Source: Sulfurovum indicum (GTDB lineage: Bacteria > Campylobacterota > Campylobacteria > Campylobacterales > Sulfurovaceae). From it: 64,000 nucleotides of DNA. The stretch lies in NCBI RefSeq assembly GCF_014931715.1, contig NZ_CP063164.1, positions 1,922,001 to 1,986,000 of the forward strand, in the 5' to 3' direction. A program made the position numbers and the translations under genes. Positions within the stretch are counted from its first letter, which is position 1, and every line of letters begins with the position of its first letter. The notes under the pieces are model-generated. The model made no database searches. It saw only the letters and a program-made list of their open reading frames with translations, and had not been told where the DNA came from. This document shows positions 1 to 64,000 of this stretch, piece by piece.

Positions 1-50
1 ACTAATTAAGAGTAATTTAGTCTGAATTAAACACTTTAAAGGAATTTGCC

Positions 51-389
51 ATGAAACAAATCACGATCCTGCTATCCCTCTTGTTGGGAACAGAACTTCT
101 TGCCGATATAGAAAAAGGGAAAGCTGCATATACTGCGAACTGTGCTATTTGCCATACAGTCAATGGAGGAAGAGCAATGGGACCTGACTTCAATATTGTC
201 TCTTATACAAGAACAAAAGAAGAGATACAACAGTATGCAGAGAACCCCTCCTCTTTATACAGAAAATTCGGATACAGTGCCAATGCTATGCCTACACTTC
301 CCCTTAACGAAGATGATCTCAGTGATATAGCTGAGTATATCAGTTCACTGCAGCCTTTTAAAAAATGGATGGTAAAGAAAAAAATATAG
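51..389 (+). CDS. Small periplasmic monoheme c-type cytochrome
   Basis: The 112-residue product has an N-terminal hydrophobic signal peptide (about residues 1-18), one haem c site CAICH at residues 31-35, and a methionine near residue 80 (AMPTLP) that could be the sixth ligand. This is the class I cytochrome c layout, so it is probably a soluble periplasmic electron carrier. The start is supported by AAAGGA about seven bases upstream. It converges on the nrdG-like gene. The partner enzyme cannot be told from the sequence; oxidases and denitrification reductases are both possible. Confidence 0.85.
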   Translation: MKQITILLSLLLGTELLADIEKGKAAYTANCAICHTVNGGRAMGPDFNIVSYTRTKEEIQQYAENPSSLYRKFGYSANAMPTLPLNEDDLSDIAEYISSLQPFKKWMVKKKI

Positions 390-420
390 ACAGATGAAGC
401 TGTATCCGGTTCATCTCTGA

Positions 421-1098
421 TTATCTCCTCCAAACCACTTTCAGGTCAGAAGAGAGCAGTGATTGGTCAAAAGAGCTTTGTTCCGGCTTGACCTTTCCTA
501 TTGTATGCTCTGAAAAAACAAACGGTTGCAGATAATAGGTACCGGTATAGCCTCGTTTTACAAGATCTCTGATAATACGGTTGATCTCTTCCACGCCTAA
601 GAGATCATTATGCACCGTTGTTCTTACCTCAAAAGGGAATGCCTGACTGATAAGGAAGTTCAATGTTTTTGAGAAACGGTCAAAATGTTTATCTTTTGTA
701 ACAGTGTAATATCTCTCTTTGGGTGCTTTGTAATCAAGAGCGATATAGTCAACCAGATTCTCTTCAACCAGTCTGCGGATCATTTCCGGGTTCAGACCGT
801 TGGTATCCAGTTTAATCTTGAATTTTAACTGCCTGATCTTTTTACAGAATGCCGGCAGATCCTCATAGAGTGTGGCTTCTCCTCCGGAAAGAACAACCGC
901 TTCAAGAAGGCCTGTTCTGCTCTCTAAGAATGCTATTGCTTCCTCCTCGCTTCTCTCTCCTTCTCCAAAGACAATATCCCGGTTGTAGCAATAGACACAG
1001 CGCATATTGCACCGGGCAAACCAGAAAATGGCTGCCAGATGGTCAGGATAATCCAGAAGCGTGAAGGGAGTAATATCATACAGAGGCTTATGCTGCAT
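421..1098 (-). CDS. nrdG: Anaerobic ribonucleotide reductase activating protein (radical SAM)
   Basis: This is a radical SAM activase that would cleave S-adenosylmethionine to put the glycyl radical on class III ribonucleotide reductase. The cluster motif CNMRCVYC lies at residues 30-37, and an SGGE motif for SAM binding follows. The 225-residue length fits the NrdG/PflA-like activase type used by Campylobacterota. An upstream in-frame ATG at 1173 would add 25 residues encoded inside the preceding gene. The ATG at 1098 is preferred because residues after it (PFTLLDYPDHLAAIFW) match the family N-terminus and it overlaps the upstream stop by 11 bases, which suggests translational coupling. It is the last gene of the nrdD operon, directly after the separately encoded glycyl-radical tail, its presumed substrate. 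Confidence 0.85.
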   Translation of the reverse strand: MQHKPLYDITPFTLLDYPDHLAAIFWFARCNMRCVYCYNRDIVFGEGERSEEEAIAFLESRTGLLEAVVLSGGEATLYEDLPAFCKKIRQLKFKIKLDTNGLNPEMIRRLVEENLVDYIALDYKAPKERYYTVTKDKHFDRFSKTLNFLISQAFPFEVRTTVHNDLLGVEEINRIIRDLVKRGYTGTYYLQPFVFSEHTIGKVKPEQSSFDQSLLSSDLKVVWRR

Positions 1099-1261
1099 TG
1101 GTCTGTGATGCCTTTTCAAGAAAGAACTTTCTCTCCCTGTGCTCACCTTTTTTACCTGTATTGAAACTCTCAACCGGTCTGTGGTAACCCATTACTCTTG
1201 TATACACTATACATTTTGTTCGCTCTGCTTTATATTTTTCAAGCACTTTATTTTGATTCAT
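1088..1261 (-). CDS. Separately encoded NrdD glycyl-radical tail (57 aa)
   Basis: This short protein carries the C-terminal block normally fused to NrdD: Cys17, then YTRVMGYHRPV at residues 20-30, then FNTGKKGEH. In the family the RVxGY glycine (here Gly25) holds the radical made by NrdG. The large NrdD chain upstream in the operon stops just before this block. The start at 1261 has AAGGAG five bases upstream; a longer in-frame start at 1318 lacks such a site. A 160-base gap and a hairpin (1294-1316) precede it. The likely role is a radical-bearing small subunit that docks on NrdD, comparable with YfiD/GrcA for pyruvate formate-lyase. The motif match is clear; the docking idea is inference. 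Confidence 0.85.
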   Translation of the reverse strand: MNQNKVLEKYKAERTKCIVYTRVMGYHRPVESFNTGKKGEHRERKFFLEKASQTNAA

Positions 1262-1293
1262 CTTTTCTCCTTTTTTATGAAATATGTCTCTGT

Positions 1294-1316
1294 GAAGAGA
1301 AGCAAAGCATCTCTTC
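1294..1316 (-). promoter_or_regulatory. Hairpin upstream of the glycyl-radical tail gene
   Basis: A ten-base-pair stem with one T-T mismatch and a three-base loop lies 33 bases upstream of the start of the 57-residue gene, between the NifU-like gene and it. There is no U-run after it, so it is more likely an mRNA processing or stabilising structure than a terminator. It could set the amount of radical tail relative to NrdD. Confidence 0.4.
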
Positions 1317-1421
1317 AACTACCTGCAGAAAATGCCTTTTCTGCCTCCTGACTATAAGGCTTATACATGCAAATCTCTAAATGATTTCCCGTAAAAGCTC
1401 CCTCTTTGATTCAGTTTTGCA

Positions 1422-1904
1422 TTATCCGCAAGATTGCTCTGAATACCGTAAGCTTGTCTCAATCATTTTCAGGACGAACTCTTCACCCATACCCTTTTGT
1501 CTGTTCCGGTAATTTTCATAGGCAGCCAAAAAAGCTACAAGAATCATTGCCGTACACTCTTCACAATTGTCTTTTGCTGCCATTTCCTCCAACGATGCCT
1601 GTGTCATCAGAAAAGCTTCCTCCAACAAAATCCCTTTGATCTCTTCTGTAAATATTGAAGCGGAAAATGCAATCGTGGGACAACCGTTGAACTCATACCC
1701 GACGTTATCTATCTCTTCACTCTCATTTACCAGAACATACATGTCCACCTGCCCGTAATTGTCCGGATTCCTGCCTATTCCTCTGGCATTGTACTCTTTC
1801 AGTGCCCAGCGGTTCTTTGGGTCATGATAATGCTCATTCAGCACTTTTGTCTGTTCGCTGTTTACATTGTAGCCATGTGCTTTAAGATCTTCTTCAGTTA
1901 TCAT
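1422..1904 (-). CDS. NifU/IscU-like iron-sulfur scaffold family protein
   Basis: The 160-residue product resembles the N-terminal scaffold domain of NifU/IscU: a central GCPTIAFSAS segment (Cys75), a conserved EEIKG turn and a late cysteine pair (Cys114, Cys117). The first cluster cysteine of the family appears to be a tyrosine in the aligned NYGQVD segment, so this may not be a normal scaffold. It overlaps the upstream LpdD-like gene by 11 bases and belongs to the nrdD operon. NrdD has a C-terminal metal site and NrdG needs a 4Fe-4S cluster, so a maturation role in anaerobic dNTP synthesis is a reasonable inference but unproven. Confidence 0.7.
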   Translation of the reverse strand: MITEEDLKAHGYNVNSEQTKVLNEHYHDPKNRWALKEYNARGIGRNPDNYGQVDMYVLVNESEEIDNVGYEFNGCPTIAFSASIFTEEIKGILLEEAFLMTQASLEEMAAKDNCEECTAMILVAFLAAYENYRNRQKGMGEEFVLKMIETSLRYSEQSCG

Positions 1905-2232
1905 TATTCTCCTTTAAAAAAATATTGACACACATTTGTGCATTATCTACCAACACATCTATCTCTTCTTTACTGGCATTGTCTATATGAATACCGCAAA
2001 TGACAAGCAGGTCACTTCCTATTGTATCATAAATGAGGTTCGCCATTTTTTCTGAAACAAGATAGTCTTTATGTCCGTTTTTGCTTAAGGTTTGCATATG
2101 ACCCCTCTCCTCTATCAGTGTTGCCGAGCCTATATGTGCTTCTTCACCGCCTGTAATGACAATCAACCTGTCATTCCCTATCCTGTAAGCATGCAACATT
2201 ACACTATATCGACCTTCACCTGCACGGATCAT
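1894..2232 (-). CDS. LpdD-like (prenylated-flavin chaperone-like) domain protein
   Basis: The 112-residue product starts MIRAGEGRYSVMLHAYRIGND and contains ITGGEEAHIGSA, a pattern I associate with the LpdD/PAC-like family, small proteins found with UbiD-type decarboxylases or alone. There is no decarboxylase here. The ATG at 2232 overlaps the nrdD stop as TGATG, and the gene overlaps the NifU-like gene downstream, so the three are almost certainly co-translated. Its function in an anaerobic ribonucleotide reductase operon is unknown; a chaperone or assembly role is a guess. Confidence 0.55.
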   Translation of the reverse strand: MIRAGEGRYSVMLHAYRIGNDRLIVITGGEEAHIGSATLIEERGHMQTLSKNGHKDYLVSEKMANLIYDTIGSDLLVICGIHIDNASKEEIDVLVDNAQMCVNIFLKENNDN

Positions 2233-4328
2233 CAACTTGCCTTTTGCAGGATCTCTGCATCACATTTGGGGCAGTATTCATACTCACCCGAGAGATAACC
2301 ATGCTTTTCACAGATGGAAAATGTCGGTGTCAGAGTGATATAGGGAAGCCTGAAGTTGCTGATGACATTTTTCACCAGTTTTCTGGCTGCTTCCGGAGAG
2401 CTTAGCTTCTCTCTCATATAGAGGTGCATGACTGTTCCTCCTGTATACTTGCACTGCAGATCATCCTGCAGCATCAATGCTTCAAACGGATCATCGGTGT
2501 AAAAGACAGGGATCTGAGAGGAGTTGGTATAGTAGTTGTTCTCACTGGTCCCTGCCTGAATGATATCCGGATACCTCTTGATATCTTCTCTGGCAAAACG
2601 GTACGTAGTTCCCTCTGCAGGGGTTGCTTCCAGGTTATAGAGGTTTCCTGAACGCTCCTGGAAATCTTTGAGCTGATCCCGCATGAAATCCAGGATCCTC
2701 AGTGCCATCTCTTTTCCAAATGCATCTGTGATCGTATGCCTGTCATTGGTGAAGTTCCGTATCATCTCATTCATCCCGTTGACACCGATAGTAGAGAAGT
2801 GGTTGTTAAACCCGGGAAGATACCTTGCCGTATAGGGGTAAAGTCCCCTGTCATACATCTCCTGAATGAAGATCCTTTTCTTCTCAAGTGTCGAGTAGGC
2901 ATACTCCATGAGTTTGCCAAGCTTTGCAATAAGTTTCTCCTCATCACCGGCATAGAGATATCCAAGTCGTGCCATATTGATCGTCACCACACCGATACTC
3001 CCCGTCATTTCGGCACTGCCGAACAGACCTCCGCCTCTTTTAAGAAGTTCGCGAAGGTCCAGCTGCAGCCTGCAGCACATACTTCTGACATGCCCGGGCT
3101 TATAGGCCTCCTCATTAGGCACAAGTGCTCCGTTTTCATCTCTTACATACTGACTGCCTATAAAGTTCTGAAAATAGGAAGATCCTATCTTGGCGGTATT
3201 TTCAAAAAGGATATCGGTATTTTCACCATACCAGTCAAACTCTTCGGTGATATTTACCGTAGGAATGGGAAAAGTAAACGGCTGTCCGTTCCTGTCACCT
3301 TCGGTCATCACTTCATAGAAGGCTCTGTTGATAAGATTCATTTCAGGCTGAAAGTGTCTGTAGGTCATACTCTCCAAAGAGTGAATATCCGCATCTCTGC
3401 GCTTTGCTTCCTCCCACAACACTGCATCATCCAGGCCAGAGAACAGATGCTTCTGCTCTCTTGTGGGTATCTGATCTTTCAGGTCTGAAGGAACTGTCCA
3501 GTCAATGGTAATATTGGTAAAAGGACTCTGTCCCCATCTGGCCGGAACATTGAGATTGTACACAAAGCTTCTGATCGCTTTTTTGATCTCAGAAAATGAG
3601 AGCCTGTCTTTGAACACATAGGGTGCCAGATAGGTATCGAATGAGGAGAATGCCTGTGCTCCGGCCCATTCACTCTGTAAAATCCCCAGAAAGTTCGCCA
3701 TCTGCCCCAGAGCCTCTCTGAAATGGTTGGGCGCTCTGCTCTCAACTCTGCCTCTGACTCCGTTAAAGCCCTCATCCAAAAGGACACGAAGACTCCACCC
3801 TGCACAATATCCGGTAAGGCAGTCCAGATCATGGATATGGTAGTCTCCGTCTCTGTGTGCATATCCCTCCTCTTTGGAGTAGATCGCATCCAGCCAGAAG
3901 TTGGCAATCACCTTGCCTGCCGTATTATTGACAAGTCCGGCATTGGAGTAACCTGTATTGGAGTTGGCATTGATCCTCCAGTCTGCTTTGTCTATATACT
4001 CTTTCACCGTCTGTGTTGAGTTGATATAGGTGGTATCTTCATTCAGACCCAGTATCTGCTCCCTCTGGATCTTGTGCAGGTGACGATAGAGCATAAAGGA
4101 TTTCATCACTTCAAAATGCTGATGCTCATAGAGCACTTTCTCTATCAGGTCCTGGATCTCTTCGACACTGATCTCCTCTTTGTCTCTTATCATCTCCATC
4201 AGTTCTTTAAAGACACTTTTATCATACTCTTTTGCTTCGCTCATAAATGCTTTTTTGATAGCATCTTCGATCTTGAAGGGTACGAACCGCTGAGAACTCC
4301 CGTCTCTTTTTATAATTGTTTTTATCAT
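2232..4328 (-). CDS. nrdD: Anaerobic (class III) ribonucleoside-triphosphate reductase, catalytic chain
   Basis: NrdD reduces NTPs to dNTPs without oxygen. The 698-residue chain begins with an ATP-cone (about residues 1-95) and contains the GSIGVVTINMAR block typical of the barrel domain. It ends in a metal-site-like pair CEKHG and CPKCD, then stops within eight residues. The RVxGY glycyl-radical motif that should follow is absent and sits in the 57-residue protein at 1088-1261. The ATG at 4328 (MIKTIIKRDG) is chosen because a longer in-frame start at 4391 would lie inside the FNR-type operator. A -10-like TATAAT at 4357-4362 and a palindrome at 4385-4398 point to oxygen- or NO-responsive activation. 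It is the first gene of a five-gene operon. Confidence 0.93.
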   Translation of the reverse strand: MIKTIIKRDGSSQRFVPFKIEDAIKKAFMSEAKEYDKSVFKELMEMIRDKEEISVEEIQDLIEKVLYEHQHFEVMKSFMLYRHLHKIQREQILGLNEDTTYINSTQTVKEYIDKADWRINANSNTGYSNAGLVNNTAGKVIANFWLDAIYSKEEGYAHRDGDYHIHDLDCLTGYCAGWSLRVLLDEGFNGVRGRVESRAPNHFREALGQMANFLGILQSEWAGAQAFSSFDTYLAPYVFKDRLSFSEIKKAIRSFVYNLNVPARWGQSPFTNITIDWTVPSDLKDQIPTREQKHLFSGLDDAVLWEEAKRRDADIHSLESMTYRHFQPEMNLINRAFYEVMTEGDRNGQPFTFPIPTVNITEEFDWYGENTDILFENTAKIGSSYFQNFIGSQYVRDENGALVPNEEAYKPGHVRSMCCRLQLDLRELLKRGGGLFGSAEMTGSIGVVTINMARLGYLYAGDEEKLIAKLGKLMEYAYSTLEKKRIFIQEMYDRGLYPYTARYLPGFNNHFSTIGVNGMNEMIRNFTNDRHTITDAFGKEMALRILDFMRDQLKDFQERSGNLYNLEATPAEGTTYRFAREDIKRYPDIIQAGTSENNYYTNSSQIPVFYTDDPFEALMLQDDLQCKYTGGTVMHLYMREKLSSPEAARKLVKNVISNFRLPYITLTPTFSICEKHGYLSGEYEYCPKCDAEILQKAS

Positions 4329-4356
4329 TGTTGCAGCTCCATATTCAATTCTCAGT

Positions 4357-4398
4357 ATTATAATGGAAACGAGGGGAGAATGGTTTGACAAGTGTCAA
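4357..4398 (-). promoter_or_regulatory. nrdD promoter with class II FNR/DNR-type site
   Basis: The perfect inverted repeat TTGACAAGTGTCAA (4385-4398) is centred 32 bp upstream of TATAAT (4357-4362), the spacing expected for an activator bound at about -41.5. The palindrome type fits the CRP/FNR family, with the TTGAC/GTCAA arms often seen for NO-responsive DNR/NnrR members. A further inverted repeat (4379-4388 with 4419-4428) surrounds it. Confidence 0.75.
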
Positions 4399-4437
4399 TA
4401 AATTAAAAAAGATTCTTTTCAAACCATTGATCTTATT

Positions 4438-4461
4438 ATTTATTGATTTAAATCAATAAAT
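4438..4461. promoter_or_regulatory. 24-bp perfect palindrome containing a consensus FNR site
   Basis: The core TTGATTTAAATCAA (4443-4456) is a perfect FNR consensus and is embedded in a perfectly palindromic 24-bp block. It lies 58 bp further upstream of nrdD than the promoter-proximal site, and directly after the gap stop codon. It may be a second activator site, and its RNA form could also act as a weak 3' hairpin for gap. Confidence 0.7.
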
Positions 4462-4472
4462 TTATTCAACTA

Positions 4473-5477
4473 TTATGCTATATGCTTTGCCATCTCTACC
4501 AGTCTTTTCGCATAACCATACTCATTATCCTGCCAGGCAGAGATCTTTAGAAGATTGTCTCCAACCACAGTAGTAAAAGGGAGATTCACTATAGCACTGT
4601 AAGGACTTTGCACATAATCTTCAGAGGAGCCTGGAGCATCCGTTGTATCCAGGATGTCTGCATAGGAGCTTTTTATCTCCTGTTTGAGTATCTGGTTCAG
4701 CTCTTCCACATTTGTTTTTTTATTAACCTGCATATGTAGTTCATAGAGTGTGGTGCTGGGAATGGGAACCCGAATACTTTTGGCATACAGTCTACCTTTG
4801 AGGTGCGGGAAGAAATAGCCGGTTGCTTCAGCAGCACTGCTCATAAGAGGGATGATATTCTGGGTAGCAGAACGGGTCCGGCGGATATCCTTGGAGTAAT
4901 GTTTGTTGTCAAGAATATTCTGATACACTGTATAGCTGTGATACATACTCATCATAGCGGTATCTATTCCAAAATATCTATCTATGATCTTAAAGAGCGG
5001 TACAATGGCATTGGCAGAACAGCTTGAGTTGGAGATGATCTCTTCATCAGCATAATCACTATGATTGACACCATAGATAAAAGTTGGCATACTGTCTGTT
5101 GGCGGTGCAGAGACGATCACTCTCTTTGCTCCGCATTTGATAAGAGGCAGATTGGACTTCTGTGTCAGGAATATACCGCTGCATTGCAGTACCACATCCA
5201 CATCCAGTGGTCCAAGATCCATATTTTGGGGATCAGGTTCACAGAAGAGTGCTACACGATGCCCATCAATCATCAAACACCCTTCTGTTAATGTAATACT
5301 CTTTTCAAGGCGCGGATATACAGAATCATATTTCAAAAGATATGCCATCTGTTCACAAGAGTAAAGATCGTTGACCCCCACAAGTTCAAAACACTCATCC
5401 TCAAGTATAATCCGTGCTGCACACCTCCCGATCCTTCCAAATCCATTAATAAAAACCCGTATTTTCCCTGAGACCAT
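4473..5477 (-). CDS. gap: Glyceraldehyde-3-phosphate dehydrogenase family protein (divergent paralogue)
   Basis: This is a 334-residue phosphorylating GAPDH-type enzyme. It has the NAD-binding INGFGRIGR motif (residues 10-18), the catalytic cysteine Cys153 in SNSSCSAN and the partner His180 in HSYT. The usual motif is SNASCTTN, so the active-site loop is atypical, and the DIRRTRSATQNIIP stretch also resembles erythrose-4-phosphate dehydrogenases. The ATG at 5477 has AAGGG just upstream; longer starts at 5492 or 5531 lack a ribosome site, and 5531 would lie upstream of the inferred promoter. It is divergent from nrdB and has its own FNR-type site, suggesting an anaerobically used isozyme. Family assignment is firm, substrate is not. 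Confidence 0.85.
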   Translation of the reverse strand: MVSGKIRVFINGFGRIGRCAARIILEDECFELVGVNDLYSCEQMAYLLKYDSVYPRLEKSITLTEGCLMIDGHRVALFCEPDPQNMDLGPLDVDVVLQCSGIFLTQKSNLPLIKCGAKRVIVSAPPTDSMPTFIYGVNHSDYADEEIISNSSCSANAIVPLFKIIDRYFGIDTAMMSMYHSYTVYQNILDNKHYSKDIRRTRSATQNIIPLMSSAAEATGYFFPHLKGRLYAKSIRVPIPSTTLYELHMQVNKKTNVEELNQILKQEIKSSYADILDTTDAPGSSEDYVQSPYSAIVNLPFTTVVGDNLLKISAWQDNEYGYAKRLVEMAKHIA

Positions 5478-5520
5478 TATGCCCTTATCCATCTTATTTT
5501 GACTATTTTTAATTTTTAAA

Positions 5521-5607
5521 AGTATAGTCAAAAATAGATTTTTTGCACTTGATACCTATCAAAACTTGACATTTATCAACAGATTGATGAAAGTAAAAAG
5601 ATAAAAT
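5521..5607. promoter_or_regulatory. Divergent gap/nrdB promoter region with two FNR-type sites
   Basis: TTGATACCTATCAA (5549-5562) and TTGACATTTATCAA (5566-5579) lie 17 bp apart. The first is centred 32 bp from TATACT on the minus strand (5521-5526), facing gap. The second is centred 32 bp from TAAAAT on the plus strand (5602-5607), facing nrdB. Each gene therefore appears to have its own class II-spaced activator site. Confidence 0.7.
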
Positions 5608-5635
5608 AGGAACCACTATACAAAAGGAGTGAAAG

Positions 5636-6649
5636 ATGGATGTCAAACACTACTACAACCCTAATGGAGAAGAGATACTGGACGAAAAGATCTTTGGTGG
5701 ATCTCCTACCGGATTTGTAGACTTCAACCGCTCCAGATACCGTTGGGACAGCAATATATACGATCTGATGAATGCCAATACATGGTTCCCGAGCGAGGTA
5801 AATACCTCAACAGAAAAGAAAAACTTCGAAATGCTCACAGACAATGAACAGGCGATCTACAAAATGACCTTTGCACAACTAAGTTTTAATGACTCTGCAC
5901 AGGAGGAGTACCTCAGTGATTTCAGACGCCTGGCGAACAACCGTCTTGTCAAATCCGTACTCTCTTTACAGATCATGCAGGAGGTCAACCACTCCAAAAG
6001 CTATGCCGTTCTGCTCGATGCCTGCGGGAACGCAGAAGAGGTCTTCAACCTCTATAAACATGATGCGGCCCTCAACCGTAAAAACCAGCAGGTGGCTGAA
6101 CAGTTCGCCAGATATATCGATGGAGGTTCTGCCGACAAAATGCTGCTCAGTGCCATGGCAAGCGTAAATCTTGAAGGGATATACTTTCTGCTTGGGTTCT
6201 CTTACATCTATCTTCTCGGAGACAAGGTTCCGGGTGCGAGAGATATGATAAAATTCATCGCAAGGGATGAACTCAATACGCACTTGCCGCTCTTTGCCAA
6301 CATTTTCAAGACCATACAGAAGGAGAACAAGATTCAGGCCTCTACCATTGATACGGCCTATACAATGATAGAAGATGCCGTTAAAATAGAACTGGAGTAC
6401 GGGAAATACCTTCTTGATCGTTATCCGATCATGGGAACAACACCGGAACTGATGGAACAGACAGTCTACAATTATGCCAATGACCGTCTCAAAAAAATAG
6501 GTCTTAACCCCATCTTTGAAGAGAGTACGACAACTTACCTGCAGAAACTGGTCACAAAGCATCTGGAGATGAATGAGGTCAAGAGTAACTTCTTTGAGAG
6601 TAATGTCTCCAACTATGCCAAATCAAGTATTGATCTGGACGATTTTTAG
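5636..6649 (+). CDS. nrdB: Class I ribonucleoside-diphosphate reductase, beta (radical) subunit
   Basis: NrdB holds the di-metal centre and tyrosyl radical used by NrdA to reduce ribonucleotides in the presence of oxygen. In the 337-residue chain the likely ligands are Asp86, Glu116 and His119 (EVNH), Glu180, Glu212 and His216, with the radical Tyr123 four residues after His119. The second Glu-His pair reads DELNTH, one residue longer than the usual ExxH. The C-terminus SIDLDDF fits the tail that docks on NrdA. AAAGGAG stands upstream. No nrdA is adjacent, as is common in Campylobacterota. Having the aerobic enzyme beside the anaerobic nrdD operon, both under FNR-type sites, suggests an oxygen-dependent switch. 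Confidence 0.93.
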   Translation: MDVKHYYNPNGEEILDEKIFGGSPTGFVDFNRSRYRWDSNIYDLMNANTWFPSEVNTSTEKKNFEMLTDNEQAIYKMTFAQLSFNDSAQEEYLSDFRRLANNRLVKSVLSLQIMQEVNHSKSYAVLLDACGNAEEVFNLYKHDAALNRKNQQVAEQFARYIDGGSADKMLLSAMASVNLEGIYFLLGFSYIYLLGDKVPGARDMIKFIARDELNTHLPLFANIFKTIQKENKIQASTIDTAYTMIEDAVKIELEYGKYLLDRYPIMGTTPELMEQTVYNYANDRLKKIGLNPIFEESTTTYLQKLVTKHLEMNEVKSNFFESNVSNYAKSSIDLDDF

Positions 6650-6651
6650 TG

Positions 6652-7569
6652 ATGACACCTGAAGCATTTCTCCCTTATCTAAAATGTGTCGGTACCGGTC
6701 CAAAACGTAACCGTGACCTGAGTAAAGAGGAGATGAAGGTCGTCATACGCGCCTTCTTGAAACAGGAAGTCGTACCTGAGCAGATGGCAGCCTTTATTCT
6801 TGGGTGGAGAGTCAAAGGAGAAAGTATCGATGAGTTCGCCGGTGCACTGGAGGTCTTTGATGAATTTATCAAACATGACCCTCTGCCCGGCTCCATCGAA
6901 TTTGGATATCCTTATGACGGCAAAGTCAAAAACCCTTATATTTTTCCTCTTACCGCACAGTATCTACAAAAATTCGATATCCATTTTTCTTTACATGGTG
7001 GGCTTCTTCAACCTGCCAAAGGCGGTATCACCCTCAAAGAGATATGTGATACCATACCTCTGAGCAGCAATATCCATTTCTATGACAGACAAGAGTATTT
7101 TCCTGAACTCTATGAGCTCAGCAGTATCAGAGCCAAACTGGGGCTACGCTCCTCTTTTAATACAATCGAAAAACTACTGGGAATCACCAAAAGTGATACC
7201 GCCATAATCGGCGCCTTTCATAAGCCTTTCATCGAAAAATACATCGCACTCTATAAAGACCGTTACAAAAAACTGGTCATAATAAAAGGAAATGAAGGGA
7301 CTCCGGAGATCTTCAGTAAATGTAGTATCACGATTGTAGAGAATGGGGAGACAGAAGAGATAAAAGTTGACCCAAAGATATATGGTATCGACTATGTAAA
7401 ATCTGTACAGCCCATTACGCTGGAAACATCTTTGAAACAGATAAAAGAGCCAAGTGAATCTTTTTTGGAGTTGGCAAAACTCAATGCTGCTGTAATCCTC
7501 TTTGTAACAGGCAAAGCAGCAACTATAGAAGAGGGTCTTTTAAACCTAAAAGACGCCATAAGAGTCTGA
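6652..7569 (+). CDS. TrpD2/YbiB-like glycosyltransferase family 3 protein
   Basis: The 305-residue product resembles anthranilate phosphoribosyltransferase in its helical N-terminal domain (KRNRDLSKEEM and RVKGESIDEFAG motifs). It lacks the GTGGD phosphoribosyl-diphosphate loop of true TrpD and instead reads FGYPYDGK, as in the YbiB/TrpD2 group, which binds nucleic acid rather than making tryptophan. It begins immediately after nrdB (TAGTGATG; a GTG at 6649 is an alternative start), so it is probably co-translated with nrdB. A DNA- or nucleotide-related role is inference from family and context. Confidence 0.7.
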   Translation: MTPEAFLPYLKCVGTGPKRNRDLSKEEMKVVIRAFLKQEVVPEQMAAFILGWRVKGESIDEFAGALEVFDEFIKHDPLPGSIEFGYPYDGKVKNPYIFPLTAQYLQKFDIHFSLHGGLLQPAKGGITLKEICDTIPLSSNIHFYDRQEYFPELYELSSIRAKLGLRSSFNTIEKLLGITKSDTAIIGAFHKPFIEKYIALYKDRYKKLVIIKGNEGTPEIFSKCSITIVENGETEEIKVDPKIYGIDYVKSVQPITLETSLKQIKEPSESFLELAKLNAAVILFVTGKAATIEEGLLNLKDAIRV

Positions 7570-7677
7570 GAATACGGTATCTCTCATAACCAACCTGCCT
7601 CATAAAACTTAAGCCAAAACCGGAAGAGACAATAACAGCCAAAACAACACAAGCTTTAATGGCTGCAGAGACATGAT

Positions 7678-8793
7678 CTATTTGTTCGCTTCCAGGTCAT
7701 ATATAAAGATACCGGATGGTTTCTTTACCAGGAAGATCTCACGTGCCAGATACCATCGATCAGTATTAATGACACTCAGCTGATTTGTATCATTGACAGA
7801 GACATAAAGAAGCGGATCATACTTGGACCATCTGATATGAAGTACTTTACCGGGGAAATTAAATGTTTTAATGATCTTAAGTGACTTTGTATCGATAATT
7901 TGGATCGTAGGGAAATCCTTTCCCGAGAAGGTAACTGCCAGGTACTTCTTATCCGGACTGAGTGCTGTAAATACTGGAAGTCCCTGCGTCTTTATATTTG
8001 TAATGAACTTGAAGTCCTTGTCATAGACCATCACACTGTTATCGCCTACTGAGGGAATAAAGGTTTTGTCATCACTGAGGGACCAGAAGCCAAAATGCGG
8101 TACCTTAAGTACAGGCTTGTTGTCTTTAGCTGTTACTTTGATCTCCGAATATTGCATCCTGTCAAGGTCAACCACACCAAATGACTTGCTTAGGAAAAAA
8201 CCAACAATATAGGTATTTCCCTTGATCATCGCATCAAAAGGCATCTTCCCTACCTTAAACTCTTTGTAGATCTTGAACTTTGGTATATCTTTTCCTGCAT
8301 TTTCATCTTTCAGTACGGTCACTTTATCATTATCCATCTGTGCAAAAATGATCATATCTTTATAGATCTTGATCCCGACATTCTTGGATCCGGTTACGAT
8401 CTTGTCGATTGGTTTGAGATCACGCGTCAGAATATCGACCGATTTGTCATCATAGTTGGCAACTGCCACATAGTTCTCGCCGATTACAAATCCGATGGCT
8501 GACTTGGAAGTTTTATACTCTGCTTCTACCTTTTCTGTCACCGGGTTAAACTTCACCACGAATCCGTCACGGCTGATAAGATAACCATCCTTACCCTCAA
8601 ACTTAATGATCCCATGGTTCATATTGTGCATATTTTCCATATGCCGGCGGGTCAACCCTTCTTCGATGACTGCTACAGAATCACTTTCACGTTCTACCAC
8701 AAAGATCTTCTCTTTGTCTGTCGGTTTTTCTATCTTTGGTTTTTGGGCAAAGACCAGAACACTTAAAAGCAGTAATGATAATAGTTTTTTCAT
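7678..8793 (-). CDS. nirF: NirF-like haem d1 biosynthesis protein (beta-propeller)
   Basis: The 371-residue product has a signal peptide (about residues 1-16) and then a WD/YVTN-like propeller. The N-terminal IFVVERESDSVAVIE, the following GYLISRDGFVVKF and the VAVANYDDKSVDIL stretch match the NirF pattern, a relative of the NirS d1 domain. NirF acts in the periplasm late in haem d1 assembly, the cofactor of NirS encoded 4 kb away on the same strand. It is a single gene with its own FNR-type promoter. A generic YVTN propeller is the main alternative. Other nir biosynthesis genes are not in the window. Confidence 0.75.
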   Translation of the reverse strand: MKKLLSLLLLSVLVFAQKPKIEKPTDKEKIFVVERESDSVAVIEEGLTRRHMENMHNMNHGIIKFEGKDGYLISRDGFVVKFNPVTEKVEAEYKTSKSAIGFVIGENYVAVANYDDKSVDILTRDLKPIDKIVTGSKNVGIKIYKDMIIFAQMDNDKVTVLKDENAGKDIPKFKIYKEFKVGKMPFDAMIKGNTYIVGFFLSKSFGVVDLDRMQYSEIKVTAKDNKPVLKVPHFGFWSLSDDKTFIPSVGDNSVMVYDKDFKFITNIKTQGLPVFTALSPDKKYLAVTFSGKDFPTIQIIDTKSLKIIKTFNFPGKVLHIRWSKYDPLLYVSVNDTNQLSVINTDRWYLAREIFLVKKPSGIFIYDLEANK

Positions 8794-8824
8794 TCAAATC
8801 CTTTGTGTATAAAAAGTTAAATCT

Positions 8825-8867
8825 ATTGTACTTAAAACTCTATAATAGTTCAGTTGACCTATATCAA
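8825..8867 (-). promoter_or_regulatory. nirF promoter with FNR/DNR-type site
   Basis: TTGACCTATATCAA (8854-8867) is centred 33 bp from TACAAT (8825-8830), 61 bases upstream of the nirF start. The arrangement matches a class II activator site seen at the other denitrification and anaerobic genes here. Confidence 0.65.
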
Positions 8868-8925
8868 CTACTTCATTCTTTTAAGAAATAGGTAATCTGG
8901 AACAACCTGCGACAATACAGAGTCA

Positions 8926-10380
8926 TTAAAACTTTTTCCAAAATATTCTGCTGAAAAGAAGGAATACCGTATAAAATTCAAGCCTTCCCATGATCATTGC
9001 CATAGAGAGAATGATTTTGTCCATATCTGAAAAAAAAGCATAATTGCATGCCGGTCCGGTAAGCGCAAACCCGGGACCTATATTTCCCACTGTCGCCAAA
9101 GCAGTAGATACCGAGGTCATAGCATCAAACCCCCGTGCAAACAAATAGAGTGTTATCAGCATATTTGTAATGATAAAAAGAAAAATAAACCCGGTTGTAG
9201 AACTGATGATCTGTGACGATACTTTTTGCTTATCTATAAAAACATTTACTACTGCATTGGGCTGAAGTGTCCGTTTAAGCTGTAATGAAAGATTTTTAAA
9301 CAGTACGATATAGCGGATCACCTTTACACCACCGGCAGTAGAACCTGCATTCCCGCCAATAAGCATGGCTACAAAAATAACACTAATGGCTATATGTCCC
9401 CATTGTGCATAATCCAGTGTTGCAAAGCCCGTTGTAGTGAGTATTGATGCAATGGTAAAAAATGAGTGTGTTAAAGCATGAAAAGTACTATCATAATCAA
9501 TAAAAATATCTACACTGCCAAGTATCAGTGACAGTACTATAAAAATAGACACGTACCAAAGTACTTCCTCTCTTTTGTATCCATCAATCTTACCTGAAGA
9601 AAAAAGTTTTAAATGCACAAGAAAGTTAATTCCGGAAATAATCATAAAAAATGTTGTGATCCAAATGATTACGTTGGAATCATAGTACCCCAGTGAATCA
9701 TTTTTAGTTGAAAAACCGCCTGTTGAAATGGTAGAGAATGCATGGTTGACAGCATCAAAAAAATTCATACCCGCCAATTTCAATGCGAATGCATCAATTA
9801 AAGTGAACAATATATAAATACCCCATAGTCTTATAGCAGTATCTTTTATTTTTGGAGTTACTTTTTCCATTTTGATTCCAGTTGATTCTGCTTTAAAAAG
9901 TGCCATGGAACCACTGGGGTTGATCAGCGAGAAAAGCCCCACTCCCAATACAATGATCCCCATACCACCCAGCCAATGCATCAGACTTCTTAAATAAAGT
10001 ATCGATTTTGGAAGGGACTCTATGTCAGAAAAGATGGTGGCCCCAGTGGTAGTAAATCCGCTTATCGACTCAAAAAAAGCATCAGGGAAAGAGATATCCG
10101 TATACAACATTAAAGGAACAGCTCCTGCAACACCTAAAAGAATCCAGGTAAAATTGACAGAGAGTATACCTCCCTTGATACTTAGTTTCATTGTATGATT
10201 TTTAAGTAACATAAAAATGACTGTATTAACAGAGAACAGGAGAATATCAAAATAGATAAACGCTCTCATATTTTCCTGATAGTACCATCCTACGACAATG
10301 GCACTAATCAGAAAAAAAGAGAGTGTGATCCCGATAACAGAAACAAACTTAAAAATATTTTTTAAAGTGTGTAGATCCAC
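8926..10380 (-). CDS. trkH: Trk-type potassium uptake transporter, membrane subunit
   Basis: TrkH is the ion-conducting subunit that imports K+. The 484-residue, strongly hydrophobic protein shows four degenerate selectivity-filter loops: SGFTTTGAT, ISTGGFST, LTTTGFAT and VGNIGPGFA, each followed by a membrane helix. Its start overlaps the trkA end by 19 bases, so both subunits are made together. Nothing in the upstream sequence points to regulation by the FNR-type sites. Confidence 0.92.
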   Translation of the reverse strand: MDLHTLKNIFKFVSVIGITLSFFLISAIVVGWYYQENMRAFIYFDILLFSVNTVIFMLLKNHTMKLSIKGGILSVNFTWILLGVAGAVPLMLYTDISFPDAFFESISGFTTTGATIFSDIESLPKSILYLRSLMHWLGGMGIIVLGVGLFSLINPSGSMALFKAESTGIKMEKVTPKIKDTAIRLWGIYILFTLIDAFALKLAGMNFFDAVNHAFSTISTGGFSTKNDSLGYYDSNVIIWITTFFMIISGINFLVHLKLFSSGKIDGYKREEVLWYVSIFIVLSLILGSVDIFIDYDSTFHALTHSFFTIASILTTTGFATLDYAQWGHIAISVIFVAMLIGGNAGSTAGGVKVIRYIVLFKNLSLQLKRTLQPNAVVNVFIDKQKVSSQIISSTTGFIFLFIITNMLITLYLFARGFDAMTSVSTALATVGNIGPGFALTGPACNYAFFSDMDKIILSMAMIMGRLEFYTVFLLFSRIFWKKF

Positions 10381-11687
10381 TGTTCTATCTTTTCTTTGAA
10401 TTCCAGTTCCCCGAATGCAACAATAATGTCATCTTTTAGTAACTGTTCTGTTGTGGAGAGATGATATATTTTCTCTTCTCTTAAAAGAAGTACGATTGCA
10501 TTTCCCAGTTCAGCAACTTTAATAAGCTTCCCTATAAGTTCTGAGTCAGGATAGATTTTTCGCATAAAAAGCACTCCTCTTCCTCCACAAAAATGCCGTT
10601 GTGTCACGATATAGTTTGAAGATATCTTTTCCAAAATGGCATAATGTGCACCCGCCTTGCTGCCCCTGACAACAACAATCCCCATTTTATGCATTAGATG
10701 ATAATAAGCTTTATCATTATTGACTGCTACAACTTTTTGAATCCCATACTCTTTTGCTTCCATACATTTGACAATATTTTTCTCATCATTATGCCCGGCA
10801 GCAATAATCATATCGGCATTTTTAAGCCCCTCCTCTTCAAACAAACGCTGCTCTTCATAGGCTGAATTGATAATGGTCACTTTACCATGTAAAACTTCCG
10901 AAGCTCTTTTGCAGCGATTGATATCTTTTTCGATCATTTTGATCTCCAGATTTTTATCTATTAATGCTTTTGCGATCTTCTGTGCCAAAGTATTGGCACC
11001 GAAGATCGCAATTTTTCGGATAGAAGACGGCATCTTGTCATCCAGTTTGTTTGAGATTGCTTTAATTGTTTCGATATCTCCAAAAAGATAGACAAGATCA
11101 TCTTTGTATATAGGTTCTTCTGTCTCTGGTACAAAAAATGTTTTTCCCCTCTCAATACCCACTATAAATACATTTTCCTGATTAAAGTCACGTACGTTAT
11201 AAAGCAGTTGCGCATCAAGCTGCACCCGAATAGATACAAGCTTGTGTTTTGTCTGATGAAACATTTTTACATTATTAGCCTTGGGAAAAGCAAAAAGAGC
11301 CTTCACTTTATTTGCTGTTGTTATATCCGGGAAAACAGCATAATCAATAGAGAGTTTTTCCAAGACATGACTCTTTAAAAAACCGTCATTTTTAAGCCGT
11401 ATAATCTTCTTTTTTACTTCAACCACATCCTCTACGATCAACGTAGCCAATAAATTTGCCTCGTCTGAATTAGTCACAGCAATAAAAAGATCGACGCATT
11501 CAAGATTTAGATTCTGGTAGATTTGCGGATTTTCTATATCTCCCTGAAGTGTTAAAAGATCAATATGTTCTTCAAGTTTATCAAGTTTTTTGATATCTTT
11601 ATCTATTACAATCACACTATGCTTGTAAGAGAGTGTTTGTGCCAGTGAATAACCAACGGTTCCGGCACCTGCAATCATAATATCCAT
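10362..11687 (-). CDS. trkA: Trk potassium transporter, NAD-binding regulatory subunit
   Basis: The 441-residue cytoplasmic protein has two RCK units, each with a Rossmann NAD-binding fold (MIAGAGTVG near residue 4 and IAIFGANTLAQ in the middle) followed by a TrkA-C domain. It gates TrkH in response to nucleotides. It precedes trkH with a 19-base overlap. Confidence 0.92.
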   Translation of the reverse strand: MDIMIAGAGTVGYSLAQTLSYKHSVIVIDKDIKKLDKLEEHIDLLTLQGDIENPQIYQNLNLECVDLFIAVTNSDEANLLATLIVEDVVEVKKKIIRLKNDGFLKSHVLEKLSIDYAVFPDITTANKVKALFAFPKANNVKMFHQTKHKLVSIRVQLDAQLLYNVRDFNQENVFIVGIERGKTFFVPETEEPIYKDDLVYLFGDIETIKAISNKLDDKMPSSIRKIAIFGANTLAQKIAKALIDKNLEIKMIEKDINRCKRASEVLHGKVTIINSAYEEQRLFEEEGLKNADMIIAAGHNDEKNIVKCMEAKEYGIQKVVAVNNDKAYYHLMHKMGIVVVRGSKAGAHYAILEKISSNYIVTQRHFCGGRGVLFMRKIYPDSELIGKLIKVAELGNAIVLLLREEKIYHLSTTEQLLKDDIIVAFGELEFKEKIEQWIYTL

Positions 11688-11720
11688 CGTATCGTATCCT
11701 TTTCTGCAAAAGGCGTATTT

Positions 11721-12833
11721 TTACAGTTTTAATATAACTTCTTTTATGAGCAATGGCTCTATCAGGCTTTTATCTTCCAACTCTATTGCCTTTGCACACT
11801 CACTTTTTGCCAGTTGCACATAGAGGGATACAGTTATTATATCACCTTTTTCAAGAGGGGGAATAGTATAGTTAAGCACTTTGGTCTCTTTTGTATTTAA
11901 ATTATATACACTTCCTTCTGTTGCTGTAGCCGGAATAATGATCCTCTTGCCACCTCTTTTAAAACTGTAGGCAAAATACCCCTGTCTGTCTTCACTTGGC
12001 TTTTTCATGTAATTTTGCCATATTACCTTACCACTACGTACTATCTCTATCTTTAAAAATTTTGCACGTGCCGGTTGGATAATAAGCGGATGTGCCATTT
12101 TATTGGTCAATGTTATGATCAGCTTGTTATTGTCTGTAGCAATTCCAATGTCTACACCTCTCTTTCTGAATGTAATATCACGAATGCCTAAAAACCGGTG
12201 ACTTACATGCTCACCTCTGGCTCTTTTATCCATCTTCTCTGCACTACCGCTTACTTTAGGCATATGGCACTTGATACACTCTAAACTGTCCTGTTCTTCA
12301 TTCATTGCTCTAAAAATAGTGACATTATTGTCATTTTGCTTATGTGAGTGGCATCCCATACAGACTTTTTTGGCATAGACAGGATTGGAAGAGGAGGAGT
12401 GTTTATCATTTTCATCAGGCTTCTCCAACCTTCCGTAAAGTGTCGGTTTGTAATTTTCTGCCTGTCTCGCTTTGATATTGATATTGAACTTATGTGCCCT
12501 CTTGACATAGGCGATTGTATGACAAAAGTAGCAGGAGACAGCATCGGTATGGGTCTTGTTGCTCTTATCGGGTCTGGCTTTGCCCACGATCAACTCGTTC
12601 ATATTATCTGCCATAGGCATATGACATGTAGCACAACTATACTTTTTTGTACTTACTGCATCTGCGATCTTACGATGCAGAGTATCATTAAAGTACCCCA
12701 TAGAGTGTGCAGAGGTTTGATACTCATCATAAATGTTCTCATGGCACTCTTTACACGAATGGTTATCCGGGTAATCCCCTTTGGGAAATAACTGGCTGTG
12801 AAACAAAAGAAAGAAAAAAAAGAGATATTTCAT
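11721..12833 (-). CDS. Periplasmic pentaheme c-type cytochrome
   Basis: The 370-residue product has an N-terminal signal sequence and five haem c motifs: CKECH (27-31), CATCH (67-71), CYFCH (101-105), CMGCH (158-162) and CIKCH (186-190). The C-terminal 160 residues have no haem and look beta-rich. The haem part resembles the cytochrome c-554/multihaem family. It lies directly downstream of nirS, separated by two hairpins, so it may be a separate transcript or read through from nirS. A role as electron donor or in nitrogen-oxide metabolism is inference from position. Confidence 0.85.
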   Translation of the reverse strand: MKYLFFFFLLFHSQLFPKGDYPDNHSCKECHENIYDEYQTSAHSMGYFNDTLHRKIADAVSTKKYSCATCHMPMADNMNELIVGKARPDKSNKTHTDAVSCYFCHTIAYVKRAHKFNINIKARQAENYKPTLYGRLEKPDENDKHSSSSNPVYAKKVCMGCHSHKQNDNNVTIFRAMNEEQDSLECIKCHMPKVSGSAEKMDKRARGEHVSHRFLGIRDITFRKRGVDIGIATDNNKLIITLTNKMAHPLIIQPARAKFLKIEIVRSGKVIWQNYMKKPSEDRQGYFAYSFKRGGKRIIIPATATEGSVYNLNTKETKVLNYTIPPLEKGDIITVSLYVQLAKSECAKAIELEDKSLIEPLLIKEVILKL

Positions 12834-12868
12834 GATTTAGCTTTTCATGGGTACGTAGACTGTAATTG

Positions 12869-12959
12869 GGTGGGAAATCTATCAAGTTTAAAAGGAGACT
12901 AATCTTTAAAAAGAGAGATTTCCCACCTAATGACAGAGCAACGGGGAAGAGATCCCCGT
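12869..12959. terminator. Two hairpins after nirS
   Basis: Just after the nirS stop, a stem ACGGGGA/TCCCCGT (12941-12959) is followed by a 12-bp perfect stem GGTGGGAAATCT with its complement (12869-12880 and 12916-12927) around a 35-base loop. Neither has a strong U-run, so they are probably partial terminators or 3'-end stabilisers separating nirS from the pentaheme cytochrome gene. Confidence 0.5.
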
Positions 12960-12976
12960 CGTACCTTAAACAAGTG

Positions 12977-14686
12977 TTATGCTCCAGGTATATGTTGTCT
13001 GTGTTCTACAGAGTATGTGAATGTCGGTGTAGTCAAGTTATGAATATACTTGATGAACTCACCTGTCTTCGCATTGTAGACACCGATACGTCCTGTTGTC
13101 CACTCGGAGATGAATGTCCACTTACCGCCATTAGCCGGCTCAGCATGAAGTAGTCTTGGCTGTACAGGTTTTTTGACCTTTGCACCTTTCTTATCAGAGT
13201 ATGTCAACAGTTTCTCTTTGGAGAGTTTGGAGTCAACTTCCTTACCTGCTACTTTTTTATACTGTGTAGCATCCCAAGTCTGAAGTACTTTTCCGCTATG
13301 TGCGTCAATCAGCTTACCTTCTTTCTTACCAACCTCAATAATACGGTCAGTTTCAAGCGTATCTTTGTTGATCAGGTACACTTTATTGTAATTATCAGGT
13401 GTTCCAAGTACACAGTCTGCCCAGAGGTACGGTGTATCTTTACTTGTTCCGATGAAGAGACCACCGCCTGCTGTCGGTACGTTTGCTACTACATCCCAGT
13501 TGTTATCCCAGATAACTGCATTACCAACGTTCATACTCACTGTTGCATGAAGCTGACCATACTTATCGTTATACCATGAAGACCCTTGTCCCGGGTGTGG
13601 CTTACTGCCTGGTCCAGTATAGACTTTCGCTGCCAATGACTTGGTTTTAAAATCAACGATACCCATTACATCAGACCCTTGGGAAGCGATCATATAATAA
13701 CGTCCGATCTCTTTTCCTTCATTCAGGAACGCATCATGAAGTATTTTACCGATATTTGGGATATCTCCTACGATCGGGAAGTCAGGTTTGCTGTAATCTA
13801 CAATATAAACGTGTCCACCGTCTTTGAGTGCGAATGCGAAGTATGGCCCATAAGGTGTATCTGCGATTGAAGCAACACGACTTGGTCCGATATTTCCATC
13901 AGGGTCAATAACTGCAGCTGTCTGATACACTTTCAGCGGTTCTAACGTCAATGCATCACAAAGTACTGCACCACCCGGGTTGTAGTTACCAGCCATTACA
14001 TATTTACCGTCTGGAGAGACCGCAAGTCCTCTTGACTCCTGTCCTACCTGAACACTGGCAATCGCTGGCTGTCCCGGTGCTGCAAGATCAAACATAGTCA
14101 ATCTTCCGGAACGGGAGATAGAGTATGCATAGCGAGGCATACGCTTATTGGTTACTGTTACGTGTACCGCGAATCCTGCTTTGTGACGTGAAAGTACTTT
14201 ACCTGTTGTTCCATCGATGAAGTCAACCAGTGATGCGTCACGCTCTGTTGCAAAGACAATATCCATTACACTCTCAACATCTGTAGGATGAGGGTACTTC
14301 TTAAGAAGTGCTTTACGGTCGGCAAGCTGTTTCCAAGTCTGCTTCACCTCATCAAGATCAAGACGAAGCTCTACAGTGTTCTTCCAGTTCATCAACCAGT
14401 CGACCATACCTGTTGCGTCATCTTTGGAGAACATATGTTTCCAACCCGGCATAGCCGTACCTGGCTTACCGTTCATAATGGTTTCAGCAAGTGAATATGC
14501 CTCTTTTTTCTTCAATGCTTTAGGACGCAAGTCAGATCCGACCCCACCCTGGTGGATAGGTCCGTGACATCCTTGACACTCTTTTTCATACACTTTTGCA
14601 AAGTCCATCTTGGATGAACCCGCCATAGCCATTGTTGCTACCAAACTCGTTGCTGCCGCCAATCCTAAAAGTTTGTTTAGTTTCAT
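12977..14686 (-). CDS. nirS: Cytochrome cd1 nitrite reductase (NO-forming)
   Basis: NirS reduces nitrite to nitric oxide in the periplasm. The 569-residue precursor has a signal peptide ending around AMA (residue 22), a cytochrome c domain with CQGCH at 37-41 and a methionine in GTAMPGW, then an eight-bladed d1 propeller containing RSGRLTMFDL and SRGLAVSPDGKYVMAGNY. The end HRQHIPGA is typical of the family. AAGGAG precedes the start. It stands downstream of norCB and a small membrane protein gene, so the NO made here is consumed by the neighbouring reductase. It lacks an obvious FNR-type site of its own and may depend on the nor promoter. Confidence 0.96.
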   Translation of the reverse strand: MKLNKLLGLAAATSLVATMAMAGSSKMDFAKVYEKECQGCHGPIHQGGVGSDLRPKALKKKEAYSLAETIMNGKPGTAMPGWKHMFSKDDATGMVDWLMNWKNTVELRLDLDEVKQTWKQLADRKALLKKYPHPTDVESVMDIVFATERDASLVDFIDGTTGKVLSRHKAGFAVHVTVTNKRMPRYAYSISRSGRLTMFDLAAPGQPAIASVQVGQESRGLAVSPDGKYVMAGNYNPGGAVLCDALTLEPLKVYQTAAVIDPDGNIGPSRVASIADTPYGPYFAFALKDGGHVYIVDYSKPDFPIVGDIPNIGKILHDAFLNEGKEIGRYYMIASQGSDVMGIVDFKTKSLAAKVYTGPGSKPHPGQGSSWYNDKYGQLHATVSMNVGNAVIWDNNWDVVANVPTAGGGLFIGTSKDTPYLWADCVLGTPDNYNKVYLINKDTLETDRIIEVGKKEGKLIDAHSGKVLQTWDATQYKKVAGKEVDSKLSKEKLLTYSDKKGAKVKKPVQPRLLHAEPANGGKWTFISEWTTGRIGVYNAKTGEFIKYIHNLTTPTFTYSVEHRQHIPGA

Positions 14687-14786
14687 TCTTCACTCCTTTG
14701 TACTAATTCACAACATTTAGCTCTTTTTAAAGCAATTGTGAATAAAATCGCGAGTCTATTATTTTGACAATAACAGACACCTTTGT

Positions 14787-14806
14787 GAGGGCTCTACCCA
14801 GCCCTC
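14787..14806. terminator. Hairpin upstream of nirS
   Basis: A seven-base-pair stem GAGGGCT/AGCCCTC with a six-base loop lies in the 216-base gap between the 49-residue gene and nirS. No U-run follows in either direction. It could be an RNA processing or stabilising element that lets nirS mRNA accumulate independently of the nor part of the transcript. Confidence 0.4.
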
Positions 14807-14902
14807 CTACTACCCTCTTTCCAATTTATACAAATTGTCTTAAAGTGTAGCATCTCTTTCCTTAACAAATTTATATCAATATCATCACTTAAAGTAATGA
14901 TA

Positions 14903-15052
14903 CTATTTGTTAAGCTTTTTCTTTTCCTGGAAATAGATCCAGAACATCGGCAATACAATCACAGTATGTAAAAATATTGTCAATGTCAATGGACCTTGGT
15001 TGAGCCAAGCAAAAAAACTTGGTACGACATCAGTCATTGGTTCAAATAACAT
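14903..15052 (-). CDS. 49-aa single-span membrane protein between norB and nirS
   Basis: The frame reads MLFEPMTDVVPSFFAWLNQG, then a hydrophobic segment of about 20 residues (LTLTIFLHTVIVLPMFWIYF) and a basic end EKKKLNK. AAGGAG stands five bases before the ATG, the best ribosome site in the cluster. It lies 52 bases after the norB stop. I do not recognise a family. Its size and layout recall small accessory subunits of haem-copper oxidases and bd oxidases, so it may associate with NorCB; that is inference. Confidence 0.7.
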   Translation of the reverse strand: MLFEPMTDVVPSFFAWLNQGPLTLTIFLHTVIVLPMFWIYFQEKKKLNK

Positions 15053-15104
15053 TTTATCTCCTTTTTAATGTTTGATACGGGTAAAAAGCCCGTATCTTTT
15101 GACC

Positions 15105-16550
15105 TTAGGCAGCTTGTGCTGCTTTTGCTGTTTTACCGATAGTAAGCAGATCCAATACAAGGTAGACAAATCCAACGAATGTTGTTACACCCATAATGGC
15201 TCTCCATGTTTGTGCCTGTACATACCAAGGGAGTTCCTGTGCAGTAAAGAACGCATTCCATCCTCCACCAAGTTCGGCTCTCTCTACCAGTACTTGCTCA
15301 TATCCGGCGATAGTCAGAGCAACTGTCATTCCTACAACACCGAAAGTAATGAGGAAAATTCCCATTTTGGACTTGAATGTCGCTTTCAGTCTTTCAACAC
15401 CATACGCTCCCTGAATCCCCATATACATCATCCCGATAAGGATCGTTGCATAGGCACCGAAGAATGCCAGGTGACCGTGCGCTGCAGTAAACTGTGTACC
15501 GTGTGTATAGATATTTACCTGTGGCAATGTGTGGAAGAATCCCCAGATCCCAGCCCCGAGGAAGTTTCCGAATGCATTTGTAACGATCCATGCCATTGCC
15601 GGTCCATTATTCATAACGGCACCCTGTTTGCCTTCTGCTTTTGCAATACCTTGTTCTTTACCCCAGTCGTAGAGTACGTGAACGAACATCGCTACCAACG
15701 GAACAGGCTCAAGTGCCGAGAAGAGTGCACCGATCTCCCACCAGTATTCCGGTGTACCGATCCAGAAGTAATGGTGACCCAAACCAAGGATACCTGAACC
15801 AAAAAGCATCAGGACTTCGATCCATAACCACATCTCGACTATCTCTCTTTTAGCACCAATAATTTTGATAAGTGCATACGCTGCAAGTGTACCTACAAAT
15901 ACTTCCCAGGTTGCTTCAACCCAAAGGTGAATAACCCACCACCACCAGAATTGATCCATAGAGATGTTATCTGTAAAGAACATACCTGTAAGATATAGAC
16001 CGGCAAGCGCAAGCAAGTCAGCAACCATTACCGTCATAATACCGGTTTGTCTTCCTTTCATATAAGAAGCAAAAACGTTCCAATAGAAGATCAATACGAC
16101 TACAACGATACCGATATCTGCCCATCTTGGCGCTTCAATATACTCTCTACCCTCATTAATAAACCAGATAGATGCTTCTGTACCAGCACCTACCTGAATA
16201 AAGATATAAACAAGTACTACAACTGTGACTGCTGCTGTCAATACCCAGAATGCTAATTTTCCAAGCCCTACACCGACCGTTTCAACACCTGTCTCGTCCG
16301 GTAACATAAAATAAACTGAACCTATCATTGCATACAGCATCCATACAACAAGTGCGTTGATGTGTACCATTCTCGCTACAGAAAAATCGAATAACTCAAA
16401 TAAGAAACCGGGAACCAAGAATTGGATTGCAGCAATAAGCCCCATAAGCAACTGTGCACCAAAGAGTATAATAGCAACTCTAAAATACATCATTGCCAGT
16501 TCTTTGGATTTACTGCCGGCAAATTCATTTGTTTTAATACTACTGAGCAT
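15105..16550 (-). CDS. norB: Nitric oxide reductase, catalytic subunit B
   Basis: NorB reduces two NO to N2O with electrons from NorC. The 481-residue, 12-helix protein belongs to the haem-copper superfamily. It has HLWVEATWE with a metal-ligand His and the Glu of the FeB site, the GHHYFW histidine pair, SALEPVPL with another conserved glutamate, and HGHLAFFG with the haem-ligand histidines. There is no quinol-oxidising N-terminal extension, so it is the cNOR type. The ATG at 16550 has AGGAGG five bases upstream and overlaps the norC stop by 11 bases; a longer in-frame start at 16616 would lie within norC. Confidence 0.95.
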   Translation of the reverse strand: MLSSIKTNEFAGSKSKELAMMYFRVAIILFGAQLLMGLIAAIQFLVPGFLFELFDFSVARMVHINALVVWMLYAMIGSVYFMLPDETGVETVGVGLGKLAFWVLTAAVTVVVLVYIFIQVGAGTEASIWFINEGREYIEAPRWADIGIVVVVLIFYWNVFASYMKGRQTGIMTVMVADLLALAGLYLTGMFFTDNISMDQFWWWWVIHLWVEATWEVFVGTLAAYALIKIIGAKREIVEMWLWIEVLMLFGSGILGLGHHYFWIGTPEYWWEIGALFSALEPVPLVAMFVHVLYDWGKEQGIAKAEGKQGAVMNNGPAMAWIVTNAFGNFLGAGIWGFFHTLPQVNIYTHGTQFTAAHGHLAFFGAYATILIGMMYMGIQGAYGVERLKATFKSKMGIFLITFGVVGMTVALTIAGYEQVLVERAELGGGWNAFFTAQELPWYVQAQTWRAIMGVTTFVGFVYLVLDLLTIGKTAKAAQAA

Positions 16551-17211
16551 GAGTGCCTCCTGCTTTGAATGTTTCAACAGATTTTGAGAAGTTTCTCGGG
16601 AAACCATTGGTATCAATACTACTCATGTGTTTGAGGAATGCTACCAGGCCCTTTGCCTCTTCCGCTGTGATTCCGAGATTGGGCATCATACGGGCATGTG
16701 TAGGATACTGTGAAGGATGCTGCAAAAACTCTGCCATTGCTTCCTCTACTGTATTCTTCCCTGTCATACCCTGTAGTGGACCGCCTGCCTGCCATGCCGG
16801 GTCAAGCCATGCTTTGGTAAGATCAGGTGCGAAGTATGCCCCATTTCCCAAAAGTGTATGACAGTTCATACAGTTCTTCGCCTGAGAAGTCAGTTTCCCA
16901 AGATGTAGAAGCTGTGCTGCCTCCTCTTCACTCCACTCTTTTCCAAAGAATGGTTGTTTCTCACCGATCACCGGTATCTCATGCCCTCTTTTTGCATCCA
17001 TCTTGTAATCAATATGATAATTGATCACTGTTGGTGCGGGTACCCTTTTGGTTACATTATTCTTTAGGTCTGCATCCGTACCCATTGTAATTTGTCCAAG
17101 CGTATCAAATGAAAGCCAGATAAGCAACATTGTTGCAAACCCTGTTACCCATGCCGCTGAACGACGCCAAAATGGTATACTGGTCCAAACCGAAACATTT
17201 TCGTTAGCCAT
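16540..17211 (-). CDS. norC: Nitric oxide reductase, cytochrome c subunit C
   Basis: NorC passes electrons from periplasmic carriers to NorB. The 223-residue protein has one N-terminal membrane anchor (about residues 20-38) and a periplasmic cytochrome c domain with CMNCH at 114-118 and a methionine in ARMMPNLG. The C-terminal ending after FKAGGTHAQ overlaps the norB start. It follows a small membrane protein gene in the same direction. Confidence 0.93.
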   Translation of the reverse strand: MANENVSVWTSIPFWRRSAAWVTGFATMLLIWLSFDTLGQITMGTDADLKNNVTKRVPAPTVINYHIDYKMDAKRGHEIPVIGEKQPFFGKEWSEEEAAQLLHLGKLTSQAKNCMNCHTLLGNGAYFAPDLTKAWLDPAWQAGGPLQGMTGKNTVEEAMAEFLQHPSQYPTHARMMPNLGITAEEAKGLVAFLKHMSSIDTNGFPRNFSKSVETFKAGGTHAQ

Positions 17212-17253
17212 GTCTCCTCCTTTTTTCTGATTGAGAGCGCTTCTTCAGCGCAC

Positions 17254-17607
17254 CTATTGGTTTTTTCCCTGTAAGCCTTCACTTTGCCCCTCATATCTTT
17301 TATCTGCTGATGTGATCAGATAGAAATAGAGGTGAGGAACAAACAGATATGCCACCATCGTAACCATTAGGACCTTCATCGTAAAATGGTTACTTTGGAT
17401 AAGCACTGCAAAGTCATACAGGAAATATGTCTGTAATGCCCAAAACAGATACCCAACAGGCATCCACACCTTAGAAAAGTATCCCATTTTTGAAAGGGTG
17501 ATGATAGCTGCATACCCTACACCAAAAACAAGTACCAATGTTGACTCTATAAAGATAGGAAGGAATTGATCCAGTGCTATCTCCGGTCTTATAATCAACG
17601 TTTCCAT
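17254..17607 (-). CDS. Membrane protein of unknown function, first gene of the nor operon
   Basis: The 117-residue product has three to four hydrophobic segments (roughly residues 15-35, 50-68, 75-97) and ends in a short charged tail. I do not recognise a family. It is the promoter-proximal gene of the norC-norB cluster and is preceded by a well-formed FNR-type site, so it is probably needed for NO reduction, perhaps for assembly of the reductase. That role is inferred from position only. Confidence 0.75.
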   Translation of the reverse strand: METLIIRPEIALDQFLPIFIESTLVLVFGVGYAAIITLSKMGYFSKVWMPVGYLFWALQTYFLYDFAVLIQSNHFTMKVLMVTMVAYLFVPHLYFYLITSADKRYEGQSEGLQGKNQ

Positions 17608-17669
17608 TACTGTGTCTCCTTTTGGTTATCTATTTATTGCAAGGGATGAAAATCCTTCGAGCATGGTGT

Positions 17670-17711
17670 ATTATGACAGTTTCAAAAAATAATGGGATTG
17701 ACTTATGTCAA
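17670..17711 (-). promoter_or_regulatory. nor operon promoter with FNR/DNR-type site
   Basis: TTGACTTATGTCAA (17698-17711) has perfect TTGAC/GTCAA arms and is centred 32 bp from CATAAT (17670-17675), pointing toward the membrane protein-norC-norB genes. The predicted start of transcription is about 55 bases before the first gene. Confidence 0.75.
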
Positions 17712-17810
17712 GAAAAGAAAGAAAATATAGAGAAGTTGATATTTAAAATAAGAAAAAATAATAAAAAAATTATAGAATTTTTTCTTATGGTTTTGTATAA
17801 TAGTTTCCTT

Positions 17811-18179
17811 CTATTCTACAATACATCGGGCACTGAAGAACGGGCGTTCATAGTGTGGAGAGACAAAGTTGTTCCCCTGAAGCTCCCAGTCATTTGACTT
17901 TTTGATACGTACATCCTGTGCTACTTTTCGCTGCATACGGCTTTCACATATAATTGTTTTACCTTGTTCAAATGCTGCTCTTACCTCAGCCATACGACTG
18001 GTAGTGATATAGTAGTGTGCACCTATCATAACAGCAAGGAAGATCGCTACACTGCTCAACCCTTTTTTGACAGCACCTTTTGTCATAAAAGGCCGTGTGG
18101 TTACAAAAAGGGTTATAAGCAGGATAATCCCCGCCAAGATAAGATAGGCACCCTCCAGGAAAAAGAACTCTTGCATCAT
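17811..18179 (-). CDS. Small membrane protein of unknown function in the FNR-type regulon
   Basis: The 122-residue product has two hydrophobic segments (about residues 10-28 and 42-58) and a hydrophilic C-terminal half with two cysteines (CESR and ARCIVE). No family recognised. It is transcribed divergently from 18317-18891 and appears to share the same activator site, which places it in the denitrification or low-oxygen regulon. Confidence 0.7.
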   Translation of the reverse strand: MMQEFFFLEGAYLILAGIILLITLFVTTRPFMTKGAVKKGLSSVAIFLAVMIGAHYYITTSRMAEVRAAFEQGKTIICESRMQRKVAQDVRIKKSNDWELQGNNFVSPHYERPFFSARCIVE

Positions 18180-18213
18180 AAAACTACCCCCCTGATCTAT
18201 AATATCTGTATGA

Positions 18214-18283
18214 AGTGTACCATAGTTTATATCTGGACCTATTGATATTTATCAAGTAAAACTGAGCAAAAACGTTCTATACT
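18214..18283. promoter_or_regulatory. Shared divergent FNR-type site
   Basis: TTGATATTTATCAA (18242-18255) is centred exactly 32 bp from TATACT on the plus strand (18278-18283) and 32 bp from TACACT on the minus strand (18214-18219). One palindrome could therefore activate both the 17811-18179 gene and the 18317-18891 pair. Confidence 0.7.
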
Positions 18284-18316
18284 TTCGTTGTTAACAAAAA
18301 CAGAAAGTGATACACT

Positions 18317-18706
18317 ATGCAAAAACTCTCAAAACTTCTTCCTGTTGCCCTGCTGCTTGGTTTTTTCTTCTTTGGTCTGGATGCTTTGATCCAGAGTAAA
18401 CCAAGCAGTAAAAACGAACGAGTCTATAAAGTAGTACAACAGTACAGTCCTTATTATCTGGACAAACGTTTTGGCGGTCTTCAGATATTAAGCAGGAACG
18501 ACCCTGACTTTAAAGAAAAACCAACCAATACGACCATCTTTAAAGAGTTTGAGCGCTTGGAAAAAGAGTGGGGCAAGAAACATTTGAAAGTACAGAACAA
18601 TACCCTGCTGATCCTCGATAACAATGGTAGCAGGCTGGCTGAGCTGCCACTGCAAAGCAAAGAGGAACTTCTCTTTATTAAAAACTATTACGGAGTACAG
18701 CCATGA
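18317..18706 (+). CDS. Signal-anchored protein of unknown function
   Basis: The 129-residue product has an N-terminal hydrophobic segment (about residues 7-25) that could be a signal peptide or anchor, then a soluble alpha/beta-looking domain without cysteines or clear motifs. It overlaps the next gene by four bases. Control by the shared FNR-type site suggests a role under low oxygen or with nitrogen oxides. Function unknown. Confidence 0.7.
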   Translation: MQKLSKLLPVALLLGFFFFGLDALIQSKPSSKNERVYKVVQQYSPYYLDKRFGGLQILSRNDPDFKEKPTNTTIFKEFERLEKEWGKKHLKVQNNTLLILDNNGSRLAELPLQSKEELLFIKNYYGVQP

Positions 18707-18891
18707 TGGATGTTGTCATCACCCTGGTTTTCAGTATCGTTATGCTTGTTTTCATGGCATTCCCGGCCATGAAGATTGTAGAGTGGATAGAAACCAAAGT
18801 TGATATCCCCGAAAAGTGGCACAATCCGCTGCTTCTCTCCATGATTGTCTTTCTCTCCTTACTCATAGGACTATTCCTTAAATTCGCATAA
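18703..18891 (+). CDS. 62-aa two-span membrane protein
   Basis: The product has two predicted membrane helices (about residues 4-24 and 41-61) separated by a charged loop EWIETKVDIPEKWHN. It begins inside the end of the preceding gene, so the two are translated together and may form one membrane complex. No family recognised. Confidence 0.7.
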   Translation: MMDVVITLVFSIVMLVFMAFPAMKIVEWIETKVDIPEKWHNPLLLSMIVFLSLLIGLFLKFA

Positions 18892-18970
18892 CCGCCCATT
18901 AACCACATTTTCGCTAAAATATTTCATTAATTTTTACATGCATATGGCGCATGTGTTGGAGTAGCAGACA

Positions 18971-19891
18971 ATGAACAAAGCAAAATATATCTGGATGGAT
19001 GGCGAACTCACCCCCTGGGATAATGCCAAGGTCCATGTCCTTACACATACCCTGCACTACGGAAATGGTGCGATCGAGGGAACAAAGGCTTATAAGACCG
19101 TAGATGGAAGATGTGCAATCTTCAAGCTTAACGAGCATACCAAAAGACTGCTCAACTCGGCGAAGATGACACTGATGGATGTTCCTTTCAGTCTGGAAGA
19201 GCTCAATAATGCACAGGTGAAACTCCTACAGGAGAATGAACTTTTTGATGGCGCCTATATCAGACCACTTGTCTATCTTGGTTACGGAGTCATGGGGCTC
19301 TACCATAAAGATGCACCGGTAAATGTCTCCATCTCTGCATGGGAATGGGGTGCATATCTCGGAGAAGAGGGGCTCAAGAAAGGGATAAGACTCAAAATAT
19401 CATCTATGACCAGAACACCTAATACTTCCGGAATGGGTAAAGCCAAAGCCGTTGCTAACTACCTCAACTCGCAAATGGCAAAGTTCGAAGCGGTAGAAGC
19501 AGGCTATGATGAAGCTCTTCTCCGTGATGACCAGGGATACATCGCAGAAGCTTCAGGCGCCTGCTTCTTTATGGTCAGAGATGGTAAACTCATCTCTCCG
19601 CCAAGCGATAATACACTCGAATCCATTACGCAGGCAACGATTATCGACCTGGCACAGGATATGGGGCTCGAGGTAGTTAGACGACGTATCACCCGTGAAG
19701 AGATCTACATTGCCGATGAAGCGTTCCTTACAGGAACCGCTGCAGAAGTCACCCCTATCCGTGAAGTCGATGCACGCGTGATCGGATGCGGGTCTCGAGG
19801 ACCGATCACAGAAAAATTACAGACAGCCTATTTTGATGCGGTAGCAGGAAAGAATCCAGACTATATCAAGCATTTAACATACATCAACTAG
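18971..19891 (+). CDS. ilvE: Branched-chain amino acid aminotransferase
   Basis: IlvE is a fold-type IV, pyridoxal-phosphate enzyme that makes leucine, isoleucine and valine from their keto acids. The 306-residue protein has the N-terminal IWMDGELTPWDNAKVHVLTHTLHYG, the lysine region in GKAKAVANYLNS, the GYDEALLRDDQGYIAEASGACFF cofactor region cited here in part, and FLTGTAAEVTPI near the end. GGAG stands upstream. It appears monocistronic. Confidence 0.93.
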   Translation: MNKAKYIWMDGELTPWDNAKVHVLTHTLHYGNGAIEGTKAYKTVDGRCAIFKLNEHTKRLLNSAKMTLMDVPFSLEELNNAQVKLLQENELFDGAYIRPLVYLGYGVMGLYHKDAPVNVSISAWEWGAYLGEEGLKKGIRLKISSMTRTPNTSGMGKAKAVANYLNSQMAKFEAVEAGYDEALLRDDQGYIAEASGACFFMVRDGKLISPPSDNTLESITQATIIDLAQDMGLEVVRRRITREEIYIADEAFLTGTAAEVTPIREVDARVIGCGSRGPITEKLQTAYFDAVAGKNPDYIKHLTYIN

Positions 19892-19969
19892 CTTCAGCAG
19901 CTTCAGCAGACGTTACAATAGGCTGAAACTGCCCATACATTAATCAAACGACCATACAGCAATGTTAAT

Positions 19970-19997
19970 GGCTCAACCTCACGGTTTCTGAGCCTGT
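19970..19997. repeat. Short GGCTCA/TGAGCC hairpin repeat
   Basis: GGCTCA (19970-19975) pairs with TGAGCC (19989-19994), followed by TGTCGAAGG. The right part reads CCTTCGACAGGCTCAG on the other strand, a short sequence I recall from many bacterial intergenic repeats. It lies between ilvE and the SPFH gene. Confidence 0.45.
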
Positions 19998-20017
19998 CGA
20001 AGGAAAGGAAAAATAAC

Positions 20018-21121
20018 ATGCCAGCAGACATGAACGACTATTTTAAAAAGAAAAAACCCAGCAACAGTGACAAACAATCCGGCAACAGCGGTGGCGGTAG
20101 CAGCAATCAAAGCTTTAACAACCCGTTCAATAATATGGGAGGCAAGGGTGCATCATGGATACTCATCATCATAGCTATTATCTTTGCACTCTTCGTACTT
20201 AAACCCTTCGCCATTATCAACTCAGGTGAAGTCGGTATCAAAGTAACCACCGGTAAATTCCAGGAGAAGCCTCTTCATCCTGGATTACATTTTTATATAC
20301 CTGTTTTTGAAAAGATCATTCCTGTCAACACACGAGTACGTATGATCACCTACTCCAATGAGAATAAACAGGTACTTAGTGACGGCTATTCACGATATGA
20401 GGGAGGACTGCGTAGAAACCCTGCTATCAGGGTAATGGACAGCAGAGGCTTGGATGTCGATATCGATCTTGCCGTCCAGTACCACTTAAGACCGGAAAGT
20501 GCACCAGCAACCATTGCCAACTGGGGTACTGCATGGGAAGACAAGATCATCAATACGAAAGTACGTGAGATCGTACGTGATGTTATTGGTAAATATGCAG
20601 CAGAGAACCTTCCTCAAAAACGTCCGGAGATCGCAAAAGAGATCCATGATAAAGTACGTATCAAAGTTGAGGCCATCGCTGGCAAACCGGTAGTCCTTGA
20701 CTCCGTAGAACTGAGGAATATCGTACTTCCTACCAAAATCAAAGCAAAAATCGAAGAACTTCAGGCAGAAAAACAGAATGTCATGATCGCAGAGCAGCAA
20801 AAAGACAGAGCAAAGCGTGAAGCAGAGCGTAAAGCAGAGATCGCAAGAGGAGAAGCAGAAAAACGACGTATCGAAGCACAGGGACAGGCAGACCAGATCC
20901 GCATTGAAGCGAATGCACAGGCAAAAGCCAATAAGATCATTGCCGAATCTCTGACAGAAAAGCTTTTACAAATGCAGCAGATCCAAACACAGAACAACTT
21001 CAACGAAGCCCTTAAAGTCAATAAAGATGCACAGATATTCCTTACTCCCGGCGGTGCAGTACCAAATATCTGGGTAGATGCCAAAGGCAAAGAACAAAAA
21101 GCCATTTCGGCACAACAATAA
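20018..21121 (+). CDS. SPFH/Band 7 (prohibitin-like) membrane protein
   Basis: The 367-residue product has a Gly/Ser/Asn-rich cytoplasmic start, one membrane span (about residues 46-64), a Band 7 domain (about residues 65-260) and a long charged coiled coil rich in KREAERKAEIARGEAEK. SPFH proteins form ring scaffolds in the membrane, often with FtsH-type proteases. The protein resembles the prohibitin/HflK type and stands alone without an HflC-like partner. AAGGAAAGG upstream supports the start. Confidence 0.85.
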   Translation: MPADMNDYFKKKKPSNSDKQSGNSGGGSSNQSFNNPFNNMGGKGASWILIIIAIIFALFVLKPFAIINSGEVGIKVTTGKFQEKPLHPGLHFYIPVFEKIIPVNTRVRMITYSNENKQVLSDGYSRYEGGLRRNPAIRVMDSRGLDVDIDLAVQYHLRPESAPATIANWGTAWEDKIINTKVREIVRDVIGKYAAENLPQKRPEIAKEIHDKVRIKVEAIAGKPVVLDSVELRNIVLPTKIKAKIEELQAEKQNVMIAEQQKDRAKREAERKAEIARGEAEKRRIEAQGQADQIRIEANAQAKANKIIAESLTEKLLQMQQIQTQNNFNEALKVNKDAQIFLTPGGAVPNIWVDAKGKEQKAISAQQ

Positions 21122-21124
21122 TTC

Positions 21125-21212
21125 AGTGGCTAGTGATAGTAATAGTGATAGCAGAGGGAAGATACTTGCTGTCTCCCCTTCTGTCCACTATTACGCTCCA
21201 CTATCACTGGTA
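21125..21212. repeat. Inverted AGTGATAG-type intergenic repeat
   Basis: The gap between the SPFH gene and hisIE holds GTGATAGTAATAGTGATAG-like direct units and, 50 bases on, their inverted copy CACTATTACGCTCCACTATC. The two arms could fold into a long imperfect hairpin and may act as a terminator. It belongs to a set of low-complexity intergenic repeats seen at several places here. Confidence 0.55.
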
Positions 21213-21229
21213 ATTTCGGAGAAATTATC

Positions 21230-21895
21230 ATGAACATCGACTGGAAAAAAAATCCCCTTATCCCTGCTATTGCACAAGATGCCCAGACAAACGAAGTACT
21301 CATGCTTGCCTACATGAATGAAGAAGCATATAATCTGACCCTCTCTACCGGCTATGCCCACTACTTCAGCCGTTCAAAACAGCGTATTTGGAAAAAAGGA
21401 GAGAGCTCCGGGCATACACAGGAAATCAAAGATATACTGCTTGATTGTGATGCCGATACAATTGTCCTTAAGATCAAACAAAATGGTGTTGCCTGTCATA
21501 CCGGACGCAGAAGCTGTTTTTTTACCTCTGTATTACAAGAGAAGATCATCTTGGATAAAGAGGTAGATACAGACGCTATCTATGGTGTAGTGGACACACT
21601 CTACCATACCATTTTAGAGCGTAAAAATGCTCCAGCAGAAGCTAAATCATGGACAAAAAAGTTACTTGATGATAAAGAGCTCATGCTGAGCAAGATCACA
21701 GAAGAGGCTCAGGAGGTAGTAGATGCAATTGATCATGAAAGTGACGAACAGGTTATCTACGAAAGTGCCGACCTGCTCTACCACACCCTCGTAGGACTTG
21801 GGTATCGAAACATCTCTCCCGACAGAGTAAAACAGGAACTTGCCAGAAGATTTGGAATAAGCGGGATCGAAGAGAAAGAGAACAGACAAAAATGA
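21230..21895 (+). CDS. hisI: Bifunctional phosphoribosyl-AMP cyclohydrolase/phosphoribosyl-ATP pyrophosphatase
   Basis: This fused HisIE enzyme does steps two and three of histidine synthesis. In the 221-residue protein the cyclohydrolase part (about 1-115) has DCDADTIVLKIKQNGVACHTGRRSCFF-type metal and substrate residues (DCDAD, CHTGRRSCF), and the pyrophosphatase part (about 120-215) has ITEEAQEVVDA, a metal-binding helix, and ESADLLYH. GGAG stands upstream. Its last codons overlap the hexosaminidase gene as ATGA. Confidence 0.92.
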   Translation: MNIDWKKNPLIPAIAQDAQTNEVLMLAYMNEEAYNLTLSTGYAHYFSRSKQRIWKKGESSGHTQEIKDILLDCDADTIVLKIKQNGVACHTGRRSCFFTSVLQEKIILDKEVDTDAIYGVVDTLYHTILERKNAPAEAKSWTKKLLDDKELMLSKITEEAQEVVDAIDHESDEQVIYESADLLYHTLVGLGYRNISPDRVKQELARRFGISGIEEKENRQK

Positions 21896-23547
21896 ATGCT
21901 TGGGTTTGCGGAGTAAAAAACGCAGACTCTTTTTCCACTGCTATTACACTGCTGCTTATTATACCCCTCTCTTTTACGATGCCAATGTGTGCTGCCGGAC
22001 TTGTCAATATCATTCCAAAACCACAAAAGATCATTACTAAAAAAGGTACCTTTCAGCTCACTCAACACACCCGTTACTACAGCGATACACCTCTTGCTGA
22101 CAATGCTCTTGACTACCTGAAGTTACATTTACAGGCAAGCAGCGGCTACAGACTGCTCTCTTCCAAAAGATCAGCACAAATCACATTTCACTATAATCCA
22201 AAGCAAAACAAAAAAAAGGAAGGCTATCAACTCTCCATTACAAAAGAGAAGATCACTGTTGAAGCACGGGACAGTGCGGGATTCTTCTATGCCACCATTA
22301 CACTGATGCAACTAATGGCCCCTGAGATCTGGAGCAACCAACAAAAACGTAAACAGTGGAAGATCCCTGCCTGTATCATTGAGGATGCTCCACATTTCCG
22401 CTGGCGGGGTATAATGCTGGATACTTCAAGAAACTTTTTCTCCACAACTTATATCAAAAAGTTTATCGACCGTATGGCACAGTACAAACTCAACCGCTTT
22501 CACTGGCATCTTACCGATGATGAAGGATGGCGTATAGAGATAAAACACTATCCACTCCTTACCGGGATCGGAGCAACACGGGGACCGGGTACAAAACTCC
22601 CTTTCTCCACCTACCCTGCCATGAGGGGGCCCAAAAACCATGTACAGTCCGGATACTACACCCAACAGGAGATACGGGAGATCGTTGCCTATGCAAAAGC
22701 AAGAGCTATCGAGATCCTCCCTGAGATTGATCTCCCTTCCCATGCAAAAGCAGCTGTCACCGCCTACCCAAAACTACTTCTCGATCCACAAGACAAGAGC
22801 CAATACCACTCCGTACAGAAGATCAGCAACAATACGATCAATCCTGCCATAGAGACTACCTACCGCCTTCTTGAGACTGTCTTAAAAGAAGTAGCAACCC
22901 TCTTTCCTTTCAGTTACATTCACTTAGGTGGTGATGAAGTACCTAAAGGAGCATGGGCCCGTTCACCTGCTGTCAATAAACTTATGAACGAAAAAGGAAT
23001 GCAGTCACGAAAAGAAGTAACGAACTACTTTTTTGTACGTATGGACAGTATCCTTGCCATGTGTGGTAAAAAAATGGCAATCTGGCAGGAGGCTATAGAG
23101 GGAAAACCAATGGTGAGAAAGAGTACATTGGTAATGGCATGGAAAAACACAGAAGCAGGTATTGTATCGGCGAAAAAAGGTTATGCCACAGTCATGGCAC
23201 CGGTACAGTTTCTCTACTTTGACCAGCAATATATCCGAAGCAAGCAAGAACCGGGACATTCCTGGTCCTCTCCCGTATCACTCAAGAAAGTTTACAGTTT
23301 TTCTCCGCTTTCCAATACAGGAAAAGCGACTTCGTATATTCAAGGGATCAATGCCTGCCTCTGGTCCGAGACACTGCTAAATGAAGATATTGCCGACTAC
23401 CTGGCCTGGCCAAGAATACTTGCCCTTTCAGAGGTAGCATGGAGTAGCAATAGAAACTGGAATGACTTTAAACATCGTGTACAAAAAGGGGCATTGCCAC
23501 GCCTCAAAGCGCAGCATATCAACTATCGAAAATGTTTTAGACTGTAG
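21892..23547 (+). CDS. Secreted GH20 beta-N-acetylhexosaminidase
   Basis: GH20 enzymes remove terminal N-acetylglucosamine or -galactosamine from chitin fragments, peptidoglycan or glycans. The 551-residue product has an N-terminal hydrophobic export signal (about residues 17-35), a GH20b domain (about 37-165) and the catalytic barrel. The barrel has HWHLTDDEGWR, the catalytic pair Asp348-Glu349 in HLGGDEVPKGAW, and a late tryptophan-rich region. It is coupled to hisIE by ATGA and its 3' end overlaps convergent purF by 11 bases. No other glycan-degradation genes are near, and the family is uncommon in Campylobacterota as I know them, so transfer is possible. Confidence 0.88.
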   Translation: MNAWVCGVKNADSFSTAITLLLIIPLSFTMPMCAAGLVNIIPKPQKIITKKGTFQLTQHTRYYSDTPLADNALDYLKLHLQASSGYRLLSSKRSAQITFHYNPKQNKKKEGYQLSITKEKITVEARDSAGFFYATITLMQLMAPEIWSNQQKRKQWKIPACIIEDAPHFRWRGIMLDTSRNFFSTTYIKKFIDRMAQYKLNRFHWHLTDDEGWRIEIKHYPLLTGIGATRGPGTKLPFSTYPAMRGPKNHVQSGYYTQQEIREIVAYAKARAIEILPEIDLPSHAKAAVTAYPKLLLDPQDKSQYHSVQKISNNTINPAIETTYRLLETVLKEVATLFPFSYIHLGGDEVPKGAWARSPAVNKLMNEKGMQSRKEVTNYFFVRMDSILAMCGKKMAIWQEAIEGKPMVRKSTLVMAWKNTEAGIVSAKKGYATVMAPVQFLYFDQQYIRSKQEPGHSWSSPVSLKKVYSFSPLSNTGKATSYIQGINACLWSETLLNEDIADYLAWPRILALSEVAWSSNRNWNDFKHRVQKGALPRLKAQHINYRKCFRL

Positions 23548-24904
23548 TACAACCGGGGCTCTGGGCATTTCCGCCGGCAAAATAGTTCCCGTCAAAACTT
23601 ACAAGTGAATAGGTACGTTCAGATCCAAGCGCATCTATCAATCCTTCAATAGAAAGAAACCCAAGCGAATCGGCACCGATCTTTTGGGCGATCTGCTCAA
23701 CAGTAAAGTTCGCAGAGATCAGCTCCGATTTTGTTGGTGTATCAATCCCGTAACGGCATGGGTATTTGATCTCAGGTGCAGCGATACGCATGTGCACCTC
23801 TTTCGCACCTGCTTCTTTGAGCATACGTACGATCTGTTTGGATGTCGTACCTCTTACAAGCGAATCATCGATGATAGCCACACGCTTGCCTTTAATGAGA
23901 TGTTTGATCGGAGAGAGTTTCAACTTGACCTTCAGATCACGGATCTCCTGTGTCGGTTCAATGAAGGTGCGGCCCACATAGTGGTTACGCACAATCCCCA
24001 TCTCGAACGGCACACCAAGCCCTTCGGCATAGCCTCTTGCTGCTGCCACACCGCTGTCGGGTACCGGCAGGACCAGATCTACCTCCGCAGGTGTCTCCTC
24101 TGCAAGCTTGCGCCCCATCTGCAGACGGGTCTGGTAGACGTTCTTTCCATCAATGATACTGTCAGGTCTGGCAAAATAGATGTACTCGAAGGCACACGGA
24201 TGGTAATCCGGCTCGAAGACCTGCTCTGAAACAGGCTCTTTACCTTCTTCAAAAGTCAGCATTTCACCCGGATTCACATCACGTACGAACTCCGCACCGA
24301 CAAGATCGAACGCACAGGTCTCGCTTGCTACGATCCAGCCGCCATCAGACAGTTTACCAAGGCTTAATGGTCTAATGCCGTAACGGTCACGGATCACAAA
24401 CATTTTTGAACGGCTCTGAATTGCCAGACAGTAGGCACCCTCTATCTTAGTCAGCATATCCTTGATACGGTCGACCAGCGCATCTTTCTGCGACTTCGCG
24501 ATAAGATGAATAATATTTTCCGTATCCATATCGGTCTGGAAGATCGCCCCTTTGGCGATCAGTTCCTCTCTAACCTCATTCTTATTCACAAGATTCCCGT
24601 TATGCACAACCGAGATCTCCCCTAGTTTGTACTTGGCAAACACAGGCTGAGCATCCCCCTGCGACTCACTTCCGGCAGTAGAATAGCGGTTATGCCCTAC
24701 GGCACATGTTCCTTCCATGCTGTCAAGTGTTGTCTGAGAGAAAACATCGGCAACCATTCCTCTTTTTTTATAGAGCCTGATCTTCTCTCCGTTCGCTACA
24801 GAGATTCCCGTCGCCTCCTGTCCGCGATGCTGCATGGAAAAGAGAGAATAGTACGCGACTGTTGAAGCTTTTTTTGCACCAAATACACCGACAATAGCAC
24901 ACAT
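23537..24904 (-). CDS. purF: Amidophosphoribosyltransferase
   Basis: PurF makes phosphoribosylamine from PRPP and glutamine, the first step of purine synthesis. The 455-residue chain starts MCAIVGVFG with the N-terminal nucleophile Cys2. It has a class II glutaminase domain (HRGQEATGIS, GHNRYSTAG) and a C-terminal phosphoribosyltransferase domain with the PRPP loop VAIIDDSLVRGTT. It is followed upstream in the genome by repeats and dapB in the same direction. Confidence 0.95.
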   Translation of the reverse strand: MCAIVGVFGAKKASTVAYYSLFSMQHRGQEATGISVANGEKIRLYKKRGMVADVFSQTTLDSMEGTCAVGHNRYSTAGSESQGDAQPVFAKYKLGEISVVHNGNLVNKNEVREELIAKGAIFQTDMDTENIIHLIAKSQKDALVDRIKDMLTKIEGAYCLAIQSRSKMFVIRDRYGIRPLSLGKLSDGGWIVASETCAFDLVGAEFVRDVNPGEMLTFEEGKEPVSEQVFEPDYHPCAFEYIYFARPDSIIDGKNVYQTRLQMGRKLAEETPAEVDLVLPVPDSGVAAARGYAEGLGVPFEMGIVRNHYVGRTFIEPTQEIRDLKVKLKLSPIKHLIKGKRVAIIDDSLVRGTTSKQIVRMLKEAGAKEVHMRIAAPEIKYPCRYGIDTPTKSELISANFTVEQIAQKIGADSLGFLSIEGLIDALGSERTYSLVSFDGNYFAGGNAQSPGCTTV

Positions 24905-24919
24905 CAGATGCCTCCTTTG

Positions 24920-25058
24920 AAGGTGAGTGAGGAGAGAGAGGTAAGGAGCGAGGAACTTTGGCAGGCATCACTTTGCGATACCTCCATCCTAGTCAAAGCA
25001 ATACAGTGGCCTTGCTTGCCGACATTCTTAATTCTTAATGCTTCATTCTTCATTCTCA
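24920..25058. repeat. Purine-rich and AT-rich imperfect repeats between dapB and purF
   Basis: The gap holds GTGAGTGAGGAGAGAGAGG-like units (about 24923-24955) and, at 25022-25058, ATTCTTAATTCTTAATGC then TTCATTCTTCATTCTC. These repeat a small set of words (GAATGA, GAGTGA, TTAAGAAT) also found in five other intergenic gaps of the window. No gene is visible in the gap. Confidence 0.55.
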
Positions 25059-25823
25059 TATCCCCAGGCAGTCATTGATAGTGTAGAAACCTGCCGGCTG
25101 CTCTACCAGCCACTTTGCTGCTCTGATAGCACCTTTAGAGAAGGTTTCACGGCTGGTTGCCGTATGATTAAGCTCAAGAAATTCTCCGTCATTATAGAAA
25201 CCTACTGTATGACGACCGACAATGTCTCCGCCACGCAGTGCCAGCACAGCGATCTCATCTTTGCTTCTTGCTCCAATCTGTCCGTCGCGTCCTGAAACAC
25301 GCACTTTGTCCAGATCAAGTCCACGCCCTTTTGCAGCAAATTCACCTAATGTCAATGCTGTCCCGCTCGGCGCATCAACCTTGAATCGGTGATGCTGTTC
25401 AACGATCTCTATATCAAAATCTTTCAGTGTTGCTGAAACCTGTTCAACCAACTGCTTAAGCAGAGCGATCCCCGCTGACATATTTGAAGAATAAAGCAGA
25501 GGCATCTCTTTAGCCGCTTCAGTTAAAAGATTTTGCTGATGCTCGGTAAATCCTGTCGTTGCAATCACCAATGGGGTTGGATTCTTAAATGCTGCTTCAC
25601 ACAGCTCTTGTGTTGCAACAGGTGCAGAGAAGTCTATCACTACTTCACACGCTTCAAGCAACGCATCCATACTATTGGTGATAAGCACATCGTTAGGCAC
25701 ATCCGTCTTCAGCTCATCAAACACATGCAAGCCTGCCAAACTTAGAGCCTCGTCTTCCAAAATATTTTTAATGAGGTGTTCCCCCATTCTTCCTGTACTT
25801 CCTACAATACCGATCTTTACCAT
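25056..25823 (-). CDS. dapB: 4-hydroxy-tetrahydrodipicolinate reductase
   Basis: DapB makes tetrahydrodipicolinate for lysine and diaminopimelate. The 255-residue protein has the nucleotide-binding GSTGRMGEHLI, the catalytic EQHHRFKVDAPSGTA block and AGIALLKQLV-type helices of the family. It starts two bases after the trxB stop, so it is the last gene of a trxA-trxB-dapB group, or is read from the trxB transcript. Confidence 0.95.
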   Translation of the reverse strand: MVKIGIVGSTGRMGEHLIKNILEDEALSLAGLHVFDELKTDVPNDVLITNSMDALLEACEVVIDFSAPVATQELCEAAFKNPTPLVIATTGFTEHQQNLLTEAAKEMPLLYSSNMSAGIALLKQLVEQVSATLKDFDIEIVEQHHRFKVDAPSGTALTLGEFAAKGRGLDLDKVRVSGRDGQIGARSKDEIAVLALRGGDIVGRHTVGFYNDGEFLELNHTATSRETFSKGAIRAAKWLVEQPAGFYTINDCLGI

Positions 25824-25824
25824 T

Positions 25825-26766
25825 TTACGCTTGCTCCTGAATATATGAAATTACCTGTAGTGCTGCTGTTGCACCATCACCTGCTGCACATACGACCTGT
25901 TTTGGTGCCTCAATACGCATATCACCTGCTGCATAGAGTCCTTCAACGGAAGTTCTCATGCTCAAGTCTACGATCACCTGTCCCCATTCATTCATCTTAC
26001 AAATGAATTCACCATTCTCGTCTTTCAATACACTGTTGTTCACATTGTGTCCAACAAACACAAAGAGTCCCGGTGTTTCCAATATTTGCATCTCACCACT
26101 CTTCACATTCTTCACCCTGACCGATGTAACACCCATTGCATCTCCAAGTACTTCATCAACCACCGAATCAAGCACGAGATGAATATTCTCTTTACGCATT
26201 ACTCTGTCAACAGTAGAAGGCGCTGCCCTGAAAGTGTCACGTCTATGTACAATATAGACATCTGAAGCAATATTGGAGAGGTAATACGCCTCTTCAAGTG
26301 CGGTATCTCCTCCTCCAAGCACAGTGACCGGTTTATTCTTGTAGAAAAAACCGTCACAGGTAGCACAGGTACTGACCCCTCGACCGAAGAACTCATCTTC
26401 ACCTTTGAACCCGGCACGCTTTGGCGTACTCCCTGTACATACAATGGCTGTCTTGGCCTCGACAGTTTCACCGCTTTCAAGTGTAATAGTAAAATGCTCC
26501 CCGGTTTTAGCAACACGCTCAACCTTTTTCATCTCATGTTTCAGACCAAAATGAAAACACTGCTCCTGCCAGGTATTCATGAAATCCATACCTGTTTTAT
26601 CATGTTCAAAAAAACCTGGATAGTTCTCTATCTCCGAACTCTGGGTAATCTGACCACCGGGCATCCCCATCTCAAAGAGGGTAACACTCTTCAATCCGCC
26701 GCGCGTCGCATAGAGTCCTGCGGTAAGCCCTGCAGGTCCGCCACCAATAATTGCACAATCCAACAT
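25825..26766 (-). CDS. trxB: Thioredoxin reductase
   Basis: TrxB transfers electrons from NADPH through FAD to thioredoxin. The 313-residue protein shows the FAD-binding [13 protein letters not shown], the redox-active CATCDG (about residues 135-140), the NADPH-binding [10 protein letters not shown] and YAAGDM near the end. It follows trxA with a 142-base gap that contains a hairpin, the same order as in Campylobacter. Confidence 0.95.
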
Positions 26767-26875
26767 CTTGTTCCTTCATTAAAGATTTAAACAAATACAT
26801 ATCATTATACTATGAAAATACTTGGTTAAAATTTTACGGGATTATATCTAATTGTAGGTGTAAAAGTGGTGTAGT

Positions 26876-26896
26876 AAAGGGGTAGAGTTCCCCTTT
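26876..26896 (-). terminator. Hairpin between trxA and trxB
   Basis: AAAGGGG/CCCCTTT forms a seven-base-pair stem with a seven-base loop 13 bases after the trxA stop. The following transcript has only scattered U, so termination is probably partial. Confidence 0.5.
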
Positions 26897-26908
26897 AAAC
26901 GCATAAAA

Positions 26909-27226
26909 TTATACGAGTGCGTTAAGTTTTTCTGCAAATGCATCTTTAGAAGCTGCACCTACCATTTGGTCGACCACTTCACCGTTCTTGAAGAAAAGGA
27001 TTGCCGGGATAGATCTGATTCCGTATTTTACAGCAAGTTCCTGCTGTTCATCAGTATTCACTTTAGCAATTGTTGCTTTTCCGTCAAAATCTTCAGCCAA
27101 CTCCTCAACTACAGGAGCGATCATTCTACAAGGTCCGCACCATGGAGCCCAGAAATCTACCATTGTAACACCTTCAGCCACAGTTGCATCAAAGTTTTCT
27201 GATGTCAATTCTACATATTTTGCCAT
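26909..27226 (-). CDS. trxA: Thioredoxin
   Basis: The 105-residue protein has the thioredoxin fold with the redox motif WAPWCGPCRM (about residues 28-37) and the cis-proline in RSIPAI. The ATG at 27226 (MAKYVELTSENF) has AAAAGGA upstream and matches the family start; a longer start at 27268 would add 14 poorly conserved residues. It supplies reducing power to, among others, the class I ribonucleotide reductase. Confidence 0.95.
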   Translation of the reverse strand: MAKYVELTSENFDATVAEGVTMVDFWAPWCGPCRMIAPVVEELAEDFDGKATIAKVNTDEQQELAVKYGIRSIPAILFFKNGEVVDQMVGAASKDAFAEKLNALV

Positions 27227-27344
27227 ATTTAATCCTTTTTTGTTTGTAAGTTTGAAAATTATATCCAAATTTCATTAATGGGTTATAGCTTATATTTATT
27301 ATTTTGTCAACTATTTTTAAAAATATACTGAAAGATACACTTTT

Positions 27345-27609
27345 GGGCACCTCTAATAACCCCATACGCCCATAATGGGTTTTGCAGGTGTGAGATTTTG
27401 CAAGAGGCTTTCAAGTCCTAGCCAAAGCTAAGACGATGGAAGCCTCTTGTGAAAGATCGCGTCTGCAAAGCCCACCCTTTGGGCAATGCCGGCTTTGCCC
27501 TATGCGGCGTTACACTTTTTCGACTTAGCTACGGCTAGGTCTGTAAAGTGTGCCTTGCCTAGAACAAAGCCGGCAATGTTATGAGCATATGGGGTTATTA
27601 GAGGTGCCC
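27345..27609. mobile_element. MITE-like element with 22-bp perfect terminal inverted repeats
   Basis: The ends begin GGGCACCTCTAATAACCCC and are perfect inverted repeats for 22 bp, extending to 31 bp with two mismatches (27345-27375 and 27579-27609). Between them are two long imperfect hairpins: one from TGGGTTTTGCAG to CTGCAAAGCCCA, one from GCCGGCTTTG to CAAAGCCGGC. Both loops carry related TAGCC/GCTAA words. There is no open reading frame. TTTT on both sides could be a four-base target duplication. It sits between trxA and the PhyH gene, ending five bases from that gene's stop. A transposase would have to act from elsewhere. Confidence 0.75.
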
Positions 27610-27614
27610 TTTTA

Positions 27615-28427
27615 TTACAGAGAGTTGATGTAAAGCGGTACTTCTTCATATGCTGTAGAGCGTGTACCCTCTATGGCTTTATTGCTACACCCCTTCACAG
27701 TATAGACAAAGGAGATTTTAGGCTTGTCAGTTGAGTTCTTATTGGCCCTGTGAAGCAGTTTACAGTGGAACAGTACAACATCCCCTTTTTGTAGCGGATG
27801 GCTTACCTTTTTGGCAAGAATCTCCTGGTTTTCCGGCAATGTATCGGAGAAGTATTCCTTCTCATCAAACTGAGAAGGCTCCAGTCGCATCCTGTGACTA
27901 CCCGGAATGAACTCCAGCACCCCATTTGCATCATGCTCTTCATCCAATGCAAGCCAAATACTGACAAGATTATCATTTTCAAAGTTCCAGTAACGAAAGT
28001 CCTGATGCCATCTGGTCTCAGTAGAAGTGTGCGGCATCTTGGTCATAATGGAGTTGTGATGTGCAATGGTAATTGTAGGATATTCTCCCAATACCTGAGT
28101 CAGAATCGGACGTATCTTCTTATTCTCCATCCATTGCTTAAAAACAATGTCACGGTGATAGACTTGCCTAAGCCGGCGTATAGTCACCTGCCCTTCAAAC
28201 AGATGTCCTTTCCCGTCAGAGATCAGCTTACGCTCCTCTTTTGTCTTACCGACATACTCCATTTCTGTCTCAATAGGTGGTACTTTATGCTTAAGATGTG
28301 CCTTAGCAATATCTTTAATGGTATCGCACAATGCGATATCTGCAAATTTCGGCAGAAGCAAAAAACCATCTTCTTTAAATCGGGTCAACTGTTCTTCAGT
28401 GAGTATCATAAAGCTGTCTTTATTCAT
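27615..28427 (-). CDS. Phytanoyl-CoA dioxygenase (PhyH) family protein
   Basis: This is a non-haem Fe(II)/2-oxoglutarate-dependent oxygenase. In the 270-residue protein the HQD motif (RWHQDFRYW) and the later His of LLHRANKN give the two-His-one-carboxylate iron site, and the following Lys/Ser region binds 2-oxoglutarate. ANGVLEFIPGSH is typical of PhyH proteins. Substrate cannot be predicted. It lies between the MITE and yraN, interrupting the trxA-yraN order known from Campylobacter, and needs oxygen in an otherwise anaerobe-flavoured region. Confidence 0.85.
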   Translation of the reverse strand: MNKDSFMILTEEQLTRFKEDGFLLLPKFADIALCDTIKDIAKAHLKHKVPPIETEMEYVGKTKEERKLISDGKGHLFEGQVTIRRLRQVYHRDIVFKQWMENKKIRPILTQVLGEYPTITIAHHNSIMTKMPHTSTETRWHQDFRYWNFENDNLVSIWLALDEEHDANGVLEFIPGSHRMRLEPSQFDEKEYFSDTLPENQEILAKKVSHPLQKGDVVLFHCKLLHRANKNSTDKPKISFVYTVKGCSNKAIEGTRSTAYEEVPLYINSL

Positions 28428-28440
28428 GGATTAGAAGGGA

Positions 28441-28782
28441 TTATAGCGTAACATTCTCAATAAATTCAACTTCATCTCCGCGAATAATAAGCGCATCGAT
28501 AGAAAAAGGGAGATCAATATGTTTGCTTTTCATATAGTAGTGTGCAGAGTTTATCACTTTTCGAAGTTTTGCCGGAGTGACATTATAGACCGGATCAAAA
28601 TCGGCTTTTCCCGACTTTACTTCTATGAAATGGAGGGTATCTTTTTTCTGCGCAATAATATCGATCTCTCCAAGCTTTCTGGCAAAGTAATTACGCTCGA
28701 TAATGATATAGCCTTCCTGCTCCAGAAACAGCGTAGCAAGAGCTTCACCTTCATCACCAAAAAGCCTGGGGAGTTCTCTCAT
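28441..28782 (-). CDS. YraN/UPF0102 family putative endonuclease-like protein
   Basis: The 113-residue protein has the PD-(D/E)xK-like core with GEIDIIAQ and FIEVKSG, as in YraN, a family of unknown cellular role related to Holliday-junction resolvases. The ATG at 28782 overlaps the stop of the upstream molybdoenzyme gene as TAATG; an in-frame start at 28791 adds three residues. The gene follows trx genes in Campylobacter as well. Confidence 0.85.
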   Translation of the reverse strand: MRELPRLFGDEGEALATLFLEQEGYIIIERNYFARKLGEIDIIAQKKDTLHFIEVKSGKADFDPVYNVTPAKLRKVINSAHYYMKSKHIDLPFSIDALIIRGDEVEFIENVTL

Positions 28783-30905
28783 TAGCTGCACGCCACCTCA
28801 TCCCCTACAGGGATCACATCTACCTTGACTGATTTGAATCTTGCTGTCATGATCAGCTCGTCACACTCATCACCAAAAAGGGCATTGATACGGCTCTTGG
28901 CATGATGGAAAGTACAGAAGAGCGTACGAGGTTTCACTCTATCAGTATAACGGACAGTCAATGCTTCACTTTCTCCGTACTGACTTTTGAGAATCACACG
29001 GTCTCCCAGTTTACCTTCATCCTCGATAGGTGCGAGGAGTATATCTTCGTCATATTTAGTATCAAGCTTACTGCTTCGTTTGGTCTGTGCAGCATTGTTG
29101 TAGTGTGCCAAAGTACGTCCTGTAGTGAGATAATATCCCTCTAACGAGTTTTCATAAAACTTCTTCTCAATGATCTCTTTTATCATTCCCCTTAAATCAT
29201 ACTGCTTGTAGACATATTTTCCAAGTCCGTCATCCGTACGGAAATCAAGCAGATGCAATACCGGAGTATCATCATCATGGATAGGCCACTGCATCCCGCG
29301 CTTTCTATGGCGCGCCAAACGGTAGTACTCTGCTCCACTGAAACGCTTCGGTGCTTTTTGGCGCACCTCATTCCAGACATCCTCACTACTTTCAAAACAG
29401 AAATTCTCTCCGTCTCCCATCTCTTTGGCAATCATCGTCAGCACTTCCCAGTCATCAGGAAGGTCTGACTTTACCAGCGGCTGAGAGAGATGCAGACGCC
29501 GCATCGCGTTGACATAGACACCCGTCTTCTCATAGGCGGAACGCACGCCTATGACCATATCAGCTTTCTTCGCCGTTTCTACCATAAAGAGATCCTGTAC
29601 CATTAGAAATTCCAGTTTCTCGAGTGCCTTGTCGCTCTTATTAATATTGGGGTGAATATGGCTGATATCCTCTCCCATATTGAGCAGTGCCTTAATCTTG
29701 CCTTCAAGCATCGCATCAATCAGCTGCGGAGTCATCAACCCCACCTCTTTTGGCTCAGCATAATCAGGATCATAATATGGCAGACACCCCATATCACAAG
29801 CACCCTGTACATTATTCTGTCCACGCAGCGGCATCAGTCCCGCACCAGTCTTTCCAATGTTTCCTGTCAGCAGTGCCAGGTGGGTAATCGCCATCACGGC
29901 ATAAGAGCCGTCCAGATGCTCGGTAATTCCAAGCCCCCAGAAGATCATCGATTTCTTGACTGCATACTCTCTGGCAATATTTGGAATCATCTTGGCTAAA
30001 TACTCATACCCCTCTATCTGTTCAAAGAATTTCGGGTTGGCATACGGGTCATTGAGTATTTGTTCCCTGTATTCCTCAAATCCTTTAGTGCGATTATCAA
30101 TGAAATCCTTATTGTAAAGCTCTTCATCGATGATCACATACGCCATCATATTGAGTATCAGCAGGTTGGCTTCGTGAGGAATGACACAGTTGTACTTGGC
30201 AAGCTTAGCCATTTTGGTTTCACGCACATCGATAACAGCAAGATTATTGAGCTTCTTCGCCTGCGCAACCATACGATTGGCAATAATCGGGTGCGCTTCC
30301 ATCGTATTGGAACCAATAACCACCATAAACTCGGTGTCGTAAATGTCGTTGTAGGGATTGGTAGCCGCTCCTTCACCAATAGTGGCTCGCATACCTTTAA
30401 GACTAGGTGCATGGCAGACACGGCCACAGTTGTCTACATGGGGAGACCCCATCGTTTCACGGGTGAACTTCTGGAAAGCATAAGCACTCTCACAATTGGT
30501 ACGTGCACCACCTACAGCACAAAAACTCCATCCACCGTAGGTCTCTTTGATCTCTGTCAGCTTCATCGCTGCGATCTTGACTGCTGTTTGAAGATCACAC
30601 GTCATATAGTCATGGTCAAATTCTACAAGTGCATCTCCATACTTCTCAATAATCTGCGGGTTTTTCTCCAGAAAGCTTTTTTTAATACGAGGTTCTCTGA
30701 TACGGTCTTTAGCCTCTACGAAATCATACCCGTACTTTCCCTTAATACAAAGCTTCCCTTCCGAGACAACTCCATCTTTTTGCGCATAGATCTTGACAAT
30801 CTCATTATCTTCGACCACACCTGTAATGTCACACCCTACACCACAATAAGTACAGACACTCTCTATCTCTTGACGCTCTTGCTCATCGATCATTTTTGTC
30901 ATCAT
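28782..30905 (-). CDS. Formate dehydrogenase-like molybdopterin oxidoreductase
   Basis: The 707-residue cytoplasmic enzyme has an N-terminal 4Fe-4S motif (Cys18, Cys21, Cys25, Cys53), the bis-MGD domains and Cys164 in NCGRVCHAPS, where FdhF enzymes carry selenocysteine or cysteine as the molybdenum ligand. The neighbourhood GRVCHAP fits formate dehydrogenase better than nitrate reductases. There is no Tat signal and no Fe-S or cytochrome partner gene, unlike the periplasmic Fdh of Campylobacter. The electron partner could be ferredoxin or a separate NADH module. It is translationally coupled to yraN. Confidence 0.8.
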   Translation of the reverse strand: MMTKMIDEQERQEIESVCTYCGVGCDITGVVEDNEIVKIYAQKDGVVSEGKLCIKGKYGYDFVEAKDRIREPRIKKSFLEKNPQIIEKYGDALVEFDHDYMTCDLQTAVKIAAMKLTEIKETYGGWSFCAVGGARTNCESAYAFQKFTRETMGSPHVDNCGRVCHAPSLKGMRATIGEGAATNPYNDIYDTEFMVVIGSNTMEAHPIIANRMVAQAKKLNNLAVIDVRETKMAKLAKYNCVIPHEANLLILNMMAYVIIDEELYNKDFIDNRTKGFEEYREQILNDPYANPKFFEQIEGYEYLAKMIPNIAREYAVKKSMIFWGLGITEHLDGSYAVMAITHLALLTGNIGKTGAGLMPLRGQNNVQGACDMGCLPYYDPDYAEPKEVGLMTPQLIDAMLEGKIKALLNMGEDISHIHPNINKSDKALEKLEFLMVQDLFMVETAKKADMVIGVRSAYEKTGVYVNAMRRLHLSQPLVKSDLPDDWEVLTMIAKEMGDGENFCFESSEDVWNEVRQKAPKRFSGAEYYRLARHRKRGMQWPIHDDDTPVLHLLDFRTDDGLGKYVYKQYDLRGMIKEIIEKKFYENSLEGYYLTTGRTLAHYNNAAQTKRSSKLDTKYDEDILLAPIEDEGKLGDRVILKSQYGESEALTVRYTDRVKPRTLFCTFHHAKSRINALFGDECDELIMTARFKSVKVDVIPVGDEVACS

Positions 30906-31039
30906 CTTGCCTTTTTAAAACGATTATTTCTCATACTTGAGGTAATTAAGAGTAAATTTATCTTATTTCGACTTAAACTAAAGTGTTTTTAAGCACTGCT
31001 GGTTATTATCTAACAAAATTATAACAAAAAGGATGTAAT

Positions 31040-31291
31040 ATGTTTACAATCAATGTTACAAAAGAGTGTGGGTGTTTCAAAAAGAGTGCCTATGAGAACA
31101 ACAAAACTTTCGATAACAAAGATGACGCACTGCTTCAGGCAAAACTGATGGAGAGTCATATGAACCAGAAATTCTGTCAGAAACACCTTTTCTGGGTTGA
31201 AGAAGATGGCAATACCTTCAGGATCAATGTTGAAGAAAAACCAAAAGAAGAGAGTGCTGGCGGATGCTGCGGTGGAGGACACTGCTCATAA
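31040..31291 (+). CDS. Small cysteine-rich protein with CCGGGHC tail
   Basis: The 83-residue product has Cys10 and Cys12 near the N-terminus, Cys46 with a nearby histidine, a charged middle and a glycine-rich end GGCCGGGHCS (Cys76, Cys77, His81, Cys82). Such tails bind metals or clusters. AAAAGGATG stands upstream. I recall similar uncharacterised proteins in Campylobacterota, but no function. It is divergent from the formate dehydrogenase-like gene. Confidence 0.75.
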   Translation: MFTINVTKECGCFKKSAYENNKTFDNKDDALLQAKLMESHMNQKFCQKHLFWVEEDGNTFRINVEEKPKEESAGGCCGGGHCS

Positions 31292-31305
31292 GCACACCTA
31301 CAGTT

Positions 31306-31366
31306 GGGTAATCCTTGTGGTTACCCTTATGATTTTTGCTATAGTGGCAACCACAAGGGATTGCCC
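31306..31366. repeat. REP-like paired hairpin between convergent genes
   Basis: Two units, GGGTAATCCTTGTGGTTACCC (31306-31326) and the inverted GGCAACCACAAGGGATTGCC (31346-31365), each form a small hairpin and can also pair with each other. Reverse-complemented, the second unit with its flank reads GTAGGGGCAATCCCTTG, a type of dispersed repeat known from many bacteria. Lying between convergent genes, it probably serves as a two-way terminator. Confidence 0.6.
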
Positions 31367-31375
31367 CTACAGAAA

Positions 31376-31876
31376 CTATTTAAAGTTCCCAAATGTCAAC
31401 GGTGCTTTCAGATCCTCCATCTGCTTCACCAGAGCAATCACTGCCTGCAGATCATCAATCTTCTTCCCACTGACACGTATCTCATCTCCCTGAATGGCAG
31501 GAGTAACCTTCAACTTCGCATCCTTGATCGCCTTAACGATCTTTTTGGCCTCATCTTTTTCGATACTGTCAACGATACGGTAGACTACCTTCACATTTCC
31601 ACCACTGATCCCTTCTGTTTTAACTTCATCCAGAGACTTTGGAGAGAGCCCACGTTTAATCATTTTACCAATCACAATATCTTTTAGGGCATCGATTTTG
31701 CTATCACTGGAACTTGAAAGATTCAATACTTTTGCTTTCTCGTTCAAGTCGATATCAACCATGATTCCCTTAAAATCAAAACGGGTACTCACCTCTTTTT
31801 TCGCCTGTTCAATAGCGTTTTTCATCTCCATCATATCAAGCTTCGCACTAATATCAAAATAATGATCCTTGGCCAT
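31376..31876 (-). CDS. yajQ: YajQ family nucleotide-binding protein
   Basis: The 166-residue protein matches YajQ over its whole length: HYFDISAKLDMMEMKNAIEQ at the start, TRFDFKG, and GDEIRVSGKKIDDLQ near the end. YajQ proteins have two ferredoxin-like domains that bind nucleotides, and cyclic di-GMP in some bacteria. It follows hom with a ten-base gap and is probably in the same operon. Confidence 0.93.
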   Translation of the reverse strand: MAKDHYFDISAKLDMMEMKNAIEQAKKEVSTRFDFKGIMVDIDLNEKAKVLNLSSSSDSKIDALKDIVIGKMIKRGLSPKSLDEVKTEGISGGNVKVVYRIVDSIEKDEAKKIVKAIKDAKLKVTPAIQGDEIRVSGKKIDDLQAVIALVKQMEDLKAPLTFGNFK

Positions 31877-31886
31877 AAGAGACTCC

Positions 31887-33149
31887 TTATTTTTCGATTC
31901 TAATCATTGCAATTCGACCATACACCACATCTAGTGCTTCAAGCGCTTTGATCGCTTCCTGCATCTTAACTTCCGGACAATGGTGCGTCGTAAAGAGAAG
32001 CTTGGCGATATCTTCATCACTGGTTGGTTTCTGAAGCATTGCTTCAATAGAGATACCGTATTTTTCCAGTGTAGAAGTGATCGCTGCCAGGACACCGCTT
32101 CGATCATCCACTTCAAGTCTGAGATAATACTGGGTCACGATCTGTTCTTTTGGAAGCAGTTTCAATCCACTCTCAAGCCCTTTCTTGTAGCCAAGCATCG
32201 GCCCGTGGTTACCACGGACGATGTCTACAATATCTGCAATCACCGCTGATGCTGTCGCATCACCACCTGCTCCTGGACCATAGTACATCGTTTCACCTAC
32301 ACGATCCCCCACCACAGTCACTGCATTCATCACACCATCTACCTTGGCGATCATACTATCTTGAGGAATCATTGTTGCATGGACACGCAGTTCCACACCT
32401 TCACCGACTTTCTTGGCAATTCCAAGCAGTTTGATCTCATACCCGAACTCCTTGGCAAACGCCACATCTGTCTGTGTAATATTCTCGATCCCTTCGATGA
32501 GAATATCTTCAGGCTTTGCATCGATGCCATAGGCAATGGAAGCAAGTATCAACAGCTTGTGTGATGCATCAAAACCACCTACATCAAAAGTAGGATCTGC
32601 TTCTGCATACCCAAGTTCCTGAGCCTCTTTGAGTATCTCATCATACTGGGCACCCTCCTTGATCATCTTGGTTAGCATATAGTTACATGTACCATTCATG
32701 ATCCCCTGTATGGAATCAATATGATTTGCACTCAATCCGTTACGCAATGCACCAATGATAGGAATACCTCCTGCCGTACTTGCTTCATACATAAGCGGGA
32801 TATCTCCGGCAATTTCCTGAAGTTCATAGCGATGATAGGCAAGTAATGCTTTATTCGCTGTTACTACTGCTTTACCGTTTTTAAGTGCCTGTTTCACAAG
32901 GCGATAAGGCTCTTCCACTCCACCCATCAGCTCGACAACAATATCAATTTCAGGATCATCCACAACACTCAGTGGATCATCACTTAAACGAATGGAAGTA
33001 TCACGCTTTTTGGCAAGATTTCTGACCACACCGGACTTGACAACGATCTTTTTGCCTGCACGTGCTTCTATAATATCTGCGTTGGCTTCCAATATTTTGG
33101 CAACACTCTCACCAACTGTACCGACACCCAATATCCCTATCTTAATCAT
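31887..33149 (-). CDS. hom: Homoserine dehydrogenase
   Basis: Hom reduces aspartate semialdehyde to homoserine for threonine and methionine. The 420-residue protein has the NAD(P)-binding GILGVGTVGESV, the catalytic region GGIPIIGALRNGL and GYAEADPTFDV, and a C-terminal ACT domain (about 345-420) that usually gives threonine feedback. The ATG at 33149 overlaps the aminotransferase stop and has GAGG upstream; a start at 33167 adds six residues. Confidence 0.95.
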   Translation of the reverse strand: MIKIGILGVGTVGESVAKILEANADIIEARAGKKIVVKSGVVRNLAKKRDTSIRLSDDPLSVVDDPEIDIVVELMGGVEEPYRLVKQALKNGKAVVTANKALLAYHRYELQEIAGDIPLMYEASTAGGIPIIGALRNGLSANHIDSIQGIMNGTCNYMLTKMIKEGAQYDEILKEAQELGYAEADPTFDVGGFDASHKLLILASIAYGIDAKPEDILIEGIENITQTDVAFAKEFGYEIKLLGIAKKVGEGVELRVHATMIPQDSMIAKVDGVMNAVTVVGDRVGETMYYGPGAGGDATASAVIADIVDIVRGNHGPMLGYKKGLESGLKLLPKEQIVTQYYLRLEVDDRSGVLAAITSTLEKYGISIEAMLQKPTSDEDIAKLLFTTHHCPEVKMQEAIKALEALDVVYGRIAMIRIEK

Positions 33150-34380
33150 TCTTTTGTTCCTCTTCAAGGGTTTTTAAAAAACGTTTGATGTTACGTGCCG
33201 CCTGACGAATACGCTTTTCATTCTCAATCAATGCGATACGCACATATTTATCTCCATGGATTCCAAAACCGATTCCCGGACTTACAGCCACATCCGCTTC
33301 CTGAAGCAGACGTTTGGAAAACTCCATTGATCCCATTCCTGTATCAAGTGCAATTTGCGGCAGTTTCGCCCAGATAAACATACTTGCATTGGGTTTATGC
33401 AGTTTCCATCCGACTTTTCCAAATGCCTCTATCATGACATCCCTACGTTTTTGATACCGTGGGATGATCTCCTGATCAGGTACATAACCATGTTCATCCA
33501 GTGCTACAGTTGCTGCAACCTGAATTGGTGTGAACATTCCATAATCAAGCCATGATTTGATACTTTGAAGTGCCCCGATAAGCTTTTTATTCCCCACGAT
33601 AAAACCAACTCTCCATCCTGCCATATTGTAGGATTTTGATAAGGTATAGGACTCTACTGCCACATCCTTGGCTCCTTTAACCTGCATGATCGACGGGGTT
33701 TTATATCCATCAAATGTAATGTCTGCATAGGCAATATCAGAGATAATATAAAAGCGCTTCTCTTTTGCCAATGCAACCAGGCGTTCGTAAAACTCCGGTG
33801 TTACCGTTGCTGTACTTGGGTTGTGGGGAAAATTAACCACTAGAAATTTTGGCTTGGGAATAGAGTTCTCCAATGCCTCCTGCACATCGGCAAGGAACTT
33901 CTCCTCATCCACTTCAAACGTCTCTTCATTGAAAGTTACTTCCATCTTTTCCACATTAGCACCTGCCAAAATGAATGCCTGTGAATGAATAGGATAAGTT
34001 GGATCCGGTACAATGGCCACATCACCTGAATTGGTGATCGCCTGTACAAGATGCACATACCCTTCCTTACTTCCCATCGTTGCAACTACCTCTGTATCAG
34101 GATCAAGGTCTGCATTATATTTTCTTTTATACCAGTTACTCATAGCAAGACGTAACTTGTAGATCCCCTTACTTGCACTGTATCCATGTGTTTTTGGCTT
34201 ACGTGCCGTCTCACACAACTTGTCTATGATCGGTTTTGGTGTGGCAGCATCAGGATTTCCCATAGAAAAGTCAATGATGTCTGCACCATCGCGACGCATT
34301 TTCATCTTAATATCATTGATCTCTGCAAATATATATTTTGGTAAACGGTTTATCTTCTCAAACTGAATTTCGTCAAACAT
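33142..34380 (-). CDS. Class I/II aminotransferase (AlaC-like)
   Basis: The 412-residue pyridoxal-phosphate enzyme has FSMGNPDAATP at the start, the NFPHNPS loop, the cofactor lysine in YTLSKSYNMAGWRVGF and an arginine in KYVRIALIEN. It resembles AlaC and the orthologue beside hom in Campylobacter, usually annotated as aspartate or LL-diaminopimelate aminotransferase. The substrate is uncertain. It is upstream of and overlaps hom. Confidence 0.9.
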   Translation of the reverse strand: MFDEIQFEKINRLPKYIFAEINDIKMKMRRDGADIIDFSMGNPDAATPKPIIDKLCETARKPKTHGYSASKGIYKLRLAMSNWYKRKYNADLDPDTEVVATMGSKEGYVHLVQAITNSGDVAIVPDPTYPIHSQAFILAGANVEKMEVTFNEETFEVDEEKFLADVQEALENSIPKPKFLVVNFPHNPSTATVTPEFYERLVALAKEKRFYIISDIAYADITFDGYKTPSIMQVKGAKDVAVESYTLSKSYNMAGWRVGFIVGNKKLIGALQSIKSWLDYGMFTPIQVAATVALDEHGYVPDQEIIPRYQKRRDVMIEAFGKVGWKLHKPNASMFIWAKLPQIALDTGMGSMEFSKRLLQEADVAVSPGIGFGIHGDKYVRIALIENEKRIRQAARNIKRFLKTLEEEQKND

Positions 34381-34413
34381 ACTTTCTCTCTTCTACTCTA
34401 AATTATTCAATTA

Positions 34414-34953
34414 CTAGTTTTCTGTATCATTAGTCTCTACAACCAAAGGTAACTTCTCAACCACAATATTCTGATTCTCTGCCTTATTCTCTTCTGTAAC
34501 TTCAGAAATGGCATGCTCTATACTGAGCTCTGGATTATTATCCACCTCGTCTTTGATACTGTTTGTTATCTTCTCTTCGTTAAAGGGCAGGAGTCCACGC
34601 AATTTTTCCTGATCAAACTGTGTTATGAAATACCAGGATGCTGCCCCTAACAGCACAAGTACAGTGAAAATGAAAAGCTTCGACTTGCCTTTTCTGCGTT
34701 CAACCACTGGAGCATCAAGTACAACACCATTATATTCCTGATGTGATATGTAATACTCAGAAGCCTGTTTTTTCAAACCTGAGAGATCTGCATTATACTC
34801 ACGTTCAATGATCGAAATAAATCCTAATGCTTTGACTTTTTTTAATGCATCGAACTCTCCGTCAAAAAGTGCTTCAAGGTTCTCTTCGGATATATTGGTT
34901 TTTTTACTAATTGACTTTATACTGTTCTCTTCTAGTATCTCATTTAACTGCAT
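34414..34953 (-). CDS. Single-span protein with cytoplasmic HTH-like domain (RodZ-like layout)
   Basis: The 179-residue product begins with a helical region resembling a helix-turn-helix (about 1-65), then a basic RRKGKSK stretch, one membrane helix (about 92-108) and an acidic, low-complexity periplasmic end. The layout resembles RodZ, but I cannot confirm homology. Its start overlaps the end of the rRNA methyltransferase gene by 14 bases. An equivalent unknown gene sits at this place in Campylobacter. Confidence 0.7.
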   Translation of the reverse strand: MQLNEILEENSIKSISKKTNISEENLEALFDGEFDALKKVKALGFISIIEREYNADLSGLKKQASEYYISHQEYNGVVLDAPVVERRKGKSKLFIFTVLVLLGAASWYFITQFDQEKLRGLLPFNEEKITNSIKDEVDNNPELSIEHAISEVTEENKAENQNIVVEKLPLVVETNDTEN

Positions 34954-35626
34954 ACCCCATCCTGTGTATTAAAATCGCTGCTGCTGCACTGACATTCAAT
35001 GAATCAAATGCATGCTTCATCTCTATTGAGACCAATTCATCAAGTTTTGCTCTTGCTTTTTTGGAGATCCCTTTACCCTCACTCCCCATTACAAGTACAC
35101 GTTTTGATGCAAAGGTCATCTCCTGTACAGGCATACCTTCCATCGCTGCACCATAGGAGACAAACCCTACCTGTCCCAACTCATTGAGCAGATCAAGAAT
35201 ATTTTGCGAAATAAGAAACGGCATGTCAAGCAGTGCTCCCGAACTGCTGCGTACAATTGCAGAAAGGTTCAACTGTCTTACACCCGTAGCTACAACAGCT
35301 TCTGCCCCAAGAGCATAGGCACTACGTACTATCGCACCGATATTCCCTACATCTGTCAAACCATCCAGAACGACAATAAAATCACTCTTCTTGATCTGTT
35401 GAAGGCTGCTTTGTTCCAACTCTGAAACTTCAAGCAGGATCCCCTGATGGTTCCCGCCTTTGCTCATCGACTGTGCCCACTTCTCTTCAAGAAACTTAAT
35501 CTTGTCGTGATATTGATGGAACAAACGCTGAGGGAGTATCCCCTTTTTAGCTATATAGACAGTCTGAATTGAGTCCGGATGTCGTTCCAAGGCGTAGAGA
35601 CACACCTGTTTTCCATAAATTATCAT
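34940..35626 (-). CDS. rlmB: TrmH/RlmB family RNA 2'-O-ribose methyltransferase
   Basis: The 228-residue SPOUT enzyme has an N-terminal RNA-binding domain and the knotted methyltransferase core with NIGAIVRSAYALGA, MGSEGKGISKKA and the last motif SLNVSAAAAILIHR. RlmB methylates 23S rRNA G2251, but TrmH-family substrates are hard to tell apart from sequence. Confidence 0.87.
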   Translation of the reverse strand: MIIYGKQVCLYALERHPDSIQTVYIAKKGILPQRLFHQYHDKIKFLEEKWAQSMSKGGNHQGILLEVSELEQSSLQQIKKSDFIVVLDGLTDVGNIGAIVRSAYALGAEAVVATGVRQLNLSAIVRSSSGALLDMPFLISQNILDLLNELGQVGFVSYGAAMEGMPVQEMTFASKRVLVMGSEGKGISKKARAKLDELVSIEMKHAFDSLNVSAAAAILIHRMGYAVK

Positions 35627-35683
35627 AAGAGATTTTATCCAATTTTTACTTCATATTTAGGTGTTGGCGTATTATCCCTATTT

Positions 35684-36499
35684 TTAATTTTTATCAATTA
35701 AAAAATCATACCACTCTTTTACACCCTTGTCACTCAAACGGGCAAGTAGCTTTGCCTTTACTTTTGGAGGTATCTCCATACCCATAACTTCAGAAAAAGA
35801 GAGACTTTTCTCTCCATTCTTTTGTGCGCGGATAACCACAACCCACTCTCCCCTGATAGTCATATCATTCAACTGAGACAAAAGTAGTTGCGCGCTGCCC
35901 CTGTAGTAGCGCTGATAACGCTTACTAATCTCTTTGGAGAGAAAGAGTTCTCTGTTTTTATCGATCTGGACTATCTCTTCCAAAAGTTTTTCAAGACGGT
36001 GTGGAGCTTCATAAAGGACAGTATTGTATCCATTACCCATTGCCTCCTGCAATGCTGCAGCCCGCTCCTTGCCCTTATGGGGCAAAAAGGCATAAAAGAG
36101 AAATTTTCCGTCTTCAAAACCGGAGGCCGCATATGCCGTTGTTACAGCTGATGCCCCTGGAAGAACATCATAATCTATGGAATTCTCCTGACAATAGGCA
36201 ACCAGTATCTGTCCGGGATCGGAAATGACCGGCATGCCTGCATCACTGACATATATGACTTCTTTTTCAGAAAGAAGAGTTCCATACTCTTTTAATCTCT
36301 CTTGGCCATTATGCTCATTAAAAGAGATAAACTCAGCATTAGGATAATTCATATCAAAACGCTCTTCAAGGAGTTTCAAAAGATGTTTTGTATGACGTGT
36401 GTCTTCACAAAAAAAGAGTTCAGCCTTTTCAAAAAGCTTTATTGCTCGTATTGTAATATCTTGAGGATTCCCAATTGGGGTAGGTATAAAGGTAAGCAT
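35684..36499 (-). CDS. rsmI: 16S rRNA (cytidine1402-2'-O)-methyltransferase
   Basis: RsmI methylates C1402 in the decoding centre. The 271-residue protein begins with TPIGNPQDITIRAI and contains SDAGMPVISDPG, GASAVTTAYAASG and the EAPHRL region of the tetrapyrrole-methylase-like fold. It lies downstream of rpmE, behind a terminator, as in Campylobacter. Confidence 0.93.
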   Translation of the reverse strand: MLTFIPTPIGNPQDITIRAIKLFEKAELFFCEDTRHTKHLLKLLEERFDMNYPNAEFISFNEHNGQERLKEYGTLLSEKEVIYVSDAGMPVISDPGQILVAYCQENSIDYDVLPGASAVTTAYAASGFEDGKFLFYAFLPHKGKERAAALQEAMGNGYNTVLYEAPHRLEKLLEEIVQIDKNRELFLSKEISKRYQRYYRGSAQLLLSQLNDMTIRGEWVVVIRAQKNGEKSLSFSEVMGMEIPPKVKAKLLARLSDKGVKEWYDFLIDKN

Positions 36500-36508
36500 A
36501 ATTGCCTA

Positions 36509-36548
36509 AAAATAAAAAGAGTATTTCCAGAGCGGATTGCTCCGGAAA
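36509..36548 (-). terminator. rpmE rho-independent terminator
   Basis: A ten-base-pair stem with one mismatch (TTTCCGGAGC with GCTCTGGAAA, loop AATCC) lies seven bases after the rpmE stop and is followed by TACTCTTTTTATTTTT in the transcript. This is a convincing intrinsic terminator that separates rpmE from rsmI. Confidence 0.8.
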
Positions 36549-36554
36549 GAGGTG

Positions 36555-36755
36555 TTAGCTAAGTTTATATTTATTCTTAAACTTCTCTACTCTACCAGCA
36601 GCATCAACGATCTTCTCAGAACCTGTGAAGAACGGGTGACACTCGTTACAGATATCAATAGACATCTCAGGTTTGTTTGATTTTACTTCAAACTCGTTTC
36701 CACAAGCACACTTTACTTTACATTCCATATATTCAGGGTGAATACCTTTTCTCAT
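36555..36755 (-). CDS. rpmE: 50S ribosomal protein L31
   Basis: The 66-residue protein is the zinc-binding form of L31: Cys16, Cys18, Cys36 and Cys39 form the metal site, and [18 protein letters not shown] is typical. It has its own promoter and a leader of about 125 bases with two hairpins. Confidence 0.96.
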
Positions 36756-36783
36756 TTTGAGACCTTTTTATAGTTATTTTGTG

Positions 36784-36893
36784 ACAGGCAACTAACCTGT
36801 TCCAACCCAAAATGACTTTATGGGTTCTTCCATATCTTACGATAGGGTTGTTGCAACAGTCTTTGCTGAGACAACTTTTAGGGCAGTATTATA
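36784..36893 (-). promoter_or_regulatory. rpmE promoter and structured leader
   Basis: A TATAAT hexamer (36888-36893) lies about 135 bases before rpmE. The leader contains two small hairpins, ACAGG/CCTGT (36784-36800) and AACCCA...TGGGTT (36804-36826), close to the start codon. They could be the site of feedback by L31, as known for the rpmE leader of Escherichia coli; here this is inference. Confidence 0.45.
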
Positions 36894-37449
36894 CCCAAAT
36901 ATTTTTAAGTTTTTTTGAAATCACAACATAGCCATAACTACCCTAAAGAAAAAAAAGGTGAAGGGGAGAGAAAAAGAGGCACAATGGCTGAAAGGCAGCC
37001 TGAAAGGGAAAACAAGAGAGGGAAAAACAAGGAAGTTTACAAATTGGACAAGGAGTAAAACAAAAATCTCTTGAAAGGTATCGGCTGCCTTTTCTAATAA
37101 CATTATAAACTATAGGTGTTAATAGAGCATTAACTGACGGATAATAGAATATTTCATCATTAGAAGAGAGAGTAGGTTTGGTCGTAAAAGATCTAATCGA
37201 GATATGTATAAAAAAGAACTTGAAATAAAAAATGGATGGCACGTACGTGCCAAGCGTTCAGCGTGTAGCGCTAAGCGTTAAGAAGAACATTAATTTCATG
37301 CTCTTTCTCTTTCTGAACGCTACGTGCTTAACGCTGAGCGCTCTTCTACATAGTTTATTGGCAGACAGAAGTATAGCTTTGAAATAAAAAGTAACAGTGA
37401 TAAAAAGTGATTGATTATTGTTAAAGTAGAAGTAGTAAGTAAAAACTCA
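36894..37449. other. Intergenic region between rpmE and the 5S gene
   Basis: No convincing gene. It holds an A/G-rich stretch (36943-37010), AT-rich sequence, and at 37245-37350 a set of AGCGTT/AGCGCT-type units (CAAGCGTTCAGCG, TAGCGCTAAGCGTTAAG) with an inverted counterpart (GAACGCTACGTGCTTAACGC) that could form an imperfect long hairpin. This probably lies in the 3' trailer of the rRNA transcript and could be its terminator, although no clear U-run follows. Confidence 0.5.
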
Positions 37450-37567
37450 AAGTGGCAGCGACCTACATTCCCACCAGCGTAGCCGGCAGTATTATCGGCG
37501 ATGGGAGGCTTGACTTCCAGGTTCGGAATGGAGCTGGGTATGACCCTCCCTCTAACCCCACCACTAA
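37450..37567 (-). rRNA. rrf: 5S ribosomal RNA
   Basis: The conserved 5S core is present, including CCATTCCGAACCTGGAAGTC on the minus strand and complementary ends (AGTGG at the 5' side, CCACT at the 3' side). It is about 118 bases long, last in the rRNA operon. Ends are accurate to a few bases. Confidence 0.93.
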
Positions 37568-37676
37568 GAGAAGTAAGAACACCTTGATGTGCTTAATTCT
37601 CTTTGCTTTGAAGCTTTGAGATACTTAGTATTGTTAAGAGTCTAAATAATGTTGGATTACAATTCAAGTTTGCACT

Positions 37677-40606
<2,930 letters not shown>

Positions 40607-40833
40607 ATGCAAAATGAACTTCATGTGTTACCACTTGGTTCGTTGTTGTACATTAATAAGTGTCTTGTTAAAGACGTTATTGAGTTTCTTGCACATGAAA
40701 GATATCATTGCTGATATTTTCTTGTTAAATTGTAATTTGTTTAAACTTGACTCGATAATTTTTTACCTCGTCTCGTTTGCAACATTACGTTAGACTCTTA
40801 ACAATAATAAGTTAAATATCGTTAGGATTAAAT

Positions 40834-40870
40834 CCTAATTCAAATACTTCTTATAAGTACTTGAATTAGG
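40834..40870. other. Hairpin in the 16S-23S spacer
   Basis: CCTAATTCAAATACTT pairs with AAGTACTTGAATTAGG (one mismatch, five-base loop). It lies just after the tRNA-Ala 3' end and is probably a tRNA/rRNA processing structure. Confidence 0.6.
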
Positions 40871-40883
40871 ACTCTCTCGCTAA

Positions 40884-40959
40884 TGGTGGAGAATAACGGG
40901 ATCGAACCGATGACCTCCTGCGTGCAAAGCAGGCGCTCTCCCAGCTGAGCTAATTCCCC
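40884..40959 (-). tRNA. tRNA-Ala (UGC)
   Basis: The 76-base sequence folds into a full cloverleaf: acceptor GGGGAAT/ATTCTCC, anticodon stem CCTGC/GCAGG with loop TTTGCAC (anticodon TGC), T loop TTCGATC and an encoded CCA end. It is the only tRNA in the 16S-23S spacer; I see no tRNA-Ile, which many bacteria have beside it. Confidence 0.96.
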
Positions 40960-41082
40960 AAATTAATTCAAAGATCCCTAATGATCTTTATCAACCAAAC
41001 ATAAGCTGTACAGCGTACCAAACAAACCAAGTCTTTTCGATTGTTGCTTCCTGCATTGTGAGACACAGAAAGTCTATACTCT

Positions 41083-42598
<1,516 letters not shown>

Positions 42599-42730
42599 TA
42601 AAATAGAATGGTTTGAACCATTGTCAGAATCACTTAAATATTTGCTATCTAAGTTCATCTTTATCACTTTTTATTAAAAAAGTGCAAAAATTAAATCTCA
42701 AATAGACGTTGATTTGTTTACTTATATTTG

Positions 42731-42744
42731 GTTGTCAAAGATCA
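42731..42744 (-). promoter_or_regulatory. boxA-like antitermination element of the rRNA leader
   Basis: TGATCTTTGACAAC resembles the TGCTCTTTAACAA boxA of rRNA operons and lies about 130 bases upstream of the 16S gene and downstream of the promoter, where NusB-NusE antitermination would load. Confidence 0.55.
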
Positions 42745-42799
42745 CTCACTCTCACTCTCTTAGCTAACTCAGCTAAGGTCTCTGTGTTTGTGGACGCGT

Positions 42800-42828
42800 A
42801 TTATAGCACCGAATTACTCCCTTGTCAA
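42800..42828 (-). promoter_or_regulatory. rRNA operon promoter
   Basis: A perfect TTGACA (42823-42828), 17 bases, and a perfect TATAAT (42800-42805) stand about 200 bases before the 16S gene, with a GCGTCC discriminator-like stretch after the -10 and a strongly A/T-rich tract upstream that could be an UP element. Confidence 0.9.
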
Positions 42829-42840
42829 GAGGTTTTCCTA

Positions 42841-42872
42841 AAAATTGCAAAAATTTTGCAATTTTTTTTTGT
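42841..42872 (-). terminator. rsmE terminator / rRNA UP-element tract
   Basis: ATTGCAAAA pairs with TTTTGCAAT and is flanked by A- and T-runs in both directions. It lies about 30 bases after the rsmE stop and just upstream of the rRNA -35 box, so it may both end rsmE transcription and act as an A/T-rich UP element. Confidence 0.6.
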
Positions 42873-42902
42873 GCTTACATTATATATGCAGTTTTGACTC
42901 TT

Positions 42903-43571
42903 TTACAAAAGTATTTTTGACGCTGCTGCACATACGGCACTTTCACTTTTAAGTACTAACTGTGTATTAAAACCTACAATCTTCTCTTTTTCAAAAAGTG
43001 CTCTCTCCTCTTCATGGAAGCCACCCTCACTTCCTATCACAATTGTAGAGATACCCTTCTCGTCTCCAATACACTTTTCGGAGAAGTTCAACATGTAGCT
43101 TTGTGGATTTTCTTTTAAAAAATCTTCGAGACTTTCAGCCATCTCCAGTTTCATCATAACGCTTCTGCCCGATTGCTGTGATGAGTTAAGGAGAATCTTC
43201 TCCAAACGCTTAAAATCAGGCTTAAAGCTCTTTTGGGAACGCTTACAGTAGATGAAGGTGATCTTCTCTACACCCATTTCATTGAGAGAAGGCAGAACCT
43301 TTTCAATATTTTTTGTGTCAATGATACACCAACCTATATGCAGAGGTCTGGATGCTTTGATCTCAAGATGTTGTCTGGAGAGAAGAGCGAGTACGACAGA
43401 ACGTTTATCAATAGAGAGGATTTCATAGGTATAAAGATATCCGTCTTGCAGATTTCTCAGGTAGAGCATATCCTCTGCTTTATGACGACGCACTTTAAAA
43501 AGATAGCGGTGCTCATCACCGGTAAGTGTCAACGTAGAGGCACCTGCCTCTTTATGATAGAGATATAACAC
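42903..43571 (-). CDS. rsmE: 16S rRNA (uracil1498-N3)-methyltransferase
   Basis: RsmE methylates U1498 of 16S rRNA. The 222-residue SPOUT protein has an N-terminal PUA-like domain (EHRYLFKVRRHKAEDML), NSSQQSGRSVM in the middle and the C-terminal knot IGSEGGFHEEE and LKSESAVCAA. Its start overlaps the preceding membrane-protein gene by 20 bases. Confidence 0.92.
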   Translation of the reverse strand: MLYLYHKEAGASTLTLTGDEHRYLFKVRRHKAEDMLYLRNLQDGYLYTYEILSIDKRSVVLALLSRQHLEIKASRPLHIGWCIIDTKNIEKVLPSLNEMGVEKITFIYCKRSQKSFKPDFKRLEKILLNSSQQSGRSVMMKLEMAESLEDFLKENPQSYMLNFSEKCIGDEKGISTIVIGSEGGFHEEERALFEKEKIVGFNTQLVLKSESAVCAAASKILL

Positions 43572-43980
43572 CTTTAACTTCCATGACTTTAAGTATGACC
43601 ATCATGACTACCAGCATAACCTGGATAGCAGATATCTTGATAAATGCACTTTTAAGCAGTTGATGTGTCTCTTCATTCTCGAGATTAGCTGCCTTGATCA
43701 GTTTATACTTTTTGATCTCGATATACATCAACAGTGCCCAAATAATGATCATGATGATAATACTGAGCGTTATACCGAAATCTCCCATGACCATTGCCAC
43801 AAGCCCTGTAAAGGCTATCATTGTTGCCAGTGCCTGAAAGATCATAGTGTAGACAAAACTTGCTTTTTTAAACCCCAAAGGGTTTTTTGCTGTCATTAGC
43901 GGAATAAAAAAGCCTATTGCCAAAAACCCCAAAAATGCCTTTACTAAAATACTGTGCGATACTATGACTTGTTCAATCAT
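43552..43980 (-). CDS. Four-span membrane protein of unknown function
   Basis: The 142-residue product has four predicted membrane helices (about 12-30, 40-62, 68-88, 112-134) with a charged cytoplasmic loop of about 20 residues between the third and fourth. No known motif. The gene lies between queD and rsmE and overlaps rsmE. Confidence 0.75.
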   Translation of the reverse strand: MIEQVIVSHSILVKAFLGFLAIGFFIPLMTAKNPLGFKKASFVYTMIFQALATMIAFTGLVAMVMGDFGITLSIIIMIIIWALLMYIEIKKYKLIKAANLENEETHQLLKSAFIKISAIQVMLVVMMVILKVMEVKGVISLS

Positions 43981-44007
43981 TTTTTCTCCTTTTTTATTTG
44001 TTGGTAC

Positions 44008-44589
44008 TTAAACTTTTTTAGGGTTACGAATCGGTGTGCGTGCCAAAAGTTTTCCCCAAAGTTCACTTTCACTCCATTCCCTTCTTATCTGCTCTGAAAA
44101 AACAATATCTTCAAGATCGATCTTTCCCATTAGTTCACTATGTGCATCTTCTCTGAAGCCCTGTGCATATCCTGTATCGGTTTCATGTACAATTATACTG
44201 TGCAGTTTCACCTCTCTCTCTTCATTTTGCATCTGTGTACACTCCAGTACCCGTTCTACCATTAAATAGATCACACGCACAAACTGCTCAGCTGAAGGAG
44301 AAACCGGCAACTCCACCCAACGGTTACTGTGTGCCTTCATCGCTTCGATATAGGCAGGATCATCTTTGCTCCAAAGCGTAATACTGTGATCAAATGAGTC
44401 AATAAGCTCTTTCATATAAAGTTTGGTCAAACCAAAATCATAGACCATCTGTCCTGCATCAAGATAGTTCGACTCCAGTAATACTTCCACTTTATAGGAG
44501 TGCCCATGAATATTCTCACTGCAACGGCGGGTAGTACACCCCCTTACAATATGTGCATTTTCAAATTTAAAAAGTTTTCGTATTAACAT
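44008..44589 (-). CDS. queD: 6-carboxy-5,6,7,8-tetrahydropterin synthase
   Basis: QueD makes 6-carboxytetrahydropterin from dihydroneopterin triphosphate for queuosine. The 193-residue protein has the zinc histidines (FENAHIV and IHGHSY), the catalytic cysteine region CTTRRCSEN and DFGLTKLYMKELIDSFDH. The partner queE lies 7 kb away at 51838, with moaA next to it; in Campylobacter these genes are adjacent, so a block has been inserted here. Confidence 0.9.
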   Translation of the reverse strand: MLIRKLFKFENAHIVRGCTTRRCSENIHGHSYKVEVLLESNYLDAGQMVYDFGLTKLYMKELIDSFDHSITLWSKDDPAYIEAMKAHSNRWVELPVSPSAEQFVRVIYLMVERVLECTQMQNEEREVKLHSIIVHETDTGYAQGFREDAHSELMGKIDLEDIVFSEQIRREWSESELWGKLLARTPIRNPKKV

Positions 44590-44636
44590 CTGTACCTCAA
44601 CTGAGAGTATATATCTCTGATTTTAACCAAGATAGC

Positions 44637-45233
44637 TTAAGGTATGACCGGAGGAACGATCTCTTCCCCCAAAAATGCATAACTTTTACCAATACGGGCT
44701 ACCGGAGCAAAAGAGATGAGCAGTTTCTCCTTGTCCGTAATCACTTCATCCTTTACATAGATCTCTTTTACACTCAAAACAAGTGGGATGGTCGTCCCTC
44801 CTCCAAGGTCTATCTCCTGATTAAACTCACAAAAGTAGGATACCGGTGTACTGGCTATAACTGGTGGGAATTCCTCTTTCATATATACTGTCTCTATATC
44901 AAAGAATGCTGCTTCACTTTCATCATGTTCCAAACTTTTCGAGGATAGATGCATTTTTTCAAGATCCTTCTCTTCTACCATACAAATAGTACATTTTTGG
45001 TGCTTACGGATATTAAGCAAAGTATCTTTTGGTGTTCCGTCACTTTTATGTCCTACTGAGATGAGTACAGATGCCGGATCGGAAGAGAGCCCGATGAAGT
45101 AACTGAACGGTGCGATATTAACTACACCCTCGTCTTCCGTCACTACCCAGGCAATGGGTCTTGGTATAATGGTTTGAGCCATCAGTTTATAGGTCTCATT
45201 GACGCTTTTGTCATTGCTTAGATCAAATAACAT
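44637..45233 (-). CDS. Flavin reductase-like (FMN-binding split barrel) protein
   Basis: The 198-residue protein has the flavin reductase family pattern IIPRPIAWVVT, NIAPFSYFIGLSSDPASVLISVG and DTLLNIRKH. These proteins bind FMN and reduce it with NAD(P)H or act as FMN carriers. It overlaps the upstream diheme cytochrome gene by 11 bases. The role with that cytochrome is unknown. Confidence 0.83.
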   Translation of the reverse strand: MLFDLSNDKSVNETYKLMAQTIIPRPIAWVVTEDEGVVNIAPFSYFIGLSSDPASVLISVGHKSDGTPKDTLLNIRKHQKCTICMVEEKDLEKMHLSSKSLEHDESEAAFFDIETVYMKEEFPPVIASTPVSYFCEFNQEIDLGGGTTIPLVLSVKEIYVKDEVITDKEKLLISFAPVARIGKSYAFLGEEIVPPVIP

Positions 45234-45963
45234 TTTTGCTTCTCCATGGTTTTGGTGCTTCTATTTTACCCAAAGAGTCTATCCACTCTTTTAAAATGAT
45301 CAACTCTTCTTTTGAAAACTTGTCTTTGAATGCAGGCATCATCATATTGTTAAACTGCTTCCATTTTCCCTGACTTCCGTTTTGGATCACATCCATAATC
45401 TTTTCCGTGCTATTTTTTGCTATATTCCTGAAAGACGGACCTACCTTGTCTTTTTCTATAGCATGACAATTGAGACAACCATTGCTGCGTACCAGCTGCT
45501 CGCCTTTTGATAAAGCATCAAAAGCCGCTTTTGCCTGCATCTCTTTAAGGTACACCTGCTGATCGTAAAAAGTATACATATACTCAGCTATAACCTTAAG
45601 TTCCTCACTGCTTACATTTCCTTTTTGCGAAGGCATCACACCATAGGATTTGAGACTCTCTTCGTCACAATAGGATTTTTCCTTACTTGGATAGAGCACA
45701 TAATCTTGAATAAAAGGAATGAATTTATCCTCTTTATCCTTTAGATCTTTTATCTTCATAAACTCTTTTAAATGAAAGACTACTGCCATCATGGGAGGTG
45801 CACTCTCTTTCTCATATGTCTCAGGAGGCATATCTAGGTTATGGCAGAAAGCACATTTTTGTTCAAGTAACACAGCACCTGTCTCTAAAGTATGATTACC
45901 CTGAGAAGAGCAGCCTGTCAAGAAGATCAGTATCAGCCATATATACGTTTTTCTTGGACTCAT
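45223..45963 (-). CDS. Diheme c-type cytochrome lipoprotein
   Basis: The 246-residue product has a lipoprotein signal (LIFLTGCSS, lipid site Cys18), a first haem site CAFCH at 37-41 and a second CLNCH at 163-167 in a typical C-terminal cytochrome c domain with methionine in MMMPAFKD. It is probably anchored on the periplasmic side of a membrane. Its neighbours, an NFU protein and a flavin reductase-like protein, are also redox proteins. Confidence 0.85.
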   Translation of the reverse strand: MSPRKTYIWLILIFLTGCSSQGNHTLETGAVLLEQKCAFCHNLDMPPETYEKESAPPMMAVVFHLKEFMKIKDLKDKEDKFIPFIQDYVLYPSKEKSYCDEESLKSYGVMPSQKGNVSSEELKVIAEYMYTFYDQQVYLKEMQAKAAFDALSKGEQLVRSNGCLNCHAIEKDKVGPSFRNIAKNSTEKIMDVIQNGSQGKWKQFNNMMMPAFKDKFSKEELIILKEWIDSLGKIEAPKPWRSKNVI

Positions 45964-46314
45964 TTACCTGCCCTGAAAAAAAGACTTTATTTTCTCCAGA
46001 ACTCCTTCCTTCTCTTCTTCAGAAGCAAGCTCTTCTTTATAGAGATCCTCAGGTGGTATATTCTCTGGTGTTCCATCAACATTAACGACAATTAATTCAG
46101 GATGTATCAATTCTCTGAGTTTTTTCTGTACGACCATTTTTGTTGTCATAAGACTCATCGAACAGCCATGGCAGGCTCCGGTAAGTGCTATATAAACTCT
46201 TCCGTCTTTTACTCCTAAGAGTCTGATGGCACCCCCGTGGGACTGTACATATTCATTCACTGCCGGCAAATGATACTTTACTGCCTCATAGATATCTTTG
46301 TCTGAAAACTGCAT
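45964..46314 (-). CDS. NFU-domain iron-sulfur carrier protein
   Basis: The 116-residue protein is an NFU (NifU C-terminal) domain: HGGAIRLLGVKDGRVYIALTGACHGCSMS with the CxxC pair Cys48 and Cys51, which would hold a 4Fe-4S cluster between two chains for delivery to target enzymes. The last 30 residues are acidic and lysine-rich. It is the first gene of the group with the diheme cytochrome. Confidence 0.87.
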   Translation of the reverse strand: MQFSDKDIYEAVKYHLPAVNEYVQSHGGAIRLLGVKDGRVYIALTGACHGCSMSLMTTKMVVQKKLRELIHPELIVVNVDGTPENIPPEDLYKEELASEEEKEGVLEKIKSFFQGR

Positions 46315-46478
46315 GATTTTACCCTTTTTACTATCTTATCTTTTTTACTCTTCACTACTTTAATACAAACTACTTTTAAACATTCCCGTTAAAATAAAAC
46401 CCTAGGTAATTACCGGATATAATCCATCTATGCTTTAGCGAATGTCTTTTTCATCTTCATCATTTCAAAACAGGTATC

Positions 46479-46985
46479 TCAATCCTGAACAAATCGGTTA
46501 TCAGATCTTTTCTTTTTGATCTCTTCTGCACTTGAATGCATCCATCCGGAGCATACTTCCCCTTCCACTTTGTCAAAATGCTCAATATAGGGTTTAATAT
46601 CCAGTAGTGGAGTACCATCCAATATATCTATCCCTTTTACAGTAACAATATTCTTTTCTACCTTTATCAACTCCACTACTGAAAGACCTATGCTATTGGG
46701 GTGCATAGGTGTTCGGGTAGAGAATACCCCTCGTGGTGTATTTGTTTTATCATTAAAAGGAATCACACTCAACTGCGGCTTTTTAACCTTATGAAAATAG
46801 TAGATCAGATAAACATGACTAAAACCATCAAGGTCCCTGAGCCCCTCTTCATACTTATCATCAAACTCTATCGTAGCGTAAACATCACTGCCCCCTTTTG
46901 GCTGGACCGGCATATCAACCAAGTCACAAAACGGTGAATTGATAGTTGCGATCTGCTTCAGGGTAAACTGTATATCAGTGTCCAT
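46479..46985 (-). CDS. trmO: TrmO/TsaA (YaeB) family tRNA methyltransferase
   Basis: TrmO proteins methylate N6 of t6A37 in some tRNAs. The product (168 residues from this start) has the family pattern INSPF, SHVYLIYYFH, GVFSTRTPMHPNSIGLSVVEL and LLDIKPYI. An earlier ATG at 47015 has a possible AGGTG site but would add ten residues read from inside the NifX-like gene; the family alignment favours 46985. The gene is coupled to the NifX-like gene and probably under the same operator. Confidence 0.83.
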   Translation of the reverse strand: MDTDIQFTLKQIATINSPFCDLVDMPVQPKGGSDVYATIEFDDKYEEGLRDLDGFSHVYLIYYFHKVKKPQLSVIPFNDKTNTPRGVFSTRTPMHPNSIGLSVVELIKVEKNIVTVKGIDILDGTPLLDIKPYIEHFDKVEGEVCSGWMHSSAEEIKKKRSDNRFVQD

Positions 46986-47364
46986 CTGTATGACCATGTG
47001 AATGTTTTGTTTCATGGCGTGCGATCACCTCAGCCATATTGGTATCATTAATCATCTGCAGGGAATTTTGTTGAAACTTTTCAAGAACATCAGCAAGAAG
47101 AATTCTTTCATATCCTGCGTGAAACAGTGCCATATCTCCTGTATCTTTTATCTTTTCATACGGACTGAGACCCATTTCCTGAAAAATAACAATATTCACA
47201 CCTTCTTTTACCAACCATTCAACCACTGCTTTTCCTCCATGAGCAGGATTGGCTGTAATTTCTATCTGATTGTTTCTGATAAAGGCAAACCATTTTGCTT
47301 TACCGAATAGTGGTGCCAAAGGCGGGTTTTCTTTATTCATTTTTACAGGTATTGCTATTTTCAC
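46975..47364 (-). CDS. NifX/NafY-like (dinitrogenase iron-molybdenum cofactor family) protein
   Basis: The 129-residue product has the NifX-type fold pattern: AIPVKMN, PLAPLFGKAKWFAF, and VKEGVNIVIFQEMGLSPYEKIKD. It ends in a histidine-rich tail HSHGHTDGH that could bind metal. No nitrogenase genes are present, so it is one of the many family members with other metal-related roles. It is preceded by an operator-promoter nearly identical to that of the cytochrome bd operon. Confidence 0.8.
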   Translation of the reverse strand: MKIAIPVKMNKENPPLAPLFGKAKWFAFIRNNQIEITANPAHGGKAVVEWLVKEGVNIVIFQEMGLSPYEKIKDTGDMALFHAGYERILLADVLEKFQQNSLQMINDTNMAEVIARHETKHSHGHTDGH

Positions 47365-47387
47365 TTTTAAACCCTTTATACTTTATT

Positions 47388-47433
47388 TTGAACATATGAC
47401 TGAAATATAGCACTATTTCAAACATATGTCAAT
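47388..47433 (-). promoter_or_regulatory. Promoter-operator A of the NifX-like/trmO operon
   Basis: On the minus strand TTGACA (47427-47432), 17 bases and TATATT (47404-47409) make a good sigma-70 promoter. Two near-palindromic words, TTCAAACATATGTCAA over the -35 box and TTGAACATATGACTGAA (47388-47404) over and after the -10 box, look like repressor sites. The whole block is nearly identical to promoter-operator B at 48711. Confidence 0.75.
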
Positions 47434-47499
47434 ATAATCTTACATTTTTATATTCATAATAAGTAGTTATTTTATTATGAATATACACTGAAACAAATC

Positions 47500-48074
47500 T
47501 TGAATACAGTATTTGTGGTTTTACTTTTAAATATTGGTCACAAGCTTATGATACTTGAGTTTGTAGCTGTAGGAGCATACAGCAGCCTCTTTGTCGATGA
47601 AAATAAAGTCAAATTTCTCTTTGTACTCATGCCTTTTTACAGTGCATGCATGATGATATTTGGCAAAAAGAGACTGCGGACACACAGAAAAGAAAAAATG
47701 ATAGTGTACTTTATAGGCTAAGTGGTCAGTCACATCGCTGGTTTACTTGGAGCAGGAGAAAAAAATATTCTCATCCCTCTTCTTGTACTCTTAGGGTTTG
47801 TACCTAAAAAAGTTGCTGTCACTGTCAGTTTTGTCGTCCCCTTCTCCACCTTGGGGGTTTTTTTACCTATGCTACTTATGTTTCAATGGATTGGATACTG
47901 CTTTTAGTTATTGCACTTTGTAGCATTCCGGGAGGATACACTGGAAACTATCTTATACATTTTAAATTGGATCAAAAACAGATTAAAAAACTTATGTCAG
48001 TGATACTCTATCTGCTTGTACTGAAACTTCTATACCATTTTACAGCTTCTAGTATGATGTACAGAGTATCATAG
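47500..48074 (+). pseudogene. Degenerate TauE/SafE-family membrane transporter
   Basis: Three reading-frame pieces together match the C-terminal two thirds of a TauE/SafE anion exporter. The first (from TTG 47500) ends at an in-frame TAA (47719-47721). The second continues in the same frame with SHIAGLLGAGEKNILIPLLVLLGF, ending at 47907. The third, in another frame from about 47886, reads MDWILLLVIALCSIPGGYTGN. The N-terminal half seems missing. At least one stop and one frameshift make it a likely pseudogene, unless sequencing errors are involved. Confidence 0.75.
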
Positions 48075-48084
48075 CCCATTATAC

Positions 48085-48678
48085 TCAGGTTAATACATCT
48101 ATATGAACGAGATCATCCTTGGTTAACTTCTTTTTGATGATCGTATAGATACCTTTCGAGAGCAAAGCACTCTTTAAACCTGCACCAATCGCAGTAGCTG
48201 CAAAAAAATTCACCTTTTTACGGTTACACAGCTCTGGTAACGCCTGTCCTGGTCGCCTGCCTTCTACAAAAACAGGATTCTCCAAAGTTTCTATTTCAAC
48301 AATCTTATGTTGTTTGACATGACAGAGCATCAAAAAAGGTGCATCCGGCTTGCCCAGTACCAGTGCATTCCTTTTCATACTTGCCACCAATACTATATAA
48401 TCCTCTTTTTCATCTTCGATCACAAGATTGGCTCCGGTAATAAGCATCATACTTACCTTCTCTCTGGCATTTTTAATAATACGTGCGAAGGTTGAACGGG
48501 AGACTCCCATTTGCACTGCAGCATCTGCCTGATAAAGTCCCTGGTTGTCCATCAGGTAGAGTGCCTCGATCTCTTCATGAAGCAGATGGAGTGTATCTTT
48601 ACTTTTACACTCTATTGAGCCGAACTCTCTGCATACGGGTTTAAACTGTAAATTTCTTTTTAATTTGTCACGTCCCAT
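48085..48678 (-). CDS. DUF134 family DNA-binding regulator with NifX-like C-terminal domain
   Basis: The 197-residue product (ATG 48678, MGRDKLKRNLQFKPVCREF) has the DUF134 helix-turn-helix (LYQADAAVQMGVSRSTFARIIKNAR, about 60-90, quoted in part) and a C-terminal NifX-like domain (about 100-185). The family is annotated as predicted DNA-binding. It is divergent from the cytochrome bd operon, beside operator B, and the NifX-like gene stands behind operator A. It is therefore the best candidate for the repressor of both, which is inference. Confidence 0.8.
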   Translation of the reverse strand: MGRDKLKRNLQFKPVCREFGSIECKSKDTLHLLHEEIEALYLMDNQGLYQADAAVQMGVSRSTFARIIKNAREKVSMMLITGANLVIEDEKEDYIVLVASMKRNALVLGKPDAPFLMLCHVKQHKIVEIETLENPVFVEGRRPGQALPELCNRKKVNFFAATAIGAGLKSALLSKGIYTIIKKKLTKDDLVHIDVLT

Positions 48679-48710
48679 AGAAGAAGTATAGCATACTGGA
48701 ACTAAAATAC

Positions 48711-48757
48711 TTGACATATGTTCAAAATAGTGCTATATTTCCGCCAAATGTCCAAAA
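48711..48757 (+). promoter_or_regulatory. Promoter-operator B of the cytochrome bd operon
   Basis: TTGACA (48711-48716), 17 bases and TATATT (48734-48739) precede the operon by about 55 bases. The -35 region overlaps the near-palindrome TTGACATATGTTCAA (48711-48725), and a weaker related word (CCAAATGTCCAAA) follows the -10 box. About 45 of 55 positions match the inverted copy A at 47388-47433 and its flanks. Confidence 0.75.
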
Positions 48758-48795
48758 TAATATCAAAACTTGACTGATGCAAGGATAGTATAACG

Positions 48796-49014
48796 GTGAA
48801 TTTACTAAAAACAATCTATCTTTTCTACTACGAAGGGTTTAAAAGTATGAAGGTCGGCAAAAAACTCTGGCTTCTGATCGGTATCAAACTTTTCATACTC
48901 TTTGCTGTGCTCAAGTGGTTCTTCTTTCCCAATGTTTTAAAAACAGAGTTTGAAACAGACACCCAGCGTAGCGAGTACATTTTGGAACATCTTACACAAG
49001 ACAAGGAGAAATAA
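48796..49014 (+). CDS. DUF4492 membrane protein upstream of cydA
   Basis: The 72-residue product has a single membrane helix (about 25-45) after a short aromatic, basic N-terminus, and an acidic tail. It fits DUF4492, a family found before cydA in Campylobacterota and Bacteroidota. The start is GTG with AAGGA upstream. It ends directly before the cydA ATG, so it is probably an accessory or assembly subunit of the oxidase. Confidence 0.82.
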   Translation: MNLLKTIYLFYYEGFKSMKVGKKLWLLIGIKLFILFAVLKWFFFPNVLKTEFETDTQRSEYILEHLTQDKEK

Positions 49015-50544
49015 ATGGAACATACAGACCTGCTCGTAGACTGGTCACGGGCTCAATTTGCACTGACTGCTCTGTATCACTGGCTTTTCGTACCGTTGAC
49101 ACTGGGCTTGACCTTCATTGTAGCTATAATGGAAACTATTTATGTCAAGACCGGTGATATATGGTGGAAAAAAACAACAAAATTCTGGATGACCCTGCTG
49201 GCGATCAACTTTGCCATCGGTCTTGCTACAGGGATCATTATGGAGTTTGAGTTTGGTACTAACTGGTCAAATTACTCATGGATCGTAGGAGACATCTTCG
49301 GAGCACCACTTGCCATAGAAGGACTAATGGCATTTTTTATGGAGTCAACCTTCTTTGCAGTGATGTTCTTCGGATGGGACAAGGTCAGTAAAAAGATGCA
49401 CCTGCTCTCTACCTGGCTTGTTGCCATCGGTTCTAATCTCTCAGCACTCTGGATACTTGTTGCAAACGGATGGATGCAGCATCCAGTAGGTATGAGGTTC
49501 AATCCCGATACTGCCCGTAACGAGATGGAGAACTTCTGGGAACTCTTCTTTAACCCAAATGCCGTAAGCAAATTCCTCCACACCATCAGCAGTGGCTATG
49601 TTCTTGCCTCCCTGTTTGTAATCGGTATCAGTGCATGGTATCTCCTCAAAAAACGTGAAGTTCTGTTTGCCAAACGCAGCATGATCGTTGCTGCATCATT
49701 TGGACTGATCACATCACTTTTTCTTCTTACTACCGGAGATGAGTCCGCATTTGAGGTGGCACAGAACCAACCCATGAAACTCGCAGCCATGGAAGGACTC
49801 TACAAAGGTGAAGAGCGTGCAGGGATCGTAGCTATCGGGCTGCTTAATCATGAGAAATCTATAGGTGACGAGCAGGAAGCATTCAAATTTAAACTAGAGA
49901 TACCCAATGCACTTTCATTTCTCGGCTACCATTCACTCAATGCCTATGTACCAGGTATTGAGGATCTTGTTCTTGGAAACGAAGAACACAAGATCATGAG
50001 CGTCAAAGAGAAAATGCAAAAAGGAAAGATCGCTGTTGAAGCACTTAAGAACTATAAAACCTACAAAAAAGAGAATGATACTGCTAAAGCCCAGGAAGTA
50101 CTTGAAATCTTCAGGGCACATGAAAAATACCTGGGGTATGGATATCTTAAAGATCCATTAGATGCCGTACCGAATGTGGCATTGACATTTTACAGTTTTC
50201 ATACGATGGTAGGATTGGGAACATGGTTCCTCATACTCTTTGTTCTTATACTCTATTTTACAATGATCAATGAGATAGAGAAGAGACGTTGGGTACTCTA
50301 TGCAGCACTTTGGACGATTCCTCTTGCATATGTTGCACAGGAAGCGGGGTGGATCGTTGCCGAAGCAGGCAGACAGCCGTGGGCAATCCAGGATCTGCTT
50401 CCGGTAGGTATGGCCGCATCCAATATTGCTTCTAGTTCCGTACAGATAACTTTCTGGCTCTTTGCCGTACTCTTTACCGGATTACTCATTGCCGAAGTGA
50501 AGATCATGCTCACACAAATAAAAAACGGACCGGAGGAACACTAA
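49015..50544 (+). CDS. cydA: Cytochrome bd quinol oxidase subunit I
   Basis: CydA carries the three haems and the quinol site of the high-affinity bd oxidase. In the 509-residue protein the haem-ligand His lies in LYHWLFVPL (about residue 21), GWMQHPVG, QPMKLAAMEGLYKG marks the Q-loop side and GRQPW the conserved C-terminal loop. The Q-loop is intermediate in length. It consumes low oxygen without pumping protons, complementing the bc1 branch and denitrification enzymes here. Confidence 0.95.
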   Translation: MEHTDLLVDWSRAQFALTALYHWLFVPLTLGLTFIVAIMETIYVKTGDIWWKKTTKFWMTLLAINFAIGLATGIIMEFEFGTNWSNYSWIVGDIFGAPLAIEGLMAFFMESTFFAVMFFGWDKVSKKMHLLSTWLVAIGSNLSALWILVANGWMQHPVGMRFNPDTARNEMENFWELFFNPNAVSKFLHTISSGYVLASLFVIGISAWYLLKKREVLFAKRSMIVAASFGLITSLFLLTTGDESAFEVAQNQPMKLAAMEGLYKGEERAGIVAIGLLNHEKSIGDEQEAFKFKLEIPNALSFLGYHSLNAYVPGIEDLVLGNEEHKIMSVKEKMQKGKIAVEALKNYKTYKKENDTAKAQEVLEIFRAHEKYLGYGYLKDPLDAVPNVALTFYSFHTMVGLGTWFLILFVLILYFTMINEIEKRRWVLYAALWTIPLAYVAQEAGWIVAEAGRQPWAIQDLLPVGMAASNIASSSVQITFWLFAVLFTGLLIAEVKIMLTQIKNGPEEH

Positions 50545-50545
50545 A

Positions 50546-51673
50546 ATGGATACATTTTCACTCTATACCCTACAGACATACTGGTGGTTGCTGGTAAGTA
50601 TTATCGGTGCACTCTTTGTCTTTATGACATTCGTGCAAGGCGGACAGACACTACTCTATACTCTGGGGAAAACAGAAGATGAACGCGACCTCGTCATCAA
50701 TTCCCTCGGACGTAAATGGGAACTTACATTCACCTCTTTAGTTATGTTCGGAGGTGCACTCTTTGCCGCATTCCCGCTCTTTTATGCAGTCAGTTTCGGT
50801 GGTGCCTACTATGTCTGGATGGCGATCCTGTTCTGTTTTATCATTCAGGCTGTCTCCTATGAGTACCGTAAAAAACCTGACAACTTTTTCGGAAATCGTT
50901 TTTATGAGATCATGCTTTTTATCAATGGATCACTTGGTATCTTTCTCATCGGTGTTGCTCTGGGGACTCTCTATACCGGAGGTCATTTCATTGTCAATGA
51001 GATGCATCTGTCACACTGGACAAAAGCAACCTATGGTCTTGAAGCACTGCTTGATCCTTTCAACGTGGCATTTGGGCTCATGCTGTTTTTCCTCTCTCGT
51101 ATTTTAGGAGCGCTCTATCTCTACAACAATATTGTACATAAAGAAATAGCACAAAGAATACTCAAAGCCCTAAAAAGAAATACTCTGCTCTTTCTGCCGA
51201 TCTTTCTTTATGTAACAGGCAGTATGCTTCTGCAGACAGGATATAGCTATGATCCAAACACCAAGGTCGTATCGACAGAGAGTATGAAACTTCTTCACAA
51301 TATCCTTGCCTATCCGATATTGGGTATTGTCTTTGCAGCAGGTGTGGTATCTCTGCTTTATGGTATATATACTGCACTGTTCACCTCCAACAGAAAAGCG
51401 ATCTGGTTTGTCGGCACAGGTACAGTCTTGACAGTCACAACACTACTTTTTGTTTTAGGAATCAACCATACCGTCTATTATCCTTCTCTGGCAGACCTGC
51501 AAAGTTCACTGACCATTGAGAACAGTTCAGGAAGTCACTATACACTCTTTGTAATGAGTATTGTTTCACTTTTGGTGCCATTGGTCCTTGGATATATCTT
51601 TGCTGTATGGCGATCTATGGACAGAACAAAACTCACGATCGAAGAAGTCAAATCAGACTCACATCACTACTAA
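50546..51673 (+). CDS. cydB: Cytochrome bd quinol oxidase subunit II
   Basis: The 375-residue, eight-to-nine-helix protein matches CydB: TYWWLLVSIIGALFVFMTFVQGGQTL at the start (in part), the KWELTFTSLVMFGGALFAAFPLFY region and late helices. GAGGAAC precedes its ATG, one base after the cydA stop. Confidence 0.93.
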   Translation: MDTFSLYTLQTYWWLLVSIIGALFVFMTFVQGGQTLLYTLGKTEDERDLVINSLGRKWELTFTSLVMFGGALFAAFPLFYAVSFGGAYYVWMAILFCFIIQAVSYEYRKKPDNFFGNRFYEIMLFINGSLGIFLIGVALGTLYTGGHFIVNEMHLSHWTKATYGLEALLDPFNVAFGLMLFFLSRILGALYLYNNIVHKEIAQRILKALKRNTLLFLPIFLYVTGSMLLQTGYSYDPNTKVVSTESMKLLHNILAYPILGIVFAAGVVSLLYGIYTALFTSNRKAIWFVGTGTVLTVTTLLFVLGINHTVYYPSLADLQSSLTIENSSGSHYTLFVMSIVSLLVPLVLGYIFAVWRSMDRTKLTIEEVKSDSHHY

Positions 51674-51682
51674 GGAGAGAAG

Positions 51683-51835
51683 ATGGAATATTTAGAAGGA
51701 ATGATCTGGTATGGTATGTGGCCGATGGTGATACACCTTTCAGTCAAATTCATACAACACAATCTGCAGCACTTTAAAAAACTTGAACGCCTTGAAGCAT
51801 ATGAGAAAAAATACGGTAAAGATGCAGAACTTTGA
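51683..51835 (+). CDS. 50-aa small protein after cydB (CydX-like candidate)
   Basis: AAGGAGAGAAG ATG starts a frame reading MEYLEGMIWYGMWPMVIHLS, with a moderately hydrophobic stretch of about 17 residues and a long charged helix (FKKLERLEAYEKKYGKD). It begins ten bases after the cydB stop with an excellent ribosome site. Its place and size recall CydX/CydS subunits of bd oxidases, but it has no CydX signature I can name, and its membrane segment is short. Confidence 0.72.
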   Translation: MEYLEGMIWYGMWPMVIHLSVKFIQHNLQHFKKLERLEAYEKKYGKDAEL

Positions 51836-51837
51836 TA

Positions 51838-52596
51838 CTAGACACCCTGTGTCGTATCAAAGACCCTGATATGCAGCCTGTCACTGTAACGGAAATTGTG
51901 CTTCATACAAAACTCAAATACTGCTTTATCATTACGCCATATGGTATCTCTACTCTCACCCACAGGCATACAGAAAATATCAAGATCAGGCAGAGTTTTA
52001 CATATCTCATTGATCTCGTCTATTGCGGTAGTTTTAACTAATTCAGCATCAATAGTGAACTTCAAAAATGACTCTTTGGTATGGGTCCGGATACTCCTGA
52101 GTGCCTGAGGATTGATTCGTTTTACTTTAGGCTCACCTGAGTTTTCCAACTTCAAGGAGAGGGCAAAAACACAGGACGTATAGGCTGGGTACTTTTCAAA
52201 GTCAATCACAATCGTACCGTTAGTCTCAAATGTGACTTTTATACCTGCATCTACCAACCACTCAATGATCTCATAAAAGACTTTGTCATTATAGTACATC
52301 AGCGGTTCACCACCGGTAATGACAACATGCGGATAATAGCCGATCTTTTTAAATTCATTTTGCAGCTTTTCTATGAGCACTTCACTCTGTTCTACTTTCT
52401 GCCACGATTTTGCGAAACTGCTGTCTACTGCAAAGTAGGTATCACATCCTACACGGATTTCACCATCTACCTCATACTCTGCACCAAAGCCTGGGCATGC
52501 AAGATTGCATCCGCCTGTTCTTAAAAAATAGGAAGGTACTCCAGCATACTTTCCCTCACCCTGGATGGAAAAAAACTGCTCTGTCAGATAGAACAA
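51838..52596 (-). CDS. queE: 7-carboxy-7-deazaguanine synthase
   Basis: QueE is the radical SAM ring-contraction enzyme of queuosine synthesis. The 252-residue protein begins [14 protein letters not shown], the family start, and has Cys30 and Cys34 in GGCNLACPG. The third cluster cysteine, usually two residues later, seems to be Cys51 in GCDT after a 16-residue insertion. SGGEPLMY-like TGGEPLMY follows. It converges on the cydB-end small gene, leaving two bases between the stops. Confidence 0.87.
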
Positions 52597-52613
52597 AAGC
52601 TTCTCTCCTCTTC

Positions 52614-52662
52614 TATAGTGAGTAATGGGTAATGAGTACTGAGCAATGCCTTATTCCTCATT
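52614..52662. repeat. Imperfect GTAATGAG-type repeat
   Basis: GTGAGTAATGGGTAATGAGTACTGAGCAATG and a following ATTCCTCATTCTAATC use the same short words as the other purine-rich intergenic repeats in this window. It fills the gap between moaA and queE. Confidence 0.5.
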
Positions 52663-52666
52663 CTAA

Positions 52667-53644
52667 TCATCCGCCTGTTTCATAAAACGCACGTGAAGAG
52701 ATATCTTCCTCATTGGGGTTCTCTTCACTCCAACGGTTCTCTTTTGGCTTATCTTTCAATACCTGAGCCAGTACATGGGAAGCACTCTCCACATCACCTT
52801 TTTTAATATGCTCCGCAATACTCATTGCTTCATCAAAATAAAGACATGGAATAAGGAAGCCTTCCGCTGTCAATCTGATACGGTTGCAACTTTCACAAAA
52901 ATCATGCTTATGCGGATCGATCAGACCAAACTCATATCCGTTCTCTTCAATGATATAGTTAAAAGAGGGGCTTGCACCTTCTCGTCCCAAGGCTCTGATC
53001 GTATACTTCTCTTTCACTCTAGAAAGGATCTCTTTCCCATGCATACCCCGAAGCTCAATATTGGCATGACGGTTTTCCATATACTCGATGAAACGCACTT
53101 TGATATTACGCTCCATGCAATACTCCATAATATCCAGGATCTCTTCATCATTGATCCCCTTGAGCGGTACCATATTGATCTTGATACCCAGACCTACTTC
53201 AAGTGCCTTGTCTATACCTTTAAGTACCTGTGAGAGTACATCTTTCTGGGCAATCTTGTGTGCTACTTCGGGTTTAAGTGAATCCAGAGAGATATTGAGA
53301 CGTTTAAGCCCTGCGTCTTTGAGTTTCTGAGCAACCTGTGGCAGCAAGTAGCCATTGGTAGTCAAGGCAAGATCGATATCCGGCTTATAGTCATGGATCA
53401 TTTTGACAAAACTATCCAGGTCCTCACGAAGCAAAGGTTCGCCTCCGGTAATACGTATCTTGTCAACTCCCTCATCCATCGCTACTTTTATGAATAGGAA
53501 AAGCTCTTCAAAAGAGAGTAAATTCTCTTTAGGTACCCAGGAAAAAGGCTTTTCTGGCATACAATACTGACATCGAAAGTTACAGCGTTCAGTTACTGAA
53601 ACTCTTAAATAGTTTACGGTTCTACCGTGTCCATCTATTAGCAT
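52667..53644 (-). CDS. moaA: GTP 3',8-cyclase (molybdenum cofactor synthesis)
   Basis: MoaA is a radical SAM enzyme making the first pterin of molybdenum cofactor, needed by the formate dehydrogenase-like enzyme here. The 325-residue protein has CNFRCQYC (Cys21, Cys25, Cys28), [10 protein letters not shown], and the second cluster motif [13 protein letters not shown] with a third cysteine in LIPCLYFDE. Confidence 0.94.
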
Positions 53645-53719
53645 AATAATCCATATTTTTAGTTTTCATAAGGGTATCAAAATGTAGATAAGAAGAGGAT
53701 GATTTGTATCAATAATGCA

Positions 53720-53741
53720 GGGACAAGGCTATGCCTTGTCC
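53720..53741 (-). terminator. Hairpin after petC (GGACAAGGC repeat)
   Basis: GGACAAGGC/GCCTTGTCC forms a nine-base-pair stem with a three-base loop, 31 bases after the petC stop. With its flank it reads GCAGGGACAAGGC, a dispersed repeat type known from other bacteria. It probably ends the petABC transcript, although the U-run is poor. Confidence 0.55.
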
Positions 53742-53771
53742 AAAAAGGGCCAATCCTTTAGATTAAATTAA

Positions 53772-54731
53772 TCAGTGGTGACCTTTCCAAACTGATTTTT
53801 TCCAAAGATAAGCCAGGATCGTAAAGATGAAAAAGAAGAGTAGAACCCATGGTCCAAGTGCTTCTCTTTTTGGCTTGCTTGGATCACCGGATTCTTCAAG
53901 ATATGCTTTAACTTTTTCATATCCTTCTTTTGTCAATCCTACTCTAGGCATGGAAGTACCCGGAAGTTGTGATTGAGGATTCTCAACGAATGTTTCAAGG
54001 AAGTGTTCACTTCTGGCTCTGATTATGATAGAGAGATCAGGTGGCAGTTTACCCATATACTTTTTCACGGCATCCTGTTCATCAAGTACTTTTATCTTAT
54101 ATGCCAATGCATCTTTTTCATACTTGAACTTCGGTGTTTCACCAAGTTGTGTCCACTTCATATAACGCATAGCATGACATCTTCCACATGCTTCTTCGTA
54201 TGCCTCTTTTGGTGTTACTTCAGCTGCTTTTTTAGCCTTAATATAAGCTACAACATCTGCTATCTGCTGATCGCCTCCCATCATCATTTTGATAGAACCC
54301 ATAGGGTGCGTAGAAGTGTCTTTGTACTTATGATCTACATTCGATGCCATTGCCGGATCCTTGATCAAGGCAATAAGATATTTCTTATCATAGAGTGCAC
54401 CTGCATGATCAAGCTTCGGAGGAATAACACCTCCCATATTAATAGGTTGTCCTGTATGACACCCTAGACAGGTAGCGAATGCTGCTTCACCTGCAGCTAC
54501 ATCACCTTTCAGTTTAGAGATCTTTTCTACATCAGCCCAGAATTTCTTCTTTGCCTCTGCAACCTCTTGTTTCCCTTTTGCTTCAGCCTCTTCTATATCA
54601 GCTGTGCCATTGTAAACAAAATCGTGTCCCTCTACATGCTTATGCATCTTTGAATGGGCGAACGGTTCAACACCCCAGTAAAGTAGGAGTGTAAAAGCTG
54701 CAACGATTCCAAATATTTTTAATTCTTTCAT
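53772..54731 (-). CDS. petC: Cytochrome bc1 complex, diheme cytochrome c1 subunit
   Basis: This 319-residue subunit has an N-terminal membrane helix, two haem sites CLGCH (88-92) and CGRCH (182-186) and a C-terminal membrane helix (about 292-312). The two-haem form is typical of the Campylobacterota bc1 complex. It passes electrons from the Rieske protein to periplasmic cytochromes and on to NirS, NorC or oxidases. It is the third gene of petABC. Confidence 0.92.
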   Translation of the reverse strand: MKELKIFGIVAAFTLLLYWGVEPFAHSKMHKHVEGHDFVYNGTADIEEAEAKGKQEVAEAKKKFWADVEKISKLKGDVAAGEAAFATCLGCHTGQPINMGGVIPPKLDHAGALYDKKYLIALIKDPAMASNVDHKYKDTSTHPMGSIKMMMGGDQQIADVVAYIKAKKAAEVTPKEAYEEACGRCHAMRYMKWTQLGETPKFKYEKDALAYKIKVLDEQDAVKKYMGKLPPDLSIIIRARSEHFLETFVENPQSQLPGTSMPRVGLTKEGYEKVKAYLEESGDPSKPKREALGPWVLLFFFIFTILAYLWKKSVWKGHH

Positions 54732-54741
54732 CTCCTACCCC

Positions 54742-55962
54742 TTATAGCTTTTTTTCTAGTTTAGTAATGATCGGCAAAGCAATCCATAGTGCAAAGAACA
54801 ACAATGCAGCTACTAGACCAATTGTATTCCAGATACCTTGAGGAGGTAATTTACCCATGAATGTCAAGATGATCATGTCTACGAGCATAATCCAGAACCA
54901 ATACTTAAACAGTCCTCTTCTGCTTGCCGGAGCCACATTCGGGCTTTTATCAAGAAACGGTAGCATAAAGAAGATCACCTGTGCGATAGCAAATGCGATC
55001 AATCCAAGGTCTTTAGAGAATGGTCTCAGGATCTCATAACTCCAGAGGAAGTACCACTCCGGATAGATGTGCGGCGGTGTTTTCAATCCGTCTGCCGGGT
55101 CAAAGTTTACCGGGTCCATTGCAAATTCAAAATGGTAGAATACCAGATAGAAGAAGAAAATAAAGTAGATACCCATTACAAAGACATCTTTACTCAAGAA
55201 TACCGGGTTGAAAGGAATAACTTTAGACTCTTTTACTTTACCCGCTTTATAGAGTTCCGCAGCTTCTTCAAAATCAAACTCTTCACCATCCTGGTTGTTT
55301 ACATGCGGAATTCTAAGTGTACCGAAGTGTAGTACAATAAGCCCTATGATCACCAAAGGAAGCAGTAATACATGCAGCATAAAGAATCTGGTCAGGAAAG
55401 CATCTCCAGGAACATAATCACCTCTGATCCATTCAACAAGACCATATGCTTCAAGTGAACCGCCTGAGAATAGGTTGGTAATAACCATACCTGCCCAGTA
55501 ACTCATTTGTCCCCATGGCAGCATATAACCGGAAAAAGCTTCTGCAGAGAAAGTAACAAAAAGAAGCATACCTGAAAGCCATATCAGCTCTCTGCCTCTC
55601 TTGTAGGAACCATAGTAGATACCAACGAACATATGGATATAAATAATAAGGAATACTACAGATGCTCCTACACCGTGAATATGTCTCCAGAGCCACCCGT
55701 ACCCAACTTCAGACATGATCGTATAGTTAACGGAATCAAATGCAAGATTTACATCCGGCTTGTAGTACATGAGCAGCATGATACCACTGACCAGCAGCAG
55801 TCCGAATGTTGCTGCAAGCACCATTCCCATTGCCCAGAGGAAGTTAATGTTCTTTGGGATCCAGTATTCTGTAGAAAGTACTCTTTTGAGGGTACTCACC
55901 GCCAATCTTTCGTCCAACCATTTTTGAGAGAATGGTTTTGCGTTTTCGTCAAAATGTGCCAT
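54742..55962 (-). CDS. petB: Cytochrome bc1 complex, cytochrome b
   Basis: Cytochrome b holds two b haems and both quinone sites. The 406-residue protein has the histidine pairs on helices II and IV (RHIHGVGAS and FFMLHVLLLPLV), the GYMLPWGQMSYWAGMVITN Qo region and the PEWYFLW motif. It stands between the Rieske and c1 genes with ten-base gaps. Confidence 0.95.
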   Translation of the reverse strand: MAHFDENAKPFSQKWLDERLAVSTLKRVLSTEYWIPKNINFLWAMGMVLAATFGLLLVSGIMLLMYYKPDVNLAFDSVNYTIMSEVGYGWLWRHIHGVGASVVFLIIYIHMFVGIYYGSYKRGRELIWLSGMLLFVTFSAEAFSGYMLPWGQMSYWAGMVITNLFSGGSLEAYGLVEWIRGDYVPGDAFLTRFFMLHVLLLPLVIIGLIVLHFGTLRIPHVNNQDGEEFDFEEAAELYKAGKVKESKVIPFNPVFLSKDVFVMGIYFIFFFYLVFYHFEFAMDPVNFDPADGLKTPPHIYPEWYFLWSYEILRPFSKDLGLIAFAIAQVIFFMLPFLDKSPNVAPASRRGLFKYWFWIMLVDMIILTFMGKLPPQGIWNTIGLVAALLFFALWIALPIITKLEKKL

Positions 55963-55972
55963 TTTTCTCCCC

Positions 55973-56485
55973 TTATGCCGTTAAACCGGCTTCTTTCATT
56001 TTCTTGTACTCTGGGCCTTCTTCTCCAAGTACGACTTTTGTTCCCTCTACTTTAAATGGCGGGATCTCCAGTGGACTTGGCGGTGGACCGAAGATCTGGT
56101 GACCACTTGCATCAAACTCCCCTCCGTGACAGGCACATTTAAACTTATGCTCATCTGCTGCATATGCTGGGATACATCCAAGGTGCGTACAAAGACCTAC
56201 TGCGACAAGGAACCTGTCTGAACCTACAATAACATCTCTGTCATCCGGTTTCATATCCTTTGATTTTTTCAAAACAAAGATCGGTTTACCTCTCCACTTT
56301 TCAACATTAAGCACGTTTTCCTGTGCCGCACTCACATCTATTGTTGTAAATCCTGCTGCTTTTACACTTGGCAACGGATCCCAAGTACGTTTCATAGCAT
56401 ACAAAGCACCGATACCGCCAAGTGCAGTGAAGCCACCCAATGCCATACCCATAAAGTCTCTACGACCCTTAGTATTGTCAGCCAT
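55973..56485 (-). CDS. petA: Cytochrome bc1 complex, Rieske iron-sulfur protein
   Basis: The 170-residue protein has an N-terminal Tat-like signal anchor (RRDFMGMALGGF) and the Rieske cluster motifs CTHLGC and CACHGG, whose Cys-His pairs bind the 2Fe-2S cluster, with the disulfide cysteines. It is the first gene of the operon and lies 68 bases after an FNR-type site. Confidence 0.95.
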   Translation of the reverse strand: MADNTKGRRDFMGMALGGFTALGGIGALYAMKRTWDPLPSVKAAGFTTIDVSAAQENVLNVEKWRGKPIFVLKKSKDMKPDDRDVIVGSDRFLVAVGLCTHLGCIPAYAADEHKFKCACHGGEFDASGHQIFGPPPSPLEIPPFKVEGTKVVLGEEGPEYKKMKEAGLTA

Positions 56486-56524
56486 ACTTTATTCCTTTCT
56501 TGATAATAATAATTTTAACTGTTT

Positions 56525-56566
56525 ATTATAGGAAAAATGGAATAAAAGGAGGTTGATTTAGCTCAA
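56525..56566 (-). promoter_or_regulatory. petABC promoter with FNR-type site
   Basis: TTGATTTAGCTCAA (56553-56566) is centred exactly 32 bp from a perfect TATAAT (56525-56530). One half of the palindrome has a mismatch to the FNR consensus, so binding may be weaker than at nrdD or nor. Confidence 0.65.
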
Positions 56567-56650
56567 GTATCCATAAAAGTCAATAAAGTGTTACAATGGG
56601 TAAATTAAGACCTTTTTTATCTTAATTCACCTCAAAAGTTAAGGATTTGG

Positions 56651-57508
56651 TTAAAGATTTTGTAATATTTCCTTTGCACACCAAGGCGACAGTGCCTCTC
56701 CTGTCTCCTCTTGAGTTGATTCCTGAAGCGCTTCTTTTAGACTTTTGGCATCAAACCCTGCAATTGTCTTTATACCATACCTCTGTAACAGCTCCTGTGT
56801 ATACAGCGGCTCTTTCTCCCAAATAATATAGATCGTATCTGCTCCGCTTGCTTTTGCCTCCAAGGCAGTTTGTGAGGAGCAGGTCACCACTGTTCTGCTC
56901 TCTTTGATACTCTCAATATACTCCTCTGGCTCGATCAGAGAACTAAATATCTTTGCAAGATCATCTTCATATTTGACAAAGAAGTAATGCCCAAGAATAA
57001 GATCCATGTCAAATTGCTTAAAAAAATCACCATTGCCTAGAATCGTTTTGTCATAATCGGCATCTCCAAGAAAAAAACGCACACTTTCAACTTTGTCAAT
57101 CAACTCAAAATACTCTCTGTCAATGATCACTGAATCAATACATCTGTCACTCTCACATGCTTCCCTGAAAAGTATTTCACCATGGATCGACTTATCATCT
57201 CTGTCATGTGCAAAACGCCATACCTGCTTAAAATCAGCCACATACTTTACCAGACGACCATGGTCATCTTCGTTCGAATCAATGATAATGCTGTCTCCCA
57301 TTTGGGCGATTGCATCAATATCCTGAATGGTCTCAATTGTGACATACTCTCTCAAACCATGCTCTTTAAGTGCAACTCCTGCACGAAAATCGTTGACAAG
57401 CAGCTGACATGACACTCCTTCTTCCTGCAATGCCTTGATCACGGCCACACCGCGTTTTGCTCTGTCAAGCCCTATTTTATGTCCCGTGTACGCATAATAA
57501 TATAACAT
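56651..57508 (-). CDS. Conserved protein of unknown function, glycosyltransferase-B-like
   Basis: The 285-residue product starts [20 protein letters not shown], with alternating hydrophobic strands and helices, a central IIIDSNEDDH and a late TCSSQTALEAKASGADTIYI segment. These recall the GT-B fold of PseG- or MurG-like sugar-nucleotide enzymes, but there is no diagnostic motif. It is coupled to mnmG (shared base at 57508). The reaction is unknown. Confidence 0.55.
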   Translation of the reverse strand: MLYYYAYTGHKIGLDRAKRGVAVIKALQEEGVSCQLLVNDFRAGVALKEHGLREYVTIETIQDIDAIAQMGDSIIIDSNEDDHGRLVKYVADFKQVWRFAHDRDDKSIHGEILFREACESDRCIDSVIIDREYFELIDKVESVRFFLGDADYDKTILGNGDFFKQFDMDLILGHYFFVKYEDDLAKIFSSLIEPEEYIESIKESRTVVTCSSQTALEAKASGADTIYIIWEKEPLYTQELLQRYGIKTIAGFDAKSLKEALQESTQEETGEALSPWCAKEILQNL

Positions 57509-59379
57509 TACATTTTTCCTTTTTGTTTCATTTTAATATAAACATGTAAGATCTCTATCGCCGCCGGTGTGACACCGGAAATCTCCGATGCTTCAAAAAG
57601 TGTCGGGGGATTGGCTTTTTGAAGTTTTTCAACAATCTCATTACTCAAGCCGGAAACTTTGTCAAATGCAAAATTTTCAGGTATTTTGATCTTCAGCATA
57701 TCTCTCATCTTGTCGATCTGCTGCTGCTGCTTCTCTATGTAACGGCTGTATTTTGCTTCAATGAGTATCTGTTCAATCACCTCAACGTCATATTTATCAA
57801 ATTCAGGAAGTAGCGTAACCAGTTTTTCACGATCAAAATCACCACGTCCGATCACGTCCATCCAGCAGGTTCTGTCATTGATCTTTACAGCACCGATCTG
57901 CTCCAGCTTGGCCAGAAACTCTTTTGTCGGTGTGACATCATTTTCACGTAAAAATTTCAGCGCCTCTTCGATCTGAGCTTTCTTCTTTTCAACTTTCTGC
58001 ACATAGATGTCATCAAGTAGCCCAAACTCTTTTCCATAATGCGAAAGTCTCATGTCTGCATTATCTTCACGAAGAAGTAGTCTGTATTCAGCCCGGCTTG
58101 TAAACATCCGGTAAGGTTCTTTGGTCCCTTTCGTCACCAGATCGTCAATAAGCACACCAATGTAGGCTTCATCCCGTCGAAGTATAAACGGCTCCTTCCC
58201 CTGTACTGAAAGGGCTGCATTGATCCCGGCCATTATCCCCTGTGCAGCTGCCTCTTCATATCCTGTAGTACCATTTACCTGCCCGGCAGTATAAAGCCCT
58301 TTAACCTTTTTTGTCTCCAGCGTATGTTTCAACTCGGTCGGATCGACATAATCGTACTCTATAGCATACCCGTAGCGTACGATCCTGGCATTCTCCATTC
58401 CTTTAACCGAACGTACCATCTCCAACTGAACATCGATAGGCAGAGAAGTACTCATGCCATTGATATAGTACTCTGTTTCATCGATGGTCTGCGGCTCTAC
58501 AAATACCTGATGTCTTGGTCTGTCCCTGAAACGGTTGACTTTATCCTCAATACTGGGACAGTAACGCGGCCCTACCCCTTCGATCTGACCTGAGAACATC
58601 GGTGCTCGGTAAAAGTTACTCTCAATGATCTCATGGGTATGTTCATTGGTATAGGTTACATAACATGGTAACTGTGTCGGATGAAAAGTGCTTCTGTCCG
58701 TTCTGAATGAAAATGGCGGAGGAGGAGTATCACCTGGCTGTATCTCCATCACAGAAGTATCGACTGATTTTGCATCGATACGTGCACATGTTCCTGTTTT
58801 AAGACGGCCAATGTTAATACCCAGTCCTCTCAGATATTCAGCAAGTTCTATAGAGGCAAACTCTCCCTGCCGTCCCGCTGTCTGCGTCTTGTCTCCAATA
58901 TGGATCAGTCCATTAAGAAAGGTTCCTGCAGTGATGATCACTTTGGGAGCCATATAGCGGTTACCCAATTGTGTAGTTACACCTTTAACCTCACCCTCTT
59001 TAATGATCAACCCGTCTGCGATCTCCTGTTTAACGTCAAGATTCGCCGTATTAAGCACTACATTACGCATGTAGATACGATATCTGTCCATATCGATCTG
59101 AGCACGAGTACCACGTACTGCAGGCCCCTTGGAAGCATTAAGAGTACGAAATTGAATACCTGTTGCATCTGTACAAAGCCCCATCTCACCGCCAAGTGCA
59201 TCTACTTCTCTGACCAAATGCCCTTTGGCAAGCCCGCCAATGGCCGGGTTACAGGAACTGGCCCCTATCTGCTCTGCCAGGATCGTGATCATCAGTGTCT
59301 TCACACCCATTCTGGCAGAGGCTAGAGCAGCTTCGATACCTGCATGTCCTCCACCGATTACTATGACATCATAATTCAT
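57508..59379 (-). CDS. mnmG: tRNA uridine 5-carboxymethylaminomethyl modification enzyme
   Basis: MnmG with MnmE modifies U34 of several tRNAs. The 623-residue flavoprotein has the FAD site [42 protein letters not shown] (in part), the cysteine in [11 protein letters not shown] and the C-terminal domain that binds MnmE. The 3' neighbour is coupled to it. The mnmC-like gene lies 0.9 kb away. Confidence 0.96.
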
Positions 59380-59397
59380 TCAAAAAACTCCGTTTTT

Positions 59398-59521
59398 GAA
59401 TTAGGAATGAGGAATAAGGAATGAGGAATTATTGTTTGCATTGCTTGGCACTGCCTTTATAAAAGTAATGCTGTAGGTTACCTGCAATAACTCTCAACTC
59501 TGTTATTCCTAACTACTAACT
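59398..59521. repeat. GGAATGAGGAAT-type imperfect repeats
   Basis: TTAGGAATGAGGAATAAGG and GGAATGAGGAATTATTG (59400-59431) are followed at 59492-59521 by an inverted relative, GTTATTCCTAACTACTAACTC. The two could pair imperfectly. They occupy the gap between mnmG and ribE, which holds no other gene apart from the short leader frame. Confidence 0.55.
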
Positions 59522-59576
59522 CATTTTCGCTATAATTGAACGAATTATATCTAAATTAGATAAGGGACTATCTCTC

Positions 59577-59645
59577 ATGAATTACAAAAGCTTTTTGCCC
59601 AAAAGCATACCGGCACTATTCACTCAACTCCAAAGGAGTTGTTGA
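59577..59645 (+). CDS. Possible 22-codon leader peptide of ribE
   Basis: An ATG at 59577 opens a frame for MNYKSFLPKSIPALFTQLQR and two further residues, ending at a TGA that overlaps the ribE ATG as TGATG. A TATAAT (59531-59536) stands upstream. The end of this frame contains a hairpin CAACTCC/GGAGTTG (59625-59641) that covers the ribE ribosome site, so translation of the leader would open it. It may also be chance. Confidence 0.4.
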   Translation: MNYKSFLPKSIPALFTQLQRSC

Positions 59646-60265
59646 TGTTTACAGGTCTTATCCGCGAAATCGCTACCGTTAAAAGCTACCGGAATAATAT
59701 ACTCTCCATTCAGTCGGAACACAAAGCAAAACTTGGAGACTCGATCGCCATTAACGGTGTCTGTCTGACTGTCATAAAGATAAACAGTGACGGATTTGAC
59801 CTGGAGCTGGCTGATGAAACACGTTCGATCATTGACGAGAGCAAGATCAGCAACAAAGTACATCTGGAGCCGGCCATGCAAATGAATGACCGTTTTGAAG
59901 GGCACATTGTTCAGGGACATATCGATTGCATAGGGGAGGTGGTTAAAATCACGAAACGGGAGAATGGCACTGATTTTATCATTAAAGTAGATCCAAAATA
60001 TATAGTCTACATAGTTCCCAAAGGTTCCATTACCATAGATGGAATTTCTCTGACGGTCAATGATGTCCATGATGACAGATTCAGACTGACCATCATTCCC
60101 CATACACTTGAAAATACATTAATGAAAGAGTATAAAACAGGTACAAAGCTTAATATCGAAACTGATCTCTTCGCACGGTATATTGATCATATTCTCTCTC
60201 ATCGTTCCAAAAAGAAAAAAACTATGAGCTGGGAAGAGGTTGACACAATTGTAATGAGCTATTGA
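59645..60265 (+). CDS. ribE: Riboflavin synthase, alpha chain
   Basis: The enzyme dismutates two 6,7-dimethyl-8-ribityllumazines to riboflavin. The 206-residue protein shows two lumazine-binding repeats, MFTGLIREIATVK (start of the first) and GHIVQGHIDCIGEV (start of the second), with NGVCLTV and DGISLTVN in matching places. The ATG at 59645 has AAAGGAG six bases upstream; an in-frame TTG at 59639 is unlikely. Confidence 0.94.
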   Translation: MFTGLIREIATVKSYRNNILSIQSEHKAKLGDSIAINGVCLTVIKINSDGFDLELADETRSIIDESKISNKVHLEPAMQMNDRFEGHIVQGHIDCIGEVVKITKRENGTDFIIKVDPKYIVYIVPKGSITIDGISLTVNDVHDDRFRLTIIPHTLENTLMKEYKTGTKLNIETDLFARYIDHILSHRSKKKKTMSWEEVDTIVMSY

Positions 60266-61092
60266 TAGTCACTGTCCCTAAGACTTCGGCCATTGGGATT
60301 TCTCTGCTTTTTCAACTCCATATCTATCCACTCTATGTTAGGGGTCAGCCCCTTTCTTTTCGGTGAAGCTATCAATGAACGTCTGGTATTCGGTGCATCA
60401 TAATAATGCAGTTCAAAACCATTTTCATAGAGTCCCATGCGAGTAGAAGCAGCAGTTGAGTATGTGGTAAGCACAGCATCTTCAGTGCAAAGAGAACGGA
60501 TGTCAGCAAACCACTCTTTTGTCCAGAGCAGTGGGTTGACCTTGGGACTGAAAGCGTCTTGATAAACGATATGAAAGCATTGGGTGCTGAGCGTTGAGTA
60601 CTTCGTATAATTGTTTTTGATCATATCCTGAAGTGCTTTACGGGCATCACCAATGATAACCTCTATTTTAAACTGTTGGTCTTCGTAGTAGAAATTCTCA
60701 CTGATCGCTTCTATAATGGGTTTTAAACTGTCAAATTCCGAAGGGTAGTCAAACCCTTGCAGTGACCGCACCAGTGCTTCATCAAACTCCGGGGAGATGA
60801 TATGCAACTTGACAGGCAGATTGTTTTTCTTTACATGATAAAGTGTTGCCAGAGTGTTATAGCCCAGACCGTAACAAATATCCAAAATAGTCAATGACGT
60901 TTTGTCTTTATGCAGATCAAAAGCCGGATAGACATGTTTTTGCAGACTTTCATTGAGTGCTCCATCCTTGGGAGAATGGTAGGACTCGTTGAACTCTTTG
61001 GAGTAGAGAGTCACAGAACCATCATTACTGATGATCGTTTCCTTTCTGGATCTTAATTGAGGGGCATACCCCTTCCACTCCTCGCTCCTCAC
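60259..61092 (-). CDS. mnmC: MnmC/MnmD-like tRNA 5-methylaminomethyl-2-thiouridine methyltransferase
   Basis: The 277-residue protein matches the methyltransferase half of MnmC (DUF752): YHSPKDGALNESLQKHV, DICYGLGYNTLATL as SAM site and YQDAFSPKVNPLLWT. There is no oxidase domain. The only start in frame is GTG at 61092, and the first eight or so codons are read from a purine-rich repeat, so the true start is uncertain. It finishes the pathway begun by MnmG. It converges on ribE, overlapping by seven bases. Confidence 0.87.
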   Translation of the reverse strand: MRSEEWKGYAPQLRSRKETIISNDGSVTLYSKEFNESYHSPKDGALNESLQKHVYPAFDLHKDKTSLTILDICYGLGYNTLATLYHVKKNNLPVKLHIISPEFDEALVRSLQGFDYPSEFDSLKPIIEAISENFYYEDQQFKIEVIIGDARKALQDMIKNNYTKYSTLSTQCFHIVYQDAFSPKVNPLLWTKEWFADIRSLCTEDAVLTTYSTAASTRMGLYENGFELHYYDAPNTRRSLIASPKRKGLTPNIEWIDMELKKQRNPNGRSLRDSDYQ

Positions 61093-61107
61093 TCTTCACT
61101 CCTTACT
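61077..61107. repeat. GAGTGAGGAG-type repeat over the mnmC-like start
   Basis: On the minus strand the sequence reads AAGGAGTGAAGAGTGAGG then AGCGAGGAGTGG, matching the GAAGAGTGA repeats at 61983-62012 and the words at 24923. It supplies both the ribosome site and the first codons of the mnmC-like gene. Confidence 0.55.
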
Positions 61108-61125
61108 TGACAAAGCTTTGCTTCA

Positions 61126-61431
61126 TCACAGTCCTATCTCATCCAACTCTTTGAATTTGAACGCTTCAATAATATCTTCGATTGTTTCTTCTTCCCTGAC
61201 AACAAGTACCATCATTCCCTCATTCATATAGTCAAGGTAGTTCTCAAACTTGTTGGCAAGAATGACAAAGTCAACCCACTCTCCGCCAAGCTCTTCGATA
61301 GAGTTGTAAAACTCCAGTGACTTGATACATCCTTCATCAAAATTGATCAGTGCCCACTTTTTGGCTTCAAGCTGCGGTACTATTTTAGAGGCTTTGCCTT
61401 CTTCTTTCTCTATAGGTATCCAAATTAACAT
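61126..61431 (-). CDS. Small protein of unknown function, weakly NifX-like
   Basis: The 101-residue product begins MLIWIPIEKEEGKASKIVPQ and has the strand-helix order of the NifX/NafY family (a start with IPIE..G..S, then ALINFDEG, then VDFVILANKF), but similarity is weak. It is acidic near the end. It stands one base after luxS and probably shares its transcript. No function known. Confidence 0.6.
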   Translation of the reverse strand: MLIWIPIEKEEGKASKIVPQLEAKKWALINFDEGCIKSLEFYNSIEELGGEWVDFVILANKFENYLDYMNEGMMVLVVREEETIEDIIEAFKFKELDEIGL

Positions 61432-61432
61432 T

Positions 61433-61942
61433 CTACAAACCTTTAAGAAGTTTCTTACTGAGTTTCAACTCTTCATTCTTCATCACACCTATACCCCTGT
61501 CCAGTACAGTACGTGCAATCTCTTTTGCCTCTTTGAGTGAGTGCATCTTGGAGGTACCACACTGATAGATATTAAGTTCGGGGATATCCTTTTTACGTTT
61601 GACGTTCAGAATATCCTTCATAGACTCTTTCCATGCTTTGGCAACTTTCTTCTCCGAGGGGCTCCCAAGAAGTGACATATAAAAGCCCGTACGGCAGCCC
61701 ATCGGTGAAATATCGATAATCTCCACTCTCTTGGAGTTAAGATGATTCCGCATAAACCCTGCGAAAAGATGCTCCAACGTATGCACACCCTTTTCAGGGA
61801 GAATCTCTTTGTTGGGTACACAAAAACGAAGATCGAATACTGTGATATCATCTTCACACGGTGTCTTCATGGTCTTTGCTATCCGGACTGCGGGTGCGAT
61901 CATTTTAGTATGATCCACTGTAAAACTGTCTAATAAAGGCAT
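61433..61942 (-). CDS. luxS: S-ribosylhomocysteine lyase (autoinducer-2 synthesis)
   Basis: LuxS splits S-ribosylhomocysteine to homocysteine and the precursor of autoinducer-2. The 169-residue protein has the metal site His54 and His58 in HTLEHLFAG plus the cysteine of [10 protein letters not shown], and the catalytic Cys in MGCRTGFY. It belongs to the activated methyl cycle. Confidence 0.95.
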
Positions 61943-61982
61943 ATCTTTTCCTTTTATAATTTTTCAAATTATAACGGAAAAA

Positions 61983-62012
61983 ATGAAGAGTGAAGAGTGA
62001 AGAGTAAAGAGT
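61983..62012. repeat. GAAGAGTGA tandem repeat
   Basis: Three imperfect units of GAAGAGTGA/GAAGAGTAAAG lie 40 bases upstream of luxS. The unit also occurs at the mnmC-like start. Confidence 0.6.
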
Positions 62013-62179
62013 TTTGGAAAAATTGGCCTTGCCAATTTATTTTATTGGGAAAAGTAACATATAAAGAATCTCAATACTTAGAGTAAAGTGTTATAGAAGT
62101 AGATAGGTTCAAATTTATCACAGAGAGTGCAAGCACAAGGGGGTAGGTGAAACGAGGGAATGAACATAGAAGAACATGA

Positions 62180-62202
62180 CCGAGTGGAACAAAGCCACTC
62201 GG
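62180..62202 (-). terminator. Hairpin after porB
   Basis: CCGAGTGG/CCACTCGG makes an eight-base-pair stem with a seven-base loop, 23 bases after the porB stop. It is followed by a moderately U-rich TCATGTTCTTCT, so it is a likely transcript end of the por operon. Confidence 0.6.
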
Positions 62203-62224
62203 ACAAAGGTATACTGAAGTCGAC

Positions 62225-63178
62225 TTATACGCGAGCTTCTTCACGACGCTGTAGCATCTCCCAATACTCATCCACACCTTTCTGGATCTCATCGATAACG
62301 TGTCTGTATTCAGGTTTGAAGAGGTGTTTATAACGACCTTGTGCACCAAGATAGTCTTCAACAGAGATCACATTTTTAGGTCTGTAAAGAATATTAAGCT
62401 CATGACCATCAATAATCTCATAGATCGGGAACATCAAAGAGTCTGTTGCAAGGTCTGTGATATTGATCGTATCTTTTGGATCGAACCTCCACTCTGTACA
62501 ACATGGAGAAACTGTATTGATAAAACATGGCCCTTCTGTTTCAAGTGCCTTCTGGAAACCTTTTGCCATGGATTTCCATTTGTTCGGAGCCAACTGTGCA
62601 ACGTACGGTGCGCCATGTGCTGCCATAATCGCTACAATATCTTTTTTCTTCTCTTTTTTACCGTAAGAGTGTGTACCTGCCTGTGCAGTTGAAGTCGTTG
62701 CACCAATAGGTGTAGCAGAAGATCTCTGCCCTCCGGTATTTGCATAGTTCTCATTATCAAGACAGATATAGGTAAAGTCATGTCCTCTTTCAAAAGCACC
62801 TGAAAGCCATTGGAATCCAATATCAAATGTAGAACCGTCACCACCAAATGCAACAAATTTCACAGGTGAGTCGGGATCTTTCAGTGTACCTTTCTTCTTT
62901 CTTGCTTTATACATTGCTTCCGCTCCACCGGCAGCTGAAGCAGCATTTTCAAATCCGATATGCATCCATGAAGTATCCCATGATGTAAAAGGATAAACTG
63001 CCGTTGAAACTTCCAAACAACCCGTATTGGTCGTAATAACGAGGTTATCATCCGTACAGTTCATCAATTCTCTAACGATCATCGAGTGCGCACACCCTGG
63101 ACAGAGTGTATGTGCTCCTTCAAACCTGTCATTGTTTGTAGAAAATTCTTTTAAGTTTTTAATTGACGTAATTGCCAT
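62225..63178 (-). CDS. porB: Pyruvate:ferredoxin oxidoreductase, beta subunit
   Basis: PorB binds thiamine diphosphate and a 4Fe-4S cluster and converts pyruvate and CoA to acetyl-CoA, CO2 and reduced ferredoxin, or runs in reverse in the reductive TCA cycle. The 317-residue protein has CPGCAH (Cys26, Cys29), the thiamine motif GGDGSTFDIGFQW with NENYANTGGQRS, and a further cysteine pair in SPCCTEW. It follows porA by two bases. Confidence 0.95.
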   Translation of the reverse strand: MAITSIKNLKEFSTNNDRFEGAHTLCPGCAHSMIVRELMNCTDDNLVITTNTGCLEVSTAVYPFTSWDTSWMHIGFENAASAAGGAEAMYKARKKKGTLKDPDSPVKFVAFGGDGSTFDIGFQWLSGAFERGHDFTYICLDNENYANTGGQRSSATPIGATTSTAQAGTHSYGKKEKKKDIVAIMAAHGAPYVAQLAPNKWKSMAKGFQKALETEGPCFINTVSPCCTEWRFDPKDTINITDLATDSLMFPIYEIIDGHELNILYRPKNVISVEDYLGAQGRYKHLFKPEYRHVIDEIQKGVDEYWEMLQRREEARV

Positions 63179-63180
63179 AA

Positions 63181-64000
63181 TTAGCTCCTTTTAGTCTGAA
63201 AGAATCCAAGGTGTGGTCCTCTAAGTCCAGAGAACTGTTGGATATCCGTTGTAATATGTCCTGCATCAGCATTCGCTTTCTGCTCCATAAATATTCTTTT
63301 TGCTTCACTTACTGCAAAATCTCTACCGCCAAGACCATAGATATAGTTTGTTACAAGCGGTCTGCTTGCTGTAGAGTAAAGTGCTGCGGATACTTCATTG
63401 AAAAATGCACCCATTGCACCACCTGGTGCAGATCTGTCAAGAACGGCGACCGATTTGACATTTTCAAGTGCATCCCTTACCTGGTCGAGCGGGAACGGTC
63501 TAAATACTCTGATCGCGACTACACCGGCTTTTATACCCTCTTCTCTAAGCTCAGTTGCTGCAACCCTTGCAGTTTCAACTGTTGTACCAAGTGCAACGAT
63601 CGCTATCTCAGCATCATCCATCATATAGGACTCTACTCTTTTGTATTTACGACCGCTTATTTTTTCAAACTCTTCAAATACCTCGTCGATGACCGGTCTT
63701 GCATCCATCAGTGCTTTGTGCTGTTTTGCCTTATGCTCAAAGTGCCAATCCTCTTCTGTCTGTGCACCGTATGTTACGGGTCTTGAGAAGTCAAGCATAT
63801 CATCAACAGGATCAATATCTCCGACAAAATTGTATGCCACTTCATCACTTAACGGATACACATTCTGCGCTGTATGTGAAGTGATAAACCCGTCCTGGTG
63901 GACCATAACCGGAAGTCTTACCGAATGGTTTTCACCGATCTTGAATGCACATAGTGCAAGATCGTATGCCTCTTGTGAATTGAATGCACCCATCTGGATC
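63181..64000 (-). CDS. porA: Pyruvate:ferredoxin oxidoreductase, alpha subunit (5' end outside the window)
   Basis: The 273 residues visible belong to the C-terminal two thirds of PorA: FNSQEAYDLALCAFKIGE, VMVHQDGFITSHT, DRSAPGGAMGAFFNEV and a final LRGPHLGFFQTK. The frame stays open to the right edge, so the start lies beyond 64000; the in-frame ATG at 63993 is internal. The gamma and delta subunits would be expected further upstream. Confidence 0.92.
   Translation of the reverse strand, partial: IQMGAFNSQEAYDLALCAFKIGENHSVRLPVMVHQDGFITSHTAQNVYPLSDEVAYNFVGDIDPVDDMLDFSRPVTYGAQTEEDWHFEHKAKQHKALMDARPVIDEVFEEFEKISGRKYKRVESYMMDDAEIAIVALGTTVETARVAATELREEGIKAGVVAIRVFRPFPLDQVRDALENVKSVAVLDRSAPGGAMGAFFNEVSAALYSTASRPLVTNYIYGLGGRDFAVSEAKRIFMEQKANADAGHITTDIQQFSGLRGPHLGFFQTKRS

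Follow-up and report, generated by a model that had tools for sequence, protein, structure and literature searches.

A DUF134 protein with a probable NifX-like domain as candidate regulator of cytochrome bd and NifX-like genes in Sulfurovum indicum

Two near-identical promoter-operator blocks

Which regulator reads two nearly duplicated promoters that head a cytochrome bd operon and an operon of NifX-like and tRNA-modification genes in Sulfurovum indicum? The initial annotation of this locus had inferred a common repressor from the likeness of the two blocks, and had named as its candidate the DUF134 protein encoded beside one of them. The locus lies in a 64-kb stretch of DNA, here called the window, and its features are listed in Table 1.

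Read directly, the promoter of block A (minus strand, 47432-47402) is TTGACATATGTTTGAAATAGTGCTATATTTC and that of block B (plus strand, 48711-48741) is TTGACATATGTTCAAAATAGTGCTATATTTC. Compared in inverted orientation, the blocks are identical at 29 of the 31 promoter positions (two differences), and both carry a sigma-70 promoter with TTGACA, a 17-base spacer, TATATT, and an extended -10 element (TGC-TATATT), much as first described. The CATATG-centered near-palindromes reported to overlap the promoter elements were also found, two per block at a spacing of 30 bp, with the distal site of block B degraded to CAAATG. A pattern scan of the window returned two matches, blocks A and B, where none was expected from 100 dinucleotide shuffles, and a scan of the whole genome (2.21 Mb, up to three mismatches) again returned only these blocks, against none in the control. 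The genome scan for the palindrome that had been suggested as a check has now been run for the single site, and the exact sequence CATATGTTCAAAATA is confined to the two blocks.

Behind block A come, in this order, genes for a NifX/ORP-like protein, TrmO, a NifU/Nfu-like protein, a cytochrome c, a flavin reductase, and a QueD-like protein. Block B reads into DUF4492-cydA-cydB, with the DUF134 gene (DUF134X) divergent from it. The NifX/ORP-like protein (46975-47364) is similar to the solved structures 1rdu, 1t3v, 1o13, and 1eo1 and is a relative of MTH1175; it also weakly matches the ORP portion of MrpORP, a protein of Fe-S biogenesis (PMC6345978). Between the two blocks lies a decayed TauE gene that the initial annotation did not mention. 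An intact TauE gene is found near DUF134X in genomes G373 and G390, the latter with a rhodanese as well.

Table 1. Coordinates of the promoter-operator blocks and surrounding genes in the window
Feature	Coordinates	Strand	Evidence or remarks
QueD-like 6-pyruvoyl tetrahydropterin synthase	44008..44589	-	PF01242
Flavin reductase-like protein	44637..45233	-	PF01613
c-type cytochrome	45223..45963	-	PF13442
NifU/Nfu C-terminal-domain protein	45964..46314	-	PF01106
trmO	46479..47015	-	TIGR00104, 130 bits, cut-off 93 (NCBIfam equivalog); PF01980
NifX/ORP-like small protein, first gene behind block A	46975..47364	-	PF02579, 36.2 bits, cut-off 26.3
Block A second operator	47385..47401	-	CATATG 47398-47393, 30 bp from first
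Block A promoter-operator, NifX-like operon	47402..47432	-	TTGACA 47432-47427, TATATT 47409-47404, first operator CATATG 47428-47423
Decayed TauE/SafE gene, divergent from block A	47548..48041	+	Frameshift, N-terminus lost; 63% identity, in two frames, to intact TauE of locus L074
DUF134X: DUF134 (UPF0251) HTH protein, NifX-like C-terminal domain (weakly supported)	48085..48678	-	PF02001, 47.4 bits, cut-off 27
DUF134X -10 (TATACT, extended TGC)	48685..48690	-	6 nt from ATG; block B first operator over -35 side
Block B promoter-operator, DUF4492-cydAB	48711..48741	+	TTGACA 48711-48716, TATATT 48734-48739, first operator CATATG 48715-48720
Block B second operator, degraded	48742..48757	+	CAAATG 48745-48750
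DUF4492 small membrane protein, cyd operon gene 1	48796..49014	+	PF14899
cydA	49015..50544	+	PF01654
cydB	50546..51673	+	PF02322

DUF134X carries a second, probably NifX-like domain

The Pfam score places DUF134X in PF02001, and alignments show that it has the conserved SR-x-TF-x-R helix; orthologs were found across the Sulfurovaceae and in other families of the order. A structure was modeled from the window protein together with sequences from related loci, with a poor result for the C-terminal half. The helix-turn-helix (HTH) of the model superposed on the DNA-binding domain of DNA-bound DeoR at 0.8 Å over 39 residues and also matched the solved sigma region 4. No ArsR match was seen among the Pfam matches. 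Full-length Foldseek ranks (PhyR, integrases) were discarded as chance joins, and only the short HTH matches were used.

The protein does not end with the HTH but continues into a second domain that had been missed before. Ten of 28 orthologs matched PF02579 (NifX), with a best E value of 6.7e-7, although the window member itself did not. Compared with its NifX neighbors by hhalign, the C terminus gave an E value of 3e-4 and a probability of 39%, and there were weak fold matches to NafY and PH0822 in a region where the confidence of the model is low. We consider with moderate confidence that the C-terminal domain is NifX-like, the support being weak for the window member. DUF134X also has the CATATG palindrome in its own promoter, since block B stands between it and cyd. 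The distance from its -10 element to the ATG is 5 to 7 nt in 17 of 17 orthologs, so the mRNA is probably leaderless.

The operator accompanies DUF134

Upstream of DUF134X orthologs, the tandem operator takes the form GACATATG-N13-TATAWT-N5-CATATG; the TG of the extended -10 is conserved as well, although the search pattern did not ask for it. The exact form occurred in 18 of about 440 genomes scanned (14 of the same family and 4 from the sample of the order), in all 18 on the contig that bears the DUF134X gene. We then looked for CATATG up to 250 bp from the start of the operon at 55 cydA loci of the family. It was found in 21 of 30 genomes with DUF134 but in only 2 of the 25 that lack the gene (Fisher P = 2.5e-6, an optimistic value because the genomes are related and not independent), and the two DUF134-free cases are isolated words whose flanks are absent. 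The most informative genomes are those in which the cyd operon keeps CATATG without an adjacent DUF134 (G370, G349, G041, G290, G421, and G429, across a run of N). Among the nine DUF134-bearing genomes that lack it, the site lies farther upstream of cyd, before DUF134, in G375, and elsewhere in a long intergenic region with a divergent DUF134 in G353, G358, G398, and G399. The other four (G374, G427, G439, and G303) have DUF134 and no site at cyd, so this operon is not always a DUF134 target.

Several related arrangements were noted along the way. The architecture is different in a divergent DUF134-NifX subclass (L084 to L088), where TTTACATATGTAAA-type sites, separated by about 110 bp, occupy a long intergenic region that precedes cyd. 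In another genus (L064 to L067), DUF134X is divergent from a 68-amino-acid membrane protein of an unplaced family (MKLTDEPTLNTIDDYNNQE...) and has the same tandem operator; hemerythrin and DUF2249 genes are nearby in L065 and a haem-copper oxidase in L067. The L065 neighbors hint at nitrosative or Fe-S stress, which we take only as a lead. Look-alikes of the operator also exist: in genome G141 (locus L121, 1501-2199), GACATATGAACAATTGTTCATTATAAT stands before a TetR-like gene, with a methyltransferase-like gene next in line, and similar sites recur in several genomes of the Sulfurovaceae.

Outside Campylobacterota, we searched the 200 bp upstream of 80 DUF134 genes. CATATG was present in 60 of them and GCATATGC in 51, compared with 15 and 5 of 453 control genes from the same loci and with 3.9 and 0.2 in shuffles; the next most common palindromic 6-mer reached 23 of 80. 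The full operator in these phyla reads TTAT(T/G)AGCATATGCTNATAA. Several exceptions are genes in which DUF134 comes later in the operon, behind a NifX, MinD-type, or trmO-like gene, as in L186 and L189, where the site is found further upstream near the operon head. Of 30 short (non-fused) DUF134 genes from Campylobacterota, nearly all have a promoter overlain by a ACATATGT-type palindrome, which reads TTGAACATATGTTCAA or TGCACATATGTGCA. In non-fused DUF134 genes, the palindrome usually occupies the spacer of a near-consensus promoter, its center 5 bp before the -10 element (30 of 51 promoter matches). The fused version has one site across the -35 element and the other after the -10.

Covariation of the recognition helix and the operator

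For 94 clear cases, divided by the base flanking the operator core, the most informative alignment column was residue 67, within the recognition helix (SRxTFxR). Proteins with Gly67 were found only with G-flanked GCATATGC operators (48/48) and those with Ser or Thr67 only with A-flanked ACATATGT operators (33/33), while Ala67, the residue of the window DUF134X, does not discriminate (3 G-flanked and 10 A-flanked). Outside Campylobacterota, the A-flanked operators belong to L195/L201 and L222/L226, all with Ser or Thr67, and in a tree built without the helix columns these form two separate pairs among relatives with Gly67 or Ala67. Such covariation is what direct recognition by DUF134 predicts. 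Two spirochaete-type DUF134-NifX fusions (L168 and L178) have TCATATGA-centered sites despite Gly67, so other residues must also set the flank.

The partnership of NifX, cytochrome bd, and trmO

The link between a bd oxidase and a NifX-like gene, put forward in the initial annotation as a coupling unfamiliar from the literature, is supported by relatives in which both share an operon. The order is DUF134-NifX-DUF4492-cydAB in L298, L306, L307, and L316; NifX-DUF4492-cydAB in L277, L286, L300, and L304; and DUF4492-cydAB-NifX in other genera and families (L081, L098, L099, and L102). The presence of NifX inside the cyd operon of several relatives marks the partnership as an old one, and the split layout of the window with its two similar operators keeps this gene set together. 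Elsewhere, a NifX-like gene is fused to DUF134 or within 1.5 kb of it in at least 45 of the 80 loci of other phyla. A proteobacterial MAG (L173) has cydAB directly upstream of DUF134; with the GCATATGC site lying after cydB and before DUF134, cyd is no evident target there.

The tRNA-modification part of the proposed link fared less well. The trmO gene does recur, in 7 of the 80 DUF134 loci of other phyla and in a single trmO-NifX-DUF4492-cydAB operon (L309, genome G346, which has neither a DUF134 match nor the operator), but it is absent from most homologous operons, and we regard it, on this weaker evidence, as a minor but recurrent partner. In G390, an operator two mismatches off the pattern heads DUF1858-DUF2249, PEMT, MFS, NifU, flavin reductase, and QueD genes, with rhodanese-TauE divergent from it; the broken TauE of the window is at the matching place.

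Proposed mechanism and alternative explanations

We consider it probable, at roughly four chances in five and without binding, expression, or mutant data, that DUF134X reads both blocks as the negatively autoregulated regulator of a two-operon regulon and is released through its NifX-like domain. In this mechanism, the sigma-region-4/DeoR-like HTH would bind the CATATG-centered palindromes (ideal half TTGAACAT), with a dimer at each of the two sites, which at 30 bp, or about three turns, would fall on one face of the DNA. At both the NifX operon and DUF4492-cydAB, the dimers would lie over the -35 and the -10/start, and DUF134X would block its own divergent, leaderless promoter at the -35 side, resulting in negative autoregulation. 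Both the dimers and the bridging of the two sites are inferred. A change in the NifX-like domain, by analogy with the cofactor-carrier proteins of this fold, would release the DNA, and the bd oxidase and the genes handling Fe-S or metal clusters would be made together. As for the ligand, an Fe-S cluster, a metal, sulfide, or NO are guesses.

Comparison of the genomes shows, at the level of sequence, the conservation of the operator, its dependence on DUF134, its covariation with the helix, and the linkage of the operons. The claim of a common repressor thus divides: an operator shared by the two blocks and read by DUF134 is strongly supported by co-occurrence, by the CATATG sites of many phyla, and by covariation, which together make the DUF134 protein very likely the regulator, and repression itself is inferred from the position of the sites only. 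These positions argue for repression and autoregulation, although no binding has been measured, and repression is favored because good promoter elements have their access blocked. The main competing possibility, which we judge unlikely but would not dismiss, is that DUF134X binds both blocks and activates or remodels transcription. The short DUF134 sites do fill the -35/-10 spacer like MerR activator sites, and expression data are absent. MerR-type promoters, however, have spacers of 19 to 20 bp, and those found here have the optimal 17 bp, which disfavors a MerR-like mode. Besides, the -35 and -10 elements are near consensus and need no activator, the tandem sites cover the -35 and the start, and most DUF134 self-promoters carry the site, as is typical of negative autoregulation.

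It is considerably harder to maintain that the blocks belong to another regulator (ArsR, TetR, or Crp/Fnr type) with a similar operator, DUF134 being a bystander. TGAACA-type palindromes do serve other families, and a look-alike with two mismatches precedes the TetR-like gene of G141, which has no DUF134; but the motif tracks DUF134 across phyla and covaries with the recognition helix of this protein, and genomes without DUF134 lack it at their cyd promoters. Ownership of the operator by ArsR or TetR was rejected. Least credible of all is a recent duplication kept by chance, with one copy functionless, which had been named as a finding that would refute the shared operator. The near identity of the blocks and the degraded distal site of block B would fit it, but intact counterparts of the NifX-side block stand at the same gene in G373, G362, G396, and G423, and pairs of blocks from one genome, at 2 to 7 differences in 38, show no clear excess of similarity over pairs from different genomes (mean, 7.6). 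Concerted evolution of blocks A and B is likewise unsupported by these differences.

Beyond regulation of the two operons by DUF134X, a broader idea is that the widespread DUF134/UPF0251 family senses the status of metal-sulfur cofactors, and that in DUF134X the NifX-like domain either binds the cofactor itself or is loaded by the co-regulated NifX. We hold this as a speculation that is more likely wrong than right; if true, the choice of terminal oxidase in Campylobacterota would depend on a cofactor-carrier domain that serves as a gene switch.

Significance and comparison with known systems

In the open-access literature searched, we found no operator, regulon, or mutant described for DUF134/UPF0251/COG1342, an absence that is no proof, and in a review of Campylobacterota respiration, cyd appeared in the reference list only. 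The autoregulated HTH repressor is a known class of mechanism; the function of the DUF134 family, its operator code, and the bd/NifX regulon appear to be new. A widespread domain of unknown function would thereby gain a precise, testable job as a DNA-binding protein that regulates its own gene at a defined operator, and the readable code (Gly67 with GCATATGC, Ser/Thr67 with ACATATGT) would make DUF134 regulons predictable from sequence. For Campylobacterota, it provides a candidate regulator of cytochrome bd and ties the choice of oxidase to NifX/ORP-like and Nfu-like cofactor genes. Whether the signal sensed is cluster damage, sulfide, NO, or a metal becomes a testable question.

DUF134X shares with the predicted DNA-binding proteins of DUF134/UPF0251/COG1342 (PF02001) the HTH region and a NifX-like gene neighborhood, and differs from plain DUF134 in its probable NifX-like fusion, its tandem operators, and the putative control of cytochrome bd. 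The HTH fold is very similar to that of Bacillus subtilis DeoR and SorC-type repressors (PDB 7bhy and 8r7y), which also act at palindromic operators overlapping promoters. Unlike them, DUF134X has no sugar-binding effector domain but a probable NifX-like one in its place, and the operator differs. ArsR/SmtB operators are TGAACA-TGTTCA-like inverted repeats over promoters, and blocks A and B resemble them in this respect; DUF134X, however, lacks the ArsR-type HTH, and the CATATG core tracks DUF134. Finally, the NifX/NafY and ORP/MTH1175 family, with MrpORP (PMC6345978), gives the fold and family of the co-regulated PF02579 protein and, weakly, of the DUF134X C terminus. Its known members are cofactor or Fe-S carriers in nitrogenase and Fe-S assembly, whereas in the present case one probable member is joined to an HTH and others belong to respiratory operons.
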